64,000 nucleotides of DNA from Paenibacillus durus ATCC 35681 (GTDB lineage Bacteria > Bacillota > Bacilli > Paenibacillales > Paenibacillaceae): positions 2,294,001 through 2,358,000 of the forward strand of contig NZ_CP011114.1 of the NCBI RefSeq assembly GCF_000993825.1, read 5' to 3'. Shown piece after piece: positions 1 through 64,000 of the stretch. The position numbers and the translations under genes were made by a program. Each line of letters opens with the position of its first letter. Within the stretch, counting starts at the first letter, position 1. The notes below the pieces were generated by a model. It had not been told where the DNA came from. It made no database searches and saw nothing but the letters and a program-made list of their open reading frames with translations.

Positions 1-32
1 ATCCACACCGGTCACCCGGCACATCCTCATTT

Positions 33-1004
33 TCATCCAAACTGCTTAAACTCCTGCAAAAATTTCTCGATATTCCCGTTCCATCTGTTGCCGCTCGCAT
101 CCAGAAGCCCCAGCACACTCTTGATCGTCTTCAAAATTCTGCTGTCCCCCGTCCCGTTCTGCACCGCCTTTTCATAGGCTTGTCTTAGCTTGGGATCGAT
201 GGTAGTTGGTTGCCCGCTCGTGCCATATTCATAGGCAGGTGTATTGTTGGAGCCGTAAAAGACGAACATCTCCATCAGTTGGAGCTTGTCTTTAACCGCA
301 GCGGTGCGGTTGGACTTCGGGTACTGTTTTACAAAGGATTCCAGGGCAAGCGCCCGATTAATCAGCTCATCCCATGTAATGACAATGGCGGCATCGCTCA
401 GGGCCGGCTTATTGGAATCGGCAGCCATCAGATCAATATAGGCGGCGATATCCTTCCCGATATAAGGCTTAAAGAATTTGAACCCCTCGTAATGCATTAC
501 GGGGTAGTACATGCCTTCACTGGTCTCCAGCTTATAGCCGTAACCGTAAGATTCGGTCAATATGGCGCGAACGCCCGGATCTCTAATGGTGTTCAGCAAG
601 CTGCTGTAGGTGAGTCCCGTTTGCAGCCCATTCTTGCGGACAGCAGCGTCAATTGCCTTCTGTACCTTCTCCGGAAAGAACTTCTCGGAAAAAGCGTTCA
701 GTCTCGCCTTTTGCGCATTTTCGAGCTGAAGCACCATGACGGTTGCCCGCCAGGAATCGGCTCTTTTTATATTATTTAGTAAATAATTACGCGCCTGGAT
801 TAAGCTTGTTGGCGTCTTTACCGAGTTTTTCAAATATTTCTGGAATTGGTTGTATACGCTTAAGCTTTGTTCGGCGGTTACAGCCGAAGCTGCCGATACG
901 GAAGGGGCCAATGCCGCTGCGCCTACCCCGGAGCCCAAAGCGATCGCCAGACCGAGCAGCGCCCCTCTTTTTATTTTTGCGGATGTTGCAAGTAGAGTCT
1001 TCAT
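33..1004 (-). CDS. Secreted protein of unknown function
   Basis: About 323 residues. The N-terminus has basic residues (KTLLATSAKIKRG), a hydrophobic stretch and an APSVSAASA-like cleavage region, so a Sec signal peptide is likely and the product is exported. I do not recognise the mature part; it is polar and looks mostly helical, with no obvious catalytic motif. An upstream in-frame ATG at 1010 lies directly against the AGAAGG ribosome site, so the ATG at 1004, six bases further on, is the better start. It is apparently monocistronic and ends close to the window edge. Confidence 0.7.
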   Translation of the reverse strand: MKTLLATSAKIKRGALLGLAIALGSGVGAAALAPSVSAASAVTAEQSLSVYNQFQKYLKNSVKTPTSLIQARNYLLNNIKRADSWRATVMVLQLENAQKARLNAFSEKFFPEKVQKAIDAAVRKNGLQTGLTYSSLLNTIRDPGVRAILTESYGYGYKLETSEGMYYPVMHYEGFKFFKPYIGKDIAAYIDLMAADSNKPALSDAAIVITWDELINRALALESFVKQYPKSNRTAAVKDKLQLMEMFVFYGSNNTPAYEYGTSGQPTTIDPKLRQAYEKAVQNGTGDSRILKTIKSVLGLLDASGNRWNGNIEKFLQEFKQFG

Positions 1005-1130
1005 GTTCATCCTTCTTTCTTAGTTGTTATGCTGTGTATTACCCTCTAGACGCGCACACGCCGCAATTTGTTGCAGCTGAACAGACAAGAAGCTTTCACG
1101 TTCGTTCTAGAACAGCTCCCATTTCGGCGA

Positions 1131-1161
1131 AAAGACCCCCGGCATTCCGCCGAGGGCCTTT
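1131..1161 (-). terminator. Rho-independent terminator of the MFS exporter
   Basis: On the minus strand a GGCCCTCGGC / GCCGGGGGTC hairpin with a short loop is followed by TTTT. It lies just past the stop of the exporter gene at 1181. Confidence 0.7.
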
Positions 1162-1180
1162 AGAACAGTTGGGATTTCGT

Positions 1181-2644
1181 TTAGTGCATAGAGCCTTCCT
1201 GCGGATGGCGGACGACAACACGCTTCAGGAAGAAAGCGATGACGAGACCGATAATGGTCAGTGCCGTAGCGAAGATAAAGGCGTGCTGAACCCCTTGAGT
1301 AAAAGCTGGAATCAGATGAACCGGGTCCTGCGGATTCTCCACGCTCTCCAGGTAACTTTTGGAGCCAGCCGTCATGATGCTGATGGCAAGCGCCGTGCCA
1401 ACAGCTCCGGCAACCTGCTGGAGCGTGTTCATAATGGCTGTGCCATGCGGATACAGCTCAAGCGGGAGCTGGTTAATACCGTTCGTCTGCGCCGGCATGA
1501 ACACCATCGATACGCCGATCATCAGCGCGCTGTGCAGCACAATCGTGAACGCAACCGAGGAAGCCGGGTTAATGTCCGCAAAGAGCCACAGCGTCGCTGC
1601 AACAATAATCAGACCCGGAATAACAAGCCACTTCGGCCCGAATTTATCGAACAGCCTGCCCATTAGCGGCGACATCAAGCCATTGATAAGTCCCCCCGGA
1701 AGCAGCATAAGCCCGGCCTTGAACGGACTAAACCCTTGTCCATTCTGAAGATACAGCGGAAGGATCAGCATGGCGGCCAGAATGACCATCATACAGATAA
1801 AAATCATCAGCAATCCAACGACAAACATCGGATACTTGAACGCGCGCAAATCCATCAGCGGCTGCTTCATCGTCAACTGGCGCCATACGAACAGCACCAG
1901 CGACACAACTCCGACGGCGATGGATATGAGCACTTTGGGATTGTTCCAGCCATCCGCTTCTCCTGCGCTGCTGAAGCCAAATACGACGCCGCCGAAGCCG
2001 ACGGTGGAGAGCAGAATCGAGAACCAATCGATCGCGGGCTTTGTTACCTCCGTTATATTTTGCATATATATCATGCCAAAAATCAGTGCGATTACGAGAA
2101 ACGGCAGCGGCAGCCAGAAAATCCAATGCCAGCTCAGGTTCTCAATAAGCAGACCGGCAATGGTCGGGCCGGTGGCAGGTGCCACCATAATGACTAGGCC
2201 GATCATGCCCATGGCCGCGCCTCTTTTTTCAGCCGGAATAAGCACCAGAATCGTATTGAACAACAGCGGCAGCAGCAGCGCCGTTCCCATCGCCTGCACC
2301 ACCCGGGCAATCAGCAAAGAGCCGAAGCTTGGCGATGCGGCAGCCAGAAACGTTCCAATGATGGAGAAAGCCAAAGAGGCAATAAACAATTGTCTCGTCG
2401 TGAACCGCTGAAGCAGCAGGCCCGAGATAGGCACAAGAATTCCCAGGGTCAGCAAATAAGCCGTAGTCAGCCACTGGGCCGTGGCCGGCGTAATATTCAG
2501 TGCGTCCATCAATACGCTAAGCGCGACGTTAAGCGCCGTTTCACTAAACATGCCGATAAAGCCGCTAAGGAGCAGCGCGATCAGGATCGGCATTTTCCTG
2601 ATCTTTTCCAGGTCTATAGCTGTAGACTGCATAGTTTCTCCCAC
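1181..2644 (-). CDS. DHA2-family MFS multidrug exporter
   Basis: 487-residue integral membrane protein with about 14 hydrophobic segments, as expected of the 14-TM DHA2 (EmrB/QacA/LmrB) drug:proton antiporters. Visible family features are the TM1 region ending in ALNVALSVLMDAL, the WLTTAYLLTLG segment of TM2 and the antiporter-type GPTIAGLL stretch in TM5. It should expel hydrophobic drugs using the proton gradient; the substrate cannot be told from sequence. The start is a GTG eight bases after AGGAGG; an ATG four codons inside is an alternative. No regulator gene adjoins it. It is divergent from the DUF4395 gene. Confidence 0.9.
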   Translation of the reverse strand: MGETMQSTAIDLEKIRKMPILIALLLSGFIGMFSETALNVALSVLMDALNITPATAQWLTTAYLLTLGILVPISGLLLQRFTTRQLFIASLAFSIIGTFLAAASPSFGSLLIARVVQAMGTALLLPLLFNTILVLIPAEKRGAAMGMIGLVIMVAPATGPTIAGLLIENLSWHWIFWLPLPFLVIALIFGMIYMQNITEVTKPAIDWFSILLSTVGFGGVVFGFSSAGEADGWNNPKVLISIAVGVVSLVLFVWRQLTMKQPLMDLRAFKYPMFVVGLLMIFICMMVILAAMLILPLYLQNGQGFSPFKAGLMLLPGGLINGLMSPLMGRLFDKFGPKWLVIPGLIIVAATLWLFADINPASSVAFTIVLHSALMIGVSMVFMPAQTNGINQLPLELYPHGTAIMNTLQQVAGAVGTALAISIMTAGSKSYLESVENPQDPVHLIPAFTQGVQHAFIFATALTIIGLVIAFFLKRVVVRHPQEGSMH

Positions 2645-2890
2645 TCTTAATTCCTCCTGGTATCTTAATGTATTCTTCTCTCTATGTCTTGTACGCGCTT
2701 AAAGTATAACCGAACATAAGTTCTAACACAAGAAGTTTCCAGCAAAAGATTGATCCCCTTACTCAATTCATGATAACAATCAATCTACTCAATAAAATCA
2801 TAATTTTAAACTAAAAGTCAATGTCTTTCACTTTCATAATAGCCTGGAAGATACTATAATATAATTATTCCAATATTCGAGGTGGGTATT

Positions 2891-3325
2891 ATGGCCGATA
2901 CGTTAAAGGGGATTCCCAGACCGCTCGTCAGGGTCAATCAATCCGTCATTGTTTTGTCCGTGCTTCTGACCTGGTTAACCGGCTTTTACTGGTTTCTGGC
3001 CATTCCGCTGGCCGCCGGGCTGCTCGGCCTTATTTTTCACTTCAATCCTGTGATCCGCCTCTCTGCCCGGTTTCTGAGGAAAGACCGTTCCGCCTATATT
3101 CTCGAAGATGAGGATCAGCAAAGCTTCAATCAGACCATCGCCGTACTCTGCCTGGCCGCCGGGCTCATCAGCTATCTTGGCGGCTATTTAATCTCGGCGT
3201 ATATTTTCACCGCTATTGTAGCTGCCGCGGCTTTCGTTGCCATACTCGGCTTCTGCATTGGCTGTTTCATCCATTATCAATGGAAAATGTACACCTATAG
3301 ACGGAAACAAGGCAGCCCCCGCTGA
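2891..3325 (+). CDS. DUF4395 family membrane protein
   Basis: 144 residues with two hydrophobic hairpins (roughly residues 17-48 and 82-128) separated by a short charged segment, matching the DUF4395 architecture as I know it. Many family members sit near thiol-related genes, but function is undefined and nothing nearby points to one. The ATG at 2891 follows GAGGTGGG at good spacing; the GTG at 2882 lies inside that ribosome site. A TATAAT at 2855-2860 is the likely -10. The stop codon lies in the loop of the terminator. Confidence 0.75.
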   Translation: MADTLKGIPRPLVRVNQSVIVLSVLLTWLTGFYWFLAIPLAAGLLGLIFHFNPVIRLSARFLRKDRSAYILEDEDQQSFNQTIAVLCLAAGLISYLGGYLISAYIFTAIVAAAAFVAILGFCIGCFIHYQWKMYTYRRKQGSPR

Positions 3326-3343
3326 GGCTGCCTTGTTTTTTTA
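3307..3343 (+). terminator. Terminator overlapping the DUF4395 stop codon
   Basis: ACAAGGCAGCC pairs with GGCTGCCTTGT and is followed by a run of T; the TGA stop is within the loop. Confidence 0.85.
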
Positions 3344-3401
3344 GGGAAGCTGCGGGCAGCGACGGCACTGTTATCCGTCTCAAGCCATAGCCTGACGGTC
3401 A

Positions 3402-3941
3402 TTACTCCCTGTCGTTCTCTTCGCCAACAACCGACCAGCGATGGCGGAACTTTTCAAGCCGGGGATGTGGAGCGAGCGGCGCTTCCGGCAGGAGCAGGCG
3501 CAGCTTCTTAATCCATTCTTCGAAAGAGGAGAATGAGGCGAACAGATTAGCCGTCTCCAGAGTAAGGTACAGAAAATGCGGCGCCGGATAACGCTCGGTT
3601 AAGTGACGCAGGGCCGAGTCGATCGGCGTATACTTTTTCCGCTTGCCCTCCAGGTTCTCCACCGTAATGTAGGAAGCGCCCTGCTCCCTTTTCCACTCGT
3701 GGAGACGGTCTTCCCTTTTATAATATGAGCTGGCGGGCTCCTTGGACATTCTGCGCACCGTTTCCTCATGCAGCGGATAGAGCACTAGCTTACTGAAGTT
3801 TTTGTCCAGCGCCGCCTGGGCCGCCGCTCTAAGCTCCTCATCGGTCGTATGCTCAAAGGAATCGTAATAGATTAGCGTCCCTCTGCGTTTCTCAACCTGC
3901 GGCTCATAGCCGTAAGGCACATACTGTACTTCCCGTCCCAT
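3402..3941 (-). CDS. Conserved-looking hypothetical protein
   Basis: 179-residue soluble, charged protein that I cannot assign. It has no signal peptide or membrane segment. The middle region (residues 40-110) is rich in Lys, Arg and Glu, and the C-terminal third has aromatic-rich helices (LYLTLETANLFASFSSFEEW). The start ATG follows GGGAGG at seven bases. It stands alone between a terminator and the SEDS gene. Confidence 0.6.
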   Translation of the reverse strand: MGREVQYVPYGYEPQVEKRRGTLIYYDSFEHTTDEELRAAAQAALDKNFSKLVLYPLHEETVRRMSKEPASSYYKREDRLHEWKREQGASYITVENLEGKRKKYTPIDSALRHLTERYPAPHFLYLTLETANLFASFSSFEEWIKKLRLLLPEAPLAPHPRLEKFRHRWSVVGEENDRE

Positions 3942-4002
3942 TGGTTGACCTCCCGGTGTGTATATTTATGATTGTAGCATTTCCTTCAACGATGCGGGAT
4001 AT

Positions 4003-5349
4003 CTAGAATTTCTTGCTGAGTGAGGCGGACGAGCCCGGAATAAGATCTTTTCTGCGATATACGCTAAGCAGCAGCCCTAGCGCGCCGTATTCGATCAGCA
4101 GATGGCTTCCGCCATAACTGATAAATGGCAGCGGCAAGTCGATGATGAGAGCGTGTCCGCTTAATTTGAGCACCCCGTACACAAGCTGAAAGGCAAGAAT
4201 CAGCGCAACGCCAGCAATTAAGGTTTTACCGTAGAGGTCATGCACGGAGAACCAAGCTTGTATCGTTCGTATAACAAACCAAAGAATAAGCCCCGCAAGG
4301 AAGAAGCCTGCTGCCCAGCCAAAGGTGTAAATCAAATACGGAAAAATCATATCGGAATAAAGGTAAGGCAGCTGTTCATTGGCCGCTCCAAAGCCGTGAC
4401 CCCACCATCCAGCGGAAGCGATAGCCTCGATCAGCTTGATCTGGGTATATCCTGCGCCGTCGGCGAACATTGTCGGATTTAGCGCAGCGGAGATCCTATC
4501 GAAATAATAATCCGTATTAAATGCAGCCAGTAAACCCGCCGCGGTCGCTAACGCAGCCAAGAGAACAACTCTTAACCATTTGCCGGATAACCAGGCGAAC
4601 AGAATAAGGGACACTCCTGCAAAAAGAAGCATCTCTGGCAGGACAGGCCCCTGCAAATAAATCAGACAAGGTACTCCAATCAGCGGAATCGCCCGCCACC
4701 CATTGATTGGGAGCTTTCCGCCTGTCTTTTGAATTCCGCTGCCCACCCAGATACCTGCCAGAGCGATGATGAGCAGATAAGGATTCCAGCCCATCACATC
4801 GATAGCGAAATGTAAGGGGAGAACTAACCATCGGTTAATCCCGTTTACCATATTCCCGCTGAATTGGACAGCCAGCATACCCGCCAATGTCAGGAAGTAA
4901 AGCGGCCAAGACAGGCTTCTCAGCTTACGATAGTCCACTAGTGACAGGATCAACATCAGGATCACCGCCATGCATACATATCCAAGATGCTTTTCCCCAA
5001 ACTGGGGAAGGGCCGTATTCATTTGGGTACCCGCGTATGAGGAACCGCTCAAAGAGAACATCCCAATAATTCCGCTGCCCGCAAACAACAGAGCTCCCGC
5101 CAGCAATCCCCAATTGATTCTCGGTCTATGTATACGATTAAGGCTCTTTCCAACGGTTTCGGGATCGCCCATCTGCTGCATCGCCCACTGGACGGCTTCC
5201 TCACGTTCCCAGCCTTGACTCTCCCTTTCATTCGCCAGGTCAATCAGATGGCTCCCAAGTTCCCTCCGCAGTTCCAGGTGTATGGCTCGCGCTCTTACCT
5301 GTGCGCACACTCGTTTAAGATAAGGACTCATCTCATTATAATCCTTCAT
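4003..5349 (-). CDS. SEDS (FtsW/RodA/SpoVE) family protein with N-terminal permease-prefix domain
   Basis: 448 residues. Residues 1-75 form a soluble helical domain like the permease prefix domain more often found on ABC permeases. From residue 80 there are about ten membrane segments of the SEDS family, which polymerises glycan strands from lipid II. SEDS-like landmarks are RW at 173, a GHGFGAAN stretch at 318, the loop YSDMIFPYL with D333 at the position of the SEDS catalytic Asp, and FISYGGSHLL at 409. The usual FQPSE motif is replaced by LHFAIDVMGWNP, so enzymatic activity is uncertain. The ATG directly follows the TGA of the PadR gene, implying translational coupling and PadR control. 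Confidence 0.85.
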   Translation of the reverse strand: MKDYNEMSPYLKRVCAQVRARAIHLELRRELGSHLIDLANERESQGWEREEAVQWAMQQMGDPETVGKSLNRIHRPRINWGLLAGALLFAGSGIIGMFSLSGSSYAGTQMNTALPQFGEKHLGYVCMAVILMLILSLVDYRKLRSLSWPLYFLTLAGMLAVQFSGNMVNGINRWLVLPLHFAIDVMGWNPYLLIIALAGIWVGSGIQKTGGKLPINGWRAIPLIGVPCLIYLQGPVLPEMLLFAGVSLILFAWLSGKWLRVVLLAALATAAGLLAAFNTDYYFDRISAALNPTMFADGAGYTQIKLIEAIASAGWWGHGFGAANEQLPYLYSDMIFPYLIYTFGWAAGFFLAGLILWFVIRTIQAWFSVHDLYGKTLIAGVALILAFQLVYGVLKLSGHALIIDLPLPFISYGGSHLLIEYGALGLLLSVYRRKDLIPGSSASLSKKF

Positions 5350-5682
5350 TCATACTCCTCCTTCCCCAATCACGGAATCGACGGCATTACGGAACAAGGC
5401 CCACTCTGTTTTCTTCTGGTTTAATATCCTGCTTCCTTTGTCCGTTATCCGGTAATACTTCCGGTTCCGGCCGTTTACGGCTTCCCAATAGGCTTCGACC
5501 CAGCCTTCGGCTTCCATGCTGTGCAGAATGGGATAGAGCGTTCCTTCCTTGAGGGAAAATACCCCTTCGGATCGGCGTTCCAGTTCCCTAAGCATCTCAT
5601 AGCCATACAGCGGCCGACGGCTCAGCAGCGTAAGCAGCATAGTGCCGGTGCTGCCTTTCATGAGTTCCTTGTTCAGTTTAAT
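5350..5682 (-). CDS. PadR family transcriptional regulator, probable ATT start
   Basis: About 110 residues with the PadR winged helix: KGSTGTMLLTLLSRRPLYGYEML, then GTLYPILHSMEAEGWV as recognition helix and wing region. PadR proteins usually begin with a segment like xLNKELxKGST. Here the codons for KLNKEL lie upstream of the first ATG (5661), and the only start-like codon with a good ribosome site is ATT at 5682, eight bases after GGAGG. The ATG at 5661 has only a weak AAGGA. It likely represses its own operon with the SEDS-like gene, since repeated TACTATG words overlap the promoter. Confidence 0.85.
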   Translation of the reverse strand: MKLNKELMKGSTGTMLLTLLSRRPLYGYEMLRELERRSEGVFSLKEGTLYPILHSMEAEGWVEAYWEAVNGRNRKYYRITDKGSRILNQKKTEWALFRNAVDSVIGEGGV

Positions 5683-5726
5683 CGCCCTCTCCTCCTTTCA
5701 TCATCAAATGGACAACTTTACCAATC

Positions 5727-5768
5727 ATTATACCTATTATTACTATGCATAGCAATACTATGTATTAT
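5727..5768 (-). promoter_or_regulatory. Promoter and putative PadR operator
   Basis: On the minus strand, TTGCTA (-35, 5750-5755) and TATAAT (-10, 5727-5732) are 17 bases apart. Direct repeats TACTATGCAT (5741-5750) and TACTATGTAT (5756-5765) overlap and flank the -35, a layout suiting autorepression by PadR. Confidence 0.5.
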
Positions 5769-5769
5769 A

Positions 5770-6128
5770 CCAAGAATTGAATAGGGTTTAGCGCGATGTT
5801 TCAGAATGTTATTTTTAATTAATCAGATTAATGAAATTCCTCATTTCCCGTCAATTATCGACACTCTAACCCCTTTTCTATCTGACGAATGCCAGATTAA
5901 TTAATGAGATTAATCTTATTTATTAATGTCATTAATCAACTTCCTCAATCCTATTCCTCGCAGCCCATACGCCGGGCCTAACCCCTTTCTCCCTCGCGTA
6001 TTATCACCACTGTCCTGCTTCAATCACAATAGCCTAACAAAGAATAGATGGCATTCACGATAAGCTGAGTACAGCCTTCTTAATATTCAACCCTTTGCAT
6101 TTTATCTATTAAAATTGAATATAATTCC
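5770..6128. other. Long AT-rich intergenic stretch with repeated ATTAAT words
   Basis: No gene found. Between 5810 and 5945 the words ATTAAT and GATTAAT recur in both orientations, in two clusters around 5815-5832 and 5890-5938. They could be protein-binding sites, but no partner is evident. Confidence 0.4.
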
Positions 6129-6129
6129 A

Positions 6130-6199
6130 TTGACATATTGAAGAATCCTCATACAATAAAAGCTATTCCTATTTATCCGATTGGTTTATCGGAATAAAT
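6130..6199 (+). promoter_or_regulatory. Promoter and downstream operator-like inverted repeat of the ECF/TudS operon
   Basis: TTGACA (6130-6135), 16 bases, TACAAT (6152-6157). Just downstream, ATTTATCCGAT (6171-6181) and ATCGGAATAAAT (6188-6199) form an inverted repeat with one bulged A, lying at about +7 to +35. No T-run follows it, so an operator is likelier than a terminator. Confidence 0.6.
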
Positions 6200-6225
6200 A
6201 AATCATAAAATTTAGGAGGTATACG

Positions 6226-6804
6226 ATGAATCAAAAAACACTAGTCATTACGCTTGGGGCGCTGGCCGTCGCCATTAATGTGGTTGCAGGCACAGTCGTA
6301 AGCAATCTGAAAATTCCTTTCCTGTTTCTGGACACAGTAGGCACCATCTTCATCGCAGCTGTATTCGGACCTCTCTGGGGCGCTTTGGTCGGCCTCCTGA
6401 CGAATCTGGTGCTCGGTGTTACATCCGGTTACACCGCCATTCCCTTCGCCCTTGTTAATGTGATCGTCGGTTTGGTCGTCGGTTATTCGGCCCGTAAGAA
6501 CGGTTACCGCTTCTCTTCCGCTCTAATCTCCGGCATTGTGCTTGGTATCCTGTGCCCGATCGTCGGCACCATTATTGCGGTCGGCTTGTTCGGCGGCTTT
6601 ACCGGAGGCGTTCAAGACGTGGCTGTACTCTGGCTGAAGCAGGCCGGGACGAGCCTATTTGCCGCTGCATTCCTTCCCCGCCTTGGAGAAAATCTTATTG
6701 ACAAAATCCTGTCGGCCCTTCTGGTCTACTATATTGTGAAAAACTTGCCGCAATCCTTAATAAACCATCGCAGCTACAAGAAACGGAATACCCATGTTGC
6801 GTAG
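6226..6804 (+). CDS. ECF transporter S component (CD3073-like)
   Basis: 192-residue membrane protein with six hydrophobic segments and the small-residue-rich look of ECF substrate-binding (S) subunits. It resembles the putative S component named after C. difficile CD3073 (from memory). The S subunit captures the substrate outside the membrane and docks on EcfT. Start ATG follows AGGAGG. It is the first gene of a five-gene run and overlaps the next gene by 11 bases. The substrate is unknown; the neighbour suggests a sulfur-bearing small molecule. Confidence 0.8.
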   Translation: MNQKTLVITLGALAVAINVVAGTVVSNLKIPFLFLDTVGTIFIAAVFGPLWGALVGLLTNLVLGVTSGYTAIPFALVNVIVGLVVGYSARKNGYRFSSALISGIVLGILCPIVGTIIAVGLFGGFTGGVQDVAVLWLKQAGTSLFAAAFLPRLGENLIDKILSALLVYYIVKNLPQSLINHRSYKKRNTHVA

Positions 6805-7342
6805 CAAACGATTAATTGTTGCCTCCCATTGCGTCATTAACCAAAATGCCGTTGTGAAAGGCGAAGCTCGTAGTCCCGGCATAATGAAAGCGGCAGTCGA
6901 TTGGACCTACGAGCAGGGATATGGCATCTTTCAGCTGCCTTGTCCCGAATTCACCTTTCTCGGTCCGGAGCGGCCTCCGATGACCGTGGAAGAATACGAT
7001 ACCCCGGAGTTTCACGCCCACAACCGCCGAATTTTACAGCCAGCAGTTGAGCAGCTGAAAGTGTATCAGGATCATGGTTACACTATCGTCGGAGGCCTCG
7101 GCATTTCCGGCAGCCCCTCCTGCGATCCCGGAAAAGGCGTGTTCATGCGTGACTTTCTGGAGCTCGCGGCGGAAACCGGCGTAAACATCGATTTTTTCTG
7201 GCAAATTCCTAATACGGCGGACGGAATCTTTGATCCGGATCATGATAACAGCGTATTCGGTCCGGTCGCAGCAGGACAGCGGGAACCTCTACATAAGAAC
7301 TCCGCTGGCATAAAGGGAAAACAAGGCGGCAATCAGACATGA
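6794..7342 (+). CDS. TudS/DUF523-related putative desulfidase
   Basis: 182 residues. Three cysteines, C13 (SHCVINQN), C50 (LPCPEF) and C110 (GSPSCDPGKG), have the spacing of the three Cys that hold the [4Fe-4S] cluster in the thiouracil desulfidase TudS. The GISGSPSC stretch also matches that family. By homology it would remove sulfur from a thio-heterocycle, with a non-protein-bound iron of the cluster taking the sulfur. Genes of this type beside CD3073-like S components form a recurring pair, as I recall. It overlaps both neighbours, so it is co-translated with the transporter. Substrate specificity is inference. Confidence 0.75.
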   Translation: MLRSKRLIVASHCVINQNAVVKGEARSPGIMKAAVDWTYEQGYGIFQLPCPEFTFLGPERPPMTVEEYDTPEFHAHNRRILQPAVEQLKVYQDHGYTIVGGLGISGSPSCDPGKGVFMRDFLELAAETGVNIDFFWQIPNTADGIFDPDHDNSVFGPVAAGQREPLHKNSAGIKGKQGGNQT

Positions 7343-8181
7343 TCGACATTCGAGGCGTTACTTTTTATTATTATGAGCCAGCCGAATCTGAAGCAGACGC
7401 CAGCCATAGACCGGCATTATCCAACATCTCCCTTGCTATTGAGCCCGGGGAATTTGTAGCTTTCCTGGGACGCAACGGGTCCGGTAAATCGTCGTTGTCC
7501 CGTCTGCTTAACGGTATTGAGCTTCCAACCCAGGGAACCGTTCTTGCCCTAGGCCGCATGACTACAAACCGGAACGATCTTCAGAACATTCGCCGGGCCG
7601 TGCAAATTGTATTCCAGAATCCCGAGAATCAGCAGGTTGGAATTACCGTGGGTGAAGATATTGCGTTCGGTCTGTCCAATATCGGCTGGCCGCAGGAGGA
7701 TATCGCCCGGCGGATCGCCTGGGCCATAGAGCTAGTGGGACTGGATGCCGATGAAGACCGTCCCGTAACCCATCTGTCGGGAGGAGAAAAGCAGAAGCTG
7801 GCCCTGGCTGCGGTTCTGGCGCTCTCCCCCCGCTGTCTCATTCTCGATGAGGCCACTTCCATGCTTGATCCCGTGGCACGGCGTCAGTTCTTCGAGACGC
7901 TGAACAAGGTCCGGAAGGAATATCCTGTAACCTTAATTTACATTACTCATCATCTAGAAGAAGTGATGGAAGCGGATCGCTGGTTTCTTTTTCAAGACGG
8001 TAAGATCGCGGCTGCCGGGACTCCGGCCCAACTGGAACTGGATTCTGCTCTCCTCAAAAAATGCGGTTTGGAGCTGCCGTATTACAGGCAATTGGCGATA
8101 AAGCTTCGGGGTTACGGCATTCCCGCATCCGCGAAGCTGAACGGGGAAGAATTGCGAGGTTTATTATGCAAATCCGATTAA
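7339..8181 (+). CDS. ecfA1: ECF transporter ATPase A1
   Basis: 280-residue cytoplasmic ABC ATPase of CbiO/EcfA type. Walker A GRNGSGKSS, a Q-loop in VFQNPENQQ (the NPENQ form is typical of EcfA), signature LSGGEKQ, Walker B LILDEATSMLD and the switch His in ITHH are all present. It should pair with the next ATPase to energise the EcfT-S complex. Its ATG overlaps the previous stop (ATGA). Confidence 0.9.
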   Translation: MIDIRGVTFYYYEPAESEADASHRPALSNISLAIEPGEFVAFLGRNGSGKSSLSRLLNGIELPTQGTVLALGRMTTNRNDLQNIRRAVQIVFQNPENQQVGITVGEDIAFGLSNIGWPQEDIARRIAWAIELVGLDADEDRPVTHLSGGEKQKLALAAVLALSPRCLILDEATSMLDPVARRQFFETLNKVRKEYPVTLIYITHHLEEVMEADRWFLFQDGKIAAAGTPAQLELDSALLKKCGLELPYYRQLAIKLRGYGIPASAKLNGEELRGLLCKSD

Positions 8182-9047
8182 ACAATGTTAGTTTCACCTA
8201 TGTGAAGGGGCGCAGAAACAAGACCCCTATCGGTCCATGGGTACTTCAAGATCTTAGCCTGACTGTGGAAAGCGGAGAAATGCTGGCCATTGCCGGAAAG
8301 TCCGGATCGGGCAAATCAACGTTCCTGCAGCTGCTGAAAGGCTTTATCGCCCCTTCGGCTGGAGCGATTCTGCTTGACGGCACCGATCCTCATCTCAATC
8401 GTCGGCCGGAGCTGTTCGACCGGATCGGCTTTATTTTTCAATACCCGGAGCATCAGTTGTTCGCGGCTACAGTCTTTGATGATATTGCGTTCGGGCTGCG
8501 TCACCGAAAGCTTCCTCCTGAAGTTCAGGTGGAAAAAGTACGCAAAGCTATGGCAGCGGTTGAACTGGATTACGAAGCATTCAAGGACCGTAGTCCTTTC
8601 GAGCTCAGCGGCGGTGAGAAACGGCGAGTGGCAATAGCTGGAGTCGTTGTGCTAGAGCCGGAAGTGCTGATTCTGGATGAGCCGACAGCCGGTCTGGATT
8701 TGCAGTCGCGGTCGTCCCTCTTTAGCCTCCTGCATTCGCTGAACAGGGACGAGGGCATTACTGTCATATGGGTCAGCCACCAACTGGAGGAAATCCTGGA
8801 CCACGCCTCCCGCCTGCTGACGCTAAAAGAAGGAGCCTTCCTTGCCGACGGCCCACCTTCCCGGCTGCTGTCTGACTCACAGGTATTAAACGCCTTCGGA
8901 TGGGAAGAACCTCCGATTCTGACTGTCTCGCGTCTACTTCGTGAGATCGGCGCAGTTCACGAGGGGACACTCCTCTCACCATCTCAAGCGGCCGAAGCCG
9001 TGAGCGGCTTCCTGAAGAGCCGCGAAAATTTGTCGTATAGAAATTGA
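8166..9047 (+). CDS. ecfA2: ECF transporter ATPase A2
   Basis: 293 residues from the ATG at 8166, which follows GAGGT and overlaps the end of ecfA1 by 16 bases; the longer upstream frame has no ribosome site. Walker A GKSGSGKST, Q-loop FQYPEHQL, signature LSGGEKRR, Walker B LILDEPTAGLD and switch WVSHQ are intact. The FQYPEHQ form is typical of the second EcfA subunit, so this operon makes its own heterodimer. Confidence 0.9.
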   Translation: MQIRLNNVSFTYVKGRRNKTPIGPWVLQDLSLTVESGEMLAIAGKSGSGKSTFLQLLKGFIAPSAGAILLDGTDPHLNRRPELFDRIGFIFQYPEHQLFAATVFDDIAFGLRHRKLPPEVQVEKVRKAMAAVELDYEAFKDRSPFELSGGEKRRVAIAGVVVLEPEVLILDEPTAGLDLQSRSSLFSLLHSLNRDEGITVIWVSHQLEEILDHASRLLTLKEGAFLADGPPSRLLSDSQVLNAFGWEEPPILTVSRLLREIGAVHEGTLLSPSQAAEAVSGFLKSRENLSYRN

Positions 9048-9058
9048 GGGAATCCTTC

Positions 9059-9850
9059 ATGTCCGTTAATGGCTTCTTGTTGTATCAGAAGAAAAATTCC
9101 TGGCTGGAGCGCTGGGACCCGCGTATGAAAATCGTAGCCGTTTTATTATTCGGAGCCGCCCTGCTGCTGACGCATCATATCGCGCTGAAAACAGCCCAAC
9201 TGGCGCTGCTGATCGCAATGTGGGGCATTGCACGGCTGTCGTGGAAGGTGCTGGCCGTCACGCTGCTCTCTTTGTCGATATTTTTTCTCTCGACGATGAT
9301 TTACCAGGCTGTACTCACTCCGGGTCCGGGTGACATTATGATAGAGTGGGGCTGGCTGCGCTATTCCTCTGAAGGAGCGCTGAGAGGAGTGATGATGTGC
9401 GAGCAGATTGCCGGCATTGTTCTTCTGCTGTCGCTGCTCGTTCGGACGACCTCTCCTATTACATTGGCGGAAGGCTTGGAAATTCTGCTAAAGCCGCTGA
9501 AAAAATGGCGCGTGCCGGTTCATGAAGCCGTCATGATGTTCTCCATCGCGCTGCGGTTTCTTCCGATTCTCATTGAGGAGTTTGATAAAATCCGCAAAGC
9601 GCAGCTTGCCCGGGGAGGCGGCTTTCATCGCGGCGGAATCGCCTCCCGCTTCGGCGGGGTCCTCCCGATGCTGATGCCGCTGTTCGTGATGTCCATTCTG
9701 CGCGCCAAGGATCTGGCGGTAGCGATGGAATCCCGCTGCTATCAAGGCGATGAGGGAAGAACACCGATCCGTATTTACCGGTTCAGGTTCAGTGACTATG
9801 CGGTACTTGTCTTTGCCATATGCAACTTGCTGCTTGTATTTATGGCATAA
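9059..9850 (+). CDS. ecfT: ECF transporter transmembrane coupling protein
   Basis: 263 residues with five or so membrane helices and the two cytoplasmic coupling-helix motifs with Ala-Arg-Gly, seen here as AQLARGGGF near residue 187 and AMESRCYQG near 227. EcfT links S-component toppling to ATP hydrolysis. I chose ATG 9059, which follows GAGGG, rather than the TTG at 9044. Last gene of the operon, closed by a strong hairpin. Confidence 0.9.
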   Translation: MSVNGFLLYQKKNSWLERWDPRMKIVAVLLFGAALLLTHHIALKTAQLALLIAMWGIARLSWKVLAVTLLSLSIFFLSTMIYQAVLTPGPGDIMIEWGWLRYSSEGALRGVMMCEQIAGIVLLLSLLVRTTSPITLAEGLEILLKPLKKWRVPVHEAVMMFSIALRFLPILIEEFDKIRKAQLARGGGFHRGGIASRFGGVLPMLMPLFVMSILRAKDLAVAMESRCYQGDEGRTPIRIYRFRFSDYAVLVFAICNLLLVFMA

Positions 9851-9890
9851 CTGGAAGAAGCTCCCGGCATTCGCCGGAAGCTTCTTCCAG
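9851..9890. terminator. Forty-base hairpin between convergent operons
   Basis: CTGGAAGAAGCT-C-CCGGC pairs with GCCGG-A-AGCTTCTTCCAG across a four-base loop, starting right after the ecfT stop. It has no T-run on either strand, so it may protect mRNA 3' ends or act as a weak bidirectional terminator. Confidence 0.6.
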
Positions 9891-9906
9891 TAACAGGCAG
9901 CGGTGT

Positions 9907-10692
9907 TCAAGACCCCGCTCCTTTATATTTCCGCACTCCCCGGCTCCAGACGAACAAGCCAAGGCTGACGAAGATTGCCCCCATGACCGGGGTCAGCAGC
10001 GCCATCCGGGTCATCTCTTCACGCTGGAGGAACAATCCCGCCGGATAGACGCCGACAAAGGCGAACGGCAGAATCCAGGTCAGCAGCACCTGAATCGCCC
10101 GGTTGTAAATCGTCACCGGATAGCGGCCGTAAGACTGGATATTGTACATCAGCGGAATGATGCCGGTAGGCGCGTCCGAGAAGAAAGACAGCGCCGTCAG
10201 CGTTGTATAGATTCCCATATAAATGGCCGTAGCGCTGATGGTCAGCACAATTAACGCCGGAATCGTCCACCACTCGAACGGCAGCCCCAGATTCATGCCG
10301 CTGACCGCCATAATAAGCAGTCCGATCAGCGAGCCGATTAACGAGGGAGGGTCCACATTTTCCAGAAAAATCTGAAACAGATTATGGGCGGGACGCGTCA
10401 AAATGCGATCCATTTCCCCTTTAACGATATAGCGCTCGCTGAAATTCCACATATTTACAAAACAAGCAAACACGCCCCAAGGCACCATAAAGAAGCCGTA
10501 AACAAAGACTACCTCGTTCTGGCTCCAGCCGGCAAGGCTGGTCGTATGCATAAAGATAACGAATATAAAGATCAGATTCGTGACCTGGAACAGAAGATCC
10601 GAGAGAACCTCTACCCAAAAATCCGCGCGGTACGTAAGCCGGGTCTTCATGTAATTTTTCAAATATTCGGACAGCAGTCCCAAATGATACAT
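9907..10692 (-). CDS. ABC-2 family transporter permease (second subunit)
   Basis: About 261 residues, six membrane helices, of the ABC-2 permease group with an RADFWVEVLSDLLFQ N-terminal region (COG3694-like). It pairs with the permease encoded just upstream and with the ATPase of the same operon; the substrate is unknown. GTG (10695) and ATG (10692) are adjacent candidate starts after a GAGG site. Last gene of a three-gene minus-strand operon. Confidence 0.85.
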   Translation of the reverse strand: MYHLGLLSEYLKNYMKTRLTYRADFWVEVLSDLLFQVTNLIFIFVIFMHTTSLAGWSQNEVVFVYGFFMVPWGVFACFVNMWNFSERYIVKGEMDRILTRPAHNLFQIFLENVDPPSLIGSLIGLLIMAVSGMNLGLPFEWWTIPALIVLTISATAIYMGIYTTLTALSFFSDAPTGIIPLMYNIQSYGRYPVTIYNRAIQVLLTWILPFAFVGVYPAGLFLQREEMTRMALLTPVMGAIFVSLGLFVWSRGVRKYKGAGS

Positions 10693-10699
10693 CACTTCC

Positions 10700-11581
10700 T
10701 CAGCCTCCCTGCACGAACAGACGCTGCCGCGCCGCGCGGTATAACCAGAACAGCGGAATCAGCAGAATCACAAACCAAATGATTTGAATGCCAAACACGT
10801 TCCAAATCCCTACGCCCTGCACCCGCCCGGTAAAGACAGAGCCCGGCAGATAGGTAATCGCCTGAAACGGCAGCAGCTTTAAGATGGAGGACAGCCAGCC
10901 CGGAAACAGACTGATTGGAATGATCAGGCCGGAGAACAGATCGACAACGACGCGCTTCATCCGCATCAGTCCCTCGTTATTCTCCACGAAAAAGGCCAGC
11001 AGCCCCGTAATGATGTTAATCTGCGAATTGATCAGGAAGCTGAAGAACAGCATGACCAAAAAGCCGGCCCACGCCGCCGGATCATGCGGAAGCTGCACCG
11101 GGAACAGCAGCATGGCAAGAGCCATGCCGGGGATCATGAAGAGCAGGAAACGGAACATTCCTTCTCCAAAACCCTGCATCATTTTGGCAAATACATAGTT
11201 ATACGGCCTGATAAACTGGATCGCAATGCTTCCGTCACGGATATCCGTCGAGATTTCCCTATCGAGATTATTGAAGTAGAACGCCCTGGCCATCCATGAT
11301 ACGGCCACATAAGTCGTCATCTGCGCTGCCGTAAAGCCGCCCAGCGACTCTCCCTGCCCGTATATCGCTTTCCAGGTAAAATAATTGACGCCGATATTGA
11401 GGGAGTAGATTAAGATTCCCGTATAATAATTCAGCCGGTACGCCAGCATGGTCAAAAAGCGGATGCGGATGAAATCGAAGTATGCCTCAAGCAGCAGTCT
11501 GCGCTGCCCGCGTTCAGCCCCCTCGTCCCCCCGGTATCCGCCTCCCGGCGAAGCCGCCGCAACGGATGTACGATTAGACAT
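10700..11581 (-). CDS. ABC-2 family transporter permease (first subunit)
   Basis: 293 residues with six membrane segments, including LNYYTGILIYSLNIGVNYF and a conserved DGSIAIQFIRPYNY loop, typical of COG4587-type ABC-2 permeases. The upstream frame extension is low-complexity basic sequence, so the ATG at 11581 is preferred. Its first 8 bases overlap the ATPase gene (ATGTCTAA), implying coupled translation. Together with the neighbours it forms a heterodimeric exporter. Confidence 0.85.
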   Translation of the reverse strand: MSNRTSVAAASPGGGYRGDEGAERGQRRLLLEAYFDFIRIRFLTMLAYRLNYYTGILIYSLNIGVNYFTWKAIYGQGESLGGFTAAQMTTYVAVSWMARAFYFNNLDREISTDIRDGSIAIQFIRPYNYVFAKMMQGFGEGMFRFLLFMIPGMALAMLLFPVQLPHDPAAWAGFLVMLFFSFLINSQINIITGLLAFFVENNEGLMRMKRVVVDLFSGLIIPISLFPGWLSSILKLLPFQAITYLPGSVFTGRVQGVGIWNVFGIQIIWFVILLIPLFWLYRAARQRLFVQGG

Positions 11582-12626
11582 GTCCGGCTCCTTCCCCAGA
11601 TAGCGCCAGCTTCGCCTCTTCCGTCTTATTCGCCGATCCGGATTGATAAATACTACGGACGATCTCATCCGTGTTAGTCTCGATAATCTTAATGTCGGTG
11701 ATATCGGCTTGTCCAACCACCCGCCCAAGCACATCCGACACGTTCAGCTCCAGCGGAATCCACACCGTAGCGGCCAGGTTGTTCTCGGCTGTCCATTTGA
11801 CGGGCATCCCTGAGGTCAGCTGTTCCAGACGGTCAAGCTTCGTGGCGATTCCGAACTGGAAGGCCACCTCGCGGCCGGTGCCCCAGCGCTCCTTCAGTTC
11901 ATCCAGCCCGCCGTCATAAATAATCCTTCCGTCATCGAGCATGATGACCCGCGAACAGAGCGCCTCAATGTCCTGCAAGTCATGGGTTGTAAGCAGAATG
12001 GTCGTGCCATGCTCACGGTTCATATCCTTGAGAAAAGACCGGATTTCCGACTTGACGACAATATCAAGCCCAATCGTCGGCTCGTCAAGGAATACGATGG
12101 ACGGATTATGCAGCAGGGCCGCTACCAGTTCGCAGCGCATCCGCTGCCCAAGACTGAGCTTGCGGACAGGACGGTTCAGCAGCTCCTGAAGCTCAAGTCT
12201 CTCTACAAGCTCGTCCAATCTTTTCTTATAATCAGCCTCTCCGACACGGTACACCTTGCGAAGCAGCTCGAACGATTCGATCACGCCGATATCCCACCAG
12301 AGCTGGCTGCGCTGGCCGAACACGACGCCAATGTTGCGAACAAATTTCTCCCGCTCTTCATACGGCACATAGCCGCCGACAGTCAGCCGCCCGGAAGTCG
12401 GGACGAGAATACCGGTCAGCATTTTGATCGTGGTCGATTTCCCCGCTCCGTTCTCGCCGATATATCCGCAAATTTCACCCTCCGGGATTTGAAACGAGAT
12501 ATCCTTGACTGCGGTCACTTCGCTGTATTCCCGCTTAAACAAATCAACGAAGGCCCCTTTGAGGCCTCCGCGGTTTTTTTGCACTTTAAAAGTTTTTCGC
12601 AAATCCTGCACATCAATCGCTGCCAT
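11574..12626 (-). CDS. ABC-2 type exporter ATPase
   Basis: 350 residues. Walker A GENGAGKSTTIK, Q-loop VFGQRSQLWW, signature LSLGQRMRCE (a common variant of LSGGQ in this group), Walker B IVFLDEPTIGLD and switch TTHD are visible, then a C-terminal domain of about 110 residues. It powers the two ABC-2 permeases downstream. ATG 12626 follows GAGGT by seven bases; the extra 13 upstream codons lack a site. Confidence 0.9.
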   Translation of the reverse strand: MAAIDVQDLRKTFKVQKNRGGLKGAFVDLFKREYSEVTAVKDISFQIPEGEICGYIGENGAGKSTTIKMLTGILVPTSGRLTVGGYVPYEEREKFVRNIGVVFGQRSQLWWDIGVIESFELLRKVYRVGEADYKKRLDELVERLELQELLNRPVRKLSLGQRMRCELVAALLHNPSIVFLDEPTIGLDIVVKSEIRSFLKDMNREHGTTILLTTHDLQDIEALCSRVIMLDDGRIIYDGGLDELKERWGTGREVAFQFGIATKLDRLEQLTSGMPVKWTAENNLAATVWIPLELNVSDVLGRVVGQADITDIKIIETNTDEIVRSIYQSGSANKTEEAKLALSGEGAGHV

Positions 12627-12713
12627 ATTATACCTCGCTAAACATTTAAGTTTACTCAAGAGCATTATAAAGGAACGGGCTGAAAAGCACCACCCTTTAC
12701 GCCGTTTTCCTTG

Positions 12714-13523
12714 TTACCTCGCCATAATTCCCGGCAGTGTTTCCCCGTCCTGCGCTCCGAGATGGCCAGACCGGGTTACTTTCGTACGCAAATACTTCTC
12801 ATTGAAGACGGAGACATCGCCCCATAGCGGCACACGCTTCACCGCATTCATACCGGCAGCTTTCAGCGCCAGCAGCTTCTTCGGATTGTTCGTGATCAGT
12901 GTGACCGGCTTGCTGCGAAGGCGCTGAAGCACACTGATGGCGTCCGCATAGCTTCTGGAATCATCCTCAAAGCCCATCTCCAAGTTCGCTTCCACGGTAT
13001 CGTAGCCTTCTTCCTGCAGAAGGTAAGCCATAGCCTTGCTGAACAGCCCGATGCCTCGTCCCTCATGATTGGCCAGATAAAATAGAGCGCCGGAGCCGTT
13101 CTCCACGATCATCTTCATCGATTGGTGAAGCTGGAAGCCGCAGTCGCAGCGTTTGCTGCCAAAAATATCGCCCGTATGGCAGATGCTGTGCATCCGAATC
13201 AGCGCCGTATCGTCATTTTCAAAATCCCCGTACACCAGGACGCTGGACTGCTGGCTGTCGGCGAGCTTCATTCCGGCCAGGCGGCCGATCAGCTTCTCCG
13301 TCATCTCTTCCCCCATGAGCTCGGTCCGTTCTTCATCGGTAACATGGAGCCAGCTGTACCACTTAAACGTAACGGTTTCCCCATTTAAATTAACCGGCAG
13401 CGTGATCGGCCCAACCAGAATATTGGCGGAGTCGCTTCGTTCAATGATTTGAATTTTATTTTTCAGTATGGAAACAACCTCGGGCTTGATCATGAGCGCA
13501 CCATCCTTAATTTCGTATTTCAT
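12714..13523 (-). CDS. ribA: GTP cyclohydrolase II
   Basis: 269 residues. Converts GTP to 2,5-diamino-6-ribosylamino-pyrimidinone phosphate, formate and pyrophosphate, the first step of riboflavin synthesis. The zinc site is C115, C126 and C128 within RMHSICHTGDIFGSKRCDC; NHEGRGIGLFSK and TNNPKK are the GTP-binding and catalytic stretches. It is a stand-alone enzyme, not the usual RibAB fusion, and has roughly 90 residues before the core. It is divergent from an HxlR regulator whose boxes lie in the shared promoter region, so it may be regulated apart from the main rib operon. Confidence 0.9.
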   Translation of the reverse strand: MKYEIKDGALMIKPEVVSILKNKIQIIERSDSANILVGPITLPVNLNGETVTFKWYSWLHVTDEERTELMGEEMTEKLIGRLAGMKLADSQQSSVLVYGDFENDDTALIRMHSICHTGDIFGSKRCDCGFQLHQSMKMIVENGSGALFYLANHEGRGIGLFSKAMAYLLQEEGYDTVEANLEMGFEDDSRSYADAISVLQRLRSKPVTLITNNPKKLLALKAAGMNAVKRVPLWGDVSVFNEKYLRTKVTRSGHLGAQDGETLPGIMAR

Positions 13524-13570
13524 CCCAATCGCCGTTCACAGCAGAGTAGTCGGGTTAATAAATGTTAAGT

Positions 13571-13660
13571 AACTATTTGTAAGTAAGTTTATCATTGTAA
13601 TATATATTCGTCAAGTTATAATATATAAATAAATATTTATAATTACTATTTGTAAGTTTA
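13571..13660. promoter_or_regulatory. Divergent promoter region with two HxlR-type boxes
   Basis: The word ACTATTTGTAAGT occurs at 13572-13584 and again at 13645-13657, within a TACT..AGTA type inverted context resembling boxes I recall for DUF24/HxlR regulators such as YodB. Between them, TTGTAA (13595-13600), 16 bases and TATAAT (13617-13622) make a plausible promoter for the regulator. Confidence 0.55.
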
Positions 13661-13687
13661 TGTTATAATGAATGTGAGGTGATGCAA

Positions 13688-14014
13688 TTGAAGGATTTTG
13701 TTATGTGTCCCCGCTTTGAAAAAGCGGTCGATCTGCTCAGCAAGCGTTGGGTCGCACTAATCGTATTTGTATTGATCTCCGGTCCGCGCCGGTTTGGTGA
13801 AATTGAAAGCTGCCTGTCCAATCTCAGCGGTAAGGTGCTCTCCGACCGGTTGAAGGAAATGGAGAACGCGGGCATTATCCAAAGGACGGTATACCCCGAC
13901 ATTCCGGTACGGATCGAGTATTCGCTGACTGCGAAAGGCAAGGCATTGGCACCTATTTTAAAAGAGATCGGCAGTTGGTCCACGGAATGGGTCGAGCTTG
14001 AGTCCACCATGTGA
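13688..14014 (+). CDS. HxlR (DUF24) family transcriptional regulator
   Basis: About 109 residues of winged-helix HxlR type: CPRFEKAVDLLSKRWVALIVFVL, then RFGEIESCLSNLSGKVLSDRLKEMENAGII as the DNA-binding part. The N-terminal Cys at about residue 7 is the position used by several HxlR regulators to sense quinones, aldehydes or hypochlorite. GAGGTG touches the ATG at 13682 with no spacing, so the TTG at 13688 is the better start. Likely autoregulated through the two boxes upstream; divergent ribA is a candidate target. Confidence 0.85.
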   Translation: MKDFVMCPRFEKAVDLLSKRWVALIVFVLISGPRRFGEIESCLSNLSGKVLSDRLKEMENAGIIQRTVYPDIPVRIEYSLTAKGKALAPILKEIGSWSTEWVELESTM

Positions 14015-14028
14015 ACTGCCCGACTTCT

Positions 14029-14076
14029 AAGCGCTTTATCCGTTCCCTTTCAGGGAAATGAATAAGGCGCTTTTTT
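14029..14076 (+). terminator. Terminator after the HxlR gene
   Basis: AAGCGC / GGCGCTT stem with an inner CCCTTTCAGGG hairpin and TTTTTT tail. Confidence 0.8.
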
Positions 14077-14300
14077 CATGCAAAATCATTCCATCTACGC
14101 AAAAATACAGCCCTTTCTTGCTCGAAAGGACTGTCGAAGTATTCGGATTAATGACATGTAAATGGTAGGAATATACATAAGTATGACATATTATAGATTA
14201 AATTTATGGCGATACCCCTGCTATTCCATTGAAAAAGCAAAAAAAATATAGTATTTTTAAAGAGTCAATAACACTATTTTAATAGAGAGGCGGAATTATT

Positions 14301-14513
14301 ATGGAAAGCATGTGTATGGAAATGATGATGACGATGTGTATGGAAGACATGATGGCCAAGATGAACAGCATGAAAATGTGCATGGAAAAAATGTCTGGTA
14401 TGGATATGGAGTCCATGGACATGGAAATGATGATGAAGAAAATGCAAGACTGTGATGAAATGATGACAATGTGCATGACGATGATGCGTGAATGCATGCC
14501 AATGTCCAAGTAA
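14301..14513 (+). CDS. Methionine- and cysteine-rich small protein
   Basis: 70 residues, of which 31 are Met and 6 Cys (positions 5, 13, 27, 51, 58, 65); most others are Glu, Asp, Lys, Ser or Thr. Recurrent units are MCME and MMTMC. C51, C58 and C65 are exactly seven apart, so they would line one face of a helix. There is no signal peptide, so it is cytosolic. GAGAGGCGG precedes the ATG by seven bases. I know no named family. Soft-metal (Cu+/Ag+) binding or an oxidant sink are the two functions the composition suggests; both are inference. Confidence 0.75.
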   Translation: MESMCMEMMMTMCMEDMMAKMNSMKMCMEKMSGMDMESMDMEMMMKKMQDCDEMMTMCMTMMRECMPMSK

Positions 14514-14594
14514 TTGTTCAAAATTAAATCCGGTCTTGGCAGAGCAGACAACTGCATGCCATTTTTTATGCCCTTTTTAGGCTTTATCTATGGT

Positions 14595-14912
14595 TTAGTG
14601 ACGCAAATGGATGTACTTGTCCTGAAGTTCTTTTGCCAAAGAGATTCTCTCCAGCTTCAGCTCCCAGACCCGCTCTCTCCAGGCTCTTGCCTGATTATCG
14701 TCCCCGCCGGTCCGCAGCTTGTCGAACAATTCCAGCAAATTCGCGTTAATATTGTCAAAACGGGTCCACATCTCTCTAACCCTCTGTTCACGGATTTCCG
14801 CTTCTGTCATGCTCTTGTAATTCTTCAAGGAAGTCAGCAAATCGGCCTGCCACTGGGCATCGCCTAATTGCTTAGCATAATTATACAGGTCCAGATAATC
14901 ATCGACAGACAT
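14595..14912 (-). CDS. Small hypothetical helical protein
   Basis: 105 residues, almost entirely charged amphipathic helix (from SVDDYLDLYNYAKQLGD to SLAKELQDKYIHLRH), with no membrane segment or motif I recognise. A clean GAGGAG site precedes the ATG. Probably a conserved Paenibacillus protein of unknown function; it stands alone. Confidence 0.6.
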   Translation of the reverse strand: MSVDDYLDLYNYAKQLGDAQWQADLLTSLKNYKSMTEAEIREQRVREMWTRFDNINANLLELFDKLRTGGDDNQARAWRERVWELKLERISLAKELQDKYIHLRH

Positions 14913-14990
14913 TTCTATCTCTCCTCGCTTTCTTTATACCAAGTATTATACTCGGTATTATAGAAATTGCAATACCCTTTTTCTAACAAA

Positions 14991-15033
14991 AAGATAAACC
15001 GCCCTCATGTAGAGGACGGCGGAGACGGTTTAA
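14991..15033 (-). terminator. Terminator at the end of the RiPP cluster
   Basis: On the minus strand an AAACCG...GCCGTCCTC / GAGGGCGGTTT hairpin is followed by ATCTTTTTG, 20 bases after the FtsX permease stop. Confidence 0.65.
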
Positions 15034-15055
15034 CTTCATCTTTTTAACGTAAAAT

Positions 15056-17500
15056 CTAATCAATTGCCCTCAAGTTATCTATACTCGACATTCGATTTAC
15101 TTTTCTTAAAGGCAACGAGGTAGAGACTAAGCAGATGGCAATAGCACCAATAAAGGACCAAACGATTTCAACCAACGGCAACCGCCAAGAAGCCAAATCG
15201 CCATTTATTGAGTGTAAGAAGTATGAGATTCCACTGCCGGCGACTACTCCGATTAGTGCCGCCACCAATCCATATAGCAATCCTTCCCATATAATCATAC
15301 TGAACAATTGCCTTTTCTCCATTCCAATCGCCTGCATGGTTCCAAATTCCACGGTACGGGTATGAATATTGGTGTAATTTGTATTAAAAATATTCAATGC
15401 TCCGATGAGTCCGACAAAACCGATAAATTCCCAGGCAAGGATATTCATTTGACGTTTGGTATTTGCAACCTGAACCTGAGCCTCTTCATGGGAAACCAAT
15501 GTAGAGGATGGGACTTTATCTTTGATCGTACCTAGTACGGTCTCAATCGAATGACGATCTGCTTGAGGATCGACAAAAAGTTGAACCGCTTGAACATCGG
15601 ATCGGCCGTAAAGCTCCCGGTAAACAGCCGAAGGCATGATAACATCATATCCTAACAAATCATAAGTTCTCTGATAAGCATGCTGTGCTGCCACTCCAAC
15701 TACCGTCACTTCTTTTCCATGTACGGATATTTTATCACCCACTTTAAGTGATGGTAGTTGCATTTCTTCGATACTACTAATAGGATTAATCGCAATAACC
15801 CCTGTTCCCTGTTTTAATGCTGCTTCATCAAATGGACCTTGCAACGTGAATTCCTTTAATTTACTCAGCATTGACAGATTGTAACCAAATACTTCATTCG
15901 TCGATAATACCGGTGCCCCTTTTATCTGCACATCGCCTTTTTCGGCTCTCTGGTACTGCGCTGTTCGCACCTCCTTGATCCCAGAAAGATCCTCAATAGA
16001 CGTGATATCTTGTTCAGAGAATCCTGCTTGTTTATTATCCTGATTAACAAACAGGTCGTAATCTCCCTCAAGCAGCTGATCGGCCTTAGCAGTGCCGCTT
16101 AGCGACATGGAAAAAGAATGGATGGATACAAAAACGACAATACCCATAAATAAAGACAGCATGGTTGTAAAGGTCCGGCCCGGATTTCGCTTAAGATTCA
16201 GCCGTGCCATATAGCTGACGAAATGGCGAATTCGTGCAACATTATGGGCAGTTCTCTTGCGGCGAACAGGAATTGAAACGGCGGCACGACCGGTTATGGC
16301 TACCGTAGGCGACACACGGGAAGCCCTGCGTGACGGAACGAGTACGGAGAGCAATGTGGCTGTCAGACTGATACAGCCAGCTAGTACAAACGGCCAATAG
16401 GAAAGGGAATGATAATTTCTTATCACCTCTTGGGCTTCTTTGGCGGAGGAAACCCCCAGCATATCCGGATTAAACAAACCGGCAATCATTTGCGATAGCC
16501 ACTCGGCAAACCCGGCGCCTGCAAGCATTCCGAGCGGAATAGCAATGATACACAGAAGAAACGCTTCTCCTAGTACAAGGGAACGTATTTGCCTCGGTTC
16601 GGCTCCAATCGCCCGCAGCATGCCAAACTGGGGAATTCGGCGTAACATGGAAATGTGAAATACATTATAGATGACCAGACATGCGGCCAGCAGCACTAAT
16701 CCGCCGGTCAATATCCAGCCAAGGCTGGAATCGCGGATCGAACCACCATTATAGCCTTGCGCAGCCATCAACATGTCATTGTAAAGAATTTGGTTCTTAC
16801 TAATTTCATACTTTCGGGCAATGTCCGAAATGACTTGTTCGGGATTATGGCCATCGGCAACTCTGATAAATATGGAATATTTTTGATAGTCTGCCGGCAA
16901 CAATTTCACTGCCGCATCCGGACTAGCGAGTCCTAAACCAATATTACTTGCATTTGTACCTATAGAATTCTTCAAAATTCCCGAGAGCGTAAACGTAATT
17001 GTCTGTCTCAACTCCGGGCCAGGGGTACCTTTGATGGAGCTGATATCTAGCGTTATCTTCTGCCCAATCTCTCCGGTAATTCCCATCTGCTTAAGAACGG
17101 CCTGCTCAAGCGCAATTTCATTCTCTTTTGTCGGGAACCTCCCTTCTAGCAGCTGCACATTTTGCATACTACGAACTTCGGAATCAAAACCTTCAATGGT
17201 TACATTTATTCCCCCGCCAGGAAGCTTGAACGCTCCTAAAGTAAGACTTAAACCAGCATTGTTGACTAGTGGCTCATGCCGTATTTGTTCGGCGGTCGAA
17301 CGACCCAGATTAGTAATCACTGCATGATCGTGTCCTCCTACTTCTTGAGCTTGCTGAATCATAGCGTCCTTCATAAGGGAGTAAGACAAACCCAACGCCG
17401 TAAGAAGTGTAGTTGCCAGAATTATACTTACACCCGCCAGAATAGCCATCATCTTTTGCCGGGACAAGCTTTTCGTAACAAATTGCAGGTAAGAGTTCAT
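15056..17500 (-). CDS. FtsX-like ABC transporter permease (putative self-immunity)
   Basis: 814 residues with the duplicated FtsX/MacB design: TM near residue 20, a large extracytoplasmic domain, three TM around 265-390, another TM near 440, a second extracellular domain and three C-terminal TM. Such permeases with a LolD-like ATPase extract or expel hydrophobic peptides, often protecting against antimicrobial peptides. It overlaps the ATPase gene by 4 bases. Its place at the end of a peptide-modifying cluster suggests immunity, but it could be an independent transporter. Codon use is less AT-rich than the core genes upstream. Confidence 0.85.
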   Translation of the reverse strand: MNSYLQFVTKSLSRQKMMAILAGVSIILATTLLTALGLSYSLMKDAMIQQAQEVGGHDHAVITNLGRSTAEQIRHEPLVNNAGLSLTLGAFKLPGGGINVTIEGFDSEVRSMQNVQLLEGRFPTKENEIALEQAVLKQMGITGEIGQKITLDISSIKGTPGPELRQTITFTLSGILKNSIGTNASNIGLGLASPDAAVKLLPADYQKYSIFIRVADGHNPEQVISDIARKYEISKNQILYNDMLMAAQGYNGGSIRDSSLGWILTGGLVLLAACLVIYNVFHISMLRRIPQFGMLRAIGAEPRQIRSLVLGEAFLLCIIAIPLGMLAGAGFAEWLSQMIAGLFNPDMLGVSSAKEAQEVIRNYHSLSYWPFVLAGCISLTATLLSVLVPSRRASRVSPTVAITGRAAVSIPVRRKRTAHNVARIRHFVSYMARLNLKRNPGRTFTTMLSLFMGIVVFVSIHSFSMSLSGTAKADQLLEGDYDLFVNQDNKQAGFSEQDITSIEDLSGIKEVRTAQYQRAEKGDVQIKGAPVLSTNEVFGYNLSMLSKLKEFTLQGPFDEAALKQGTGVIAINPISSIEEMQLPSLKVGDKISVHGKEVTVVGVAAQHAYQRTYDLLGYDVIMPSAVYRELYGRSDVQAVQLFVDPQADRHSIETVLGTIKDKVPSSTLVSHEEAQVQVANTKRQMNILAWEFIGFVGLIGALNIFNTNYTNIHTRTVEFGTMQAIGMEKRQLFSMIIWEGLLYGLVAALIGVVAGSGISYFLHSINGDLASWRLPLVEIVWSFIGAIAICLVSTSLPLRKVNRMSSIDNLRAID

Positions 17501-18174
17501 TGTCTTGCCCCTTCCATAATGCGGCCGTCCACTATATTTAATACAGATGAAGCGCGCTCAGCTACCTTGGGGTCATGTGTGATTACGATTAGCGTCTTGC
17601 CGAATTCCCGCACCGATTCAATCAGCAGATCAAGTACTTCTTCTCCGGTACGGGTATCCAGATTACCTGTGGGCTCATCCGCAAAGACAATCTTCGGTTT
17701 CCCGGAAAGTGCACGGGCAATTGCAACCCGCTGCTGCTGCCCCCCTGATAACTGCCCCGGCAGATGGTGCAATCGTTCTTCAATGCCCAGTTTACGTGAA
17801 AGGTCGCGCAGGTATGACATATCCGGCTTTTTCCCATCCAGCAACAAGGGCATAGTAATATTCTCTTCGGCTGTTAAGATCGGAATCAAATTAAACGACT
17901 GAAAGATAAATCCAAAGTTTCTTCTGCGAAAAATCGACCGTTCCCTCTCATTCATTGCATATAAATCTTGTCCCTCAATAGTTACCTTGCCGGAACTAGG
18001 AGTGTCCAAGCCCCCAAGCAACTGTAAAAGAGTGCTTTTCCCGCTCCCGCTCGGTCCCACAATAGCTAAAAATTCATTCTCGTTAATCGTAAGATCAAGC
18101 GGATATAGAGCCTGCACCGTCGTTTCATCCTGACCATATTTCTTGGCCAATTGCTTCGTTTCGATTAATGGCAT
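17497..18174 (-). CDS. ABC transporter ATPase, LolD/MacB type
   Basis: 225 residues from ATG 18174, with an AAGGAG site upstream. Walker A GPSGSGKST, Q-loop FQSFNLIP, signature LSGGQQQRVA, Walker B VFADEPTGNLD and switch ITHD are intact. It is the partner of the FtsX-like permease (ATGA overlap). About 60 bases separate it from the upstream exporter gene, so it may be read from the same transcript. Confidence 0.9.
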   Translation of the reverse strand: MPLIETKQLAKKYGQDETTVQALYPLDLTINENEFLAIVGPSGSGKSTLLQLLGGLDTPSSGKVTIEGQDLYAMNERERSIFRRRNFGFIFQSFNLIPILTAEENITMPLLLDGKKPDMSYLRDLSRKLGIEERLHHLPGQLSGGQQQRVAIARALSGKPKIVFADEPTGNLDTRTGEEVLDLLIESVREFGKTLIVITHDPKVAERASSVLNIVDGRIMEGARQ

Positions 18175-18233
18175 CTCAATAGCACTCCTTTTTACTTTAT
18201 AGGGAAAATTATACACTTAAACATCAAAGAAGT

Positions 18234-20012
18234 TCAACTTTCACTCAAGCTCAGGGTTTGATGAATTTGCTTCATCTCAACATTTGTACTGTATAAGTTA
18301 TAATAATATTCTCCTGAATGCAGTAATTCGGCATGTGTACCACACTCTATTACCCGGCCTTCTCTCATAACAAAAATCTGATCCGCATTCTCCACGGTGG
18401 ATAGACGGTGAGCGATGATAATTACGGTTTTATTCGAAAGAAATAATCTTAAATTCTCATTGATTAAGGATTCTGTGATGTTATCCAAAGCAGAAGTGGC
18501 TTCATCTAAAATAAGGATAGGTGAATCTTGAAGAATAGCCCGGGCAAGCGCGATCCTTTGTTTCTGTCCCCCTGATAGTTTTACTCCGCGATCACCTATT
18601 ACCGTATGAAAACCGTCGGGTAAGAGATTAATATAATCATATATATCAGCAGCCTTCGCAGCCTGTATTAACTGTTGTTCCGTAACCCCAGTCTTATCCA
18701 GGAGAATATTGTTATAGATTGTATCATTAAATAGAAACACATCTTGCGAAACTACCGTTATTGATTTTCTTAGATAAGCTAAATTGAATTCTTTAATGTT
18801 GACACCATCCAACAATATTTCTCCTTCATCTGTTTCCCAGAACCTCATTAACAAATTAATCAGGGTGCTTTTTCCTGAACCGCTTTCTCCGACAAGCGCA
18901 TTTATACTGCCTTTGCCGCATACTAAATTTAACCCGTTAAGTACGGACTTATTTCCATCATAGGAGAAGCTGACATCTCTAAATTCAATATCACCCTTGA
19001 TATCGGCGCTATAGCCTCTATTATCTTGAGAAATATCAATCGGTTCATCCAATAAATTAAATATCCGGTCAACTGAAACTACCGATTGTTGATATTTCAT
19101 ATTGATTTGCACCATTTGTATAATAGGACCTAATAATTTTTGGGAATACTGTAGAAAAGCAATTAGCCCACCGATTGTAAGTGCTCCATCAATAACTTTA
19201 AATCCTCCATAACCCAAAATAAGGACAGTAGTAAGAGAACTGATAAGACTTGTTACGACCATATTCGCAGAAAATAAAACCTCAAGTTTAGTGCCCTTTC
19301 TAAGTATATTTTTTCCGGTTTGGATAAAACGAGTTAAAAAGTATTTACGCCCTTTTAGAATTGCAATGGGGATTATGGAAGGAATTAATTCCTGAATATG
19401 AACAATAAACTGCCCAAAGAGATCACGGTATTCATTGTTCATGCTCACGATCTTCTTGTTAAACCAGTGCTGTGAAACAAACAGAATGGGTTGAAGTAAG
19501 ATTGTAAACAGCAAGAGATCCGGTTGCATATATAATAAATAGATAAAAACTCCGATAGCCGTACAAATTTCAGAAACTGTCGAAAAAATCATGGAGGTAG
19601 ATAAATTTTCAACCATCGAAGTATCGTTGTTAATAACAGCAATGATCTCACCGGCTTTAGCGTTCGCATGAAATTTCCCAGTGAGCTTTTGTAAATGTTT
19701 CACAATCTTCAACCGTAAATCGAAGACAATCTTCTTGCCAATAATCGAATAGGTATAATCAGACATTAGCTTGCATCCGCCTTGCACAATACTGATTGAT
19801 AAATATAGGATAATATATTGAACCAATTGATCCACATTGTGTTCTTGAATAGCTGAATCTATAATTCTCATTGTTAAAAAGGGCAAAACAAGCAAAGAAA
19901 CTGAATTCCCAATCATAAACAAAGAGGCAATAAAATGAAGTCTTTTATAACTGAAAATAACTTTAAGCAGTCTCAACATGTTAGTTCTGCTGGAATTTCT
20001 ATTCATTTTCAT
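18234..20012 (-). CDS. ABC exporter (fused permease-ATPase) of the RiPP cluster
   Basis: 592 residues: six-TM type-I exporter domain (about 20-310) followed by an ATPase with Walker A GESGSGKST, signature LSGGQKQRIA, Walker B LILDEATSALD and switch AHRLST. There is no N-terminal C39 peptidase, so leader removal must come from another protein, probably the protease encoded upstream. Its ATG directly follows that protease's TGA, giving translational coupling. Likely exports the modified peptides. Strongly AT-rich compared with the window average. Confidence 0.9.
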   Translation of the reverse strand: MKMNRNSSRTNMLRLLKVIFSYKRLHFIASLFMIGNSVSLLVLPFLTMRIIDSAIQEHNVDQLVQYIILYLSISIVQGGCKLMSDYTYSIIGKKIVFDLRLKIVKHLQKLTGKFHANAKAGEIIAVINNDTSMVENLSTSMIFSTVSEICTAIGVFIYLLYMQPDLLLFTILLQPILFVSQHWFNKKIVSMNNEYRDLFGQFIVHIQELIPSIIPIAILKGRKYFLTRFIQTGKNILRKGTKLEVLFSANMVVTSLISSLTTVLILGYGGFKVIDGALTIGGLIAFLQYSQKLLGPIIQMVQINMKYQQSVVSVDRIFNLLDEPIDISQDNRGYSADIKGDIEFRDVSFSYDGNKSVLNGLNLVCGKGSINALVGESGSGKSTLINLLMRFWETDEGEILLDGVNIKEFNLAYLRKSITVVSQDVFLFNDTIYNNILLDKTGVTEQQLIQAAKAADIYDYINLLPDGFHTVIGDRGVKLSGGQKQRIALARAILQDSPILILDEATSALDNITESLINENLRLFLSNKTVIIIAHRLSTVENADQIFVMREGRVIECGTHAELLHSGEYYYNLYSTNVEMKQIHQTLSLSES

Positions 20013-21035
20013 TCAACTCCCATAAACAAAGTCTAGTAGAGAGTAAATGGATTGAAAATTGTAATAGGTCATTTCTTCATAACAAAGATGAACACCAAAT
20101 TGTGCTTCAATTTCTTTTAAAATCAATAGACATTTCTGCGGTGTTAATTCAAAGTCAGGATGAAACAATTTATATTGATACAAAAGTGGCTTTAACTCTT
20201 CGCTTAACTCCAACGTCTCTGCTAAAATGTTTTTCATTCTTTCGGTTACATTATCTGGATATGTAAAATGAGGCGAGATTAGATCTCTTTCTTTAAAGTC
20301 CATGAGATTCTTGTCACTCTCTTCTTCCCAAGCTGATCTCATAGCCGATCCTTCAAGCCGATTAAACAATTGATCATTCTGGAGATATGGTTCGAGAGCA
20401 AGCTTCTTTAGTACTACTCCGCTAAATACTGCAGTAGCTTTACTATTCCCGCCAAACATCTCCCACTTTCCATTTAACCCTTGTACAAGAATGGGGGTTG
20501 CGTTAGCAATACAGTTAATCCTATATTTGAAATTCAACCAATAATCATCAGGAGCTTCAAAGGCTGCGCCTCTTACACCGATTACCGTATCGAAATCGGC
20601 AGGAAAGCTGGACATTCTCCTATTCTGCAAAGAACAAATCAATATTTTCCCCTGATCCTGGAGTAGTTTACATATTTCGCGGAGTTCATCCACATATTTT
20701 ATATTTGTGGTTGCGATACTCAAATTAATCACTCGCACATTTTGAGTTAACAAGTGCCGTAATGCTTTGATCAATATTTTTGAATGGGTCGCTGCATTCT
20801 CATTTAAAATCTTCACAACATAGATCTTAGCATCAGGCACTATGCGTTTAATTACAGATGCACATAAAGTGCCATGTCCGTTCCTATCCGTATAACATTC
20901 ATCCGACTCACTATCGGTGTTAAAGTTTATTCCCCCAATAATATTAGAAGCAAAAGCTTCATTAGACGTGCAAATTCCGCTATCTACTATAGCTACAACT
21001 GAATTGGTTTTATTACTAAATTTACTATTATTCAT
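20013..21035 (-). CDS. Subtilisin-like (S8) protease, putative leader peptidase
   Basis: 340 residues without signal peptide or propeptide, so cytoplasmic. Triad candidates are D18 (AIVDSG), H54 (RNGHGT) and S198 (FGGNSKATAVFSG), with N138 as oxyanion residue. The Ser region departs from the usual GTSMAxP and lacks the Pro. Residues 225-340 are an extra helical domain of unknown role whose last 40 residues look vaguely carrier-protein-like but lack a DSL serine. Position between the precursors and exporter suggests it cuts the leader peptide. Alternatives: product degradation or immunity. Confidence 0.8.
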   Translation of the reverse strand: MNNSKFSNKTNSVVAIVDSGICTSNEAFASNIIGGINFNTDSESDECYTDRNGHGTLCASVIKRIVPDAKIYVVKILNENAATHSKILIKALRHLLTQNVRVINLSIATTNIKYVDELREICKLLQDQGKILICSLQNRRMSSFPADFDTVIGVRGAAFEAPDDYWLNFKYRINCIANATPILVQGLNGKWEMFGGNSKATAVFSGVVLKKLALEPYLQNDQLFNRLEGSAMRSAWEEESDKNLMDFKERDLISPHFTYPDNVTERMKNILAETLELSEELKPLLYQYKLFHPDFELTPQKCLLILKEIEAQFGVHLCYEEMTYYNFQSIYSLLDFVYGS

Positions 21036-21061
21036 ATCTACACCTGATTTTTAAATTTTTA

Positions 21062-21093
21062 GAAAAATACCGGCTTTCGCAAGCCGGTATTTT
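21062..21093 (-). terminator. Terminator between the precursor genes and the protease gene
   Basis: AATACCGGCTT pairs with AAGCCGGTATT; on the minus strand it runs into TTTTTC. It would let the precursors be made in excess, with partial read-through to protease and exporter. Confidence 0.75.
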
Positions 21094-21153
21094 GAATATA
21101 TATGGAGAGTTAAAGACCAAATATTTTATAAACTTATAAATTTAAATAATTTT

Positions 21154-21306
21154 TTACCAAGCAGGTGTGAGATAAGCATCAATTACAGCAGTACAACCGG
21201 CGGTAAGACTGCCATATCCATAATATCTTACACAATCATTACCGCAACCTTGTCCATTTACGTCCAATTCTTCCGTCTTATCCGTGATTTTTTCGATTTT
21301 CAACAT
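21154..21306 (-). CDS. Putative RiPP precursor peptide 1
   Basis: 50 residues, found by direct translation. Residues 1-20 form a charged leader (starts MLKIEKITDK, ends DVNGQG). The core from C21 holds three Cys (21, 25, 38) and ends in DAYLTPAW. GAGGAG lies eight bases before the ATG. The first 21 residues are identical to precursor 2, with only three silent base changes, while the cores differ. C25-x2-Y28, G30-Y31, G37-C38, D43-A-Y45, T47 and W50 are shared. Just downstream of two radical SAM genes, it is probably their substrate, with Cys-derived (thioether-type) links possible. Confidence 0.85.
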   Translation of the reverse strand: MLKIEKITDKTEELDVNGQGCGNDCVRYYGYGSLTAGCTAVIDAYLTPAW

Positions 21307-21360
21307 TCATACCACTCCTCAATTTTAGATTTACTTTCCTTTAATAAATTCAATAAATTT

Positions 21361-21513
21361 TTACCAAAAATTTGTCACATAAGCATCGTAATAAGCTTGA
21401 CAACCTCCGGATGAACTGCTATAACCGGAATAATGTAAACAATCGTCAAGGCAACCTTGTCCATTTACATCCAATTCTTCCGTCTTATCTGTGATTTTTT
21501 CGATCTTCAACAT
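21361..21513 (-). CDS. Putative RiPP precursor peptide 2
   Basis: 50 residues, parallel to precursor 1. Leader 1-20 is identical; the core starts CLDDC, has the same C21/C25/C38 spacing, a Ser-rich stretch at 32-35 and ends DAYVTNFW. It has an almost ideal AAAGGAGGTGAT ribosome site, the strongest in the cluster, so high expression is expected. It lies 64 bases after the SPASM radical SAM gene. No second start or stop-codon readthrough is needed. Product class (sactipeptide, ranthipeptide or other) cannot be fixed from sequence. Confidence 0.85.
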   Translation of the reverse strand: MLKIEKITDKTEELDVNGQGCLDDCLHYSGYSSSSGGCQAYYDAYVTNFW

Positions 21514-21576
21514 TGTTATCACCTCCTTTTTTTGATTTAGTTTTGGTCTTCAATATTTGGTCTTCACTCTAACCAC

Positions 21577-22623
21577 CTAATTTACAGTTGAATAGTAGCA
21601 GCGATTAATTTTATGCTGTACATTTTCTATCACACATAGTACAGCAGAAGGTACGAAGTAATCTCCAGTCAGCTGCTTATTAATAGCTTTACATCGTCCT
21701 CCCATACACCCTTTATAGTGAGTACAACCAGAGCAAACTTCATTGTCTATGCTGGAAGGAACATGAAATTCTCTTAGCTTTCCATCATCTATGCCCAATC
21801 TCACATCGCCGATTATATAATCTGGCTGTCCTACGAGATAAGTACAGGGAAACAAGTTCCCGGAAGGATCAATGTTGATAGTCGTTTTTCCTCCATCGCA
21901 CTCGCCCATTTCTTTACGCTGATATCCATCCACCATTCCAATAAGCACACTTTCATTTTTTTGTTTGGCTTTCCTATACAGCGCTGCTGTAAGATCTAAC
22001 TGTTCATATAGGACCTGCATATGCTCCTTGTCCCAGTTTGAATCAAAATAGTCCGGAATAGGAACAATTGTGTTGAAACCCAATTCCATAACATGTTTTA
22101 TATTCTCATACAATTTATTAACGGATTTAGAATTAAACGTCATCCTTGCTCGAAGATCGGGTCTTTTTTTAATAAATATTGGAATTACATCTATTATTTC
22201 ACTGTAAGTTCCACGGCCACCTAACATCTTTCGATTTTCATCATGTGTTTCAGGAGTACCATCAATACTTACCGAAATTGAATAGTTGAAGTGTTCGCTT
22301 AGATAATCCATTTTTTCCTCATCCAGCAAAGTCGCGTTCGTAGTGGTGCCAAAACTAACTTTGCAATTGCTGTTCCTAAAATGATTCTTGAATTCCTCTG
22401 TAAACCAGCGAATGGTTTCAAATTCTAACAGCGGTTCTCCTCCATGATAATTAATTACTAAGTTGTTATCCGCATCCTGCAACCCAGAAAAATGATGGAT
22501 TACATATTGAATCGTTTCTTCTGCAATTTGTTTATTCATCCGATGGTTAGCCTTATTATTACCTTCATAACAATAAGTACAAGCAAGATTACAACTGCTG
22601 GTAACCCAAATATTTGCAAGCAA
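21577..22623 (-). CDS. Radical SAM/SPASM peptide-modifying enzyme
   Basis: 348 residues. C11, C15 and C18 (CNLACTYC) bind the SAM-cleaving [4Fe-4S] cluster; YHGGEPLL is the GGE SAM contact. The C-terminal SPASM region carries further Cys (ECDGG, FPC, CSGCTHYKGC, GGRC and a late C) for auxiliary clusters. It has no N-terminal RRE, so it probably relies on its partner to bind the leader. The start is TTG immediately after the partner's TAA, with GAGGTG nine bases upstream: clear translational coupling. Likely forms crosslinks from Cys of the precursors. Confidence 0.85.
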   Translation of the reverse strand: MLANIWVTSSCNLACTYCYEGNNKANHRMNKQIAEETIQYVIHHFSGLQDADNNLVINYHGGEPLLEFETIRWFTEEFKNHFRNSNCKVSFGTTTNATLLDEEKMDYLSEHFNYSISVSIDGTPETHDENRKMLGGRGTYSEIIDVIPIFIKKRPDLRARMTFNSKSVNKLYENIKHVMELGFNTIVPIPDYFDSNWDKEHMQVLYEQLDLTAALYRKAKQKNESVLIGMVDGYQRKEMGECDGGKTTINIDPSGNLFPCTYLVGQPDYIIGDVRLGIDDGKLREFHVPSSIDNEVCSGCTHYKGCMGGRCKAINKQLTGDYFVPSAVLCVIENVQHKINRCYYSTVN

Positions 22624-23910
22624 TTATACATTCACCTCTTCTATGTCCCAGATGATTCGATTAAGAAATTTCTTCTGAACCACACACCGCTCTTCGAACA
22701 ACTCATCATTTGCTGCATACATTTCAGTCTCTTGAAGACAATGCCAGCAAAAAAGATTAACCGAACAGTCCTTGCACTTATGATAATAATCAGGCTGAAG
22801 ATTGATTAATGACTGAAATCCTGTGTTTGTTTCTCTTGTTGCATCCTCATGCAAACGATTCAAATGATCTAATTCCTTAATTTGCGCAAGTTTATGTTCA
22901 CTTGATATTAGAAGTCCACAAGGATAAATAGAACCGTCATAATCTACTAGCAATGTTTTTCCTCCAGCGCCACAGGTACACATTTTCAGTTGGTCAGCAA
23001 TTTGTTTTACCTTTTCGTTGGAAAGTTGCCTTTCAATGGTTTTTTCTTTATGTACTGAGTTCTTAATGAGATTCTTCCCTCTTCCAATTGGATTAAATTG
23101 TCTAACTACCACTCGTGTACCCAGCTTTTTATTTAAATCCCTGAATTCTCCTTCTAAGTGCTTATTTTTATCTGTAATAACCATAGACAGTGATATCTTT
23201 TCTATACCTTGCTCTTGTAAAAGTGCAATGCTGTTCAATACTTTTCCATAAACACCACGTCCACGAAGCTGGGAGCATGACTCTTCATCTACTCCATCAA
23301 GACTTATATCAAAACTGCCCACGTATTTAACTAGATCCTCAACATTGTTCTGGTTTATGAAAGTAGCATTCGTAGCAAGATTGATTTTCCCTTTAAAGTT
23401 TTGTGATGTATATTTTAAAATTTCAAAAAAATCATCTCTTAACATTGGTTCGCCGCCAGAAAAAGTTATTACTTCCGGTTTTGAAGCAAGGATTTTATCT
23501 ATGATCTGAATAACTTCTATTGTAGTGAGGGTTTCTTTAGGCGAAAGTGTAGAGGTGAATTCCGCATTGTAACAACAGTGGGCACAATGTAAGTTGCACT
23601 TATTTGTAAGGGCAAAATAAATATGACTAAACGATTGGTCTGCATTAGAAGATTCGTTATTTTCTTTAATAAGATCTATAGAATGTAGCTTTTCAAATAG
23701 CTCTCCAAAATATAGCTTATCTTCCTCATCCTCTAAACAATCTATAAGTTGAGCTGGACTTAAGGAATTCTCAATTCCCAGATTTAAGATGTTGAAACAC
23801 TGTTCCGATATTTTTATCCATTCTCCGGTTTTGTTATTACCAAGTACTGTTCGATTTTCATTATGCATTACTTTACAGTGACGAGGCAAAGTATAGGGTT
23901 CAGTTAGCAT
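22624..23910 (-). CDS. Radical SAM/SPASM enzyme with PqqD/RRE-like N-terminus
   Basis: 428 residues, first gene of the cluster. Residues 1-80 look like a PqqD-type RiPP recognition element (TGEWIKISEQCFNIL, then SPAQLIDCLEDEED). C105, C109 and C112 (CNLHCAHC) form the radical SAM site, followed by FSGGEP. The SPASM part has CTC, YPCG, CKDC, FCWHC and a final C. It should bind the precursor leader and alter the core, for example through a thioether or C-C bond. GGAG precedes the ATG by eight bases. AT-rich like its neighbours. Confidence 0.85.
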   Translation of the reverse strand: MLTEPYTLPRHCKVMHNENRTVLGNNKTGEWIKISEQCFNILNLGIENSLSPAQLIDCLEDEEDKLYFGELFEKLHSIDLIKENNESSNADQSFSHIYFALTNKCNLHCAHCCYNAEFTSTLSPKETLTTIEVIQIIDKILASKPEVITFSGGEPMLRDDFFEILKYTSQNFKGKINLATNATFINQNNVEDLVKYVGSFDISLDGVDEESCSQLRGRGVYGKVLNSIALLQEQGIEKISLSMVITDKNKHLEGEFRDLNKKLGTRVVVRQFNPIGRGKNLIKNSVHKEKTIERQLSNEKVKQIADQLKMCTCGAGGKTLLVDYDGSIYPCGLLISSEHKLAQIKELDHLNRLHEDATRETNTGFQSLINLQPDYYHKCKDCSVNLFCWHCLQETEMYAANDELFEERCVVQKKFLNRIIWDIEEVNV

Positions 23911-24186
23911 TTCGAATCTCCTTTTTGAATGTTTATAGAAATGCAGATTTTTAATTATGTAAAATCTTTTAGGGATGTTTGTTCACTCGGGCTCATCAAT
24001 TACATATATAAGAGTACCAGTGATATATTATTATGTAAATAATGCTAATGTTTTATATTTTTTTCATAAAAATACCTTATTTTTTACTTATAGAGGTAGA
24101 AAATAACTAGTTTATCCATGGATTATATTGTTATATTTTAAATAAATTCGCTTTTTGTCGTCACCATCGTCTGATTGTCTCATGAC
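23911..24186. other. AT-rich region upstream of the RiPP cluster
   Basis: No gene. It should hold the cluster promoter on the minus strand, but I found no -35/-10 pair good enough to name. Very AT-rich around 24010-24140. Confidence 0.4.
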
Positions 24187-24230
24187 AAAAAACGGCTTCA
24201 CCTTCCCTTAGCAGGAGGGTGAAGCCGTTT
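24187..24230 (-). terminator. Terminator of the NitT/TauT-like importer operon
   Basis: AAACGGCTTCACC pairs with GGTGAAGCCGTTT; on the minus strand TTTTTTG follows. Confidence 0.9.
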
Positions 24231-24245
24231 CTATCTTAGGACTTT

Positions 24246-25319
24246 TTAGCTGCTGAACTGCGTAGTGACGATATCATCAAGCTTGACTTGGTCTTTCTTC
24301 AGCGTGCCGGACTGTACCAGATCATCAATCCACGGCTGGAGTAGGTCGGTTGGAAGACCTTTGTCGGTAAAGTAATAGTGGGTGGCATTTACCGGTTGTC
24401 CGATATATTCGGCAGTCAGCTTGACGGACTCGTCCGTATTGTGATTAATCCAGTCTTGAGCTTTCTTAATGGCATTTACGAAGCGTTGAACAGCCTCCGG
24501 GTTCTCCTGGATGAATTTGTCGGTAAAGTAATAAACGGAAGCGCCGGATGCAGCACCCAGCCCTGTATCTTGGGAGTCGGCGAGCAGGGTAAGCTTGGAA
24601 TCATTGGCCAGCTTGTAGAAAGGCGGATGAATGCCAGCGATATCCAGATTGCCCTGCTGAACGGCTTGAATCGCAGCCGTATCCGACTCAAAGGCGACAT
24701 ATTGAATTTGACTAGGGTCCAAGCCCGCATTTCTAAAAATCTCATTAAAAATAAAGGTGCTGCAATTCGGAGCCGTACCGCTGACCGTGATTTTGGCTCC
24801 CTTCTTCGATTCAACGTACTCTTTCAATGTTTTTCCGGCAAATTTCTCACTCGTTACATACCGCATATGACGGAATTTAGGATCTACGCTATCCGGCGGG
24901 TCCACCTCGCCCAGAGTAACGGCCTTGACCTTGGCTCCGCCCGCCACATAAGTAGCTAATGCATTAGGCAATGTCCCGCCGATATCATTGGTTCCGTTCA
25001 GAATGGCCGGAAGCTTCTGCTCCGTTTTCAACTCACCTGTATATTTGATTTCAAGACCTTCCTCAGCGAAAAATCCTTTTTTCTCGGCGATGACCCAAGG
25101 TGTTGAGGAGCAATTCAATTTGGTATCGGTCTTAAGGGTGATTACCTTTTTGCCGGAGGAGGCCGCATTATAATTTGCATCCTTGAGATTGTTTAAGCCA
25201 GCGGCACCTTGAATCGAGTCCGATGTTCTTCCATAATAGCTTGCAATTCCGATCCCGGCGGCAACAACCACCGCCAAAGAACCGATAATAATGAAATTTT
25301 GCTTCTTCTTGTTTGCCAT
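24246..25319 (-). CDS. ABC transporter substrate-binding protein, NitT/TauT (SsuA-like) family
   Basis: 357 residues. Hydrophobic segment at about 9-27, then a two-lobed periplasmic-binding fold of NMT1/SsuA type: STPWVIAEKKGFFAEEGLEI, LPAILNGTNDIGG, and AAIQAVQQGNLDIAGIHPPF. There is no lipobox Cys after the hydrophobic segment, so it is probably held by an uncleaved N-terminal helix, unlike most Gram-positive binding proteins. Ligands of this family include sulfonates, nitrate and pyrimidine precursors; this one is not assignable. Last gene of the operon with two permeases. Confidence 0.85.
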   Translation of the reverse strand: MANKKKQNFIIIGSLAVVVAAGIGIASYYGRTSDSIQGAAGLNNLKDANYNAASSGKKVITLKTDTKLNCSSTPWVIAEKKGFFAEEGLEIKYTGELKTEQKLPAILNGTNDIGGTLPNALATYVAGGAKVKAVTLGEVDPPDSVDPKFRHMRYVTSEKFAGKTLKEYVESKKGAKITVSGTAPNCSTFIFNEIFRNAGLDPSQIQYVAFESDTAAIQAVQQGNLDIAGIHPPFYKLANDSKLTLLADSQDTGLGAASGASVYYFTDKFIQENPEAVQRFVNAIKKAQDWINHNTDESVKLTAEYIGQPVNATHYYFTDKGLPTDLLQPWIDDLVQSGTLKKDQVKLDDIVTTQFSS

Positions 25320-25358
25320 TACTTTTAACCCCCTGAAAATATTTTTAATGTTGAACCT

Positions 25359-26135
25359 CTAATGAATTTGAACAGCTTCCTTCCATACCAGAAAGTGCTT
25401 CTTCAACCTTCCAAATGCAAGATTGATAAGGATGGACAACACCGTAATATAAAGAATGATGCCGTACATCAGCGGAAGCTGATACTTGGTTGTGGCGCTG
25501 ATATAATACCAGCCCAGTCCCGTGCTGGCCCCAATGACTTCCGAGGCGATAATCATGAAGAAGGATAATTGGGCCGCAATTTCAATGCCGATAAAGATAT
25601 TGGGCAGCGCATACGGCAGGATGACCTTGAGAAAAAGCTCCCGTCTCGTCGCACCCATCGATCTCGCCGCACGTATAAGCGAATAGTCAACGGCTCTGGC
25701 GCCGGCCATCGTATTGAACAGCAGCGGCCACAGGGTCGCCCAGAAGACCACCGCCACTTTCTCGGCTGTGCCAATTCCGAAAAAAATCATAAATATAGGA
25801 ATGATGGCAAATGGGTTCAATTTCTCGCACATCCGAAAGAAGGGCAGCAGTAGCTTCTCGGCAGATTGGAAGAATGTTCCGAGCAGAAAGCCTAACGGAA
25901 GGGCAACGATAATTGAAAGTGCGAAGCCCATACCCACTCTTCCCAGGCTAACTGCGGTCTGTTTGAACAAAACATCCGAAGTTGCCGCAGTCCATAGACC
26001 CTTAATAACCTCTGAAGGCGGGGAAATTACGCCCTTGGGCACCCATCCTGCTCCGATCTCCCAGAAAATGAAGAACAAGATAATCGGAATGCTTCCATAA
26101 GCAAATTTTCTTACATCTGACCAGAACGAGCTCAT
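25359..26135 (-). CDS. ABC permease, NitT/TauT family (second)
   Basis: 258 residues with six membrane helices and the EAA-type cytoplasmic loop ARSMGATRRELFLKVILPYALPNIFIG that contacts the ATPase. Closely parallels the permease encoded upstream (both end in a VWKE/DWKE segment), suggesting a duplicated pair that works as a heterodimer. 37 bases separate the two genes. Confidence 0.9.
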   Translation of the reverse strand: MSSFWSDVRKFAYGSIPIILFFIFWEIGAGWVPKGVISPPSEVIKGLWTAATSDVLFKQTAVSLGRVGMGFALSIIVALPLGFLLGTFFQSAEKLLLPFFRMCEKLNPFAIIPIFMIFFGIGTAEKVAVVFWATLWPLLFNTMAGARAVDYSLIRAARSMGATRRELFLKVILPYALPNIFIGIEIAAQLSFFMIIASEVIGASTGLGWYYISATTKYQLPLMYGIILYITVLSILINLAFGRLKKHFLVWKEAVQIH

Positions 26136-26172
26136 GTGTAAGCTACCTCACTGTCTATTAAGTCTTTTGATG

Positions 26173-26958
26173 CTAAACGGTCTGTTCCTCCGCTACCTCT
26201 TTCCAGTCCACGATGCTCTCTTCCAGAAAATCCAGAACGAAATTCAGCAGCGCTCCGACCGCAGCCACGATCAAGGCCCCGAGATAAATCCGTTCGATGA
26301 ATCCCATACTTTGCGCATTGTGAATAAGCCAGCCCAGCCCTTTATCCGCCCCCATGCTCTCCGCGCCGATCAGCATAAAGAAGCTCATCGTGAGGCCTGT
26401 CCGCATACCGGTCATGATCGCCGGAAAAGCCGCCGGAAGCACCACCTTGAAAAAAATCTGAATGCGGCTGGCATTCATAGCTTTGGCTGCGCGGACAAGA
26501 AGCGGATCAACCTGGCTTATCCCGGCAATGGAAGTGAACAGAATCGGCCAAAAGGATGACCAGAAGATAACCGTATAGATTCCCCCTTCGCCTATGCCGA
26601 TAATAATGACGAATACCGGAAAGAGAATATAAGGCGGAATCTGGGAAAGAAACAGGGTGAACGGTCTAATGAACCGGGCCAGCCATGGAAGCGCGCCAGC
26701 CAGGATAAATCCGAGAGGCAGAGCCAACAAGGTCGACATAAAGAACCCTACGAACACCCTTTTTAGACTTATTGCGATATACAGCAGAATATTTCCGATT
26801 CCCAAATCCGCGCCTACTTTTAGAACTCTGGAAAAGGGAGGGACGAAGACAGCGCTGACCCATCCAAGCCTGGGAGCAATCTCCCAAATGATGATGAGTA
26901 AAAAAAACAGATAGTAGCTTGTCAGCGCTTGATGAATCGACTTCAAAGTCTTAAGCAT
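26173..26958 (-). CDS. ABC permease, NitT/TauT family (first)
   Basis: 261 residues, six membrane helices and the EAA loop AKAMNASRIQIFFKVVLPAAFPAIMTG. First gene of the operon after a leader of about 200 bases. No ATPase gene lies on either side (upstream is queE, downstream the terminator), so an ATPase must come from elsewhere. Most systems of this family use a single permease gene and carry their ATPase in the operon. Confidence 0.9.
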   Translation of the reverse strand: MLKTLKSIHQALTSYYLFFLLIIIWEIAPRLGWVSAVFVPPFSRVLKVGADLGIGNILLYIAISLKRVFVGFFMSTLLALPLGFILAGALPWLARFIRPFTLFLSQIPPYILFPVFVIIIGIGEGGIYTVIFWSSFWPILFTSIAGISQVDPLLVRAAKAMNASRIQIFFKVVLPAAFPAIMTGMRTGLTMSFFMLIGAESMGADKGLGWLIHNAQSMGFIERIYLGALIVAAVGALLNFVLDFLEESIVDWKEVAEEQTV

Positions 26959-27202
26959 GTGATGATCAGTCCATTCTGATGGTAATAATTGATGTTCAAG
27001 TAAAATCCAACCCCCTGCTGCTTCCCCTCCTTCATCCGGTTAAGCCGACCTCTTTAAAAAGCAAAAGGCCGGCCCCACAACCTGTGTACAGGTCTGGGGT
27101 CCGGCCTCTGGCGATCCAGTCAGCTTCGACAAAATCCATACTTTCTTTATCGGAATTATTTAATTTACATCCTAATGGATTGCCTGCTGAACTGTCAATC
27201 AT
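26959..27202 (-). promoter_or_regulatory. Promoter and structured leader with internal terminator
   Basis: On the minus strand TTGACA (27193-27198), 18 bases, TAGGAT (27169-27174). About 60 bases into the leader is a strong hairpin, AGGCCGG/CCGGCCT at 27066-27107 with an inner ACCTGT/ACAGGT, followed by TTTTGCTTTTT. It sits between the promoter and the first permease gene, so it may be an attenuator or riboswitch platform. It could instead end read-through from queE. Confidence 0.5.
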
Positions 27203-27367
27203 TCATCTTACACTGTCAACAAGCTGTAATAAATAAGATGCTTTTTCAGAAAAAAGAAACATTTTTCACAGACAAATGAAGCCGACTGTATGAATAACCG
27301 CTGCACCGCGTGCAGCTCCCAGCGCGCGGCGGGGCGATACGTGGTGGCAGTCAACCACACGCCTAAA
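27203..27367. other. Intergenic region after queE
   Basis: No gene. A second TGTCAA lies at 27214-27219, and a GCTGCAC/GTGCAGC hairpin at about 27300-27317 lacks a T-run. The operon end of queE is not clearly marked here. Confidence 0.35.
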
Positions 27368-28093
27368 TCATTTCCCCCGCTTGTTGTGCCAGATCAATGC
27401 ATGCAGCTGAGGGAGAACACGGGCGGCGTTCATCTCAGGATCGGCTATCACTTTCTCAAACAGCCACTCCAGCTTGTTCAGCAGACGCGCTGATATGTCG
27501 CCTTCTTCCGTAACGTTGTCATTCCCCGGCTGGAGAAAGAACGGAACATCGGGATAGCGGTGATGAACCTTGGCCGCATACTTGTAGTCTTCGTCATCAA
27601 AGACGACGACCTTCAAGCTGTGAGCGCCCTTCCCGCTTGTGCGAACACGCTCCATAATGCTGTCCAGCACCTCCCAATCGGTCGGCATCCCCGAACTTGG
27701 CGGCTTCGGACTGATCGTAAGCGCGTCCACCTTCAGGAACCAGTCCTGCCAGCGGCTTCCCTGGGTTTCAATCGCCGCCTTGATGCCGCGTTCATGAAGC
27801 AAGTCGATCAGCTCGGACAGCCCTTCGCCGATCAGCGCCGGATTGCCGCCGGAAATCGTCACACAGTCGAAACGGTCGCCTCCAAGCTCCGTCAGTCCGG
27901 ACATAATCTCTTCCGCGTCCATCATGACCCGCTTGTCTTTCCCGCTGCCGTCCCAGGTAAAGGAGGAATCGCACCAGGAACAGTGGTAGTCGCAGCCATA
28001 GGTGCGGACGAACATCGTCTTGACGCCGATGACCGCCCCTTCTCCCTGTATCGTCGGTCCGAACATTTCGATTACCGGTATTTTCGCGCTCAT
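27368..28093 (-). CDS. queE: 7-carboxy-7-deazaguanine synthase
   Basis: 241 residues. Radical SAM enzyme turning 6-carboxytetrahydropterin into 7-carboxy-7-deazaguanine in queuosine synthesis. GPTIQGEGA at the N-terminus and the CDYHCSWCD cluster site (CxxxCxxC) are diagnostic, as is the TISGGNPAL stretch. Last of four que genes; its ATG overlaps the queD stop (ATGA). Confidence 0.95.
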   Translation of the reverse strand: MSAKIPVIEMFGPTIQGEGAVIGVKTMFVRTYGCDYHCSWCDSSFTWDGSGKDKRVMMDAEEIMSGLTELGGDRFDCVTISGGNPALIGEGLSELIDLLHERGIKAAIETQGSRWQDWFLKVDALTISPKPPSSGMPTDWEVLDSIMERVRTSGKGAHSLKVVVFDDEDYKYAAKVHHRYPDVPFFLQPGNDNVTEEGDISARLLNKLEWLFEKVIADPEMNAARVLPQLHALIWHNKRGK

Positions 28094-28569
28094 AGGTCGC
28101 AGCCTCCATATAGCCGGTACGATGGGCCTTCTTCGGGGATATCTGCGGCTAAGACCTCAGCCCAAGCGGTCGGCGTCTCCCACAGTTTGATGGAATGTAC
28201 GGGCAGGCCACTCATCTTCAGCGTATAGGCGATGTAGCTGGCCAGATTCTCGGCCGTCGTGCGGAAAGACAGCTCCGCCGTCTTCGAGCCGCTCACCTTA
28301 AGGCTCTCCAGAACGGGCTCGTCACCTTTAGCGAGAAAGGCATGGTCCAGCTTATCGACCACATGCTCCTTCACCAGCGCTTTAATGTCGCCGAAGTCGG
28401 TGACAAAGCCTTCGTCGGAACGTCCTTCCTCCGCGACCGGCTTGCCCTTCAGCACAACCTCCAGCTTATAGGTGTGTCCGTGGACGTTGGCGCATTTCCC
28501 TTTGTGCCCGACCAGTTGATGCGCCGCGTCGAACGAAAAGATTTTGCATACCGTAACTTCGCCCAGCAT
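28090..28569 (-). CDS. queD: 6-carboxytetrahydropterin synthase
   Basis: 159 residues. Converts dihydroneopterin triphosphate to 6-carboxytetrahydropterin. The zinc His residues are in FDAAHQL and VHGHTY, with the catalytic Cys in GKCANVHGH. The start overlaps the queC stop as TGATG. Slightly longer than short homologues, with an insert near EEGRSDEG. Confidence 0.93.
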   Translation of the reverse strand: MLGEVTVCKIFSFDAAHQLVGHKGKCANVHGHTYKLEVVLKGKPVAEEGRSDEGFVTDFGDIKALVKEHVVDKLDHAFLAKGDEPVLESLKVSGSKTAELSFRTTAENLASYIAYTLKMSGLPVHSIKLWETPTAWAEVLAADIPEEGPSYRLYGGCDL

Positions 28570-29231
28570 CAGCGGCCCACCGTCTTTCTAACCTCTTCAT
28601 ACTGCTTAAGGCCGCGGTTCCGCAGCTGGCAGGCCGGACATTCGCCGCAGCCGCTCCCTTTGATTCCGTTATAGCAGGTCAGCGTATGCTCGCGGATATA
28701 TTCGAACTGACCGAGTTCGTCGGCGAGCTGCCAGGTTTCTTTTTTGTCCAGCCACATTAGCGGGGTGTGAATCACGAATTCGTAATCCATCGAGAGGTTG
28801 AGCGTAACATTCAAAGACTTCACAAACACGTCCCGGCAGTCCGGGTAACCGCTGAAATCCGTTTGGCATACGCCGGTAACGATATGATTATAGGATAACT
28901 GCTTTGCCAGAATCGCCGCGAATGACAGGAACAATAAATTCCGCCCGTCGACAAATGTGCTAGGAAGCTCCCCGTCCTCTCCCGCCGAAATCTCGATATC
29001 CCCGCGGGTTAGCGCATTCGGCGCAAGCTGGTTCAGTAGGCCGAGATCCAGAATATGCTGCTTCACATTGAAATGGGCGGCGATTTCCTTGGCGACTTCA
29101 ATTTCCGCCGCATGCCGCTGATTATAGTTAAAAGTAACAACCTGAACTTCTTCAAACTGCTTCAGAGCCCATGCCAGGCACGTTGTGCTGTCTTGTCCGC
29201 CGCTGAAGACGACCAGCGCTTTTTTGTTCAT
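28569..29231 (-). CDS. queC: 7-cyano-7-deazaguanine synthase
   Basis: 220 residues. ATP-dependent formation of preQ0 from 7-carboxy-7-deazaguanine. PP-loop SGGQDSTT at residues 10-17 binds ATP; the C-terminal zinc site is C, CxxC, C within [13 protein letters not shown]. Sits between queF and queD in the riboswitch-controlled operon. Confidence 0.95.
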
Positions 29232-29245
29232 GTTCGAATCTCTCC

Positions 29246-29746
29246 TTATCGGTTGTCGATTGTCTCCGGGTACAAATCATGATTCAGCAGCCGGTGCTCG
29301 GCCATTGCCTCATATTTGGTTCCCGGACGGCCATAGTTGCAGTAAGGATCGATGGAAATGCCGCCGCGCGGGGTGAACTTGCCCCATACCTCGATGTAGC
29401 GCGGGTCCATCAGCTTGATCAGATCGTTCATGATGATGTTGACGCAGTCTTCATGAAAATCGCCGTGATTACGGAAGCTGAACAGATACAGCTTGAGCGA
29501 TTTGGACTCGACCATCTTGATCTCGGGAATATACGAAATATACAGGGTGGCAAAATCGGGCTGCCCGGTCACAGGACACAGGCTCGTAAATTCCGGACAG
29601 TTGAACTTTACAAAATAATCCCTGCCGGGATGCTTGTTATCGAACGTCTCCAGCACTTCGGGAGCATAGCCGAACTTGTACTGCGTCCCCTGGTTGCCCA
29701 GCAGCGTAACATCCGGCATTTCTTCTTTCAATCTTCCTTCGGACAT
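29246..29746 (-). CDS. queF: NADPH-dependent preQ0 reductase
   Basis: 166 residues from ATG 29746, matching the Bacillus type (about 165). Reduces the nitrile of preQ0 to preQ1. [14 protein letters not shown] holds the nucleophilic Cys, and [19 protein letters not shown] is the family signature. The longer frame to 29815 adds residues not seen in the family; GAGGG precedes the chosen ATG. First gene after the preQ1 riboswitch. Confidence 0.95.
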
Positions 29747-29843
29747 AAAAAAATCCCTCTCTTTTCCTTCGGCATCCAAAGCCGGTATTCGGAAAGAAGA
29801 ACGAGATTTCATCAAACCTGATCCATGTTAGACTAAGAACGTG

Positions 29844-29874
29844 AAAAATGGACATACCCATCTTCGGGCATATC
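29844..29874 (-). terminator. Expression-platform terminator of the preQ1 riboswitch
   Basis: ATATGCCC / GGGTAT hairpin on the minus strand followed by ATTTTTC, directly after the aptamer. Confidence 0.7.
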
Positions 29875-29879
29875 GGATC

Positions 29880-29912
29880 TTAGTTTTTTATAGAGGGAGT
29901 TTGCGAACCTCT
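29880..29912 (-). promoter_or_regulatory. preQ1-I riboswitch aptamer
   Basis: Minus strand reads AGAGGTTC, a loop, CTCCCTCT then ATAAAAAACTAA: the stem, C-rich element and A-rich tail of the class I preQ1 aptamer. It should shut off queF-queC-queD-queE when preQ1 is abundant. Confidence 0.93.
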
Positions 29913-30112
29913 CCTGCGGTATTGCCGCAGATTTTCTTCTTCAATTATTATTCATGTGTTTAGAACTATATCACAGGAACTTCAGTTAGACAAGACATAC
30001 GGTCCGCCGAGCAAAGGAATAACACCCCGCCAGACACCGGAAAATTGGAACACCTGTCCAAACCCGCCCGCGAGTCCACCAAAAATCGTATAGGAAACAT
30101 TATGACATTCGA

Positions 30113-30155
30113 TTGACAGACGGCCGCATGACGATATAATAGTTCTATGACTATT
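30113..30155 (+). promoter_or_regulatory. Promoter and operator at the ArsR start codon
   Basis: TTGACA (30113-30118), 16 bases, TATAAT (30135-30140). AATAGT (30138-30143), six bases, ACTATT (30150-30155) form a perfect inverted repeat over the -10, the start point and the ATG. Confidence 0.75.
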
Positions 30156-30440
30156 GAACAACTTGCCGCTTCTGACGAACAACGTGTGCGCATCTTCAAG
30201 GCTCTGGCCGATCCTACCCGTCTGCAGATCATTCGCACCCTAAAGGGCAGCCGTACTGAACTGAACTGCGGAGAGATCGGGGAACGCTGTGAAGCTTCCA
30301 AATCGAACGCCTCTTACCATTTCCGTACCCTGAGGGAGGCAGGGCTGATTCTTGTCCGAAAGGAAGCTCAGACCAAATACATACAGCTTCATTATGAGAC
30401 ATTCGACACTTATTTGCCCGGATTCCTGGATTCCCTGTGA
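30147..30440 (+). CDS. ArsR family transcriptional regulator
   Basis: 97 residues with an ArsR winged helix: FKALADPTRLQIIRTL, LNCGEIGERCEASKSNASYHFRTLREAGLI as HTH, then a short wing. No clear CxC metal motif, so the effector is unknown. The ATG lies seven bases after TATAAT and there is no ribosome site; in-frame upstream codons reach a stop without any start. The mRNA is therefore probably leaderless. It likely represses itself and the MFS gene 60 bases downstream, which has a matching operator. Confidence 0.88.
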   Translation: MTIEQLAASDEQRVRIFKALADPTRLQIIRTLKGSRTELNCGEIGERCEASKSNASYHFRTLREAGLILVRKEAQTKYIQLHYETFDTYLPGFLDSL

Positions 30441-30460
30441 TCCGGTTTTTTATAGCTATG

Positions 30461-30484
30461 TTGTTCAATAGTTCTTTAACTAAT
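30461..30484 (+). promoter_or_regulatory. Second ArsR operator copy before the MFS gene
   Basis: TTGTTCAATAGT then six bases and ACTAAT. The first 12 bases match the reverse complement of the operator over the ArsR start exactly, and the half-site spacing is the same. Confidence 0.65.
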
Positions 30485-30501
30485 GAAATAGGAGGCGTAT
30501 T

Positions 30502-31701
30502 ATGCAAAAATCAAGTTTGGCACTCTTCTTTCTGGTCATGTTCGCCATAGGCACGGATACCTTTCTGATCAGTCCTCTTCTTCCCATCCTTAGGCATGAG
30601 TTTCATGTATCTACGGCAAGCTCGGGCTGGATGGTCAGCGCTTATGCTTTAGGCTATGCCTTATTCGCCCTGGTGGCGGGACCGGTATCCGATCGGCTCA
30701 ACCGTAAGCATGTGATGGTGTTCGGGATGGCCGCATTCTCTATTTCCACCGGCTTATGCGCCGCCGCTACTGGCTTCTGGAGCATGGTTCTATTCCGGTT
30801 TCTGGCCGGGGTCAGCGCTGCTGTTATATCCCCGCAAATCTGGGCGTCCATTCCAATCCTGCTTTCCAAGGACAAAATCTTGCAGGGAATGGGCATCGCG
30901 ACCGCCGGTCTCTCCATTGCCCAAATGGTGGGTCTGCCGCTTGGCAGCTTTTTCGCGGCCCGTAATTGGTCTCTTCCTTTTATCATCCTCGGTTTGTTTT
31001 CTCTCCTGCTGACCTTGCTTCTCTTGTTCCTGCTGCCATCTCTTCCGCCGCGCAGCCCATCGGGAAACCGCCTTTCTCTCTTGAAGCCATACTTCGGGCT
31101 GCTCTCTTCCCGCATTGCGGTTACGGCCTTTGCCGCCTATTTTATTTTCCAGATCGGCAATTTTGCAGCCTTCTCCTTTCTCGGCTCCTGGCTCTCCGGC
31201 GCGTTTGGAATGAATGTGGCTCAAATCGGCCAAGTCATGCTGTATCTTGGTGTCGGCAACCTGCTTGGCAGCCTGTTCGGCAGCCGTCTTAGTACGCGAT
31301 TTGGCCGCACAGCAACGCTGCTGCTGGGTATTGCGGTGAATAGTGTCATGTACCCGGTGCTCTCCCTGACACATAATCTTGCGGGCATCAAGGCGGAACT
31401 GCTTGTTATCTTCGGCATTACCGGAATTCTGTTCCCTATTATGATAAGCATCCTTCAATCGTTGACAGACACTGCACGCGGAACAGTCTCGGCCCTGACG
31501 AACGCCCTGATGTATCTCGGAACTACAATTGGAGCCGCCGCAGCCGGGGGAATTTATCAGACTTCAGGCGTCTTTATCGGTGTGACTCTGCTGACTTCCC
31601 TTTGTTTTATCATCTCCATCTTCCTGTTCCGAAAAAACGATGCTTACGGCAGTGTAGACAGATCTAACTTTTCAACTTCAACCATTGAGAATAAGCAATA
31701 A
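30502..31701 (+). CDS. MFS transporter (12-TM, drug/sugar efflux type)
   Basis: 399 residues with 12 hydrophobic segments. GTDTFLISPLLPIL in TM1, GWMVSAYALGYALFALVAGPVSDRLNRK as the TM2-TM3 loop signature and GLPLGSFFA in TM5 place it with 12-TM efflux proteins (AraJ/Cmx/PbuE type). The AGGAGG site is good. Expression is probably released when the ArsR protein lets go of the operator just upstream. Substrate unknown. Confidence 0.9.
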   Translation: MQKSSLALFFLVMFAIGTDTFLISPLLPILRHEFHVSTASSGWMVSAYALGYALFALVAGPVSDRLNRKHVMVFGMAAFSISTGLCAAATGFWSMVLFRFLAGVSAAVISPQIWASIPILLSKDKILQGMGIATAGLSIAQMVGLPLGSFFAARNWSLPFIILGLFSLLLTLLLLFLLPSLPPRSPSGNRLSLLKPYFGLLSSRIAVTAFAAYFIFQIGNFAAFSFLGSWLSGAFGMNVAQIGQVMLYLGVGNLLGSLFGSRLSTRFGRTATLLLGIAVNSVMYPVLSLTHNLAGIKAELLVIFGITGILFPIMISILQSLTDTARGTVSALTNALMYLGTTIGAAAAGGIYQTSGVFIGVTLLTSLCFIISIFLFRKNDAYGSVDRSNFSTSTIENKQ

Positions 31702-31748
31702 CGAACCAAGGGCAAGGGCTCTCTGATGTTCGAATGAGCGTAAGACGG

Positions 31749-31786
31749 AAAAAAGCTACCGGGATCACAAATCCCTGCAGCTTTTT
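31749..31786. terminator. Bidirectional terminator between MFS gene and murB
   Basis: AAAAGCT-CCGGGAT / ATCCCTG-AGCTTTTT hairpin with T-runs on both strands, serving the two convergent genes. Confidence 0.8.
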
Positions 31787-31808
31787 GCGGTATAGCCGGC
31801 TTTTCATG

Positions 31809-32741
31809 TCACGGGTGTTCTTCTGCTCGCGGCTCTTCCCCGATGATCTTGACTTCCGTTTCCAGTTCAATGCCGAATTTATCCTTTACTGTCTCTCTTA
31901 CATGCTGAATTAGTCCGATATAATCGCTTGCCGTCGCGTTATCCGCATTAATGATGAACCCCGCATGCTTCTTCGATACTTCGGCTCCACCGATTCTTGT
32001 TCCCTGAAGTCCGCTTTCCTGAATCAGTTGACCCGCATATCGTCCCGGAGGACGTTTAAAGACACTGCCGCAAGAAGGGTATTCCAAAGGCTGCTTGGAT
32101 TCCCGCATTTCGGTCAGCTTATCCATCGAAGCCTTGATTTCATCGTAGTTTCCGGGTTTTAAGGCGAACCGCGCTTCCAAAATAAGATACTCTCCGCTTG
32201 AGAAAACGCTGCTCCGGTACCCCCATTTCAGCGCATCGCCTTCCAGCCTCACTATCGCCCCGTTCTTGTCAACGACAAGCGCGCTTTGCAGCACATCCGC
32301 TACTTCCCCGCCGTATGCGCCGGCATTCATATAAAGGGCGCCTCCGACCGTGCCGGGAATGCCGCAGGCAAATTCCAGACCTGCCAGCTTGTGCTCTAAG
32401 GCAAAACGGGACGTCTCGATAATCTGCGCGCCGCACTGGGCGATGATCACATTATCCTCCACGCTGATCCCGCTTAATCTGGACGTGTGCAGGACGATAC
32501 CGCGAACCCCTCCGTCTCTGATAATCACATTCGATCCATTTCCTAATATGGTAAGCGCAATGCCTTTTTCGGCAGCATATGTAACGATCGCTTGAATTTC
32601 TTCGTAAGTCGAGGGGGATGCCAAAATGTCGGCCCCGCCGCCCATTTGAGTGAAGACATGCGGTTTGAGCGATTCATGGCTTTTAATGATCCCATTTGGA
32701 ACAAGCCTCTCCAGTTCTTCTTGAATTTTCCCGATATCCAT
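31809..32741 (-). CDS. murB: UDP-N-acetylenolpyruvoylglucosamine reductase
   Basis: 310 residues. FAD enzyme that reduces UDP-GlcNAc-enolpyruvate to UDP-MurNAc in peptidoglycan synthesis. FAD-binding region ILGNGSNVIIRDGG and GIPGTVGGALYMNAGAYGGE; catalytic Ser in SCGSVFKRP and Glu in GGAEVSKKHAGF. AAGGAG precedes the ATG. Not linked to other mur genes here. Confidence 0.95.
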   Translation of the reverse strand: MDIGKIQEELERLVPNGIIKSHESLKPHVFTQMGGGADILASPSTYEEIQAIVTYAAEKGIALTILGNGSNVIIRDGGVRGIVLHTSRLSGISVEDNVIIAQCGAQIIETSRFALEHKLAGLEFACGIPGTVGGALYMNAGAYGGEVADVLQSALVVDKNGAIVRLEGDALKWGYRSSVFSSGEYLILEARFALKPGNYDEIKASMDKLTEMRESKQPLEYPSCGSVFKRPPGRYAGQLIQESGLQGTRIGGAEVSKKHAGFIINADNATASDYIGLIQHVRETVKDKFGIELETEVKIIGEEPRAEEHP

Positions 32742-32800
32742 GGGTCTGCTCCTTTATCTGTTTTGCATATGTCAGGCATCCCCAACTTTAACAACGAACA

Positions 32801-32888
32801 GGCTCCCTTGTCAATGACGGGAGCCCTATACACTTATTTAAGTTTGCGGGACGGAAAGACTCCTGCCCAATCAGGCCCCCGTCCCGCA
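32801..32888 (-). terminator. Tandem hairpins after kimA
   Basis: TGCGGGAC/GTCCCGCA (32845-32888) and GGCTCCC/GGGAGCC (32801-32825) follow the kimA stop. T-runs are weak, so termination efficiency is uncertain. Confidence 0.5.
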
Positions 32889-32921
32889 GCAATTTTCCTT
32901 TACTCGCACGATCCGCCGGGG

Positions 32922-34739
32922 TTATTTGTTCAGATGATACGGCACCGTTGCAACGACGATATCCTTATTGTTCATCAGATAAGTCCGGATAAAGACGCTC
33001 GTCTGATTATGCAGGATGGCCTGCCACCAGTGCTTGGTGATAAATTGCGGGATCAGAACGGTAATATGGTCCGTCTCAGCGGTCTTCCATTCTACCGTAT
33101 CGATAAATTTGACCAGCGGGCGTAAGACACTGCGGTACCGTGAACGAAGCACGATAAGACGCACTCCGGGGTCCCATTCCTCCCATTTCTGTTCCATCTT
33201 GCGAATCTCTTCCTCGTCAAAGCCGATGTATACGGCAACCACATTGTCCGTTAGCGATTTCGCATAGCTGATTGAATTAAGCACCGCCCGGGTTACAGCG
33301 GATACCGGAATAACGATCGTACTTCCCTTGATCACCGGCTTATCCTTATCGAGCTGAATCCGAAGCTCATCGGCCGTATTCATAAAATGTCGGTGAATGC
33401 GTAAGAAGATGAGCATCACGATCGGAAGGAAAATAAAGGCTACCCATACGTTCGCGAATTTGGTGATGATAAAAATGAGCGTAATGGTAAGAGTTGTAAG
33501 CATACCAACCGTATTTACGGCAAATTTGCCTTGCCAGCCGGCCGGCTTCAGCTTAAACCAGCGCACCATCATACCGAGCTGGGACAGAGTGAAAGGGATA
33601 AATACGCCGACGGCATAAAGCGGAATCAGATTTCCGGTTTCACCGTGAAATGCCGCCACAAGCAGCGACGAAGCCACTCCGAGGAAAATGATACCGTTCG
33701 AGAAGCCGAGACGGTCGCCCCGGACCATAAAAGCATGCGGCAAATATTTATCTTTCGCCAGCATGAACGACAGCAGCGGGAAGGCCGAGTAAGCCGTATT
33801 GGCGGCCAGGAACAGGATTACCGCCGTTATCGCTTGAATGCCGTAATAGAGAAATCCCCGCCCGAATGTCGATTCGGCAATTTGCGAAACTACCGTTTCT
33901 TTTGTACTCGGGGTAATCCCGTACCAGTATGCCAGCAGCGTAATGCCGGTGAACATGAATCCTAGAATGAGTCCCATCATCATCAGTGTCTTGGCGGCAT
34001 TCTTCTCCGCAGGAGCCTTAAAGTTCGGGATCGCATTGGATACAGCCTCGACCCCGGTCAGGGCCGAACAGCCGGAGCTGAAAGCCTTAAGAAGCAGAAA
34101 TAGACTGACATTGGATACGGCGGAGCCGATTTCAGGAACAGCGGCATGACCGCCGCCGATCGCGTATTTGATCAGTCCGGAAACGATCAGAACCACAATG
34201 GACAAGACGAACAAATAGACCGGGATGGCAATGAAGGATGCCGATTCGGTAACGCCGCGGAGGTTAATTATGGTCAGTATGATAATTACCGTAACCGCAA
34301 TTGCCACTGAATGTTCGTGAAGACTTGGAAATGCCGAGGTGATCGCATCCGTTCCGGCCGAAGCGCTTACGGCAACCGTTAGAATGTAGTCCACAAGCAG
34401 GGAACCGCCGGCCAACAGTCCTGTGGAAACGCCGAGATTATCCTTGGCAACAATATAGGCGCCTCCTCCATGAGGATAAGAAAATATCGTCTGCCGGTAA
34501 GATAAAATCAGAATCGCCAGCAATCCCAATACAGCGAGTGCAATTGGCAAAGAGTACCAGATGGCTGTGAAACCGGCAGCTACCAGCACGATCAAAATCT
34601 GCTCTGTTCCGTAAGCGACGGACGAAAGGGCATCTGACGATAGAACGGCAAGTGCCTTCAGCTTGGATAGCTTTTCCTGGTCGAGTTCGGTTGATTTTCT
34701 GGGACGACCGATTAATAGTCGTTTTACTCTGCTTACCAT
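32922..34739 (-). CDS. kimA: High-affinity potassium importer KimA
   Basis: 605 residues: about 12 membrane helices of the APC/KUP type (SSDALSSVAYGTEQILIVL, YPHGGGAYIVAKDNLG) and a C-terminal cytoplasmic domain of some 150 residues. Length and sequence match Bacillus KimA (YdaO), which imports K+ and is inhibited by c-di-AMP. The ydaO-type riboswitch and its terminator directly upstream support the assignment. Confidence 0.92.
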   Translation of the reverse strand: MVSRVKRLLIGRPRKSTELDQEKLSKLKALAVLSSDALSSVAYGTEQILIVLVAAGFTAIWYSLPIALAVLGLLAILILSYRQTIFSYPHGGGAYIVAKDNLGVSTGLLAGGSLLVDYILTVAVSASAGTDAITSAFPSLHEHSVAIAVTVIIILTIINLRGVTESASFIAIPVYLFVLSIVVLIVSGLIKYAIGGGHAAVPEIGSAVSNVSLFLLLKAFSSGCSALTGVEAVSNAIPNFKAPAEKNAAKTLMMMGLILGFMFTGITLLAYWYGITPSTKETVVSQIAESTFGRGFLYYGIQAITAVILFLAANTAYSAFPLLSFMLAKDKYLPHAFMVRGDRLGFSNGIIFLGVASSLLVAAFHGETGNLIPLYAVGVFIPFTLSQLGMMVRWFKLKPAGWQGKFAVNTVGMLTTLTITLIFIITKFANVWVAFIFLPIVMLIFLRIHRHFMNTADELRIQLDKDKPVIKGSTIVIPVSAVTRAVLNSISYAKSLTDNVVAVYIGFDEEEIRKMEQKWEEWDPGVRLIVLRSRYRSVLRPLVKFIDTVEWKTAETDHITVLIPQFITKHWWQAILHNQTSVFIRTYLMNNKDIVVATVPYHLNK

Positions 34740-34823
34740 TTTGGATACATTTCCTCTCTTTGGTGAGTTGAAACGGTAGTACCGCGCGCCGTTTTCAGTC
34801 GTGGATTTTCAAAAAAAAGGGCA

Positions 34824-34858
34824 CAAAAATAAGCATGCGGAAATGACCGCATGCTTAT
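34824..34858 (-). terminator. Expression-platform terminator of the c-di-AMP riboswitch
   Basis: AAGCATGCGG / CCGCATGCTT stem followed by ATTTTTGTG on the minus strand. Confidence 0.85.
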
Positions 34859-34867
34859 GCATGATCA

Positions 34868-35012
34868 TTATCCCACTGTAGCTTACGAGGTTAGCTGGCG
34901 GATTCGGACTGTGGAAGCCCTACGGGCCGCATTGACTTAACCGGCACCGATTCACCCCGTCGACCATAGCGGTCAGGTTGGTTCCCCCGTTTTTCCTAAC
35001 TGGAAAATTCAG
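34868..35012 (-). promoter_or_regulatory. ydaO-type c-di-AMP riboswitch
   Basis: Minus strand contains the conserved AACGGGGGAACCAAC block, GACGGGGTGAATC, and the 3' AGCTAACCTCGTAAGC part of the ydaO-yuaA element. c-di-AMP binding should favour the terminator and lower kimA expression when K+ is plentiful. Confidence 0.92.
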
Positions 35013-35206
35013 CGCATATTCAACTTCTCACAAGGTCTAATATTAGTCCATAAAGCGAGAGCCGTAAACAGTGAAAATAATGAAAAAGGAATGAAAAATC
35101 GACTAATTCACGCAAATTTCAATCATGATAGGTTCATGTCGTTTATTCTCTTGTATTATCCCTTCAGCGCGGGTTTTTATGCCAATTATATGAATAAACT
35201 TCTATT
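35013..35206. other. Intergenic, kimA promoter region
   Basis: Nothing beyond a presumed promoter for the kimA riboswitch transcript; the strand downstream of bdbC shows no clear terminator. Confidence 0.35.
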
Positions 35207-35671
35207 CTAATCAATGAAACCGTCGCCTGATTCTTCGGAATTCTCCTCTGCGCTCTCTCTGCCGTTCCACAGCAATACAAAAATAAGAACAAAAGCCGTT
35301 AGCGCCAGCAGCGGAATGGTGATGAAACCGAAAAAATTCAAATAATCCTTCGTGCAAGGAACACCGATGGTACAAGGAACCACTGTCCCCAGCGCCGGAA
35401 TTTTCTGTTCCGCATAATGATACAATGAGATGCTTCCGCCTATCACGCAAAGCGGTAGCACATACGGAATGATCCGCTTATCATTTCGATAGGTAGCGAT
35501 GCCCAGAAGAAAAACTTGAGGGTACATAAAAATCCGCTGGAACCAGCACAGCTTGCAGGGTTCGTATTTTAACACTTCGCTCAGGTAAAGGCTGCCTGCT
35601 ACGGCAATCAAAGATACAAACCAGGCCAGATAGAGACAATGCCGCCTTAAAAAAATGGAAAATGCGCTCAT
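35207..35671 (-). CDS. bdbC: Disulfide bond formation protein, DsbB-like
   Basis: 154 residues, four membrane helices. Redox pairs are C39/C42 (PCKLCW) and C100/C106 (VPCTIGVPC), the two Cys pairs of DsbB/BdbC that pass electrons from the thiol oxidase to quinone. Overlaps bdbD by 4 bases; the two form the oxidase pair at the membrane exterior. Confidence 0.93.
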   Translation of the reverse strand: MSAFSIFLRRHCLYLAWFVSLIAVAGSLYLSEVLKYEPCKLCWFQRIFMYPQVFLLGIATYRNDKRIIPYVLPLCVIGGSISLYHYAEQKIPALGTVVPCTIGVPCTKDYLNFFGFITIPLLALTAFVLIFVLLWNGRESAEENSEESGDGFID

Positions 35672-36432
35672 TCCGCCTCAGCCGCCTTAGCTGCTTTTGC
35701 CGCTGACTCAATTTCTGCCGAAATCGCTGAAATGTTGAGAGGATCACTCGCCTTAATCCCGTTAATAAACAGCGACGGTGTGCTTTTCACATTATTGGTT
35801 TTTGCAATTGCATTATCCCTTTCTAACTCGCCTGAATACGTGCGATTTTGAATATCTTTGCGCAGCAGATTGTAATCAATCGGGAGCTTTTCATTTTGCG
35901 CTAGCCTTACCAGGAAATCCTCAGTTGCCCACTCGGCATTCTCATCACCCTGGTTCGCATAGAGGGCATCGTAATAGGTCCAGAACGCTTCGCTATTCTG
36001 ATGATAAACAGACAGCGCGGCAAGTGAAGCCGTCTCGGAATCAGGCCCGATGAAGGACATATTGACAAAATAAAGCGCCACCTTGCCAGTCTCGATATAC
36101 TCTTGCACAAGCAGCGGTTTGATGCCGACGGAGAACCGGGCACAGGCCGGACATTTGAAATCGCCGAACTCTACCAGCTTAATCGGCGCATCCGCCTTGC
36201 CAAGTCTGGGAAGTTCATCGTAATTAAAGGATGCCGGACTGCCGGAGTCTCCCGGATTGCCCGTATTTTTGTAAGCCATTACGAACAGGCCGGCAAAAAT
36301 AACAACCGTGAGCAGGATCGTTCCGATTAATAAAATACGCGTCTTCTTCTTCTGCCGCTCCAGCTCGGCCTGGCGTCTTTCCTGTTTGTTCTGGATTGAG
36401 GAGCTTGTCCCGTTTTTCTTCGATTTGCTCAA
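35668..36432 (-). CDS. bdbD: DsbA-like extracytoplasmic thiol oxidase
   Basis: 254 residues. A highly charged cytoplasmic N-terminus, one membrane anchor (32-54), then a DsbA-type thioredoxin fold with active site C94-P-A-C97 in FGDFKCPACARF and the cis-Pro in STPSLFING. It puts disulfides into exported proteins and is reoxidised by BdbC. The start is TTG at 36432 after AAAGGA. Confidence 0.92.
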   Translation of the reverse strand: MSKSKKNGTSSSIQNKQERRQAELERQKKKTRILLIGTILLTVVIFAGLFVMAYKNTGNPGDSGSPASFNYDELPRLGKADAPIKLVEFGDFKCPACARFSVGIKPLLVQEYIETGKVALYFVNMSFIGPDSETASLAALSVYHQNSEAFWTYYDALYANQGDENAEWATEDFLVRLAQNEKLPIDYNLLRKDIQNRTYSGELERDNAIAKTNNVKSTPSLFINGIKASDPLNISAISAEIESAAKAAKAAEAE

Positions 36433-36493
36433 GGGTGGAATTTCCTTTCTGTCCTAATGGACCCGAAAAATGAAATGATTGTAAGTTTAAAAG

Positions 36494-36541
36494 AGGGTAC
36501 CCCTATAGCCAACGCTTTAGAGAGGTACCCTTGATATGATT
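36494..36541 (-). terminator. Hairpin after the CNNM-type gene
   Basis: AGGGTACC / GGTACCCT arms around a 30-base loop; CTTTTAAAC follows on the minus strand. Confidence 0.5.
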
Positions 36542-36562
36542 CAAGAACTATGAATCTTGCTT

Positions 36563-37879
36563 TCAGGCTCCCGCTTCTTCCGCCAGCGGCTCCATTTTCA
36601 GAAGCTTAATGCGGGAGATGCGCTTGTTATCCGTCTCCTCGATGATGAACAGATGGCTTCCGTACTCGACGAATTGCCCTTTATGCGGGGGACTGGCCTC
36701 CAGTCTGGAATACAACCAGCCGCCAATCGTGTCGTAATCTTCCGTTTCCAACTGCATTTTGAATCGACTGTTCACCTCTTCAATAAGCAGCAGGCCGTCG
36801 AGAGAGTATTCCTCCTCGCCATTCTTCTCGATTTCCGGGCGCTCCTGATCGAATTCGTCCTGGATTTCCCCGACGATCTCTTCCATAATGTCCTCAAGGG
36901 TGACGAGGCCTGAAGTTCCTCCGTATTCATCAATCAGAATCGCGATTTGCGTCTTCGCTTTTTGCATCGTTTTCAGCAAGGCGCTAATTTGAATCGACTC
37001 GGGCACCGTAAGAATCGGCCGGATCAGTTCGTGAAGGTCCACCGTATTTTCCCGGATCAAATCCTTCATATGAATGAATCCGATAATATGGTCCTTATCG
37101 CTCTCGCATACCGGATAACGTGTCCGCATGCCTTCAAAAGCGATTTGTAAATTTTCCTGGACGGATGATTGAATGTTGAGACAGATCATTTCCGTCCGTG
37201 GAATCATGATTTCCCTGGCCGTGGTGTCCGCAAATCCGAAAATATTGTCCACCAGGGCCATTTCGGTATTATCGATCAGTCCGCTCTTGTTACTCTCCTG
37301 CATAATAATCCGGATCTCTTCCTCTGTATGCGCAGTCCCCATCTCGGAAACAGGCGCAAGCTTGAATATTCGCAATATTCCCTGCGCAAGCCCATTCACC
37401 GCCCAAATAATGGGATACATCAGCTTGTAAAAGGCGCCGATCAGTCCCGCCGTCATCAGCAGCACCGTCTCGGCCTTGTTAACCGCGATCGACTTCGGAG
37501 CCAGTTCGCCAAGCACAATGTGAAGCACGGTGATAAATAAAAAGGCAAGGATAACAGAACATACATGCACCGCCGCACTGCCCAGTCCGATTCCGGACAA
37601 AAGCGGTGACAGCAGCGCCGCGATGACAGGCTCTCCGAGCCAGCCCAGAGCCAGCGAAGCCAGGGTGATGCCAAGCTGGCAAGCCGAGAGGTATGCGTCC
37701 ATATTACGGATGACGCCCTGCGCCGATAGCGCTCTTTTGCTGCCTTCCTCAGCCAGGGAATCGACCCGCCCTCCGCGCGCTTTCACCATCGCGTACTCCA
37801 CAGAGACGAAAAATCCGTTTAACAGCACCAAAAGAATAATCAGACCAACTCTCAATAAACCGGGTAAAGGGTCGCTCAA
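36563..37879 (-). CDS. CNNM/CorC-type (HlyC/CorC, MpfA-like) magnesium transporter
   Basis: 438 residues. DUF21 membrane domain (about 1-195, with SACQLGITLASLALGWLGEP and VLGELAPKSIAVNKAE), two CBS repeats (about 215-340, with GFIHMKDLI and LIDEYGGTSGLVTLEDI), then a CorC/HlyC C-terminal domain. Bacillus MpfA of this family exports Mg2+. Start is TTG at 37879 after GGAG. Single gene. Confidence 0.9.
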   Translation of the reverse strand: MSDPLPGLLRVGLIILLVLLNGFFVSVEYAMVKARGGRVDSLAEEGSKRALSAQGVIRNMDAYLSACQLGITLASLALGWLGEPVIAALLSPLLSGIGLGSAAVHVCSVILAFLFITVLHIVLGELAPKSIAVNKAETVLLMTAGLIGAFYKLMYPIIWAVNGLAQGILRIFKLAPVSEMGTAHTEEEIRIIMQESNKSGLIDNTEMALVDNIFGFADTTAREIMIPRTEMICLNIQSSVQENLQIAFEGMRTRYPVCESDKDHIIGFIHMKDLIRENTVDLHELIRPILTVPESIQISALLKTMQKAKTQIAILIDEYGGTSGLVTLEDIMEEIVGEIQDEFDQERPEIEKNGEEEYSLDGLLLIEEVNSRFKMQLETEDYDTIGGWLYSRLEASPPHKGQFVEYGSHLFIIEETDNKRISRIKLLKMEPLAEEAGA

Positions 37880-38138
37880 ATTTTACTCCTACCCGTCGTT
37901 TTTGTCAGGCCGGCGGGTAGGCCCACCTCCTTCGTTTTATCCAAATATTGACGTCCAACTTGGCAGCCATTCCTTTCGCTACATATTTCCCAATAGACTC
38001 AGCTCCTTGCTTATTCCGGGTATAAAGATATTCATTATTATATAAATATATCCGGCATTCCCGCAAGCATGCGTCTTCCTTTCAAAAACAGGCGGATTAA
38101 AGCCCTGTCCGGTTTGCCTAGGGGTTTCTCGCGGAATA
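37880..38138. other. Intergenic between gerQ and the CNNM gene
   Basis: No gene or recognisable riboswitch; I looked for a magnesium M-box leader and did not see one. Confidence 0.35.
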
Positions 38139-38169
38139 AAAAAAGTCCCGCGCCGTTAGGCCGGGACCG
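38139..38169 (-). terminator. Terminator after gerQ
   Basis: GTCCCG / CGGGAC stem with a run of seven T on the minus strand. Confidence 0.8.
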
Positions 38170-38180
38170 GATTAGCTCTA

Positions 38181-38600
38181 TTAACGGGTAACCGGGGGAG
38201 CGCCGATGACGCCCGGGTACTGGTACACAAGGGGCTGGTCAAAGGTTGCATAATCCAGATTGACCATTAGCAGGATCGTGCGTTGGCCGGTGGTCGGATC
38301 ACTGATGATGATGTGGTCGCGTCCAGCAGCCTCCAGTACGCCTTTGAAGACTTTGGCGTTCCATTCGCTGTTATTCTCGTAGGTCATATAGAACGTGCCG
38401 ACCTTGCCGAGGTTAAGCCGCAGGATATTCTCGATGTAGGATTGCTCGAAAGCGGGCAGCGCCCCCGAGACAACAGCACCTGTGGGCGTCATCGCACCTC
38501 CGCTTGCTACCTGCGGGGGGACGCTTCCGGTTGTCGGCATTCCGGAAGAAGACATGCTTCCGTATGTGTAAGTAACGGGACGATAGGGCTGCATAATCAT
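38181..38600 (-). CDS. gerQ: Spore coat protein GerQ
   Basis: 139 residues. Low-complexity Ser/Gly/Pro N-terminus (1-45), then the conserved core QSYIENILRLNLGKVGTFYMTYENNSEWNAKVFKGVLEAAGRDHIIISDP. In Bacillus, GerQ is crosslinked in the coat by transglutaminase and is needed to place CwlJ. Located next to cwlJ, as in Bacillus. AGGAGG precedes the ATG. Confidence 0.93.
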   Translation of the reverse strand: MIMQPYRPVTYTYGSMSSSGMPTTGSVPPQVASGGAMTPTGAVVSGALPAFEQSYIENILRLNLGKVGTFYMTYENNSEWNAKVFKGVLEAAGRDHIIISDPTTGQRTILLMVNLDYATFDQPLVYQYPGVIGAPPVTR

Positions 38601-38632
38601 GACATAACCTCCTTATAATAGATGAATCTTCT

Positions 38633-39055
38633 TTAGTAAACGGCTGGACAATCCCCTTGGGTGGGCCGAAAAAAGCAATGAGCTTTGAAACGGCCGGTAT
38701 TCTCTTGATTAAACCAGGTGGCCGGGCATTCGCCGACGGGACGGAAAAACCAGAGGGCGTTGGAGGCCGGGCGAGTTCTTTCACCTCCGATGGCGCGTCT
38801 GGCAAGGCGAATATCCCTTTCCCTCGCACGCTGGTAGAAATAGCCTTTGGTCGGTGCTTCAAACCCGCCCGGACTCTGAAATACCATATCGTCGATCGAC
38901 CGGATGTTTCTAAAATCCAGACAGTTCCCCAGTATCCGGTTGACTCCGACATTACCCACCATCAGCATGCCGAGATCTCCGTCCTCCTCCGCTTCCGCCC
39001 GCATTAACCGGGCCAGAACTTTCTCGTCTTCCGAATTTGCCTTGATGACGGCCAC
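38633..39055 (-). CDS. cwlJ: Spore cortex-lytic cell wall hydrolase CwlJ
   Basis: 140 residues from GTG 39055, which has AAGGAGG nine bases upstream and gives the family N-terminus (AVIKANSEDE). The SleB/CwlJ hydrolase fold shows the catalytic Glu in LMRAEAEEDG, VGNVGVNRIL and GYFYQRA. Degrades the muramic-lactam cortex during germination. Upstream partner of gerQ, separated by about 30 bases. Confidence 0.93.
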   Translation of the reverse strand: MAVIKANSEDEKVLARLMRAEAEEDGDLGMLMVGNVGVNRILGNCLDFRNIRSIDDMVFQSPGGFEAPTKGYFYQRARERDIRLARRAIGGERTRPASNALWFFRPVGECPATWFNQENTGRFKAHCFFRPTQGDCPAVY

Positions 39056-39184
39056 GCGCTTTCCTCCTTCAATTGCCACTTGAGAGGCAGTCGTTCTTTA
39101 TTGCACGATGTATTGTATGTGCGAACGCCCAAGTGGTGACTTTACCCTGCCATTTTTTTGGAGGAACTTGTGCTCTGGCCGTAT

Positions 39185-39941
39185 TCAAGGCTCGTAAACC
39201 ATCTTCCGGGTCATTCCTCCGTCAACGACGAGCTGCGCGCCGGTAACGAACCGGTTGTCCGGGGAAGTCAGATACAGACAGGCCTTGGCAATATCCCCGG
39301 GAACTCCCACACGGCCCGCCGGATGCTGGGAATGATCAATCTCCCTAAGAATGCTGTAATCTCCCGTCTCGATCCATCCAGGCAGGATGCTGTTAACGGT
39401 AATGCCGTCCTTGCCGAGTGTAATGGCCATCGCATGCGTAAGTGAAGATATAGCTCCTTTAGAAGCGGCATAGGCTTCGGTATCGGGTTCCGACATCAGA
39501 GCGCGGGTAGAGGATACATTTACAACCGCACCCCCATTCGGATTGTTCCGCATGATTTTGGCCGCTTCGCGCGTCATCAGAAAGCAGCCGCGGGCATTCG
39601 TATTCATCACTTTATCCCATTCCGCAGCGGACAGCTCGTAAAATTTCGCCGAATGAGCGTTGGCTATAACCTGCATTATTAATTAAAATATCGATCGTTC
39701 CAAAGGCTTGTACCGTCTGATCGGCCAGTGAGATAATGTCCTCCTCCCGGCTTACATCGCAGTAAATGAAGAGAGCCTTTCCCCCTTCCCGCCGAATGTC
39801 CTCCGCCGTTCTCTCACCCTGCTCTTTGTCAAGCTCCGCAATGATTACCTGCGCTCCTTCAGCGGCATATGCTCTAGCAATCTCCTTGCCGATTCCCCGG
39901 CCTGCTCCGGTTACAATAACGGTCAAATTTTCAAAATTCAT
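39185..39941 (-). pseudogene. SDR family oxidoreductase, single frameshift
   Basis: An SDR split into two frames. The first has TGAGRGIGKEI (NAD(P) binding) and INNAG; the second has VSSTRALMSEPDTEAYAASKGA (Ser and YxxxK catalytic residues) and PGWIETGDY. At about 39673-39680 the minus strand reads GCAGGTTATAGCC; dropping one T restores NNAGIANAHSAKFYEL, the expected course. So it was a normal SDR of about 252 residues, now broken or affected by a sequencing error. Substrate unknown. Confidence 0.85.
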
Positions 39942-40055
39942 AATTGCCCACTCCATTCTTCATTTATGCCTATAAATGTAATATATCCCCTGTATCCGCA
40001 TAAGGGAAACAGAGGATATTGAGAATAAACCTGCTCTGCTTAAAAATGTTTGAAC

Positions 40056-40457
40056 CTAACGTTCTTCCATAAAGGAATAATGGGGTTCCCGCTTGAAACC
40101 ATGATACCTGGTGCCTTGAAAGGTTAGGCGCCCCCGGTCCCGCTCGGCGCTGACGCCGTATTCGTTCCCGTTAACCTTGAACTCCACCCGCTCTCCGTCT
40201 GCCAGCTCAAAGGTCAAATAGTGGATCATCACCGCACGGGCGATGTTACCGTCATCCTGAGGCTTTTGTCTGATCTCGCTGCGCTTAGCCACTATGCGGG
40301 CAGGAACGGTAAGCACAGGCAGACGGCTGTTCCTGAACCATCCAAGCAGTCCTTTCCCGGCTGACAAGGCGATTATGCCTGCCATCACGACGACAAAGAT
40401 CGGCAATACCGTGCCCGCAAAATCAAACATCCAGGATGGGTCCGGTCCCAAATTCAT
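40056..40457 (-). CDS. DUF2500 family membrane protein
   Basis: 133 residues from ATG 40457 (GAGGAGG upstream). One membrane helix at about 18-35, then a beta-rich domain with VPARIVAKR, YLTFELADGERVEFKVNGNEYG and GRLTFQGTRYHGF, the DUF2500 pattern. Probably membrane anchored with a soluble domain; function unknown. Confidence 0.85.
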   Translation of the reverse strand: MNLGPDPSWMFDFAGTVLPIFVVVMAGIIALSAGKGLLGWFRNSRLPVLTVPARIVAKRSEIRQKPQDDGNIARAVMIHYLTFELADGERVEFKVNGNEYGVSAERDRGRLTFQGTRYHGFKREPHYSFMEER

Positions 40458-40600
40458 AGCGATTCCTCCTCGCCTCCCGTATTTCGCCCGCAAGTCAACC
40501 GGCCAACCCGGGCATCCCTACATTATATGCTTTTACTTTTGCGGCATACTTACTGCTTAAGACATATACGCATACAACGAGGATTTTAATCCAAACTAAA

Positions 40601-40643
40601 AAGACCGCACGCTCTCCCGGATTTCAGGAAAACTTGCGGTCTT
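40601..40643 (-). terminator. Terminator of the small Cys-rich gene
   Basis: AAGACCGCA / TGCGGTCTT stem followed by TTTTTAG on the minus strand. Confidence 0.75.
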
Positions 40644-40666
40644 AAACCTTGGGTCCAATGATTAGA

Positions 40667-40843
40667 TTATGCATGCACCAGGTTCAAGAAGTTTTTGGTT
40701 TCATCTTCTTGCTCCGGAATCATGCCGTTCTCAGCCCAACAGGCTCTGCATTGTTCTTCAGTCTGGCATTGGTGGGCATCTTCACAGGTGTAGCACAGCT
40801 GCAGCAGGTTTTTGGTTACAAAATCCGTTTCAAATGTTTTCAT
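40667..40843 (-). CDS. Small cysteine-rich protein
   Basis: 58 residues, too short for the usual ORF cutoff. Reads from MKTFETDFVTKN and ends in FLNLVHA. Cys at 17, 20, 26, 32 and 35 (LCYTCEDAHQC, QCRACW) give a CxxC-x5-C-x5-CxxC pattern fit for zinc or an iron-sulfur cluster. AGGAGAG precedes the ATG and a terminator follows the stop. No signal peptide. Family not recognised. Confidence 0.75.
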   Translation of the reverse strand: MKTFETDFVTKNLLQLCYTCEDAHQCQTEEQCRACWAENGMIPEQEDETKNFLNLVHA

Positions 40844-41045
40844 TATAATCTCTCCTGTCGATTGTTTAGTTTGTGAAAAAAAGAACTTGTTCTCTATGTG
40901 TTAAATATATCACAGGGGATTTGATGATAATGTGATTTTTTTCACATTTAAAAGAAAATTTTAAATAATTTTTGTATTGTTTATTTTAGACTATTTAAAA
41001 AGCGCGCGAACCCCTATCTTTTCAGATTTGGAACGCACGCCTTCT
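40844..41045. other. AT-rich intergenic region
   Basis: Presumed promoter of the small Cys-rich gene; an imperfect GCGTGCGTTCC / GGGGTTCGCGCGC hairpin near 40997-41042 with TTTTT on the minus strand probably ends the YCF48-like gene. Confidence 0.45.
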
Positions 41046-42341
41046 TTACTGAACGCGCCAATTGACACCGCCATTCGTTGTTTGCAAAAGAATCGACCGC
41101 TTGTTATCGCTCTTTTCAATCAGCAGCCAACCGACCTCTTTCGAGATAAATTGAAGCTTGACGATCTCCGGATACTCGGTAAGCATGGATTGAAGCACAT
41201 CGCTGGACGGGAGTACTTTCCAGTCTTTTCCCTGGTTGGTCGTGTGATAAACAAGATTCCCATTCAGCATCCAGCCAAGGTCCGCATCCAGAAAGGTCGG
41301 GGGCACATCTTCATTCATTCCCGTCCGGACGCCGAGATGAAGCGGAGAATACATCCATTTTTCTCCTCCATCCGTTGTAAACAAGCCATCGTAGAATGTC
41401 CCTTCGACGCCTTTCTTGCTGCCGGCTACCGATATCCATCCGCTAGTAGTACCGAAAAATTCAGGTTGTCCCAGCTTAACCGTATCATAATTCTTGAAAG
41501 CGTCAGCGGAAGCAAAGGTGTTATCTTCCTGCCAGCTGGCTCCGCCGTCCACGGTGTGGTACAGCTTTGGAGTCTTGGATTTATTCAGTGTGACCAGGCC
41601 ATGCTCGCGATCCCGAAATACCATACCACCGGTAACGCCAACCACCGGAATCGCCGGATGGAGGGATTTCGGAGAATATTGATCATTTTGCATAACCGTC
41701 TTCCAGGTAGCTCCTCCATCTTCGGTCATATATAGCGCCTTGCTCTCCCCGCTCCCCTCGGAGTCCCAGGTGGCCAACAGCCAGCCCTTTAACGGAGAAG
41801 CGAAATATGCGGATGAAATCCTGCCTCCTTGATTGAGAGAAGAAATTTTCCAGCTCTTTCCTCCATCCTTGGTCCGCAGCACAGTAGTTTCCATCATTCC
41901 GAAAGCCTGCCGTATAATCCACCCGTTCCCGGGATCTGTGAAAAAGATGTCCTGCCCGTAGACGGGATTGGATGAGAACTGGACGGCCGAAGCGGGAGAA
42001 ATATTGGTCCATGTCTTTCCGCTGTCCCGGGTTAAATACAAACGCAATGCATTTTTGGTTACGCCCCAAGCCAGTCCCTCCGACTCGCCGAGCAGTTGAA
42101 AGTCAGTAAGCCTTGTCTGAATTTGGTATTTCGATTTTTTTGCAGAGTAAATGTTGCCGGCATCCGGTGTAATCAGGGTAATCGTCTGCCCTTCCTCAGG
42201 CGGCTCCGTCGGCTTCAGCTGCGGCTTCGTTTCCGGCGGGGGAGACGAACACGATGCCACGGTCAGCGCAGCCAGCAGAACGACCAGCAGAACGATGAGT
42301 AACTTCCTATAATGTTTCAGGCGTACAGCCGGAAAAGGCAA
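41046..42341 (-). CDS. Lipoprotein with YCF48/BNR-type beta-propeller repeats
   Basis: 431 residues from TTG 42341, which has AAGGAG upstream; the longer frame from 42413 lacks a ribosome site. Membrane segment then lipobox VASC. Repeated blades of type TRDSGKTWTNISP, TKDGGKSWKISS, TEDGGATWKTV, TVDGGASWQED, TTDGGEKWMYS, TTNQGKDWKVL and TTNGGVNWRV match YCF48/sortilin-like propellers. Likely an extracytoplasmic scaffold; precise role unknown. Confidence 0.88.
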   Translation of the reverse strand: MPFPAVRLKHYRKLLIVLLVVLLAALTVASCSSPPPETKPQLKPTEPPEEGQTITLITPDAGNIYSAKKSKYQIQTRLTDFQLLGESEGLAWGVTKNALRLYLTRDSGKTWTNISPASAVQFSSNPVYGQDIFFTDPGNGWIIRQAFGMMETTVLRTKDGGKSWKISSLNQGGRISSAYFASPLKGWLLATWDSEGSGESKALYMTEDGGATWKTVMQNDQYSPKSLHPAIPVVGVTGGMVFRDREHGLVTLNKSKTPKLYHTVDGGASWQEDNTFASADAFKNYDTVKLGQPEFFGTTSGWISVAGSKKGVEGTFYDGLFTTDGGEKWMYSPLHLGVRTGMNEDVPPTFLDADLGWMLNGNLVYHTTNQGKDWKVLPSSDVLQSMLTEYPEIVKLQFISKEVGWLLIEKSDNKRSILLQTTNGGVNWRVQ

Positions 42342-42413
42342 TGCTCTCTCTCCTTTCGGCGTTGATAGAAGTATCCTCGTCTGATTATACGCTTCCCGTA
42401 ACACCAACGGCAA

Positions 42414-42670
42414 ATATGCTTTGATGCCCTAAAGCGGCCCGGAAAAGTCCAACTACCCGCTGCGGTTCTCTCTAACACTTCCACCCATTTCATGACAAGT
42501 GTCGACATACATAAACAAAAAAATCGAGCTGTTTCCCCAATTTTCGTTGTCAGTCTCGGTTATTATTGGGTAATGGATTAAAAAGAACGATCTTGAAAAG
42601 ACTAACGAATGAAGATATGATGGTTAAGATTGGACACAAAAATTTCACACCATTCGAAGGAGATGGAACT
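42414..42670. other. Intergenic upstream of ldh
   Basis: No separate gene. AAGGAG at about 42657 serves ldh. A weak AAATTTCACA lies near 42640; it is not a convincing Rex box. Confidence 0.4.
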
Positions 42671-43600
42671 ATGGCCCCCCCTTTCAAACCAAATCGAGTT
42701 GTCGTTATCGGTACCGGAGCAGTCGGTACAACGACAGCCTACACCCTGCTGCTGCGCCGCCGCATGCCTGAACTTGTACTCATTGATGTTAATCACCAAA
42801 AGGCGCTTGGCGAAGCGCTCGATATGAACCACGGCATGCCTTTTGCGGGTGGTGTAAAATTGTGGGCCGGAACCTACGAAGACTGCCGGGATGCGGATAT
42901 TATTATCGTCACCGCAGGCGCTTCACAGAAGCCTGGCGAAACACGCATTGATCTTCTGCGCAAGAACATTTCAATCTTCCGGGATATTATCCAAAAGATT
43001 ACGAAATATAATTCGCACGCCATTTTACTAATTGCAACTAATCCGGTCGATATTCTCGCTTACGCCACGCTGGAAATCAGCGGCTTCGACCGCAGACGCG
43101 TTATCGGTTCCGGGACTGTGCTGGACAGCGCCCGTTTCCGTTACCTGATCGGGAAGCATAAAGAGATCGACCCGCGTAGCATTCACGGTTCCATCATCGG
43201 CGAGCACGGCGACTCCGAGGTTCCCGTATGGAGCCTTGCCAACATCAGCGGCGGCATCGAGCTCGGCTTTAACGATGAAGCCCGGGAAGAAATTTACCAA
43301 AATACGAAAAACGCCGCTTATGAAATTATTAACGCCAAAGGAGCAACGTCTTACGCCATCGCGCTCGCGCTGGACCGGATCGTAGAAGCCATCCTCAGCA
43401 ACGAAGGAGCCGTGCTGAACGTTTCTACACTCCTGAACAACTATAACGGCGTGTCAGATGTATTCCTCGGTGCTCCATGCATTGTGGACCGTTCCGGGGT
43501 TCGCGAAGTGCTGAAGATGCCGCTGAGCGAAGAAGAGCAAGCGCTGTTCCAGCAATCTGCCGAGAAGCTTAAGGCCGAAATCGCGAAGCTGGAGCTGTAA
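42671..43600 (+). CDS. ldh: L-lactate dehydrogenase
   Basis: 309 residues from ATG 42671 (AAGGAG upstream). Reduces pyruvate to L-lactate with NADH. GTGAVGTTTAYTL binds NAD; AGASQKPGETR is the substrate loop; ATNPVD and IGEHGDSEVPVWS hold the catalytic Asp/His region. The Gln in the SQKPGETR loop is the LDH hallmark (malate enzymes have Arg). Single gene with its own terminator. Confidence 0.95.
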   Translation: MAPPFKPNRVVVIGTGAVGTTTAYTLLLRRRMPELVLIDVNHQKALGEALDMNHGMPFAGGVKLWAGTYEDCRDADIIIVTAGASQKPGETRIDLLRKNISIFRDIIQKITKYNSHAILLIATNPVDILAYATLEISGFDRRRVIGSGTVLDSARFRYLIGKHKEIDPRSIHGSIIGEHGDSEVPVWSLANISGGIELGFNDEAREEIYQNTKNAAYEIINAKGATSYAIALALDRIVEAILSNEGAVLNVSTLLNNYNGVSDVFLGAPCIVDRSGVREVLKMPLSEEEQALFQQSAEKLKAEIAKLEL

Positions 43601-43634
43601 GTCAAACGGCGCTGCACCAAGCAGCATAAATAGA

Positions 43635-43676
43635 AGAAGCCGCCAAGCGTATAACTGCAAGGGGCTTCTTTTTTAA
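43635..43676. terminator. Terminator after ldh
   Basis: AAGAAGCC / GGCTTCTT stem with TTTTTT tail on the plus strand; the AA-rich other side may serve the convergent gene. Confidence 0.75.
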
Positions 43677-43699
43677 CGTTCAATATAACAGATGATTGC

Positions 43700-44797
43700 C
43701 TATTCCTCGGTGGGTCCTTCTTCATCCCCTGCCCATTTTTTATCCAGAAGCCTGTCCGCCAACTGTGCAAAGGGCTCCGGCTGCAGCAGCTCCACAGGCG
43801 AAAATCCTTTGTCAAAAGTAAAAGAAGAGCCCTCAATCACAAGCGCATAGCGGTCGCCGAACGTGGCAATATGGACCTTGTCCCCATAATCCGCCAGGAA
43901 CCCTTTGACATAGGTGTCGCCAATTTTGAATTTCAGTTCGATTTCCGGCTTGATATCAATAATCCGCGAAGCCGCCTCGATCACTTCCTCAGGCTCCCAC
44001 TTATGCTGAATGTCGCGCTTCTCGCTTGCGGCCCAAAGCTCCAGATCACGCTCGGTCTGCTGTCGCTCTTCATGGGTCTCGTCCGGCCATTTGGTCTCCA
44101 CGTAGCTCTGTACATACCCCATAACCTGGTCGTTCACAATTTCGGGAATCGACTGCTCATAGGTAACGAACTTCAGAAAATCCTCAAAGTAACGGGCATG
44201 CGAAGACTGGTGGATTTTTAGTTCCCATTCCTCGAACATGCCTTCCTCCAGCATATAAGGATATTGAATCGACTTCATGTTGCGGGCGCTGATCGCCATT
44301 TCTACCTCGCTAATCAGACTGCGCTCATCGGAAATACGGGCAATTTTGGACTCGAAATCGCATTTCATAATGAACACGAACGGGTCATCGCCATGGGTGC
44401 GCAGCACGGCTTGGGAAAGAATAAGCGCCCCTCCGCGAACGGCGCTCGTATCCAGATAACTTCGGACCAGATCGTCACCGAATTGATGGAAGGATTCCAC
44501 ATCTTCCGCCGCGCGCAGCCGCGTAAGCTGATTGAAGTTTGGATTACTGTCAAGGTCATATCCTGGCTCCACCAGAAAGCGTCCGATCTTGGTCGGCGCC
44601 TGCTCCGAGTTCGGATTTTTCTCCACCTTGCGCTTGACTATCCGTGAAAACTCCCCATCCAGAAACTTCTTGATGTCGCTATGCTCATACTCTTCCTCAT
44701 CCAAAGTCTGGTAATGCTTGTACGATTTCGCGCCTTGCCCCTCATTTCCTTCCACTTGAATCACATAAAAGGACAGAAATTGGACATTGAATTTCAT
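43700..44797 (-). CDS. DUF3900-like hypothetical protein
   Basis: 365 residues, soluble. It begins with MKFNVQFLSFYVIQVEG and has a long acidic, helical middle (DETHEERQQTERDLELWAASEK) and a beta-rich C-terminus. Resembles Firmicute proteins listed as DUF3900 (from memory, moderate certainty); overall layout also recalls nucleoid-associated NdpA-like proteins. No enzymatic motif. The ATG follows AGAGG. Convergent with ldh. Confidence 0.65.
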   Translation of the reverse strand: MKFNVQFLSFYVIQVEGNEGQGAKSYKHYQTLDEEEYEHSDIKKFLDGEFSRIVKRKVEKNPNSEQAPTKIGRFLVEPGYDLDSNPNFNQLTRLRAAEDVESFHQFGDDLVRSYLDTSAVRGGALILSQAVLRTHGDDPFVFIMKCDFESKIARISDERSLISEVEMAISARNMKSIQYPYMLEEGMFEEWELKIHQSSHARYFEDFLKFVTYEQSIPEIVNDQVMGYVQSYVETKWPDETHEERQQTERDLELWAASEKRDIQHKWEPEEVIEAASRIIDIKPEIELKFKIGDTYVKGFLADYGDKVHIATFGDRYALVIEGSSFTFDKGFSPVELLQPEPFAQLADRLLDKKWAGDEEGPTEE

Positions 44798-44851
44798 CTT
44801 CTGCAACCTCTTTCCTGTTCACCGTTCGTCGGCATGCTGTCATGTTATCTA

Positions 44852-45760
44852 TTATAGCTGGAGCTGCAGGCGGGACATGGCCTCTTCTTTTTCCCTGTCC
44901 GTGATATGGGTGTACACCGTTGTCGTCTGTATGGAGGAATGTCCGAGCAGCTCCTGCACGGTCCGCAAATCCGCGCCCTTCCGCAGCAGCATCGTGGCAA
45001 AGGAGTGCCGCAATTTATGGCTGGAAAAAGAACGCCGGCGGGCAGCCGGAATTCCGCTCTGGAAGCGCTGAAAGGTCTCGGAAGCAATGCCCTGAATGGC
45101 CCGGATCGAGAGCCTGCGCCCTTTTTGCGAAATGAACATCGCCTCTTCCCTGCTTCCGCGCCACGGCGTCAGCCGTTCTGCAAGAGCAATGTCCAGGTAG
45201 GGAGCGACATCCCCGGGTACGGGAACATTCCGCCATTTCCGGCCTTTGCCGAACACGCGGAGCATGCGCCGCTCCGGATGATAGTCTCCCAGATTCAATG
45301 TATGTACCTCCCCGACGCGCAGACCCATATAAGCCATCAGCAAAAAAACGGCCAGATTCCGCTCTTTATATTTGCCGTCCACTTTTGCGAGAAACCGCCG
45401 AATGTCGTCCTCGTCCAGATAGACCGGCTCCCGGTTCTTCTCGGTCTTGGACTTTTTGATGCCCGCTGCGGGATTGCCGGTCAGCAGTTCAAGCTCAATC
45501 AGTGATTTGAAAAAGCAGCTAACGGAAGCGTGCTTGCGGTTCCTTGTCGTATCGCTGACTCCACGTTCGCGCATGGAGGTAAGGAAGGAGATTACGTGCA
45601 GCTTTTTGACGGTGTTCAGCGTTTTCCCGTTCAGACTGTTCAAGAACTGCCGCACATCGGCAAGATACGATTTCTGGGTATAGGCCGTGTAGCCCGCGTC
45701 CTTCATCCAGACGATAAAGGCTTCGAGTTCTTCTTCATATCCCAGTAGAGCTTCGTCCAT
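44852..45760 (-). CDS. Tyrosine recombinase, XerC/XerD-like
   Basis: 302 residues: N-terminal SAM-like core-binding domain (about 10-100) and a catalytic domain with R in GLRVGEVHTL, K in GKGRKWRNVPV, HxxR in SHKLRHSFAT, H in LLGHSSI and the nucleophile Y in TTVYTHI. Size and lack of insertions fit Xer-type enzymes that resolve chromosome dimers or plasmid multimers. No adjacent mobile element or att repeat was seen. GGAGGAGG precedes the ATG. Confidence 0.9.
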   Translation of the reverse strand: MDEALLGYEEELEAFIVWMKDAGYTAYTQKSYLADVRQFLNSLNGKTLNTVKKLHVISFLTSMRERGVSDTTRNRKHASVSCFFKSLIELELLTGNPAAGIKKSKTEKNREPVYLDEDDIRRFLAKVDGKYKERNLAVFLLMAYMGLRVGEVHTLNLGDYHPERRMLRVFGKGRKWRNVPVPGDVAPYLDIALAERLTPWRGSREEAMFISQKGRRLSIRAIQGIASETFQRFQSGIPAARRRSFSSHKLRHSFATMLLRKGADLRTVQELLGHSSIQTTTVYTHITDREKEEAMSRLQLQL

Positions 45761-45810
45761 CCAAGCTGCCTCCTCCCTTGTTTCGACCCCTTATTATAGC
45801 AGATCCTAGC

Positions 45811-46722
45811 TTAACCGTGAACGCCTTGCCGCTGCCACCCTAAGGCATGCTGCCGCACCGTTTCCATAAACGCATCTAGCGCAGGAGATTTCCATTTCTT
45901 CCGGTGATAGGCAACCTGAGTCGCCACCCGCTGGGATTCGTCATCCCAGTTGAGCCGCGCCATAGTGCCTTCTGCAAGCTCTTTCTGTACCGTTACGAGC
46001 GGCAAAAAAGAAATACCCAGACCGGCCATGACGCACTGCTTGATCGCTTCGATGCTCCAGAACTCCAGCTTCGGGTCCGGGTACACTCCATGCGCATTCA
46101 AATGCTGCTCGAACAGCAGCCGGTACGAACAGCCCGTCTCGGTATGCAGAATCGTCTCCTCTTTAAGATCGGACGGCTGGGCCTTGGAACGATGGGCCAA
46201 GCGGTGATTCACCGGAGCGACCAGCGCCATTTCCTCGTGTACCAGCGTCTCGATATGAAGATCCTTGTCTTCCCGCTCGGGCTCCAGCAGAAATGCCAGA
46301 TCCAGCTCGCCCGACCGGATCATCTCCAGCAGCTCCCAGCAGTAACCGGGCTTCAGAATCATTTCCACCTGAGGGAACCTCCCTCTAAATTCGCGGATAA
46401 TACCGGGGAGCCGAAAAGCCGCCAGGGATTCGGGCGCGCCGATCTTGAGCGATCCGCCGATGCCGCTTTGCGAGCGCAGCGCGTTCTCGGCCATCGCATG
46501 CATTTTGGAAATCTCCTGGGCATATGGCAGCAGGCGGCGTCCGGCGTCGGTTAAAGTGATTTTCTTGCCGATCCGGTCAAACAGCGGCTGGCCCAGTTCA
46601 TTCTCGAGCGTCTGGATTTGTGCCGTAATGCTGGACTGGGCGTAATCAAGCTTCTGAGCCGCCCGCGTGAAGCTGCCTGCTTCCACCACGACCAGAAAAG
46701 TAAAAAGATGCCGGGATTCCAT
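45811..46722 (-). CDS. LysR family transcriptional regulator
   Basis: 303 residues. Winged HTH MESRHLFTFLVVVEAGSFTRAAQKLDYAQSSITAQIQTLENELGQPLFDR (1-50 region), then the effector-binding fold (ESLAAFRLPGIIREF and AFLLEPERED). ATG 46722 follows AAGGGAG. Divergent from the amino-acid permease, with 117 bases between, so it probably controls that gene. Confidence 0.92.
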   Translation of the reverse strand: MESRHLFTFLVVVEAGSFTRAAQKLDYAQSSITAQIQTLENELGQPLFDRIGKKITLTDAGRRLLPYAQEISKMHAMAENALRSQSGIGGSLKIGAPESLAAFRLPGIIREFRGRFPQVEMILKPGYCWELLEMIRSGELDLAFLLEPEREDKDLHIETLVHEEMALVAPVNHRLAHRSKAQPSDLKEETILHTETGCSYRLLFEQHLNAHGVYPDPKLEFWSIEAIKQCVMAGLGISFLPLVTVQKELAEGTMARLNWDDESQRVATQVAYHRKKWKSPALDAFMETVRQHALGWQRQGVHG

Positions 46723-46839
46723 CGGCATGCTCCCTTCCATCGGAATTTTGAATGGATGGTATCTAAACATTCCGTTTTTCCAATAGAACCATTATCTGAT
46801 ACTCTGAAATAAAAGACAAGAAAGGCTGGATGAAATTTA

Positions 46840-48153
46840 ATGAATGAGTCCAATTCCCTGCAAAATCATATCGGGATGCCGCAGGCGATCGCCCTTTATA
46901 TCGGTGCGGTGCTGGGATCGGGGGTTCTGATCGTTCCCGGACTGGCGGCGGAAATGGCAGGGCCCGCTTCGCTGCTCGCATGGGGATTCATGACGCTGCT
47001 GATTCTGCCGATGGCGCTCTCGATGGGCCTGCTCTCCGCTAAATTTCCAAACGCCGGGGGCGTATCCCATTTTGTAACGCTCGCTTTTGGAGAACGCGCC
47101 GGCACGCTGGTCGGCTGGTTCTTCCTGATGTCCGTCCCGATCGGGGCTCCCGTAGCCGCTCTGACCGGAGCGGGCTATATGTCCGCCGCCATGGGCTGGG
47201 GAGAACCGGCGCGAATCGTGCTGGCCGCCGCAATGGTCATTGCCGGCCTCGCAATGAACTGGGTCGGCATGCAGCTCGCCGGCAAAGTGCAAATCGCCGT
47301 CGTGCTCGCCATCGTTGTCGTGCTCGTCTTCGCTTTTGCTGCGGCGCTGCCCCGGATGGACAGCACCGCCTTTACGCCATTTGTCCCGCACGGCTGGATG
47401 AATGTCGGCAAGGCGACGGCGATTCTGTTCTGGTGCTTTATCGGCTGGGAAGCGGTGTCCCATCTGTCCGAGGAATTTAAGGACCCGCAGCGGGCAGCGG
47501 TCAAGGGCGTGACCATTGCCGCCATTATTGTCGGCGTACTCTATTTCCTGACAGCGCTGGCCGTCGTCGGTACGCAAAGTTATCTTAGAGGAAGCTCCTC
47601 CTCGCTGGTCTGGATGATCAGCCGTCCGCTTGGGCAATGGGGCGGAATGGTCGCCGGTCTTACGGGACTGTTCATCTGCACCGCCACGATTATCGCTTAT
47701 GTCGGCGCCGCTTCAAGGGTGGCCTATGCAATGGCCCGCCAGGGGCACGCCCCTCAGTGGATGAGCCGAATGTCCGGCCGGTTTCATACGCCGATCGGCG
47801 CGCTGGGCTTTCTCCTGCTGTGCTTTACAACAGTGATGACGCTGTACGGCAGCGGACTTGTATCGCTTACCACCCTGATCACCTTCCCGAACGCTACCTT
47901 TATCCTGACTTATATCGGCGGCTGCGCTGCGGGAATCCGGCTGCTCAAAGGCAGCCGGTCCGGGGTAATCATCAGCTGGATTTCCTTTGCCGCGACGGCG
48001 GCGGTCTTCCCGTTTACAGGCATGGCCATTGCTTATCCATGCATCGTCATTGCTTTTTATTTGGGTTTTACTTTCTACAAGAAACGTAAGAACCCGCTTA
48101 AACTTCAAGCGGTCCCGGCAAATCGTTCGGATCAACGGACCGAAGTTTCCTGA
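46840..48153 (+). CDS. APC-family amino-acid permease (YjeH-like)
   Basis: 437 residues, 12 membrane helices. GAVLGSGVLIVPGLAAEMAGPASLLAW is the TM1 unwound-helix motif of APC proteins; GVSHFVTLAFGERAGTLVGW and WCFIGWEAVSHLSEEFKDP fit the YjeH group, which exports methionine and branched amino acids in E. coli. Direction and substrate here are inferred. Likely under the divergent LysR regulator. Confidence 0.88.
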   Translation: MNESNSLQNHIGMPQAIALYIGAVLGSGVLIVPGLAAEMAGPASLLAWGFMTLLILPMALSMGLLSAKFPNAGGVSHFVTLAFGERAGTLVGWFFLMSVPIGAPVAALTGAGYMSAAMGWGEPARIVLAAAMVIAGLAMNWVGMQLAGKVQIAVVLAIVVVLVFAFAAALPRMDSTAFTPFVPHGWMNVGKATAILFWCFIGWEAVSHLSEEFKDPQRAAVKGVTIAAIIVGVLYFLTALAVVGTQSYLRGSSSSLVWMISRPLGQWGGMVAGLTGLFICTATIIAYVGAASRVAYAMARQGHAPQWMSRMSGRFHTPIGALGFLLLCFTTVMTLYGSGLVSLTTLITFPNATFILTYIGGCAAGIRLLKGSRSGVIISWISFAATAAVFPFTGMAIAYPCIVIAFYLGFTFYKKRKNPLKLQAVPANRSDQRTEVS

Positions 48154-48167
48154 AATAAGGCTATTAC

Positions 48168-48217
48168 AAAAGCCAACGGCAGAGCATCGTATGAAGCTCT
48201 GCCGTTGGCTTTTTTTA
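48168..48217 (+). terminator. Terminator after the permease
   Basis: AAAGCCAACGGCAGAGC pairs with GCTCTGCCGTTGGCTTT, followed by TTTTT. Confidence 0.95.
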
Positions 48218-48321
48218 TTGGGGTGCCATAACCCAGTTTACTTATCCCAATTTACCAGTTTAACGGGATTTTGACCCGCAGCGGTTCGGCATCCTTGCCA
48301 GCCGGATGGTTAACCTCATTC

Positions 48322-48355
48322 ATTAGTTAACATAATAATTATTATGTTAACTAAT
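48322..48355. repeat. Perfect 34-base palindrome
   Basis: Left arm ATTAGTTAACATAATAA is followed without spacer by its exact reverse complement. It lies about 90 bases before the PQQ-propeller gene, as an operator would; there is no T-run or GC core for a terminator. Confidence 0.75.
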
Positions 48356-48445
48356 TTCACCTTGTGGTTTTATTTCCCATATATAGAAACTTTACTTGCG
48401 TCTCAGGAGTCAAATACATAAAAGAATAACAAGGAGATGAAATTA

Positions 48446-49762
48446 TTGAAAAAAACAGCTTATATTCTGAACACATTGCTCGCCGCAGCCCTGTTTACCA
48501 CCGGTGACGGTCTTTACGGACACATCGCCGCGGCAGATACCGCACATGGAAATAACTCTTCTGTTTCCGCCGCAGCCGACTCCGCAACTCCTACGCTTAA
48601 GCCCCTTTGGCATGCACAAACGAACGAAAGCGGACTTTATGATAAGCATGCCCCCGTGTCAAACAGCCTTGTATATTATGCCGCAAGCGGCAAGCTCATA
48701 GCGGCAGATCTCGCGACAGGCAAGGTGAAATGGTCCATTCCGGGAGGGCAGTATCCCGAAGTAATAACCAACAACTCCGTCTTATACATTACAAGCGGCG
48801 GCAATCTGGTGTGTGCGGATGCCCGAAACGGGAAGATAACCTGGAAAGCAAAAGGGATCAACCCCTTTTCAGAGGTCGGAGCGCATGCCGAACTTGTAAG
48901 TGGGACCTTGATTTATTTTAACGAGAACGGTGGACTCGCTGCCTATAATCCTTCTAACGGCAAGAAAAAATGGGAGAACAAAGCATTGCCTATGTACGCA
49001 AGCTCCCTGATCGGCCAATATGACGGTGTACTCATAGTATCCAGTACGGTCGATAATTACCGGACCCAATTTTTCGGCCTTGATCCCGCTACCGGCAAAA
49101 AACTTTGGAGAACCGAGGGCATTTACTCCTTCCTCGCCTACCGGAACGGACAGCTTATGATGCGCCGGCTGCCAAACCTTTCAACGGTTAGCGGAGGAGT
49201 CGCTGCTCCCGGTTATTTGGTCACTTTCGTTCAACTGAATCCCCGAACTGGAAAGGTGACCGGAACGGAGAACTACACTCCGCTTCATGATATAAGCCGA
49301 CTCGGCAACAGCTATACCGCCATTGTGGGCCCCTATCTCTATACCGCCGACGGCAATCTCGACAAGAACGAAACCATCCTTCGCCGCTATACTTTAGGCC
49401 AAGACAGCAATGCCAAACCTGTCAGCTATGAACAGAATGGAAAATGGTTGTCCGGTCCGGAAAACGGCATGGCCTTCTTTTCACAGGGAACTGAATTGAC
49501 CGGTGTCAAACTTAGTAAGCATAGTATAAGATCCTACGGCCGCTTTCCTAGTCCCGTTACCCGTGTTCAAGCCATAGGTAAGGGCGTGTTCGCTAGTTTG
49601 GACAACGGAGACATTTACTTGATCGAGGCTGCGACGGGCAAAAGTCTCGGACGTATCGCAACGAACGCCACCGAGATCGGCAATGCATATGTGGTGAACG
49701 ATGTACTACTCATTCAGACGAACAAGGGATTATTCGCCGCCACCCTTCCGAAACCGTTATAA
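48446..49762 (+). CDS. Secreted PQQ-like beta-propeller protein
   Basis: 438 residues. Signal peptide ends near HIAAADT. Mature part has repeated blades with GKVKWSIPGG, GKITWKAKG, GKKKWENKA and GKKLWRTEG, the W-containing repeat of PQQ-like/YVTN-type propellers (BamB-like). No metal or quinone-binding residues are apparent, so a binding or scaffold role is likely. AAGGAG abuts the ATG at 48437, so the TTG at 48446 is taken as start. A perfect palindrome upstream may control it. Confidence 0.85.
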   Translation: MKKTAYILNTLLAAALFTTGDGLYGHIAAADTAHGNNSSVSAAADSATPTLKPLWHAQTNESGLYDKHAPVSNSLVYYAASGKLIAADLATGKVKWSIPGGQYPEVITNNSVLYITSGGNLVCADARNGKITWKAKGINPFSEVGAHAELVSGTLIYFNENGGLAAYNPSNGKKKWENKALPMYASSLIGQYDGVLIVSSTVDNYRTQFFGLDPATGKKLWRTEGIYSFLAYRNGQLMMRRLPNLSTVSGGVAAPGYLVTFVQLNPRTGKVTGTENYTPLHDISRLGNSYTAIVGPYLYTADGNLDKNETILRRYTLGQDSNAKPVSYEQNGKWLSGPENGMAFFSQGTELTGVKLSKHSIRSYGRFPSPVTRVQAIGKGVFASLDNGDIYLIEAATGKSLGRIATNATEIGNAYVVNDVLLIQTNKGLFAATLPKPL

Positions 49763-49829
49763 TATCCATAAAATGGGGTAAATCCGCCCGTCCACTTCAT
49801 CATCCACAAGAATAAAAATCGCTCAAATC

Positions 49830-49866
49830 AAAAACAGCGTATAATTTATGTTATACGCTGTTTTTT
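49830..49866 (+). terminator. Terminator after the propeller gene
   Basis: AAAACAGCGTATAA pairs with TTATACGCTGTTTT and ends in T-run. Confidence 0.9.
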
Positions 49867-50070
49867 CGCGGCATAAATGACCGTTTTTTTGATCATTTTA
49901 CGGCCTTGATTCATTAACACAAACATATCCACAAATCTTTTTAGCTATAGGGATCATTCTAGGGATTTCAGGACAAATGCGTGTTAAAATGTCTGAAAGG
50001 ATTCAAAGTAAGAATACCGCGTGGCTCCTTTTTCATGAAAGCAGATACATACTTTGGGGAGGAATATGAT

Positions 50071-50778
50071 ATGGAGAGACCTATGATAGGGATTTTACCT
50101 TTGTATGATAAGGACAAAGAAAGCTACTGGATGCTGCCAGGTTATATGAAAGGGATTGAAGATGCTGGTGGAATTCCGTTCATGTTGCCATTAACCTCGG
50201 ATATAGAGATCATTACAAAAATAGCAAATAGGTTTGATGGCTTTCTCTTTACAGGTGGACATGACGTTAATCCCGAAATTTACGGTGAGAACGTAGAAGA
50301 GGTTTGCGGGGAAATGTGTAAAGAGCGGGATGATATGGAGACAGCTCTATTTAAACAAGTAGTAGATTTGGATAAACCCGCATTTGGGATCTGCCGTGGG
50401 ATACAGTTGTTTAACGCCTTGCTTGGCGGAACTCTATATCAGGATATTCCAACTCAGCTAAGATCTGAAGTTGAACACAAACAAGTACCTCCATATACTA
50501 AGCCAGTTCACAATGTTTACATAGAAAAGGGAAACCCACTTTACCATATTATTCAAACCGAATCTTTAAAAGTAAATAGCTACCATCATCAGGGGATTAA
50601 GCAGCTATCTGAGCAATTACTTTCCGTTGCGGAAGCTGAAGATGGACTAATAGAAGCTGTTATTATGCCGCAAAAAAAGTTTATCTTCGCTGTTCAGTGG
50701 CATCCGGAATTTAACTACAAATTGGATGATTATAACTTTAGATTATTTGAGGAATTTGTAAGATCATGTGAGAATTAA
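50071..50778 (+). CDS. Class I amidotransferase-fold hydrolase (PuuD/peptidase C26 family)
   Basis: 235 residues from ATG 50071 (GGGAGG upstream). FLFTGGHDVNPEIYGE, the nucleophile Cys in FGICRGIQLFNALLGG, YHHQGIK and the His/Glu in VQWHPEF mark gamma-glutamyl-GABA hydrolase-type enzymes. Hydrolyses gamma-glutamyl amides; here there are no putrescine-pathway neighbours, so substrate is open. More AT-rich than most genes around it. Confidence 0.9.
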   Translation: MERPMIGILPLYDKDKESYWMLPGYMKGIEDAGGIPFMLPLTSDIEIITKIANRFDGFLFTGGHDVNPEIYGENVEEVCGEMCKERDDMETALFKQVVDLDKPAFGICRGIQLFNALLGGTLYQDIPTQLRSEVEHKQVPPYTKPVHNVYIEKGNPLYHIIQTESLKVNSYHHQGIKQLSEQLLSVAEAEDGLIEAVIMPQKKFIFAVQWHPEFNYKLDDYNFRLFEEFVRSCEN

Positions 50779-50805
50779 GGAGTTAAACTTGTTTCCGCTC
50801 GTCCC

Positions 50806-50856
50806 AAACAAACAGGTACCGACCTTTTCATAGAAGAAATCCGTACCTGTTTGTTT
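50806..50856. terminator. Bidirectional terminator, convergent genes
   Basis: AAACAAACAGGTAC pairs with GTACCTGTTTGTTT around a 23-base loop; T-rich on both strands. Confidence 0.8.
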
Positions 50857-50872
50857 CATCTTTTGCAATTCT

Positions 50873-51889
50873 TTAGGAATTCAGAGTTTGTGGCTGTACC
50901 GTAGCTTGTTCATCTAATTTCAGCTGTAGTAGCTGCCCGGCATGGGTCAATCCGGCACCAAAACCATACATAAGAATCCAATCCCCATTTTTCACTTTTC
51001 CATCGCGAATGCCAAGGTCAAAAGATAAAGGAATGGTCGCAGCCGAGGTATTCCCGAAGTTGACCAAGCTGTACAGCGTCTTTTCCATCGGGTGGCCTAT
51101 TTTTTCACAGATCGGCTCGATGATCCGCAAATTGGCGCTATGAGGGATAAACCAGTCCACTTTATCTATAGTCATTTCCGTTTTATTCAAAATTTCTTTA
51201 ATACCACCAGGAATATTTCTAACCACCCATCGAAAAACTTCTCGGCCATTTTGGACAATGCACCCTGTATCTACCAATTCAATACCATTGACCTTATTCG
51301 CCAAACCGGTACGATACACATGATGCGCCCCGCTCCCGTCACTTCCCATATGATATCCAATGAAGCTATTAAAATGGTCATCTCTTTCAACTAGTACGGC
51401 GCCGGCTCCATCACCAAATAAAATGCAGGTGGTTCGATCGGTGTAATCCGTTATTTTGGACATGGTATCCGCGCCGATGACCAGAATTTTGCCGTGAAGC
51501 CCAGATGAAATCATACTGTGTGCCGTATGCAAAGCATATACAAATCCGGAGCATGCCGCACTTATATCTATTGCTCCCGTCTGAGCGATATGTAATCGAT
51601 TCTGCACAAGGCTGGCAACCGATGGAAACGAAAAATCCGGCGTACTGGTTGCTACAATCACCATATCCACATCTTCAACCGTTTTATTGAATCGCTGAAT
51701 CAAATTTTTTACGGCAGCCACACATAAATCACTGGTAAATTCATCAGGATGGCTAATTCTGCGTTCTTCAATACCCGTTCTTTGAATGATCCATTCATTA
51801 TTCGTATCAACCCTACGCTCCAAATCAAAATTGGTTAGTCTCTTTTCGGGCACATAAGTCCCAATAGCGGTTATTCTCGCCCCTGCCAT
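50873..51889 (-). CDS. fabH: Beta-ketoacyl-ACP synthase III
   Basis: 338 residues. Condenses acyl-CoA with malonyl-ACP to start fatty acid synthesis. Catalytic C113 in DISAACSGF, His in WFIPHSAN and Asn in NFGNTSAA are all present. It is alone, without fabD/F/G or acpP, so it is probably a second, specialised copy (as with the FabH pairs in Bacillus) or serves a secondary pathway. Divergent from the secreted subtilisin. Confidence 0.9.
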   Translation of the reverse strand: MAGARITAIGTYVPEKRLTNFDLERRVDTNNEWIIQRTGIEERRISHPDEFTSDLCVAAVKNLIQRFNKTVEDVDMVIVATSTPDFSFPSVASLVQNRLHIAQTGAIDISAACSGFVYALHTAHSMISSGLHGKILVIGADTMSKITDYTDRTTCILFGDGAGAVLVERDDHFNSFIGYHMGSDGSGAHHVYRTGLANKVNGIELVDTGCIVQNGREVFRWVVRNIPGGIKEILNKTEMTIDKVDWFIPHSANLRIIEPICEKIGHPMEKTLYSLVNFGNTSAATIPLSFDLGIRDGKVKNGDWILMYGFGAGLTHAGQLLQLKLDEQATVQPQTLNS

Positions 51890-52110
51890 ATTTTCACCTC
51901 ACATTAATTGATAACATGATACTAGTACCTGGTGCTAATTATAGTGTAAGATGTTGGAAAAAACAATATAATTTTATATCCTGAATCTTAAATGAACCCA
52001 GAAAAAAATAGTAATTTATTTCGAATGACTAGAAGGAATTTTGATATTTGTATTTAATTAATATAAATAGAGTTTTATGTAAGAAACTAATAGTAGAGGT
52101 GGTTTAGTAA
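51890..52110. other. AT-rich divergent promoter region
   Basis: No gene. Very AT-rich from 51900 to 52090; no single promoter stands out. GAGGTGG at about 52097 serves the protease gene. Confidence 0.4.
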
Positions 52111-53535
52111 ATGAAGAAAATTTTTTTGTTGGCAGCTATCTTGGTCCTTATTCTCACAGCAGCTTTCAATTCAGTAAATGCCGCATCTGCTCAAGCCGAG
52201 GAAAGAGTAATCGTCTTGTTCAAAGACAAAATTGACAAGGATTTGATTGCAAACAATGGAGGGAAAATTAACAGAGAACTAAGAAACTTACCAGCCATAT
52301 CCATCAGTGTCCCTTCAGTCGCTTTACAAGGGCTTTCCAGAAATCCGAATATTGAACTTATTGAGAAAGATTCAATAGTGAAGGTAGAAGGGCAAGTTTC
52401 GGATTGGGGAATTGATGATGTAAAAGCACCCGTTGCATGGAATTCCGGTTACACTGGAACGGGGGTGAAAATCGCTGTAGTTGATACAGGAATATCACTT
52501 AGCCATTCGGATCTTTCAGTAGCAGGTGGAGCTTCTTTTGTGGCCTATACAAATTCCTATAATGATGACAATGGTCACGGTACCCATGTATCTGGAATCA
52601 TTGGCGCCCGAAATAATGATATTGGAACCATTGGCGTAGCCCCTGATTCTGATCTGTACGCAGTGAAAGTGCTTGATTCCAGTGGAAGCGGCTATCTCTC
52701 GGATGTAATCGCGGGGATTGACTGGGCCATCACCAACCAAATGGATATTATTAATTTAAGCTTAGGAAGTACAACCGATTCTCCTACATTGCACCAGGCA
52801 GTAGATAAGGCTTATAACAACGGTACCTTGGTTGTTGCTGCAGCCGGAAACAGCGGCTTGATTAACGGTAACGGCGATACGGTTGAATATCCCGCAAAAT
52901 ACGATTCCGCTATTGCAGTAGCCGCAGTAGATTCATCTAATAATCGTGCCAGCTTTTCGTCGACGGGTCCAAAAGTTGAAGTGTCAGCACCGGGTGTTTC
53001 CATCTACTCTACGTATTTGAATAATGGTTATACAAAGCTGTCAGGTACATCAATGGCCACTCCTTATACTACTGGTATACTTGCCCTTCTAAAACAGCAG
53101 AATCCTGCTCTGACCAATATTGAACTTCGGGATAAGCTTGATCAAAACGTAGTGGATCTCGGGGCTACGGGGCGTGATACTCTTACAGGATACGGATTAA
53201 TTCAGGCCCAAGCTCAGCCTCTCGAGTCTAACAAGACAGTCTTGAGTGTTACTACAGATAAAGATGCTTACTTGAAAGGAGAAACCGTTACTGTAGAAGC
53301 TACAGTTAAGGACTCCAATTTAAATGCTTTGAACGGGGCAACTGTAAACTTAACGATTACCTCTCCAAACGGAAGCCAAACTAATACAGTTCAGACCACC
53401 GATTCTAGCGGGGCAGTTGTATTCAATATAGCTACGAATAAAAAAACTAAGACAGGAACCTACAAAATTAATGTTCAATCATCCTTATCCGGTTACTCAA
53501 GCAGTAATGCAACCATGGAGTATACTATAAACTAG
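52111..53535 (+). CDS. Secreted subtilisin-family (S8) protease with C-terminal Ig-like domain
   Basis: 474 residues. Signal peptide 1-24, I9-type inhibitor propeptide about 30-93 (ERVIVLFKDKID..IELIEKDSIV), catalytic domain 97-370 with D125 (VVDTG), H156 (NGHGTHVSG), N247 (AAGN) and S314 (GTSMATP), then a beta-sandwich Ig-like domain about 380-474 (VTVEATVKDSNLNALNGATVNLTI). A standard extracellular alkaline-type protease; the extra domain probably binds wall or substrate. Followed by a terminator. Confidence 0.95.
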   Translation: MKKIFLLAAILVLILTAAFNSVNAASAQAEERVIVLFKDKIDKDLIANNGGKINRELRNLPAISISVPSVALQGLSRNPNIELIEKDSIVKVEGQVSDWGIDDVKAPVAWNSGYTGTGVKIAVVDTGISLSHSDLSVAGGASFVAYTNSYNDDNGHGTHVSGIIGARNNDIGTIGVAPDSDLYAVKVLDSSGSGYLSDVIAGIDWAITNQMDIINLSLGSTTDSPTLHQAVDKAYNNGTLVVAAAGNSGLINGNGDTVEYPAKYDSAIAVAAVDSSNNRASFSSTGPKVEVSAPGVSIYSTYLNNGYTKLSGTSMATPYTTGILALLKQQNPALTNIELRDKLDQNVVDLGATGRDTLTGYGLIQAQAQPLESNKTVLSVTTDKDAYLKGETVTVEATVKDSNLNALNGATVNLTITSPNGSQTNTVQTTDSSGAVVFNIATNKKTKTGTYKINVQSSLSGYSSSNATMEYTIN

Positions 53536-53550
53536 TAACCAAATTGATGC

Positions 53551-53582
53551 AAAAAGGCAGTGGAATTTTCCATTGCTTTTTT
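53551..53582 (+). terminator. Terminator after the secreted protease
   Basis: AAAAAGGCAGTGGAA pairs with TTCCATTGCTTTTTT. Confidence 0.85.
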
Positions 53583-53699
53583 GTTTTGAATGAAGGCAAT
53601 CTCCACCATTTCTATCCCCCACCCTGCTGAACCGGTTGCCGCCAGGCCGCATAGAATACTGGGAAATGAAGCAATATGCGCAAAGGTGGAATCTATGAT

Positions 53700-53867
53700 A
53701 TGTCCAAGAACAAGCGCGGCAAAGCGCTCTGGCGCATGCCTTCCCGCGGGAGGGGAACCTGCCCCCTGTGCGGCAGCACACGGATCAAACTATTATATAC
53801 TGCCAAAGGACTTCAAGGCGAAAAACTGACGGTGTGCAAAAAATGTCAAGGCAAACAGGCGGGGTAG
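53700..53867 (+). CDS. Small zinc-ribbon-like protein
   Basis: 55 residues, very basic. CPLC (about 21-24) and CKKC (about 46-49) make a four-Cys zinc ribbon; the N-terminus KNKRGKALWRMPSRGRG is Arg/Lys rich, as in nucleic-acid-binding ribbons. GGTGG lies upstream of ATG 53700, somewhat far; the ATG at 53676 is an alternative. Function not known. Confidence 0.7.
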   Translation: MSKNKRGKALWRMPSRGRGTCPLCGSTRIKLLYTAKGLQGEKLTVCKKCQGKQAG

Positions 53868-54027
53868 CATTCACAGAGAGCCATATCGGCATTAAGTTTA
53901 TCTAGTCTCGTTGTGCAACAACCTCACGATGCGGTTGACTCGCGGGTTATCCACTTTTTATAAGAGACGGGTAACCCGTGTACTCCTTGTCCCGAAAGCT
54001 GTATCCCCTTTTTCAATCCGCATAAAA
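53868..54027. other. Left flank of the transposon, with the displaced 3' end of the WYL gene
   Basis: No gene. On the minus strand the bases next to the element (54014-54027) read TTTTATGCGGATTGA, which complete the WYL gene's original end (see the WYL entry). A GGGTTACCCGTC / GACGGGTAACCC inverted repeat around 53943-53979 may have been that gene's terminator. Confidence 0.55.
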
Positions 54028-54065
54028 GGGATAGTACCAGCGTAGCTGTCACCAAGGGCAAAGTA
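54028..54065 (+). repeat. Left terminal inverted repeat
   Basis: Begins GGGATAGTACCAGCGTAGCT. Fourth base A versus G in the right copy; Tn3 ends normally start GGGG. Confidence 0.85.
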
Positions 54066-54073
54066 GATGTAAA

Positions 54074-54781
54074 TTAAATGGGGAATTTATTTATAACTTC
54101 GTTATATTCTTGCTGGGCATCGGTGATTGCAAGCTTCGAATAGATTTCCAATGACTTCCGGCTTTCATGGCCGGAATACGGCTGTATGAGTGCGTCATCG
54201 ATGCCCTGTTTTTTGAGCCAGGTCAACAGAAAATGACGCAGCTTGTGTGGCGACAGGTCTTGAGCAAGTTCAGCTTCTTCCGAATATTTAGCCAAAATCT
54301 TTCGTATTCCCCGATCCGTATACTTTTTCTTCCACGATGATTCAAATAAATAGACCGCATGTTTTTTCTTCATCGCGTCAGCGTGCATCGCCAGCAGTTC
54401 TTTAAATGACTGAGGGAACGGAACGATGCGATCCTTGCCGCCCTTTCCATTATTAATGCGAACTTGGCAGTAATGAAAATCAATATCCGTCAGCCGAATA
54501 TTGATGAGTTCGCTAACGCGGATACCGGTATACATGAGTGTCTTGACAATCATCATGTCTTGGAAATTTTTTGACTTCCAGACTACTTCGTAATAACGCT
54601 TAAGTTCTTCCTCTGTTGGCACGTATGGCAGCTTCTTGGATGTCTTTGGAACCTCGATTTCGAGCTCCGTTCTTAAGTGCTGAAACAAGCTTTTCAGGTA
54701 GGCGTAGTCTGGCCGCTCGCCGCGCAAATACTTTGCCAATTCCCGAGCCTTCTTTTTGGATGATGTACGTTTTTCCGTCAC
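54074..54781 (-). CDS. Tyrosine recombinase of the Tn3-like element (TnpI-like)
   Basis: 235 residues, intact. R in [14 protein letters not shown] in [12 protein letters not shown], HxxR in [13 protein letters not shown] in YSGHESRKS and Y in LEIYSKL make a complete active site. Its GTG start overlaps the tnpA stop (GTGA). In TnpI-bearing Tn3 elements this enzyme resolves cointegrates at an internal site; shorter than usual at the N-terminus, so the core-binding domain is reduced. Confidence 0.85.
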
Positions 54782-57425
54782 GCTAGTTCCCCTTCCAAGG
54801 ATAATCGTTCGCTCATGTTGAGGCGGAATGTGCCATAAGGGTTTACGTGTGTGTAAACGAGCGGCGTAAGCGCCCGTAAATCCTCCAGAGCTATTGTATC
54901 AAACCATCTTTTATCCGAGAGAATATTTTGCAACATCAGGGTGTTGACGTAGACGAGACAATTCTGCAGGAGATGCAAGGACAAGACAGCCATTTCCTGA
55001 TCCTCCATTCGATTTGTCGCGATTTCGCCGCCCTTGCCGTAAAAGATGAAGCTGTTGGCCGAGTTCCAATTTTCTACTACATTCAGTCCTTCGTTAATCT
55101 CGCGGCGCAGCTCTTCGGAGTTCAAATAGTCGCATAGAAAGACCGTCTTGACGGCTTTACCGAGTTCCCCCAAGGCTTGATAAGTAAGGATGCTTCAAAT
55201 TGTTTCGCGTAAACCGTTTCAAGATCGCTTCCGTCTCGGCGGTGCCGAGACGCAACGCAGTAGCGTACCTCATCATTTGATCGTACTGCTGGCGGATCAA
55301 CTCCCAGTTGATCGGCCTCGTGAGAACCAGTTGCAGGTTGGAATAAGCATCGGCCATGCCGGGTTCGGGCCGGTACAGTTTCTGTGAATAGATCGCCTTA
55401 AGACGCGGCATGAGCTGGTAGCCTAGCAAATAGCAGAAGGCAAACGCGACTTCGCTCTGTCCATGTGAATCGACATAGTTCTTCTCGACTTCCATATCAG
55501 TACAGTGACGAAGCAATCCCTCCATCATGGCGGCGACTTCCGACGAGGAACATGATTTGAGTTGCGAGTAAATGCACGTTGAATTTTTCTCGACATGCCA
55601 GTAAATCATCACGCCGCGGCCTCGGTACCGGATGTGCCATTCCGTCATAAGGTTCTGATCCCATGCGCCGAATTTCTTGGAGTCTGACGCGCAGGATGTG
55701 GTACCTTCACCCCAAACCTCCTGCATCCGCACCTTGAAAATATGGTTAACGACATCGGCTATGGCATTTCGCAAATTGTCTTTATGGATGAACTTCCTTC
55801 GCACATAGAGCAAGTCCTTGTATGACTCGCCATGATCCCCGGCGCTCACACGTTTCAAACCCGTGTTGGTTCCAAGTCCGTAGAGTGAAAGAATCAGTCT
55901 TTTTTGCAGCGTGTCCCGATCTAGGATTTCTCGATTGGCAACCGTCTTAAATTTCTCCGTGAAGCCATTCGAAGATCCGCTTCTTTCATGATGTCGAGTA
56001 GGCTCGTCATCGGCCAGCGCCGCAGCATTTCACCTTTCAATCGAGATAGGTTCATCGGCTCCGCTTGCGGCTCCAGTGGGGAGACGGCAATCCAACCGCC
56101 GCTTTTTCCGTTATGCGAACCTTTGGATTCTTTGGCATCCCGGCGTTTAGCTTCTCCAGTCCCTCGCTCATTGCTTGTTTCAAAGTAGCAATAAAGGCTT
56201 CCGCATCGAGCGGTTGCTTCAAGGCTTTGTAATTTTCTTCTCTGCGTTCTTCAAAATCGGCGGGCAGGTCCTCGTCCGGATTACGATATCGATTCGCACG
56301 AACCACCCAAATTTCTTTTCAACGTAGTTTATCGCGGAGAGCTTGCAATGCGCTAATCTCGTAGTTAATCCGATTGATGCGTTCCTGCCCTTTATCGTCT
56401 TTCTCGACTACGATATCTCGATTCACGCTGCGAATGACGCCTTCAATCGGAGTGTCCTCGGAGACGGGGAAATAATGCAGCCCCGAGTCCGCATATCTTT
56501 GGATCAACTCTAAAGCGCGGATCACCGGCTGGTGAACTTCGTTGTTGGATCGAAAATGGAGGATACTTAAAATTTCCGGAACCATACGACGGTAGTGGCT
56601 GCCATAAGAAGCGCGAATGACGGTATGAATTTTTTCGCGGTATGCTGGGCCGGTATGTTTAAACTCCTTGATTAAATCCTTCAAGGTCTGCTCACTAACA
56701 ACCGGAAAAATGACATCGCGGATAATACCTTCCGGATTATCAACGGCTTTTTGGGCCAGGTTGAATAGAATGCCGTATTTGTTGCTTACCCGCCTGAGAT
56801 CATTCAATATTTCCTTCTCTACCTTCCGTTCGGCGCGAACGCTGATCCGATGAATGATCTGCACTAGCAAGTCCATGAGGTTATTTGTAATCTCCTGACT
56901 GCGGAGGTAGAAGAACGCGCATAACAGCGCATAGCGAATCGGATCGGGATGGCGGCGCAGTTCCCGGATATCCTCTGTCGAGACACGCTGCCGGTATTTT
57001 TTCAATACCTTGTGTGGGGTATCCCGGAAGAGGTCATCCGGAAGTTCCAAGTGTCAAAGCGCACGTAATTTATGAACTTCCTTCATTACGCTTTCTAAAC
57101 CCGGCCTTCCGGGATCGGCCTTCAGCTCGTGAAACGTGACTTGGCCGTTGTCATCGATGGGCAAATCTTCACCAGTATCATCGAGCATAGCGATGCTCTC
57201 AATGAGGGCATCCAATTTTGCTGGTGTTGATGGAGGCAGCTTGAGAAACGTCGCTTGGAAAAACTTCTCTTCGTGGGTATGAATGGCGGAACGGATGAGA
57301 CGTTCAACACGTTCAGGTGACGGTGGTTCTACATTCAGTTCCCGGAACCGACCGTAAATCGCCTCCTTTACATGCTCCCACTCCTGACTATGATGTAGGA
57401 CATGCTGGCATAGCCATTCCGACAT
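54778..57425 (-). pseudogene. Tn3-family transposase, multiply disrupted
   Basis: Pieces of one DDE transposase in order. The N-terminal region has RFRELNVEPPSPERVERLIRSA, the middle LPDDLFRDTPHKVLKKYRQR and NRYRNPDEDLPADFE, the catalytic part [19 protein letters not shown], and the C-terminal part [14 protein letters not shown]. Lesions: in-frame TGA at about 57054 and 56319; single-base losses near 56108 and 55965; one extra T near 55190. About 100 N-terminal residues of a full TnpA are also missing or diverged. It cannot make active transposase. Confidence 0.9.
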
Positions 57426-57522
57426 CTCTTGTGCATCTTGAACGGTATTTTCATGAAGTTCTATTTCCTTTTTGTTTATCGGAACTTTATTTTTAGTATT
57501 TACCTATACACACAGAAGACGA

Positions 57523-57723
57523 ATGAGAACAAACGCCAATAACACAGTAGTTCAACTTCAAATTCTACAAGGGGCAACCGTCATTTTCAACATTAATGAT
57601 GAAAGGGCCGGGAATAACGCATTTGGTGCGACAAGCGTCGACCATGCTTTTTGGTATTATATAGGAGAAAGGGGGGGACATGGAGCTATAAGGGCTGATC
57701 TGGAGGAGCCGAGTTTGTCGTAA
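57523..57723 (+). CDS. Possible small protein in the transposon
   Basis: 66 residues, unrecognised: NTVVQLQILQGATVIFNIND, then a Gly-rich end. Weak ribosome site. It is followed at once by nested inverted repeats TTTGTCG/CGACAAA (57714-57764) around CGGGA/TCCCG, which could be a transcript end or a recombination site. May be a remnant or not translated. Confidence 0.3.
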   Translation: MRTNANNTVVQLQILQGATVIFNINDERAGNNAFGATSVDHAFWYYIGERGGHGAIRADLEEPSLS

Positions 57724-57895
57724 AATGTATTATACGGGAATCCACCGTCCCGAATATCGACAAAAAACTTTGAGCAGTGGGAACCATATCCAATTAAATC
57801 CAAATCTATTATACTTTATACAGATGTTCCAACTATAATACAAAATTGAAATGGGAACATCAAACCAATATAATAGAAAAGAGGTTTTTGAACAA

Positions 57896-58636
57896 ATGAA
57901 ACTGCTCAAAGTGGTATCTGGTGCCGCATTATCCTCTGCAATGTTGTTGACTATCGCTTCTGGTGCATTTGCTCAAGCATCGAGCCCAGTAGCAAAGGAA
58001 GCTTCCGATGTTTCTGTGACATTGGACGGAAAGACAACTACATTCTCCAGCGCGGAGATTGATAGACTGGCGGCACAAAACAATGTCGATGCTAATGCAT
58101 TGCGGAAAGCGATTGAAAGCGGCCCGGATGAAGAAAGAAGATTTTCTCCGTTTTCGAAGCTCCCTCAACTCAAAAATAAAGGAATTACGACGCAAGAGCA
58201 GTTGGATCAGGCCAATGCGCAAAGACTCTCCTCTACGGGAGAGCCTCTCGTTAAGTCTAAAGCTGCCTCAAAGTCTTCCTCTTTTAGCGCTCTGAGTACT
58301 ATCAGCAAAACAAACCAAGACTCCACTGCATATAACTGGACAGGAAACCAAACAGCGAATGGCAACTGGCCAGCGCTGGGGATTTGCGCTGTCCATAGAC
58401 AAATAGATATCGGCGGCAGCACGTACGCTCCCGTCATTCCTTTTGGAAAACTTTTAAGTACAAACAAGGATATTTGGCTGCCTGATGGCGTCGGCTACAA
58501 AAGCGATTTTACAGTAGATGATACAGGCTCTGGTCCGAATAGAACAGCTTATTGGATTGATATCTACTATCACAATGATACTCAATCTGCAATTAATTAT
58601 GGCGTAATCAAGCTTGATTATACTTATACGTCTTAA
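57896..58636 (+). CDS. Secreted protein with a 3D-like C-terminal domain (transposon passenger)
   Basis: 246 residues from ATG 57896. Signal peptide 1-26 (ending ASGAFAQA). Residues 30-115 are helical and polar. The C-terminal 100 residues (ALGICAVHRQIDIGG, PVIPFGKLL, VDDTGSG, YWIDIYYHND) follow the pattern of 3D/double-psi barrel domains seen in wall-active proteins, with Asp in DDTGSG and WIDIYY. This likeness is tentative. Not a known Tn3 passenger type. It is 30 bases before the next gene, so the two are probably co-transcribed. Confidence 0.7.
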   Translation: MKLLKVVSGAALSSAMLLTIASGAFAQASSPVAKEASDVSVTLDGKTTTFSSAEIDRLAAQNNVDANALRKAIESGPDEERRFSPFSKLPQLKNKGITTQEQLDQANAQRLSSTGEPLVKSKAASKSSSFSALSTISKTNQDSTAYNWTGNQTANGNWPALGICAVHRQIDIGGSTYAPVIPFGKLLSTNKDIWLPDGVGYKSDFTVDDTGSGPNRTAYWIDIYYHNDTQSAINYGVIKLDYTYTS

Positions 58637-58665
58637 AATAACTCAACAACCTTAGGAGAATACAC

Positions 58666-59445
58666 TTGTTAAAAAAGAGGTACGTCGGCATAGGCTTTAT
58701 TATATTGATTGCGAGTGCAGTCTTTCTATTGTACGCACTAAAGATCGGCCCATTCGGCGGTTCTGCCCACAAACCTGTGGAACAGGCTACTACGTCAATA
58801 AGCAACGAGAAGGCCGACGAGAAGAAAAAATTAACCATGATGGAAGCTTTGCGCCTTGGATATGAAGAGACAAAGAAGCACACAGAAGAAGAACCCCTGC
58901 TTATTAGTTTGACAAGTACTGATGATACTACTGTGCCGCAAGGAAAAACCGATGGTGCGGATGGAAAAAGGAATGCTTGGAATCTTCAGTTTGGTAACAA
59001 GAAGGGCAATATTAATGTTACCATATCGTTCAAAGATGGGAAAGTCGATTCTGAGGTGAAAAAGGACGACAACAATTCACTTCAGAAAGGGCAGTATGCA
59101 ATTTCTAATATTAAAATTGATTCTCCCGAGGCAGTTAAAAAGGCGATTGAAGTACTAGGTATGCGGCCAGGGAATCCCGAAATTGAGGATGACTGGATCA
59201 AGGGGTATCATTTTAGTATCATGGGATTTATTACTGATCCAAACTCTTCCGAAAGTCGTTATCTTCTTAGAGTCATGGGAATCTCACCCAATTCCCCTAA
59301 CAGTGAGAATGACAGCTTGAGGATGACCGTATTCTTCGATGTCAAAACCGGCGAAATATTGAACGCTTCCGAAATGACTGGTTATGACAAGGATGGTCGT
59401 ACGAACTGGAAGGATGTTCAGCTTAAAAAGGCAGGCAATAAGTAA
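58666..59445 (+). CDS. Membrane-anchored protein of unknown function (transposon passenger)
   Basis: 259 residues. Start is TTG after TAGGAG. One N-terminal membrane helix (about 6-27), then an extracytoplasmic part with beta-strand pattern: WNLQFGNKKGNINVTISFKDGKV, SPEAVKKAIEVLGMRPGNPEI and FFDVKTGEILNASEMTGYD. The last part recalls PepSY-like folds (VDVKTGEIL), but this is weak. Closed by a terminator just before the right inverted repeat. Confidence 0.7.
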   Translation: MLKKRYVGIGFIILIASAVFLLYALKIGPFGGSAHKPVEQATTSISNEKADEKKKLTMMEALRLGYEETKKHTEEEPLLISLTSTDDTTVPQGKTDGADGKRNAWNLQFGNKKGNINVTISFKDGKVDSEVKKDDNNSLQKGQYAISNIKIDSPEAVKKAIEVLGMRPGNPEIEDDWIKGYHFSIMGFITDPNSSESRYLLRVMGISPNSPNSENDSLRMTVFFDVKTGEILNASEMTGYDKDGRTNWKDVQLKKAGNK

Positions 59446-59484
59446 GAAAAAAGCAGTCCTCTTAGCGGAGGTACTGCTTTTTTC
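59446..59484 (+). terminator. Terminator after the passenger genes
   Basis: AAAAAAGCAGT / ACTGCTTTTTT stem with inner CCTC/GGAGG. Confidence 0.9.
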
Positions 59485-59596
59485 TTGGGCTTACTTCTTC
59501 AAAAAAAATCGGATTTTGTACATATGTCCATAGGAAGCGTTTACATCCTTTCAGGACAAGGCTTAAAGGTCACAGTAAATTCCCAGGTTAATCCAG

Positions 59597-59634
59597 ATGT
59601 TTGTCCCTGGTGACAGCTACGCTGGTACTACCCA
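59597..59634 (-). repeat. Right terminal inverted repeat
   Basis: Reverse complement begins TGGGTAGTACCAGCGTAGCT. Its GGGTAG gives the last codon and stop of the WYL gene. Confidence 0.85.
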
Positions 59635-60584
59635 TAAAGAGTACGAAGCTCATCCAGCTTACCTTTGATAAAATCTCTAAGCTCCTCCGGCAAAATGACC
59701 TCGGCGCAGCCGATCAGTTCCATGACGTCACGGCAGGCGGCTTCGTAACCATACATATTCACCGTAAGCAGAGCGACATTCTGCTCCCAGGCAGTATGCA
59801 GAATCTCCAGCTTGTTCCGCAAATTCACGTTTGGCTCTTTCACCCTAAGAATTACCGGATAATACTCCCTCTCTTGCCGCGACCGCCTAAAAGACTTATC
59901 GCTCCCTTTCCAATAATGTTCCAATGCGAAATCTGCCGGAATTTTAAACTTTTCCTCTAATGGTTCTGCCGCTGAAATTCGCTCGCATTTAAACGTCCGA
60001 ACTTCCTCCGCCTCTTCGCAGTAGGCAGCCAGATACCATTCCCCCTGCTTCACCACCAGCCCGTAGGGCCGCACTTTCCGAATGGACAACTCCCCTCCCG
60101 GTTTGCGGTAATGGATCGTCAGCTTATGCGATTTCCACAGCGCGGCACGAACCGTTTCCAGGCAGGGAGCATCGGGGCGCTCGCGCCACCATGGCGTATC
60201 GTCAAAATAAAACCGGGACTTAGCCTTAAGCAAATCCGGTTTGTACTCATCCGGCAGCGTTTTTTCCAGCTTCAGCAGCGCACTTTGGAGCTTATGTCCG
60301 GATTCGGTTCCCGCGCCGGAATAAATGCCGAGTCCCGTCAGATACAGGTGAACTATGTCATCATTATGTAAACTTTTTAGATCAACTGTATACCCTTCCA
60401 TCAGCGAAAGACCGCCGGACGGCCCCGGAGCACTTGTAATCGGAACACCGGCTTCGGCCAGCGTATCCACATCACGGTAAATCGAACGGACGGAGGTTTC
60501 CAGCGCATCCGCCAGCTCTTTTGCTTTCAGCTTCCCCCTTGATTCCAGCAGCAATAATATCGCAACCAGCCGATGCAGCCTCAT
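59628..60584 (-). CDS. WYL-domain (YafY-type) transcriptional regulator, 3' end altered by transposon
   Basis: 318 residues. DeoR-type HTH at 1-60 (RLVAILLLLESRGKLKAKELADALETSVRSIYRDVDTL), WYL region about 140-215 with VVKQGEWYLAAYCEEAEEVRTFKCERI, and a C-terminal ligand domain. The frame ends TLYG-stop, where G and TAG lie in the transposon repeat. Removing the element and one flank copy gives TLYAD-stop, so only the last two residues changed; the protein is probably still active. Divergent from the Gfo/Idh/MocA gene, a likely target. Confidence 0.9.
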   Translation of the reverse strand: MRLHRLVAILLLLESRGKLKAKELADALETSVRSIYRDVDTLAEAGVPITSAPGPSGGLSLMEGYTVDLKSLHNDDIVHLYLTGLGIYSGAGTESGHKLQSALLKLEKTLPDEYKPDLLKAKSRFYFDDTPWWRERPDAPCLETVRAALWKSHKLTIHYRKPGGELSIRKVRPYGLVVKQGEWYLAAYCEEAEEVRTFKCERISAAEPLEEKFKIPADFALEHYWKGSDKSFRRSRQEREYYPVILRVKEPNVNLRNKLEILHTAWEQNVALLTVNMYGYEAACRDVMELIGCAEVILPEELRDFIKGKLDELRTLYG

Positions 60585-60702
60585 AACGCCCCTCCTTTTA
60601 TCAGCGGACAGAAAATTTCACAGACAACTCAAATCGTTGCCATTCTGCTGTCAACAATACAAGTATATCATAGAGCCAGAACAATTGAAGGAGTTGGAAC
60701 TA

Positions 60703-61641
60703 ATGAATGTAGCTGTACTCGGAACAGGATTTGGAGCGTATCATGCCAAGCTGCTGAAATCAATGGATGTGTGTGGACGGGTGGTCGTGTTCGGCAGGAA
60801 CGATGCTAAGCTGGCGCAATTGGAGAAGGAGCTAAATGTAGAGATTGCCCGGGATATGGATGGAATTTTGCGCGATCCGGACATTGATGTCATCGACCTG
60901 TGCCTTCCGACCTCTCTTCACTGCGAGGTTGCGGTCAAGGCGCTTGAGCATGGAAAGCATGTGTTCTGCGAAACGCCCGTATGCTGCTCTGTGGAAGAGG
61001 CTGCGGCCATGCTGGATGCGGAAAGAAGCTCCGGCAAAAGAGTCCTCGTTAACCGGTTTATCCATTTTGACCCGGCTTACGCCTATTTGCGCGAATCCTG
61101 CCTGAAGGGTACATACGGCAAGCTGCTGTCTCTCACTTTAAAAAGGGAAACGCCGCCGCTCTGGGGCGATCTCGGCTTGGAATCTCTCCCCGTCAATCTG
61201 ATGATTCACGAGTTGGATTTTATTAACGGAATTATGGATTGTCCGGAGCTTATCTCCGCCTGGGGAGCGGAATACAGGGATAAGCGGCAGGCAAACGTAC
61301 GGGCGTTCTTCCGGGAGGGAAGTACTTTTGCAGAAATTATTTCTTCCTCTGGGATGCCTAACGGATATCCCTTTACGGTAGGTTATGAAGCGTATTTCGA
61401 GTCCGCCAAGCTGGTCTTTCATGAGAGCGACCGGGACGGTGCAGCAGAGCCGGTCCTGATTAAACATTCCGCTTCCGGTGGACAGCGCCTTGTTCTGGAA
61501 GAGGTCAACCCTTACGCCAAAAGCCTTGAGCACGCGCTGCAAAGCTTCGGGCAGAAGCCCGATTCGCTCCTTTCCTTGGAGAAGGCCGCCAAGTCTCTGG
61601 CAACCGCGCTGGAAATCCGGCGGAAAATAAAACAAAAGTAG
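60703..61641 (+). CDS. Gfo/Idh/MocA family oxidoreductase
   Basis: 312 residues from ATG 60703 (AAGGAG upstream). N-terminal Rossmann fold with GTGFGAYHAKLL, then DLCLPTSLHCEVAVKALEHGKHVFCETPV containing the usual EKP-like catalytic segment as ETP: the Lys is replaced by Thr, which may mean altered activity. C-terminal alpha/beta domain with HELDFINGIM. Acts on a sugar or cyclitol with NAD(P), substrate unknown. Divergent from the WYL regulator. Confidence 0.88.
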   Translation: MNVAVLGTGFGAYHAKLLKSMDVCGRVVVFGRNDAKLAQLEKELNVEIARDMDGILRDPDIDVIDLCLPTSLHCEVAVKALEHGKHVFCETPVCCSVEEAAAMLDAERSSGKRVLVNRFIHFDPAYAYLRESCLKGTYGKLLSLTLKRETPPLWGDLGLESLPVNLMIHELDFINGIMDCPELISAWGAEYRDKRQANVRAFFREGSTFAEIISSSGMPNGYPFTVGYEAYFESAKLVFHESDRDGAAEPVLIKHSASGGQRLVLEEVNPYAKSLEHALQSFGQKPDSLLSLEKAAKSLATALEIRRKIKQK

Positions 61642-61690
61642 CTTGTGCTTTTCCAGCGATTAGGATATTCTGTTAGAGACAACATCATAG

Positions 61691-61783
61691 ACACGGGAGC
61701 TCGGAAACAGCCGGGCTGAGAGGATGGCCCTATGCCATCGACCGTAATACCTGATCTGGGTAATGCCAGCGGAGGAATCGTCA
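61691..61783 (+). promoter_or_regulatory. TPP riboswitch
   Basis: Contains the THI-box blocks CGGGAGCTC, GGGCTGAGAGGATGGCC, ACCGTAATACCTGATCTGG and GTAATGCCAGCGGAGGAA. Thiamine pyrophosphate binding should end transcription before thiC. Confidence 0.97.
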
Positions 61784-61799
61784 CAGGCTTTGTATGTTC

Positions 61800-61832
61800 A
61801 AAGACCGCTTCTTTCGGATGCGGTCTTTTTTG
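61800..61832 (+). terminator. Riboswitch-controlled terminator before thiC
   Basis: AAGACCGC / GCGGTCTT stem and TTTT tail, 50 bases before thiC. Confidence 0.9.
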
Positions 61833-61851
61833 CGTACCTGGTCTCCTCTGA

Positions 61852-63618
<1,767 letters not shown>

Positions 63619-63642
63619 TATGTAAGTGAATCGGTTGTAATG

Positions 63643-63687
63643 AAGCGGCAGTCTGAAGCCAAAAGCTTTGGACTGCCGCTGTTTTTT
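63643..63687 (+). terminator. Terminator after thiC
   Basis: AGCGGCAGTC / GACTGCCGCT stem with inner GCC..GCTTTGG and TTTTTT tail. Confidence 0.9.
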
Positions 63688-63732
63688 GCGGAATCGCACT
63701 TCGATCAAAATCTAAATTGATTCCTATCAGTA

Positions 63733-64000
63733 TTGGCCGTTAATTTTGAACGACGTTGGATACTCGTTATCGATATCATTTCCTCCGGAGATCAGGAAGT
63801 CGGCTTGGTATCCGCGTCTCCGAAATCAATCAGATATTCCCCTCAAAATGATGGATCTAAACTACTGGCAAAAGGTGCTATGGAACTTAAGTTTAAGAAA
63901 AAAACTCAAGGGGCAGAGGATTTTGCGAGAATAGATTCATATGAAGATATTGAATGTCTAGAGCATTGTTTAGATCGTAATTATGAAACTGCATATTTTT
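63733..64000 (+). CDS. Incomplete reading frame at the window edge
   Basis: Frame open from a TGA at 63718 to the window end, protein-like throughout: FERRWILVIDIISSGDQEVG, GSKLLAKGAMELKFKKKTQG, then DFARIDSYEDIECLEHCLDR. Only TTG (63733) or a late ATG (63880, with AAAGGTG upstream) could start it, and the TTG has no clear ribosome site. The N-terminus may be lost, leaving a gene remnant. No family recognised; the small acidic style recalls immunity-type proteins. Confidence 0.5.
   Translation, partial: MAVNFERRWILVIDIISSGDQEVGLVSASPKSIRYSPQNDGSKLLAKGAMELKFKKKTQGAEDFARIDSYEDIECLEHCLDRNYETAYF

Follow-up and report, generated by a model that had tools for sequence, protein, structure and literature searches.

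A predicted two-enzyme locus for thioether-bridged peptides in Paenibacillus durus, with precursors marked by a C-x-x-D-C motif

In this study, which covers a 64,000-nucleotide stretch of Paenibacillus durus ATCC 35681 (NZ_CP011114.1, positions 2,294,001 to 2,358,000; hereafter the window), we propose, with a probability of about 0.7, that one locus makes two related thioether-bridged RiPPs by means of two enzymes and that the products most likely serve as bacteriocins with a narrow spectrum, directed at Gram-positive relatives. The gene set, all of it on the minus strand, comprises two radical SAM maturases (E1 and E2), two precursors, an S8 protease, an exporter and an ATPase/FtsX pair, and every gene was found at the position that an earlier note on this DNA had given for it. 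E1 abuts E2, the protease abuts the exporter, and the ATPase and FtsX genes overlap by 4 bases. The gene content, conservation, domain make-up, co-occurrence and the presence of the ATPase/FtsX pair without the core in a sibling genome were computed; from these we infer the bonds, the E1-E2 complex, the cut site and the activity. The features are as follows.

15056..17500, minus strand: FtsX/MacB-type permease, predicted immunity (PF02687 and PF12704, two stretches each)
17497..18216, minus strand: ABC ATPase, predicted to serve in immunity with the FtsX/MacB-type permease (also in G107, without the core)
18234..20012, minus strand: ABC exporter, membrane and ATPase domains (PF00664, ABC_membrane; PF00005, ABC_tran)
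20013..21035, minus strand: S8 protease, cytoplasmic, QhpE-like, with a C-terminal ACP-like domain (residues about 257-340), assigned from sequence
21066..21092, minus strand: hairpin with a U-run, lying between precursor 2 and the protease gene; read by eye
21154..21306, minus strand: precursor 2, 50 aa, C21/C25/C38, leader as in precursor 1, core different
21361..21513, minus strand: precursor 1, 50 aa, ATG start, C21/D24/C25/C38
21577..22623, minus strand: E2, radical SAM/SPASM maturase, PapB/QhpD-like, without an RRE; begins with TTG directly at the stop of E1
22624..23910, minus strand: E1, radical SAM/SPASM maturase (NF045574, AF2 and Foldseek) with a putative PqqD-like RRE at its N-terminus (residues about 12-77)

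The mechanical open reading frame of precursor 1 begins three codons earlier, at GTG 21522; a strong ribosome site, AAAGGAGGTGATAACAATG, was read directly for this gene. Residues 1-21 are identical in the two precursors, and the leader consensus is LKIxKITDKxxxLDVxGQG. A profile search retrieved 46 proteins including the two from the window, all of which were unnamed or "hypothetical". In an alignment of 50 precursor rows, V16, C21, D24 and C25 were invariant, a conservation that is partly circular because the rows, which include near-copies, were recovered with a profile that contains the motif. The earlier note had described a C-x3-C-x12-C core with a DAY(L/V)T..W tail; the tail was present only in the closest rows (the window, L135, L136 and P0123), and what is conserved is C-x-x-D-C...C. 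Its statement that the leader and core match no nameable class held, as no model in Pfam, NCBIfam or PHROGs covers the precursors, no assignment to a described class was found, and the precursors are conserved beside the enzymes in relatives. The PHROGs matches of the cluster were of the radical SAM type or of unknown function, with none for a precursor. Short precursors with a conserved leader and a variable core thus stand beside modifying enzymes, as is expected of a RiPP cluster.

The synonymous per-site rate exceeded the replacement rate in all 36 pairs of nine precursors, many of them near saturation (for 21154-21306 against L136, synonymous 21.5/30.8 and replacement 20.5/116.2); by this comparison of sequences the precursors are under purifying selection. 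Among the 2,826 small ORFs of the 18 family loci the precursor profile matched 15, against none of 11,865 in 86 control loci; 13 of the 15 had gone into building the model, the one in L032 is a copy of one of these, and the one in L143 is an independent match (E 5e-14). Six of the 18 loci (L035, L138-L140, L144 and L145) gave no profile match. A small ORF with C-x-x-D-C was found inside the cluster in 17 of the 18, and chance ORFs of this kind occurred four times away from the enzymes in 16 loci. The profile reached further than a single-sequence search, which returned only the window's two peptides; a search of phage records gave no precursor match, and one precursor used as the query against plasmid records gave one weak match, to the p_TW11 precursor (E 0.09). 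The family is new to Pfam and NCBIfam and apparently unnamed, and because its signature, V-x-G-x-G-C-x-x-D-C, is simple, further hidden loci should be findable.

E1, E2, the S8 protease and the exporter occurred together in all 18 related loci that were read, and on this sequence evidence they belong to a conserved multi-gene system. The distances of E1, E2 and S8 correlated with each other (r 0.93-0.94, 0/2000 permutations, 18 rows), a result that common descent alone could also give. The presence is patchy (9/100 genomes of the genus), and the same genes are found together again in related soil bacteria and on plasmids of gut bacteria. A search of related loci in genome contigs returned remote radical SAM enzymes only, and these loci served solely as controls. 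L037 (G082) was not counted as a member of the family; its E1 match reached 73.5 bits, and it had no match for E2, S8 or the precursor. The search of the class of G403 (10 genomes) was empty, the match in G403 itself being a fragment with a stop. The cluster described in a survey of extrachromosomal elements of C. difficile (PMC6807378) is a different one, of the C39/TonB type.

The two maturases are unlike. E1 carries the radical SAM motif CNLHCAHC; its SPASM region adds seven Cys that do not vary across 25 E1 rows, as the SPASM domain of an StsB maturase would require, with a PF13186 match (E 0.0008, 20.1 bits) just under the cut-off of 21.5. Its nearest named family is the StsB type (NF045574, E 1.9e-36), where it scored 125.9 bits against a cut-off of 625; we take StsB and GggB to be one enzyme. 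Against TIGR04068, the CcpM-type radical SAM model, it scored 72.5 bits (cut-off 500). In the AF2 model (pLDDT 86.6) the N-terminus folds into three strands and then three helices. The best Foldseek match was CteB (5wgg), with a TM-score of only about 0.5; SkfB, SuiB, YydG/EpeE and TigE structures were also matched. The rows of a second structural comparison mostly span 85-415, so the RRE part is barely covered. E2 carries CNLACTYC and, in its SPASM region, another seven Cys that are invariant in 16 E2 rows. It matched the PapB model NF047865 (E 2.1e-63, 214.6 bits, cut-off 340 not reached), the QHNDH maturase model (E 2.8e-38), which is presumably QhpD, and TIGR04068 (128.3 bits, cut-off 500). 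The common part of 18 aligned E2 rows, five of which have unaligned mechanical extensions, begins at the radical SAM domain, leaving no N-terminal RRE part. In a tree of 18 E2 rows, 9 of 20 PapB and neighbour rows (four PapB, five neighbours) and 6 of 20 E1 rows, E2 formed a separate group (97/93) next to PapB and its neighbours and not with E1. As both enzymes fall below the nearest curated cut-offs, their chemistry may differ from that of StsB and PapB.

Based on these relationships, the product probably has a C21-D24 link. PMC9413430 reports that PapB joins Cys-Xn-Asp (n 0-6) with the Cys N-terminal, as it is in the conserved motif here, while earlier work quoted in PMC8172795 describes PapB as strict for Cys-X3-Asp and mostly refusing Cys-X2-Asp. 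The freyrasin precursor has six Cys-X3-Asp units, whereas a single invariant Cys-X2-Asp is found here, and E2, unlike PapB, lacks an N-terminal RRE-bearing extension (four PapB homologues above the NF047865 cut-off in the genus have open frames of 472-488 aa, E2 348). The i/i+3 geometry of C21-D24 would match that of one link of streptosactin, Cys31-Gly34 (PMC8172795), but our locus has in addition a second radical SAM enzyme and an S8/ACP-like protease. The "sacti- or ranthipeptide-like" product suggested in the earlier note fits an StsB-like E1 and a PapB-like E2, with the bonds themselves a prediction.

A pure sactipeptide of the thuricin CD type, in which E1 and E2 form one complex that makes S-C-alpha links only and D24 is a recognition residue, is rather unlikely. 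It draws on the kinship of E1 with StsB and on thuricin CD, which also combines two radical SAM/SPASM enzymes with two precursors; there TrnC and TrnD form a complex that acts on both precursors, and they are effective only together (PMC12093266). However, both thuricin enzymes have an RRE according to the same source, that of TrnC being canonical and that of TrnD non-canonical, while here the RRE-like part is found on E1 only and E2 starts at the radical SAM domain, groups with PapB and has PapB as its best family. The thuricin precursors also look unrelated to ours, and an S8 protease with an ACP-like domain sets our locus apart. It is even less probable that one enzyme performs another chemistry (epimerisation, C-C or C-O linking) with aromatic residues of the core or tail as a possible target. 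SuiB, YydG/EpeE and TigE are among the structure matches of E1, and many of the cores in the 50 rows contain Tyr and Trp, but no aromatic position is invariant, whereas two Cys and one Asp are.

The S8 protease keeps the triad D18/H54/S198, and no signal peptide was visible by eye. The QhpE model was matched by all 17 S8 members scanned, the window's protein reaching 108 bits (cut-off 165). A profile built from the C-termini of 11 of the 18 family members found mostly named carrier proteins among the 60 PDB matches listed (best E 1.7e-5), and Pfam PP-binding was matched in 2 of the 11 (best E 0.0042). TIGR04069, an ACP-related model, matched the window protein as a fused domain with 25.8 bits (cut-off 70) and 5 of 17 members at E <= 0.1. 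At the position of the phosphopantetheine Ser, at the start of helix II, both the window and the profile consensus have a proline (Pro299). In sequence, the domain is thus carrier-protein-like and serine-less. QHNDH maturation is similar in that S8 matches QhpE and E2 the QHNDH maturase model, but the substrate there is an enzyme subunit instead of short peptides. A related gene make-up is that of SacP23/CLI_3235 (CcpM), with a precursor, one radical SAM enzyme, a subtilase-family protease, a separate ACP-related protein and an ABC transporter, which yields a peptide that inhibits Gram-positives (PMC10731318). In our locus, two shorter radical SAM enzymes replace the one CcpM and the ACP-like domain is fused to the protease. 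The CLI_3235 precursor model matched none of the 50 precursor rows, including the window's two, and TIGR04066 was not among the matches listed for the eight window proteins, the best 25 for four of them. By analogy with the fusion seen here, the ACP-related protein of CLI_3235 clusters, so far unexplained, may be a partner of the protease.

Under our preferred reading, the common leader would dock on a single RRE, carried by E1, which would serve both enzymes, probably in an E1-E2 complex. C21 would be linked to D24 (C-x-x-D, a non-alpha thioether) by one of the enzymes, E2 to judge from its relationship to PapB and QhpD, while E1, as a relative of StsB, would form one or two alpha-thioethers starting from C25, C38 or both. 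The protease may then cut the leader near V16-G20, its serine-less domain acting as a docking module and not as an acyl carrier, after which the exporter would secrete products of about 3.2-3.6 kDa. Counted from C21, the cores have calculated monoisotopic masses before modification of 3202.420 (21154-21306) and 3374.327 (21361-21513), and each link would lower these by 2.016. The full combination in one precursor of alpha and non-alpha Cys-Asp thioethers, two unlike radical SAM enzymes, one RRE in trans, a fused C-x-x-D-C bicycle and leader removal that depends on a docking domain is tentative and somewhat doubtful. The locus is a test case for the division of labour between two radical SAM enzymes acting on the same peptide and for whether a single RRE can serve both; possible uses are bacteriocins and, as a compact enzyme that has no RRE of its own, a tool for Cys-Asp stapling.

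No C39 peptidase was among the exporter's 19 Pfam matches. The ATPase/FtsX pair is predicted to protect the producer. In the sibling genome G107, the pair is kept at the site in a 93% identical stretch, and other genes replace the biosynthetic core, with no precursor, E1 or E2; this is the pattern expected of immunity genes. L034, L137 and L143 gave no match to the pair within the stretches retrieved. That the peptides are signals, with the ATPase/FtsX pair as a sensor or export device, is improbable. Of the three relatives on clostridial plasmids, two adjoin agrB/agrD and LytTR regulators, and a regulator and a kinase, recognised by eye, lie beside the paralogue in the same genome; these observations are set against the retention of the pair in G107 and the inhibition of Gram-positives by SacP23, which has a related gene make-up (PMC10731318). 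A decaying or silent locus without a product, as its AT-richness and its presence in 9/100 genomes might suggest, is scarcely credible given the intact open frames, the catalytic residues and the selection on the precursors.

The earlier note had also pointed to an AT-rich core gained horizontally. The G+C of the core (18-24 kb) is indeed 0.34-0.39, against mostly 0.42-0.55 in the window, but judged from the sequences the exchanged piece is narrower than the noted cluster, covering 18.2-24.2 kb only and leaving the ATPase/FtsX pair outside. Scans gave no excess of promoters (25 sites vs 26.5 in shuffles) or terminators (6 vs 4.8, sd 2.5), and the hairpin at 21066..21092 is absent among the sites that they listed; it is a possible partial terminator that would favour the precursor mRNA. 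Further dips in G+C lie at 14-15 and 50-51 kb of the window.

The genome of Paenibacillus durus ATCC 35681 is a single contig of 5.58 Mb in which the window spans C1:2294001-2358000, and the cluster, about 9 kb on the minus strand, is transcribed in the order E1 (a radical SAM/SPASM enzyme with an RRE-like N-terminus), E2 (a shorter radical SAM/SPASM enzyme), two precursors, an S8 protease, an ABC exporter, an ATPase and FtsX. The gene coupling that had been claimed in the earlier note was confirmed: E1 and E2 abut, as do the protease and the exporter, while ATPase and FtsX share four bases. The cluster is a conserved, real and unmodelled variant of the thioether RiPP systems, its own chemistry being a prediction. 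A further tandem pair of radical SAM matches lies about 41 kb before the window start (G000:C1:2251644-2253306).

Using profile A1, E1 was found in nine of 100 genomes of the genus, own genome counted (E <= 1e-50), in 12 of 296 genomes of the order (1e-60) and in 2/398 genomes of the phylum sample (1e-60), one of these being a broken fragment; E1 matches also occurred in three of 72,556 plasmid records. Eighteen loci were read (L031-L036 and L134-L145; L031 and L032 are near copies and L138-L140 close relatives). All of them had matches to E2, the protease and the exporter, the latter split into two ORFs in L035 and L138-L140. The precursors had been expected to be conserved beside these enzymes, and a small C-x-x-D-C ORF was indeed present within the cluster in 17 of the 18 loci, the sole exception being L139, the stretch of which starts at a contig end. 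No ATPase/FtsX match was found in the fetched stretches of L034, L137 and L143. In L143, the mobilizable Clostridioides difficile plasmid p_TW11, a divergent gene annotated as murJ (7173-8696) adjoins E1; it could be a spare cell-wall lipid flippase by a bacteriocin-like cluster and hence a hint at target or immunity. On two Paraclostridium sordellii plasmids (L144 2634-10242; L145 5263-10219), the system occurs with agrB/agrD genes, one E2, two E1-type enzymes and more diverged Cys-containing precursors. The window's own genome carries a paralogous second cluster with GCWDDC precursors (L036 7769-18262; C1 about 238.8-249.3 kb), in which a response regulator/kinase pair was recognised by eye.

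A first profile, built from 15 precursors, retrieved 46 proteins (E <= 0.1 among 5.8 billion), including the window's two; every one was unnamed or "hypothetical", and one was labelled Paenibacillus graminis. These and four locus copies gave an alignment of 50 rows, some of them near-copies and none dropped, in which V16, C21, D24 and C25 were invariant and G20, G37 and C38 were kept at 90%, the search profile itself having contained the motif; the C-terminus of one row, P0166, was divergent. The earlier note could name no class for the precursors; when the 50 rows were run against NCBIfam and Pfam, nothing but stray matches appeared (E >= 0.025). Among the open-access papers listed, covered as titles, abstract starts and some passages, none was found to name the precursor family. 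The synonymous rate per site exceeded the replacement rate in all 36 pairs of nine precursors. Three groups were distinguished: the window type, which is also found on p_TW11, annotated as "hypothetical protein"; the GCWxDC type, which includes L036; and a type carrying at least four Cys (L035, L138, L140, L145), to which a three-Cys peptide of L144 is related. The profile detects the first two types only (12/18 loci).

The top NCBIfam models were StsB for E1 (125.9 bits, cut-off 625) and PapB for E2 (214.6 bits, cut-off 340); both scores being under the cut-offs, neither enzyme is a curated member. Among E1 relatives, C105, C109 and C112 were kept and, after them, seven Cys of the SPASM region (25 aligned rows); E2 relatives likewise kept seven SPASM-region Cys (16 rows, two of them truncated at the N-terminus for the alignment). 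The N-terminus of the predicted E1 structure (pLDDT 86.6) has three strands followed by three helices, an arrangement like that of TrnC, for which three strands with a winged helix have been described (PMC12093266); the top Foldseek matches were CteB, SkfB, SuiB and TigE, all with a TM-score of about 0.5. PapB homologues over the cut-off were present in 4/100 genus genomes as open frames of 472-488 aa and E2 begins directly at the radical SAM motif; E2 therefore lacks the part corresponding to the presumed RRE of PapB. In a tree with a midpoint root only, the 18 E2 rows formed a single group (97/93) adjoining PapB and its neighbours (98/91). Two precedents point to a predicted C21-D24 link by analogy, namely the Cys-Xn-Asp links of PapB (n 0-6, Cys first; PMC9413430) and the Cys31-Gly34 link of streptosactin (PMC8172795), but a strict Cys-X3-Asp for PapB, cited in the review PMC8172795, speaks against it. 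Cys-Asp bonds of QhpD and freyrasin have also been described (PMC8326336). Assigning bonds to E1 or E2 from kinship would be a guess.

The D18/H54/S198 triad of the S8 protease was kept, H and S in 18/18 rows and D in 17 (L034 starts later), and the QhpE model was matched by all 17 rows scanned. In L036, L141 and L142, the alignment shows E or K where subtilisins have their oxyanion-hole Asn, and the proteases of this group are thus possibly altered. The C-terminal part of the window's protease, residues 257-340, is a helical domain; a profile from 11 of the 18 family C-termini matched mainly carrier proteins in the PDB (best E 1.7e-5), the phosphopantetheine Ser position being Pro in the window's protease and in the profile consensus. 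The SacP23 cluster of Paenibacillus polymyxa, which was active against Gram-positives when expressed in B. subtilis, encodes the radical SAM enzyme CcpM, a subtilase-family protease and a TIGR04069 ACP-related protein (PMC10731318). Whereas the latter is separate, the ACP-like part is fused to the protease in the window, which suggests by analogy that the TIGR04069 protein may be a partner of the protease. S8 proteases for lanthipeptides and cyanobactins are discussed in PMC10885120, which contains neither "sactipeptide" nor "ranthipeptide".

The closest relative found at the chromosomal site, G107, matches with 93% identity up to window position 18209; it then has 5.2 kb in which, by eye, another FtsX/ATPase pair is encoded together with a regulator and a kinase, and the match resumes at 24245. 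G119, G033, G130 and G013 have only the other kinase/regulator/FtsX/ATPase cassette there; the exchanged piece is thus the AT-rich part at about 18.2-24.2 kb. G107 has the window's ATPase/FtsX without the biosynthetic genes, no E1-family match (profile A1, 1e-50) and, elsewhere, other PapB-like radical SAM genes. Retained immunity would look like this, other roles being possible. The alternative cassette was recognised by eye at L158 4713-9840 and at the same site in L159-L162, and the site is possibly a hot spot for peptide-resistance cassettes. A 70-aa Met- and Cys-rich ORF (14301-14513, plus strand; MESMCMEMMM...), which gave nothing above the cut-off in Pfam, is closely similar in all five relatives at the site (L158-L162) and possibly encodes a metal-binding peptide.
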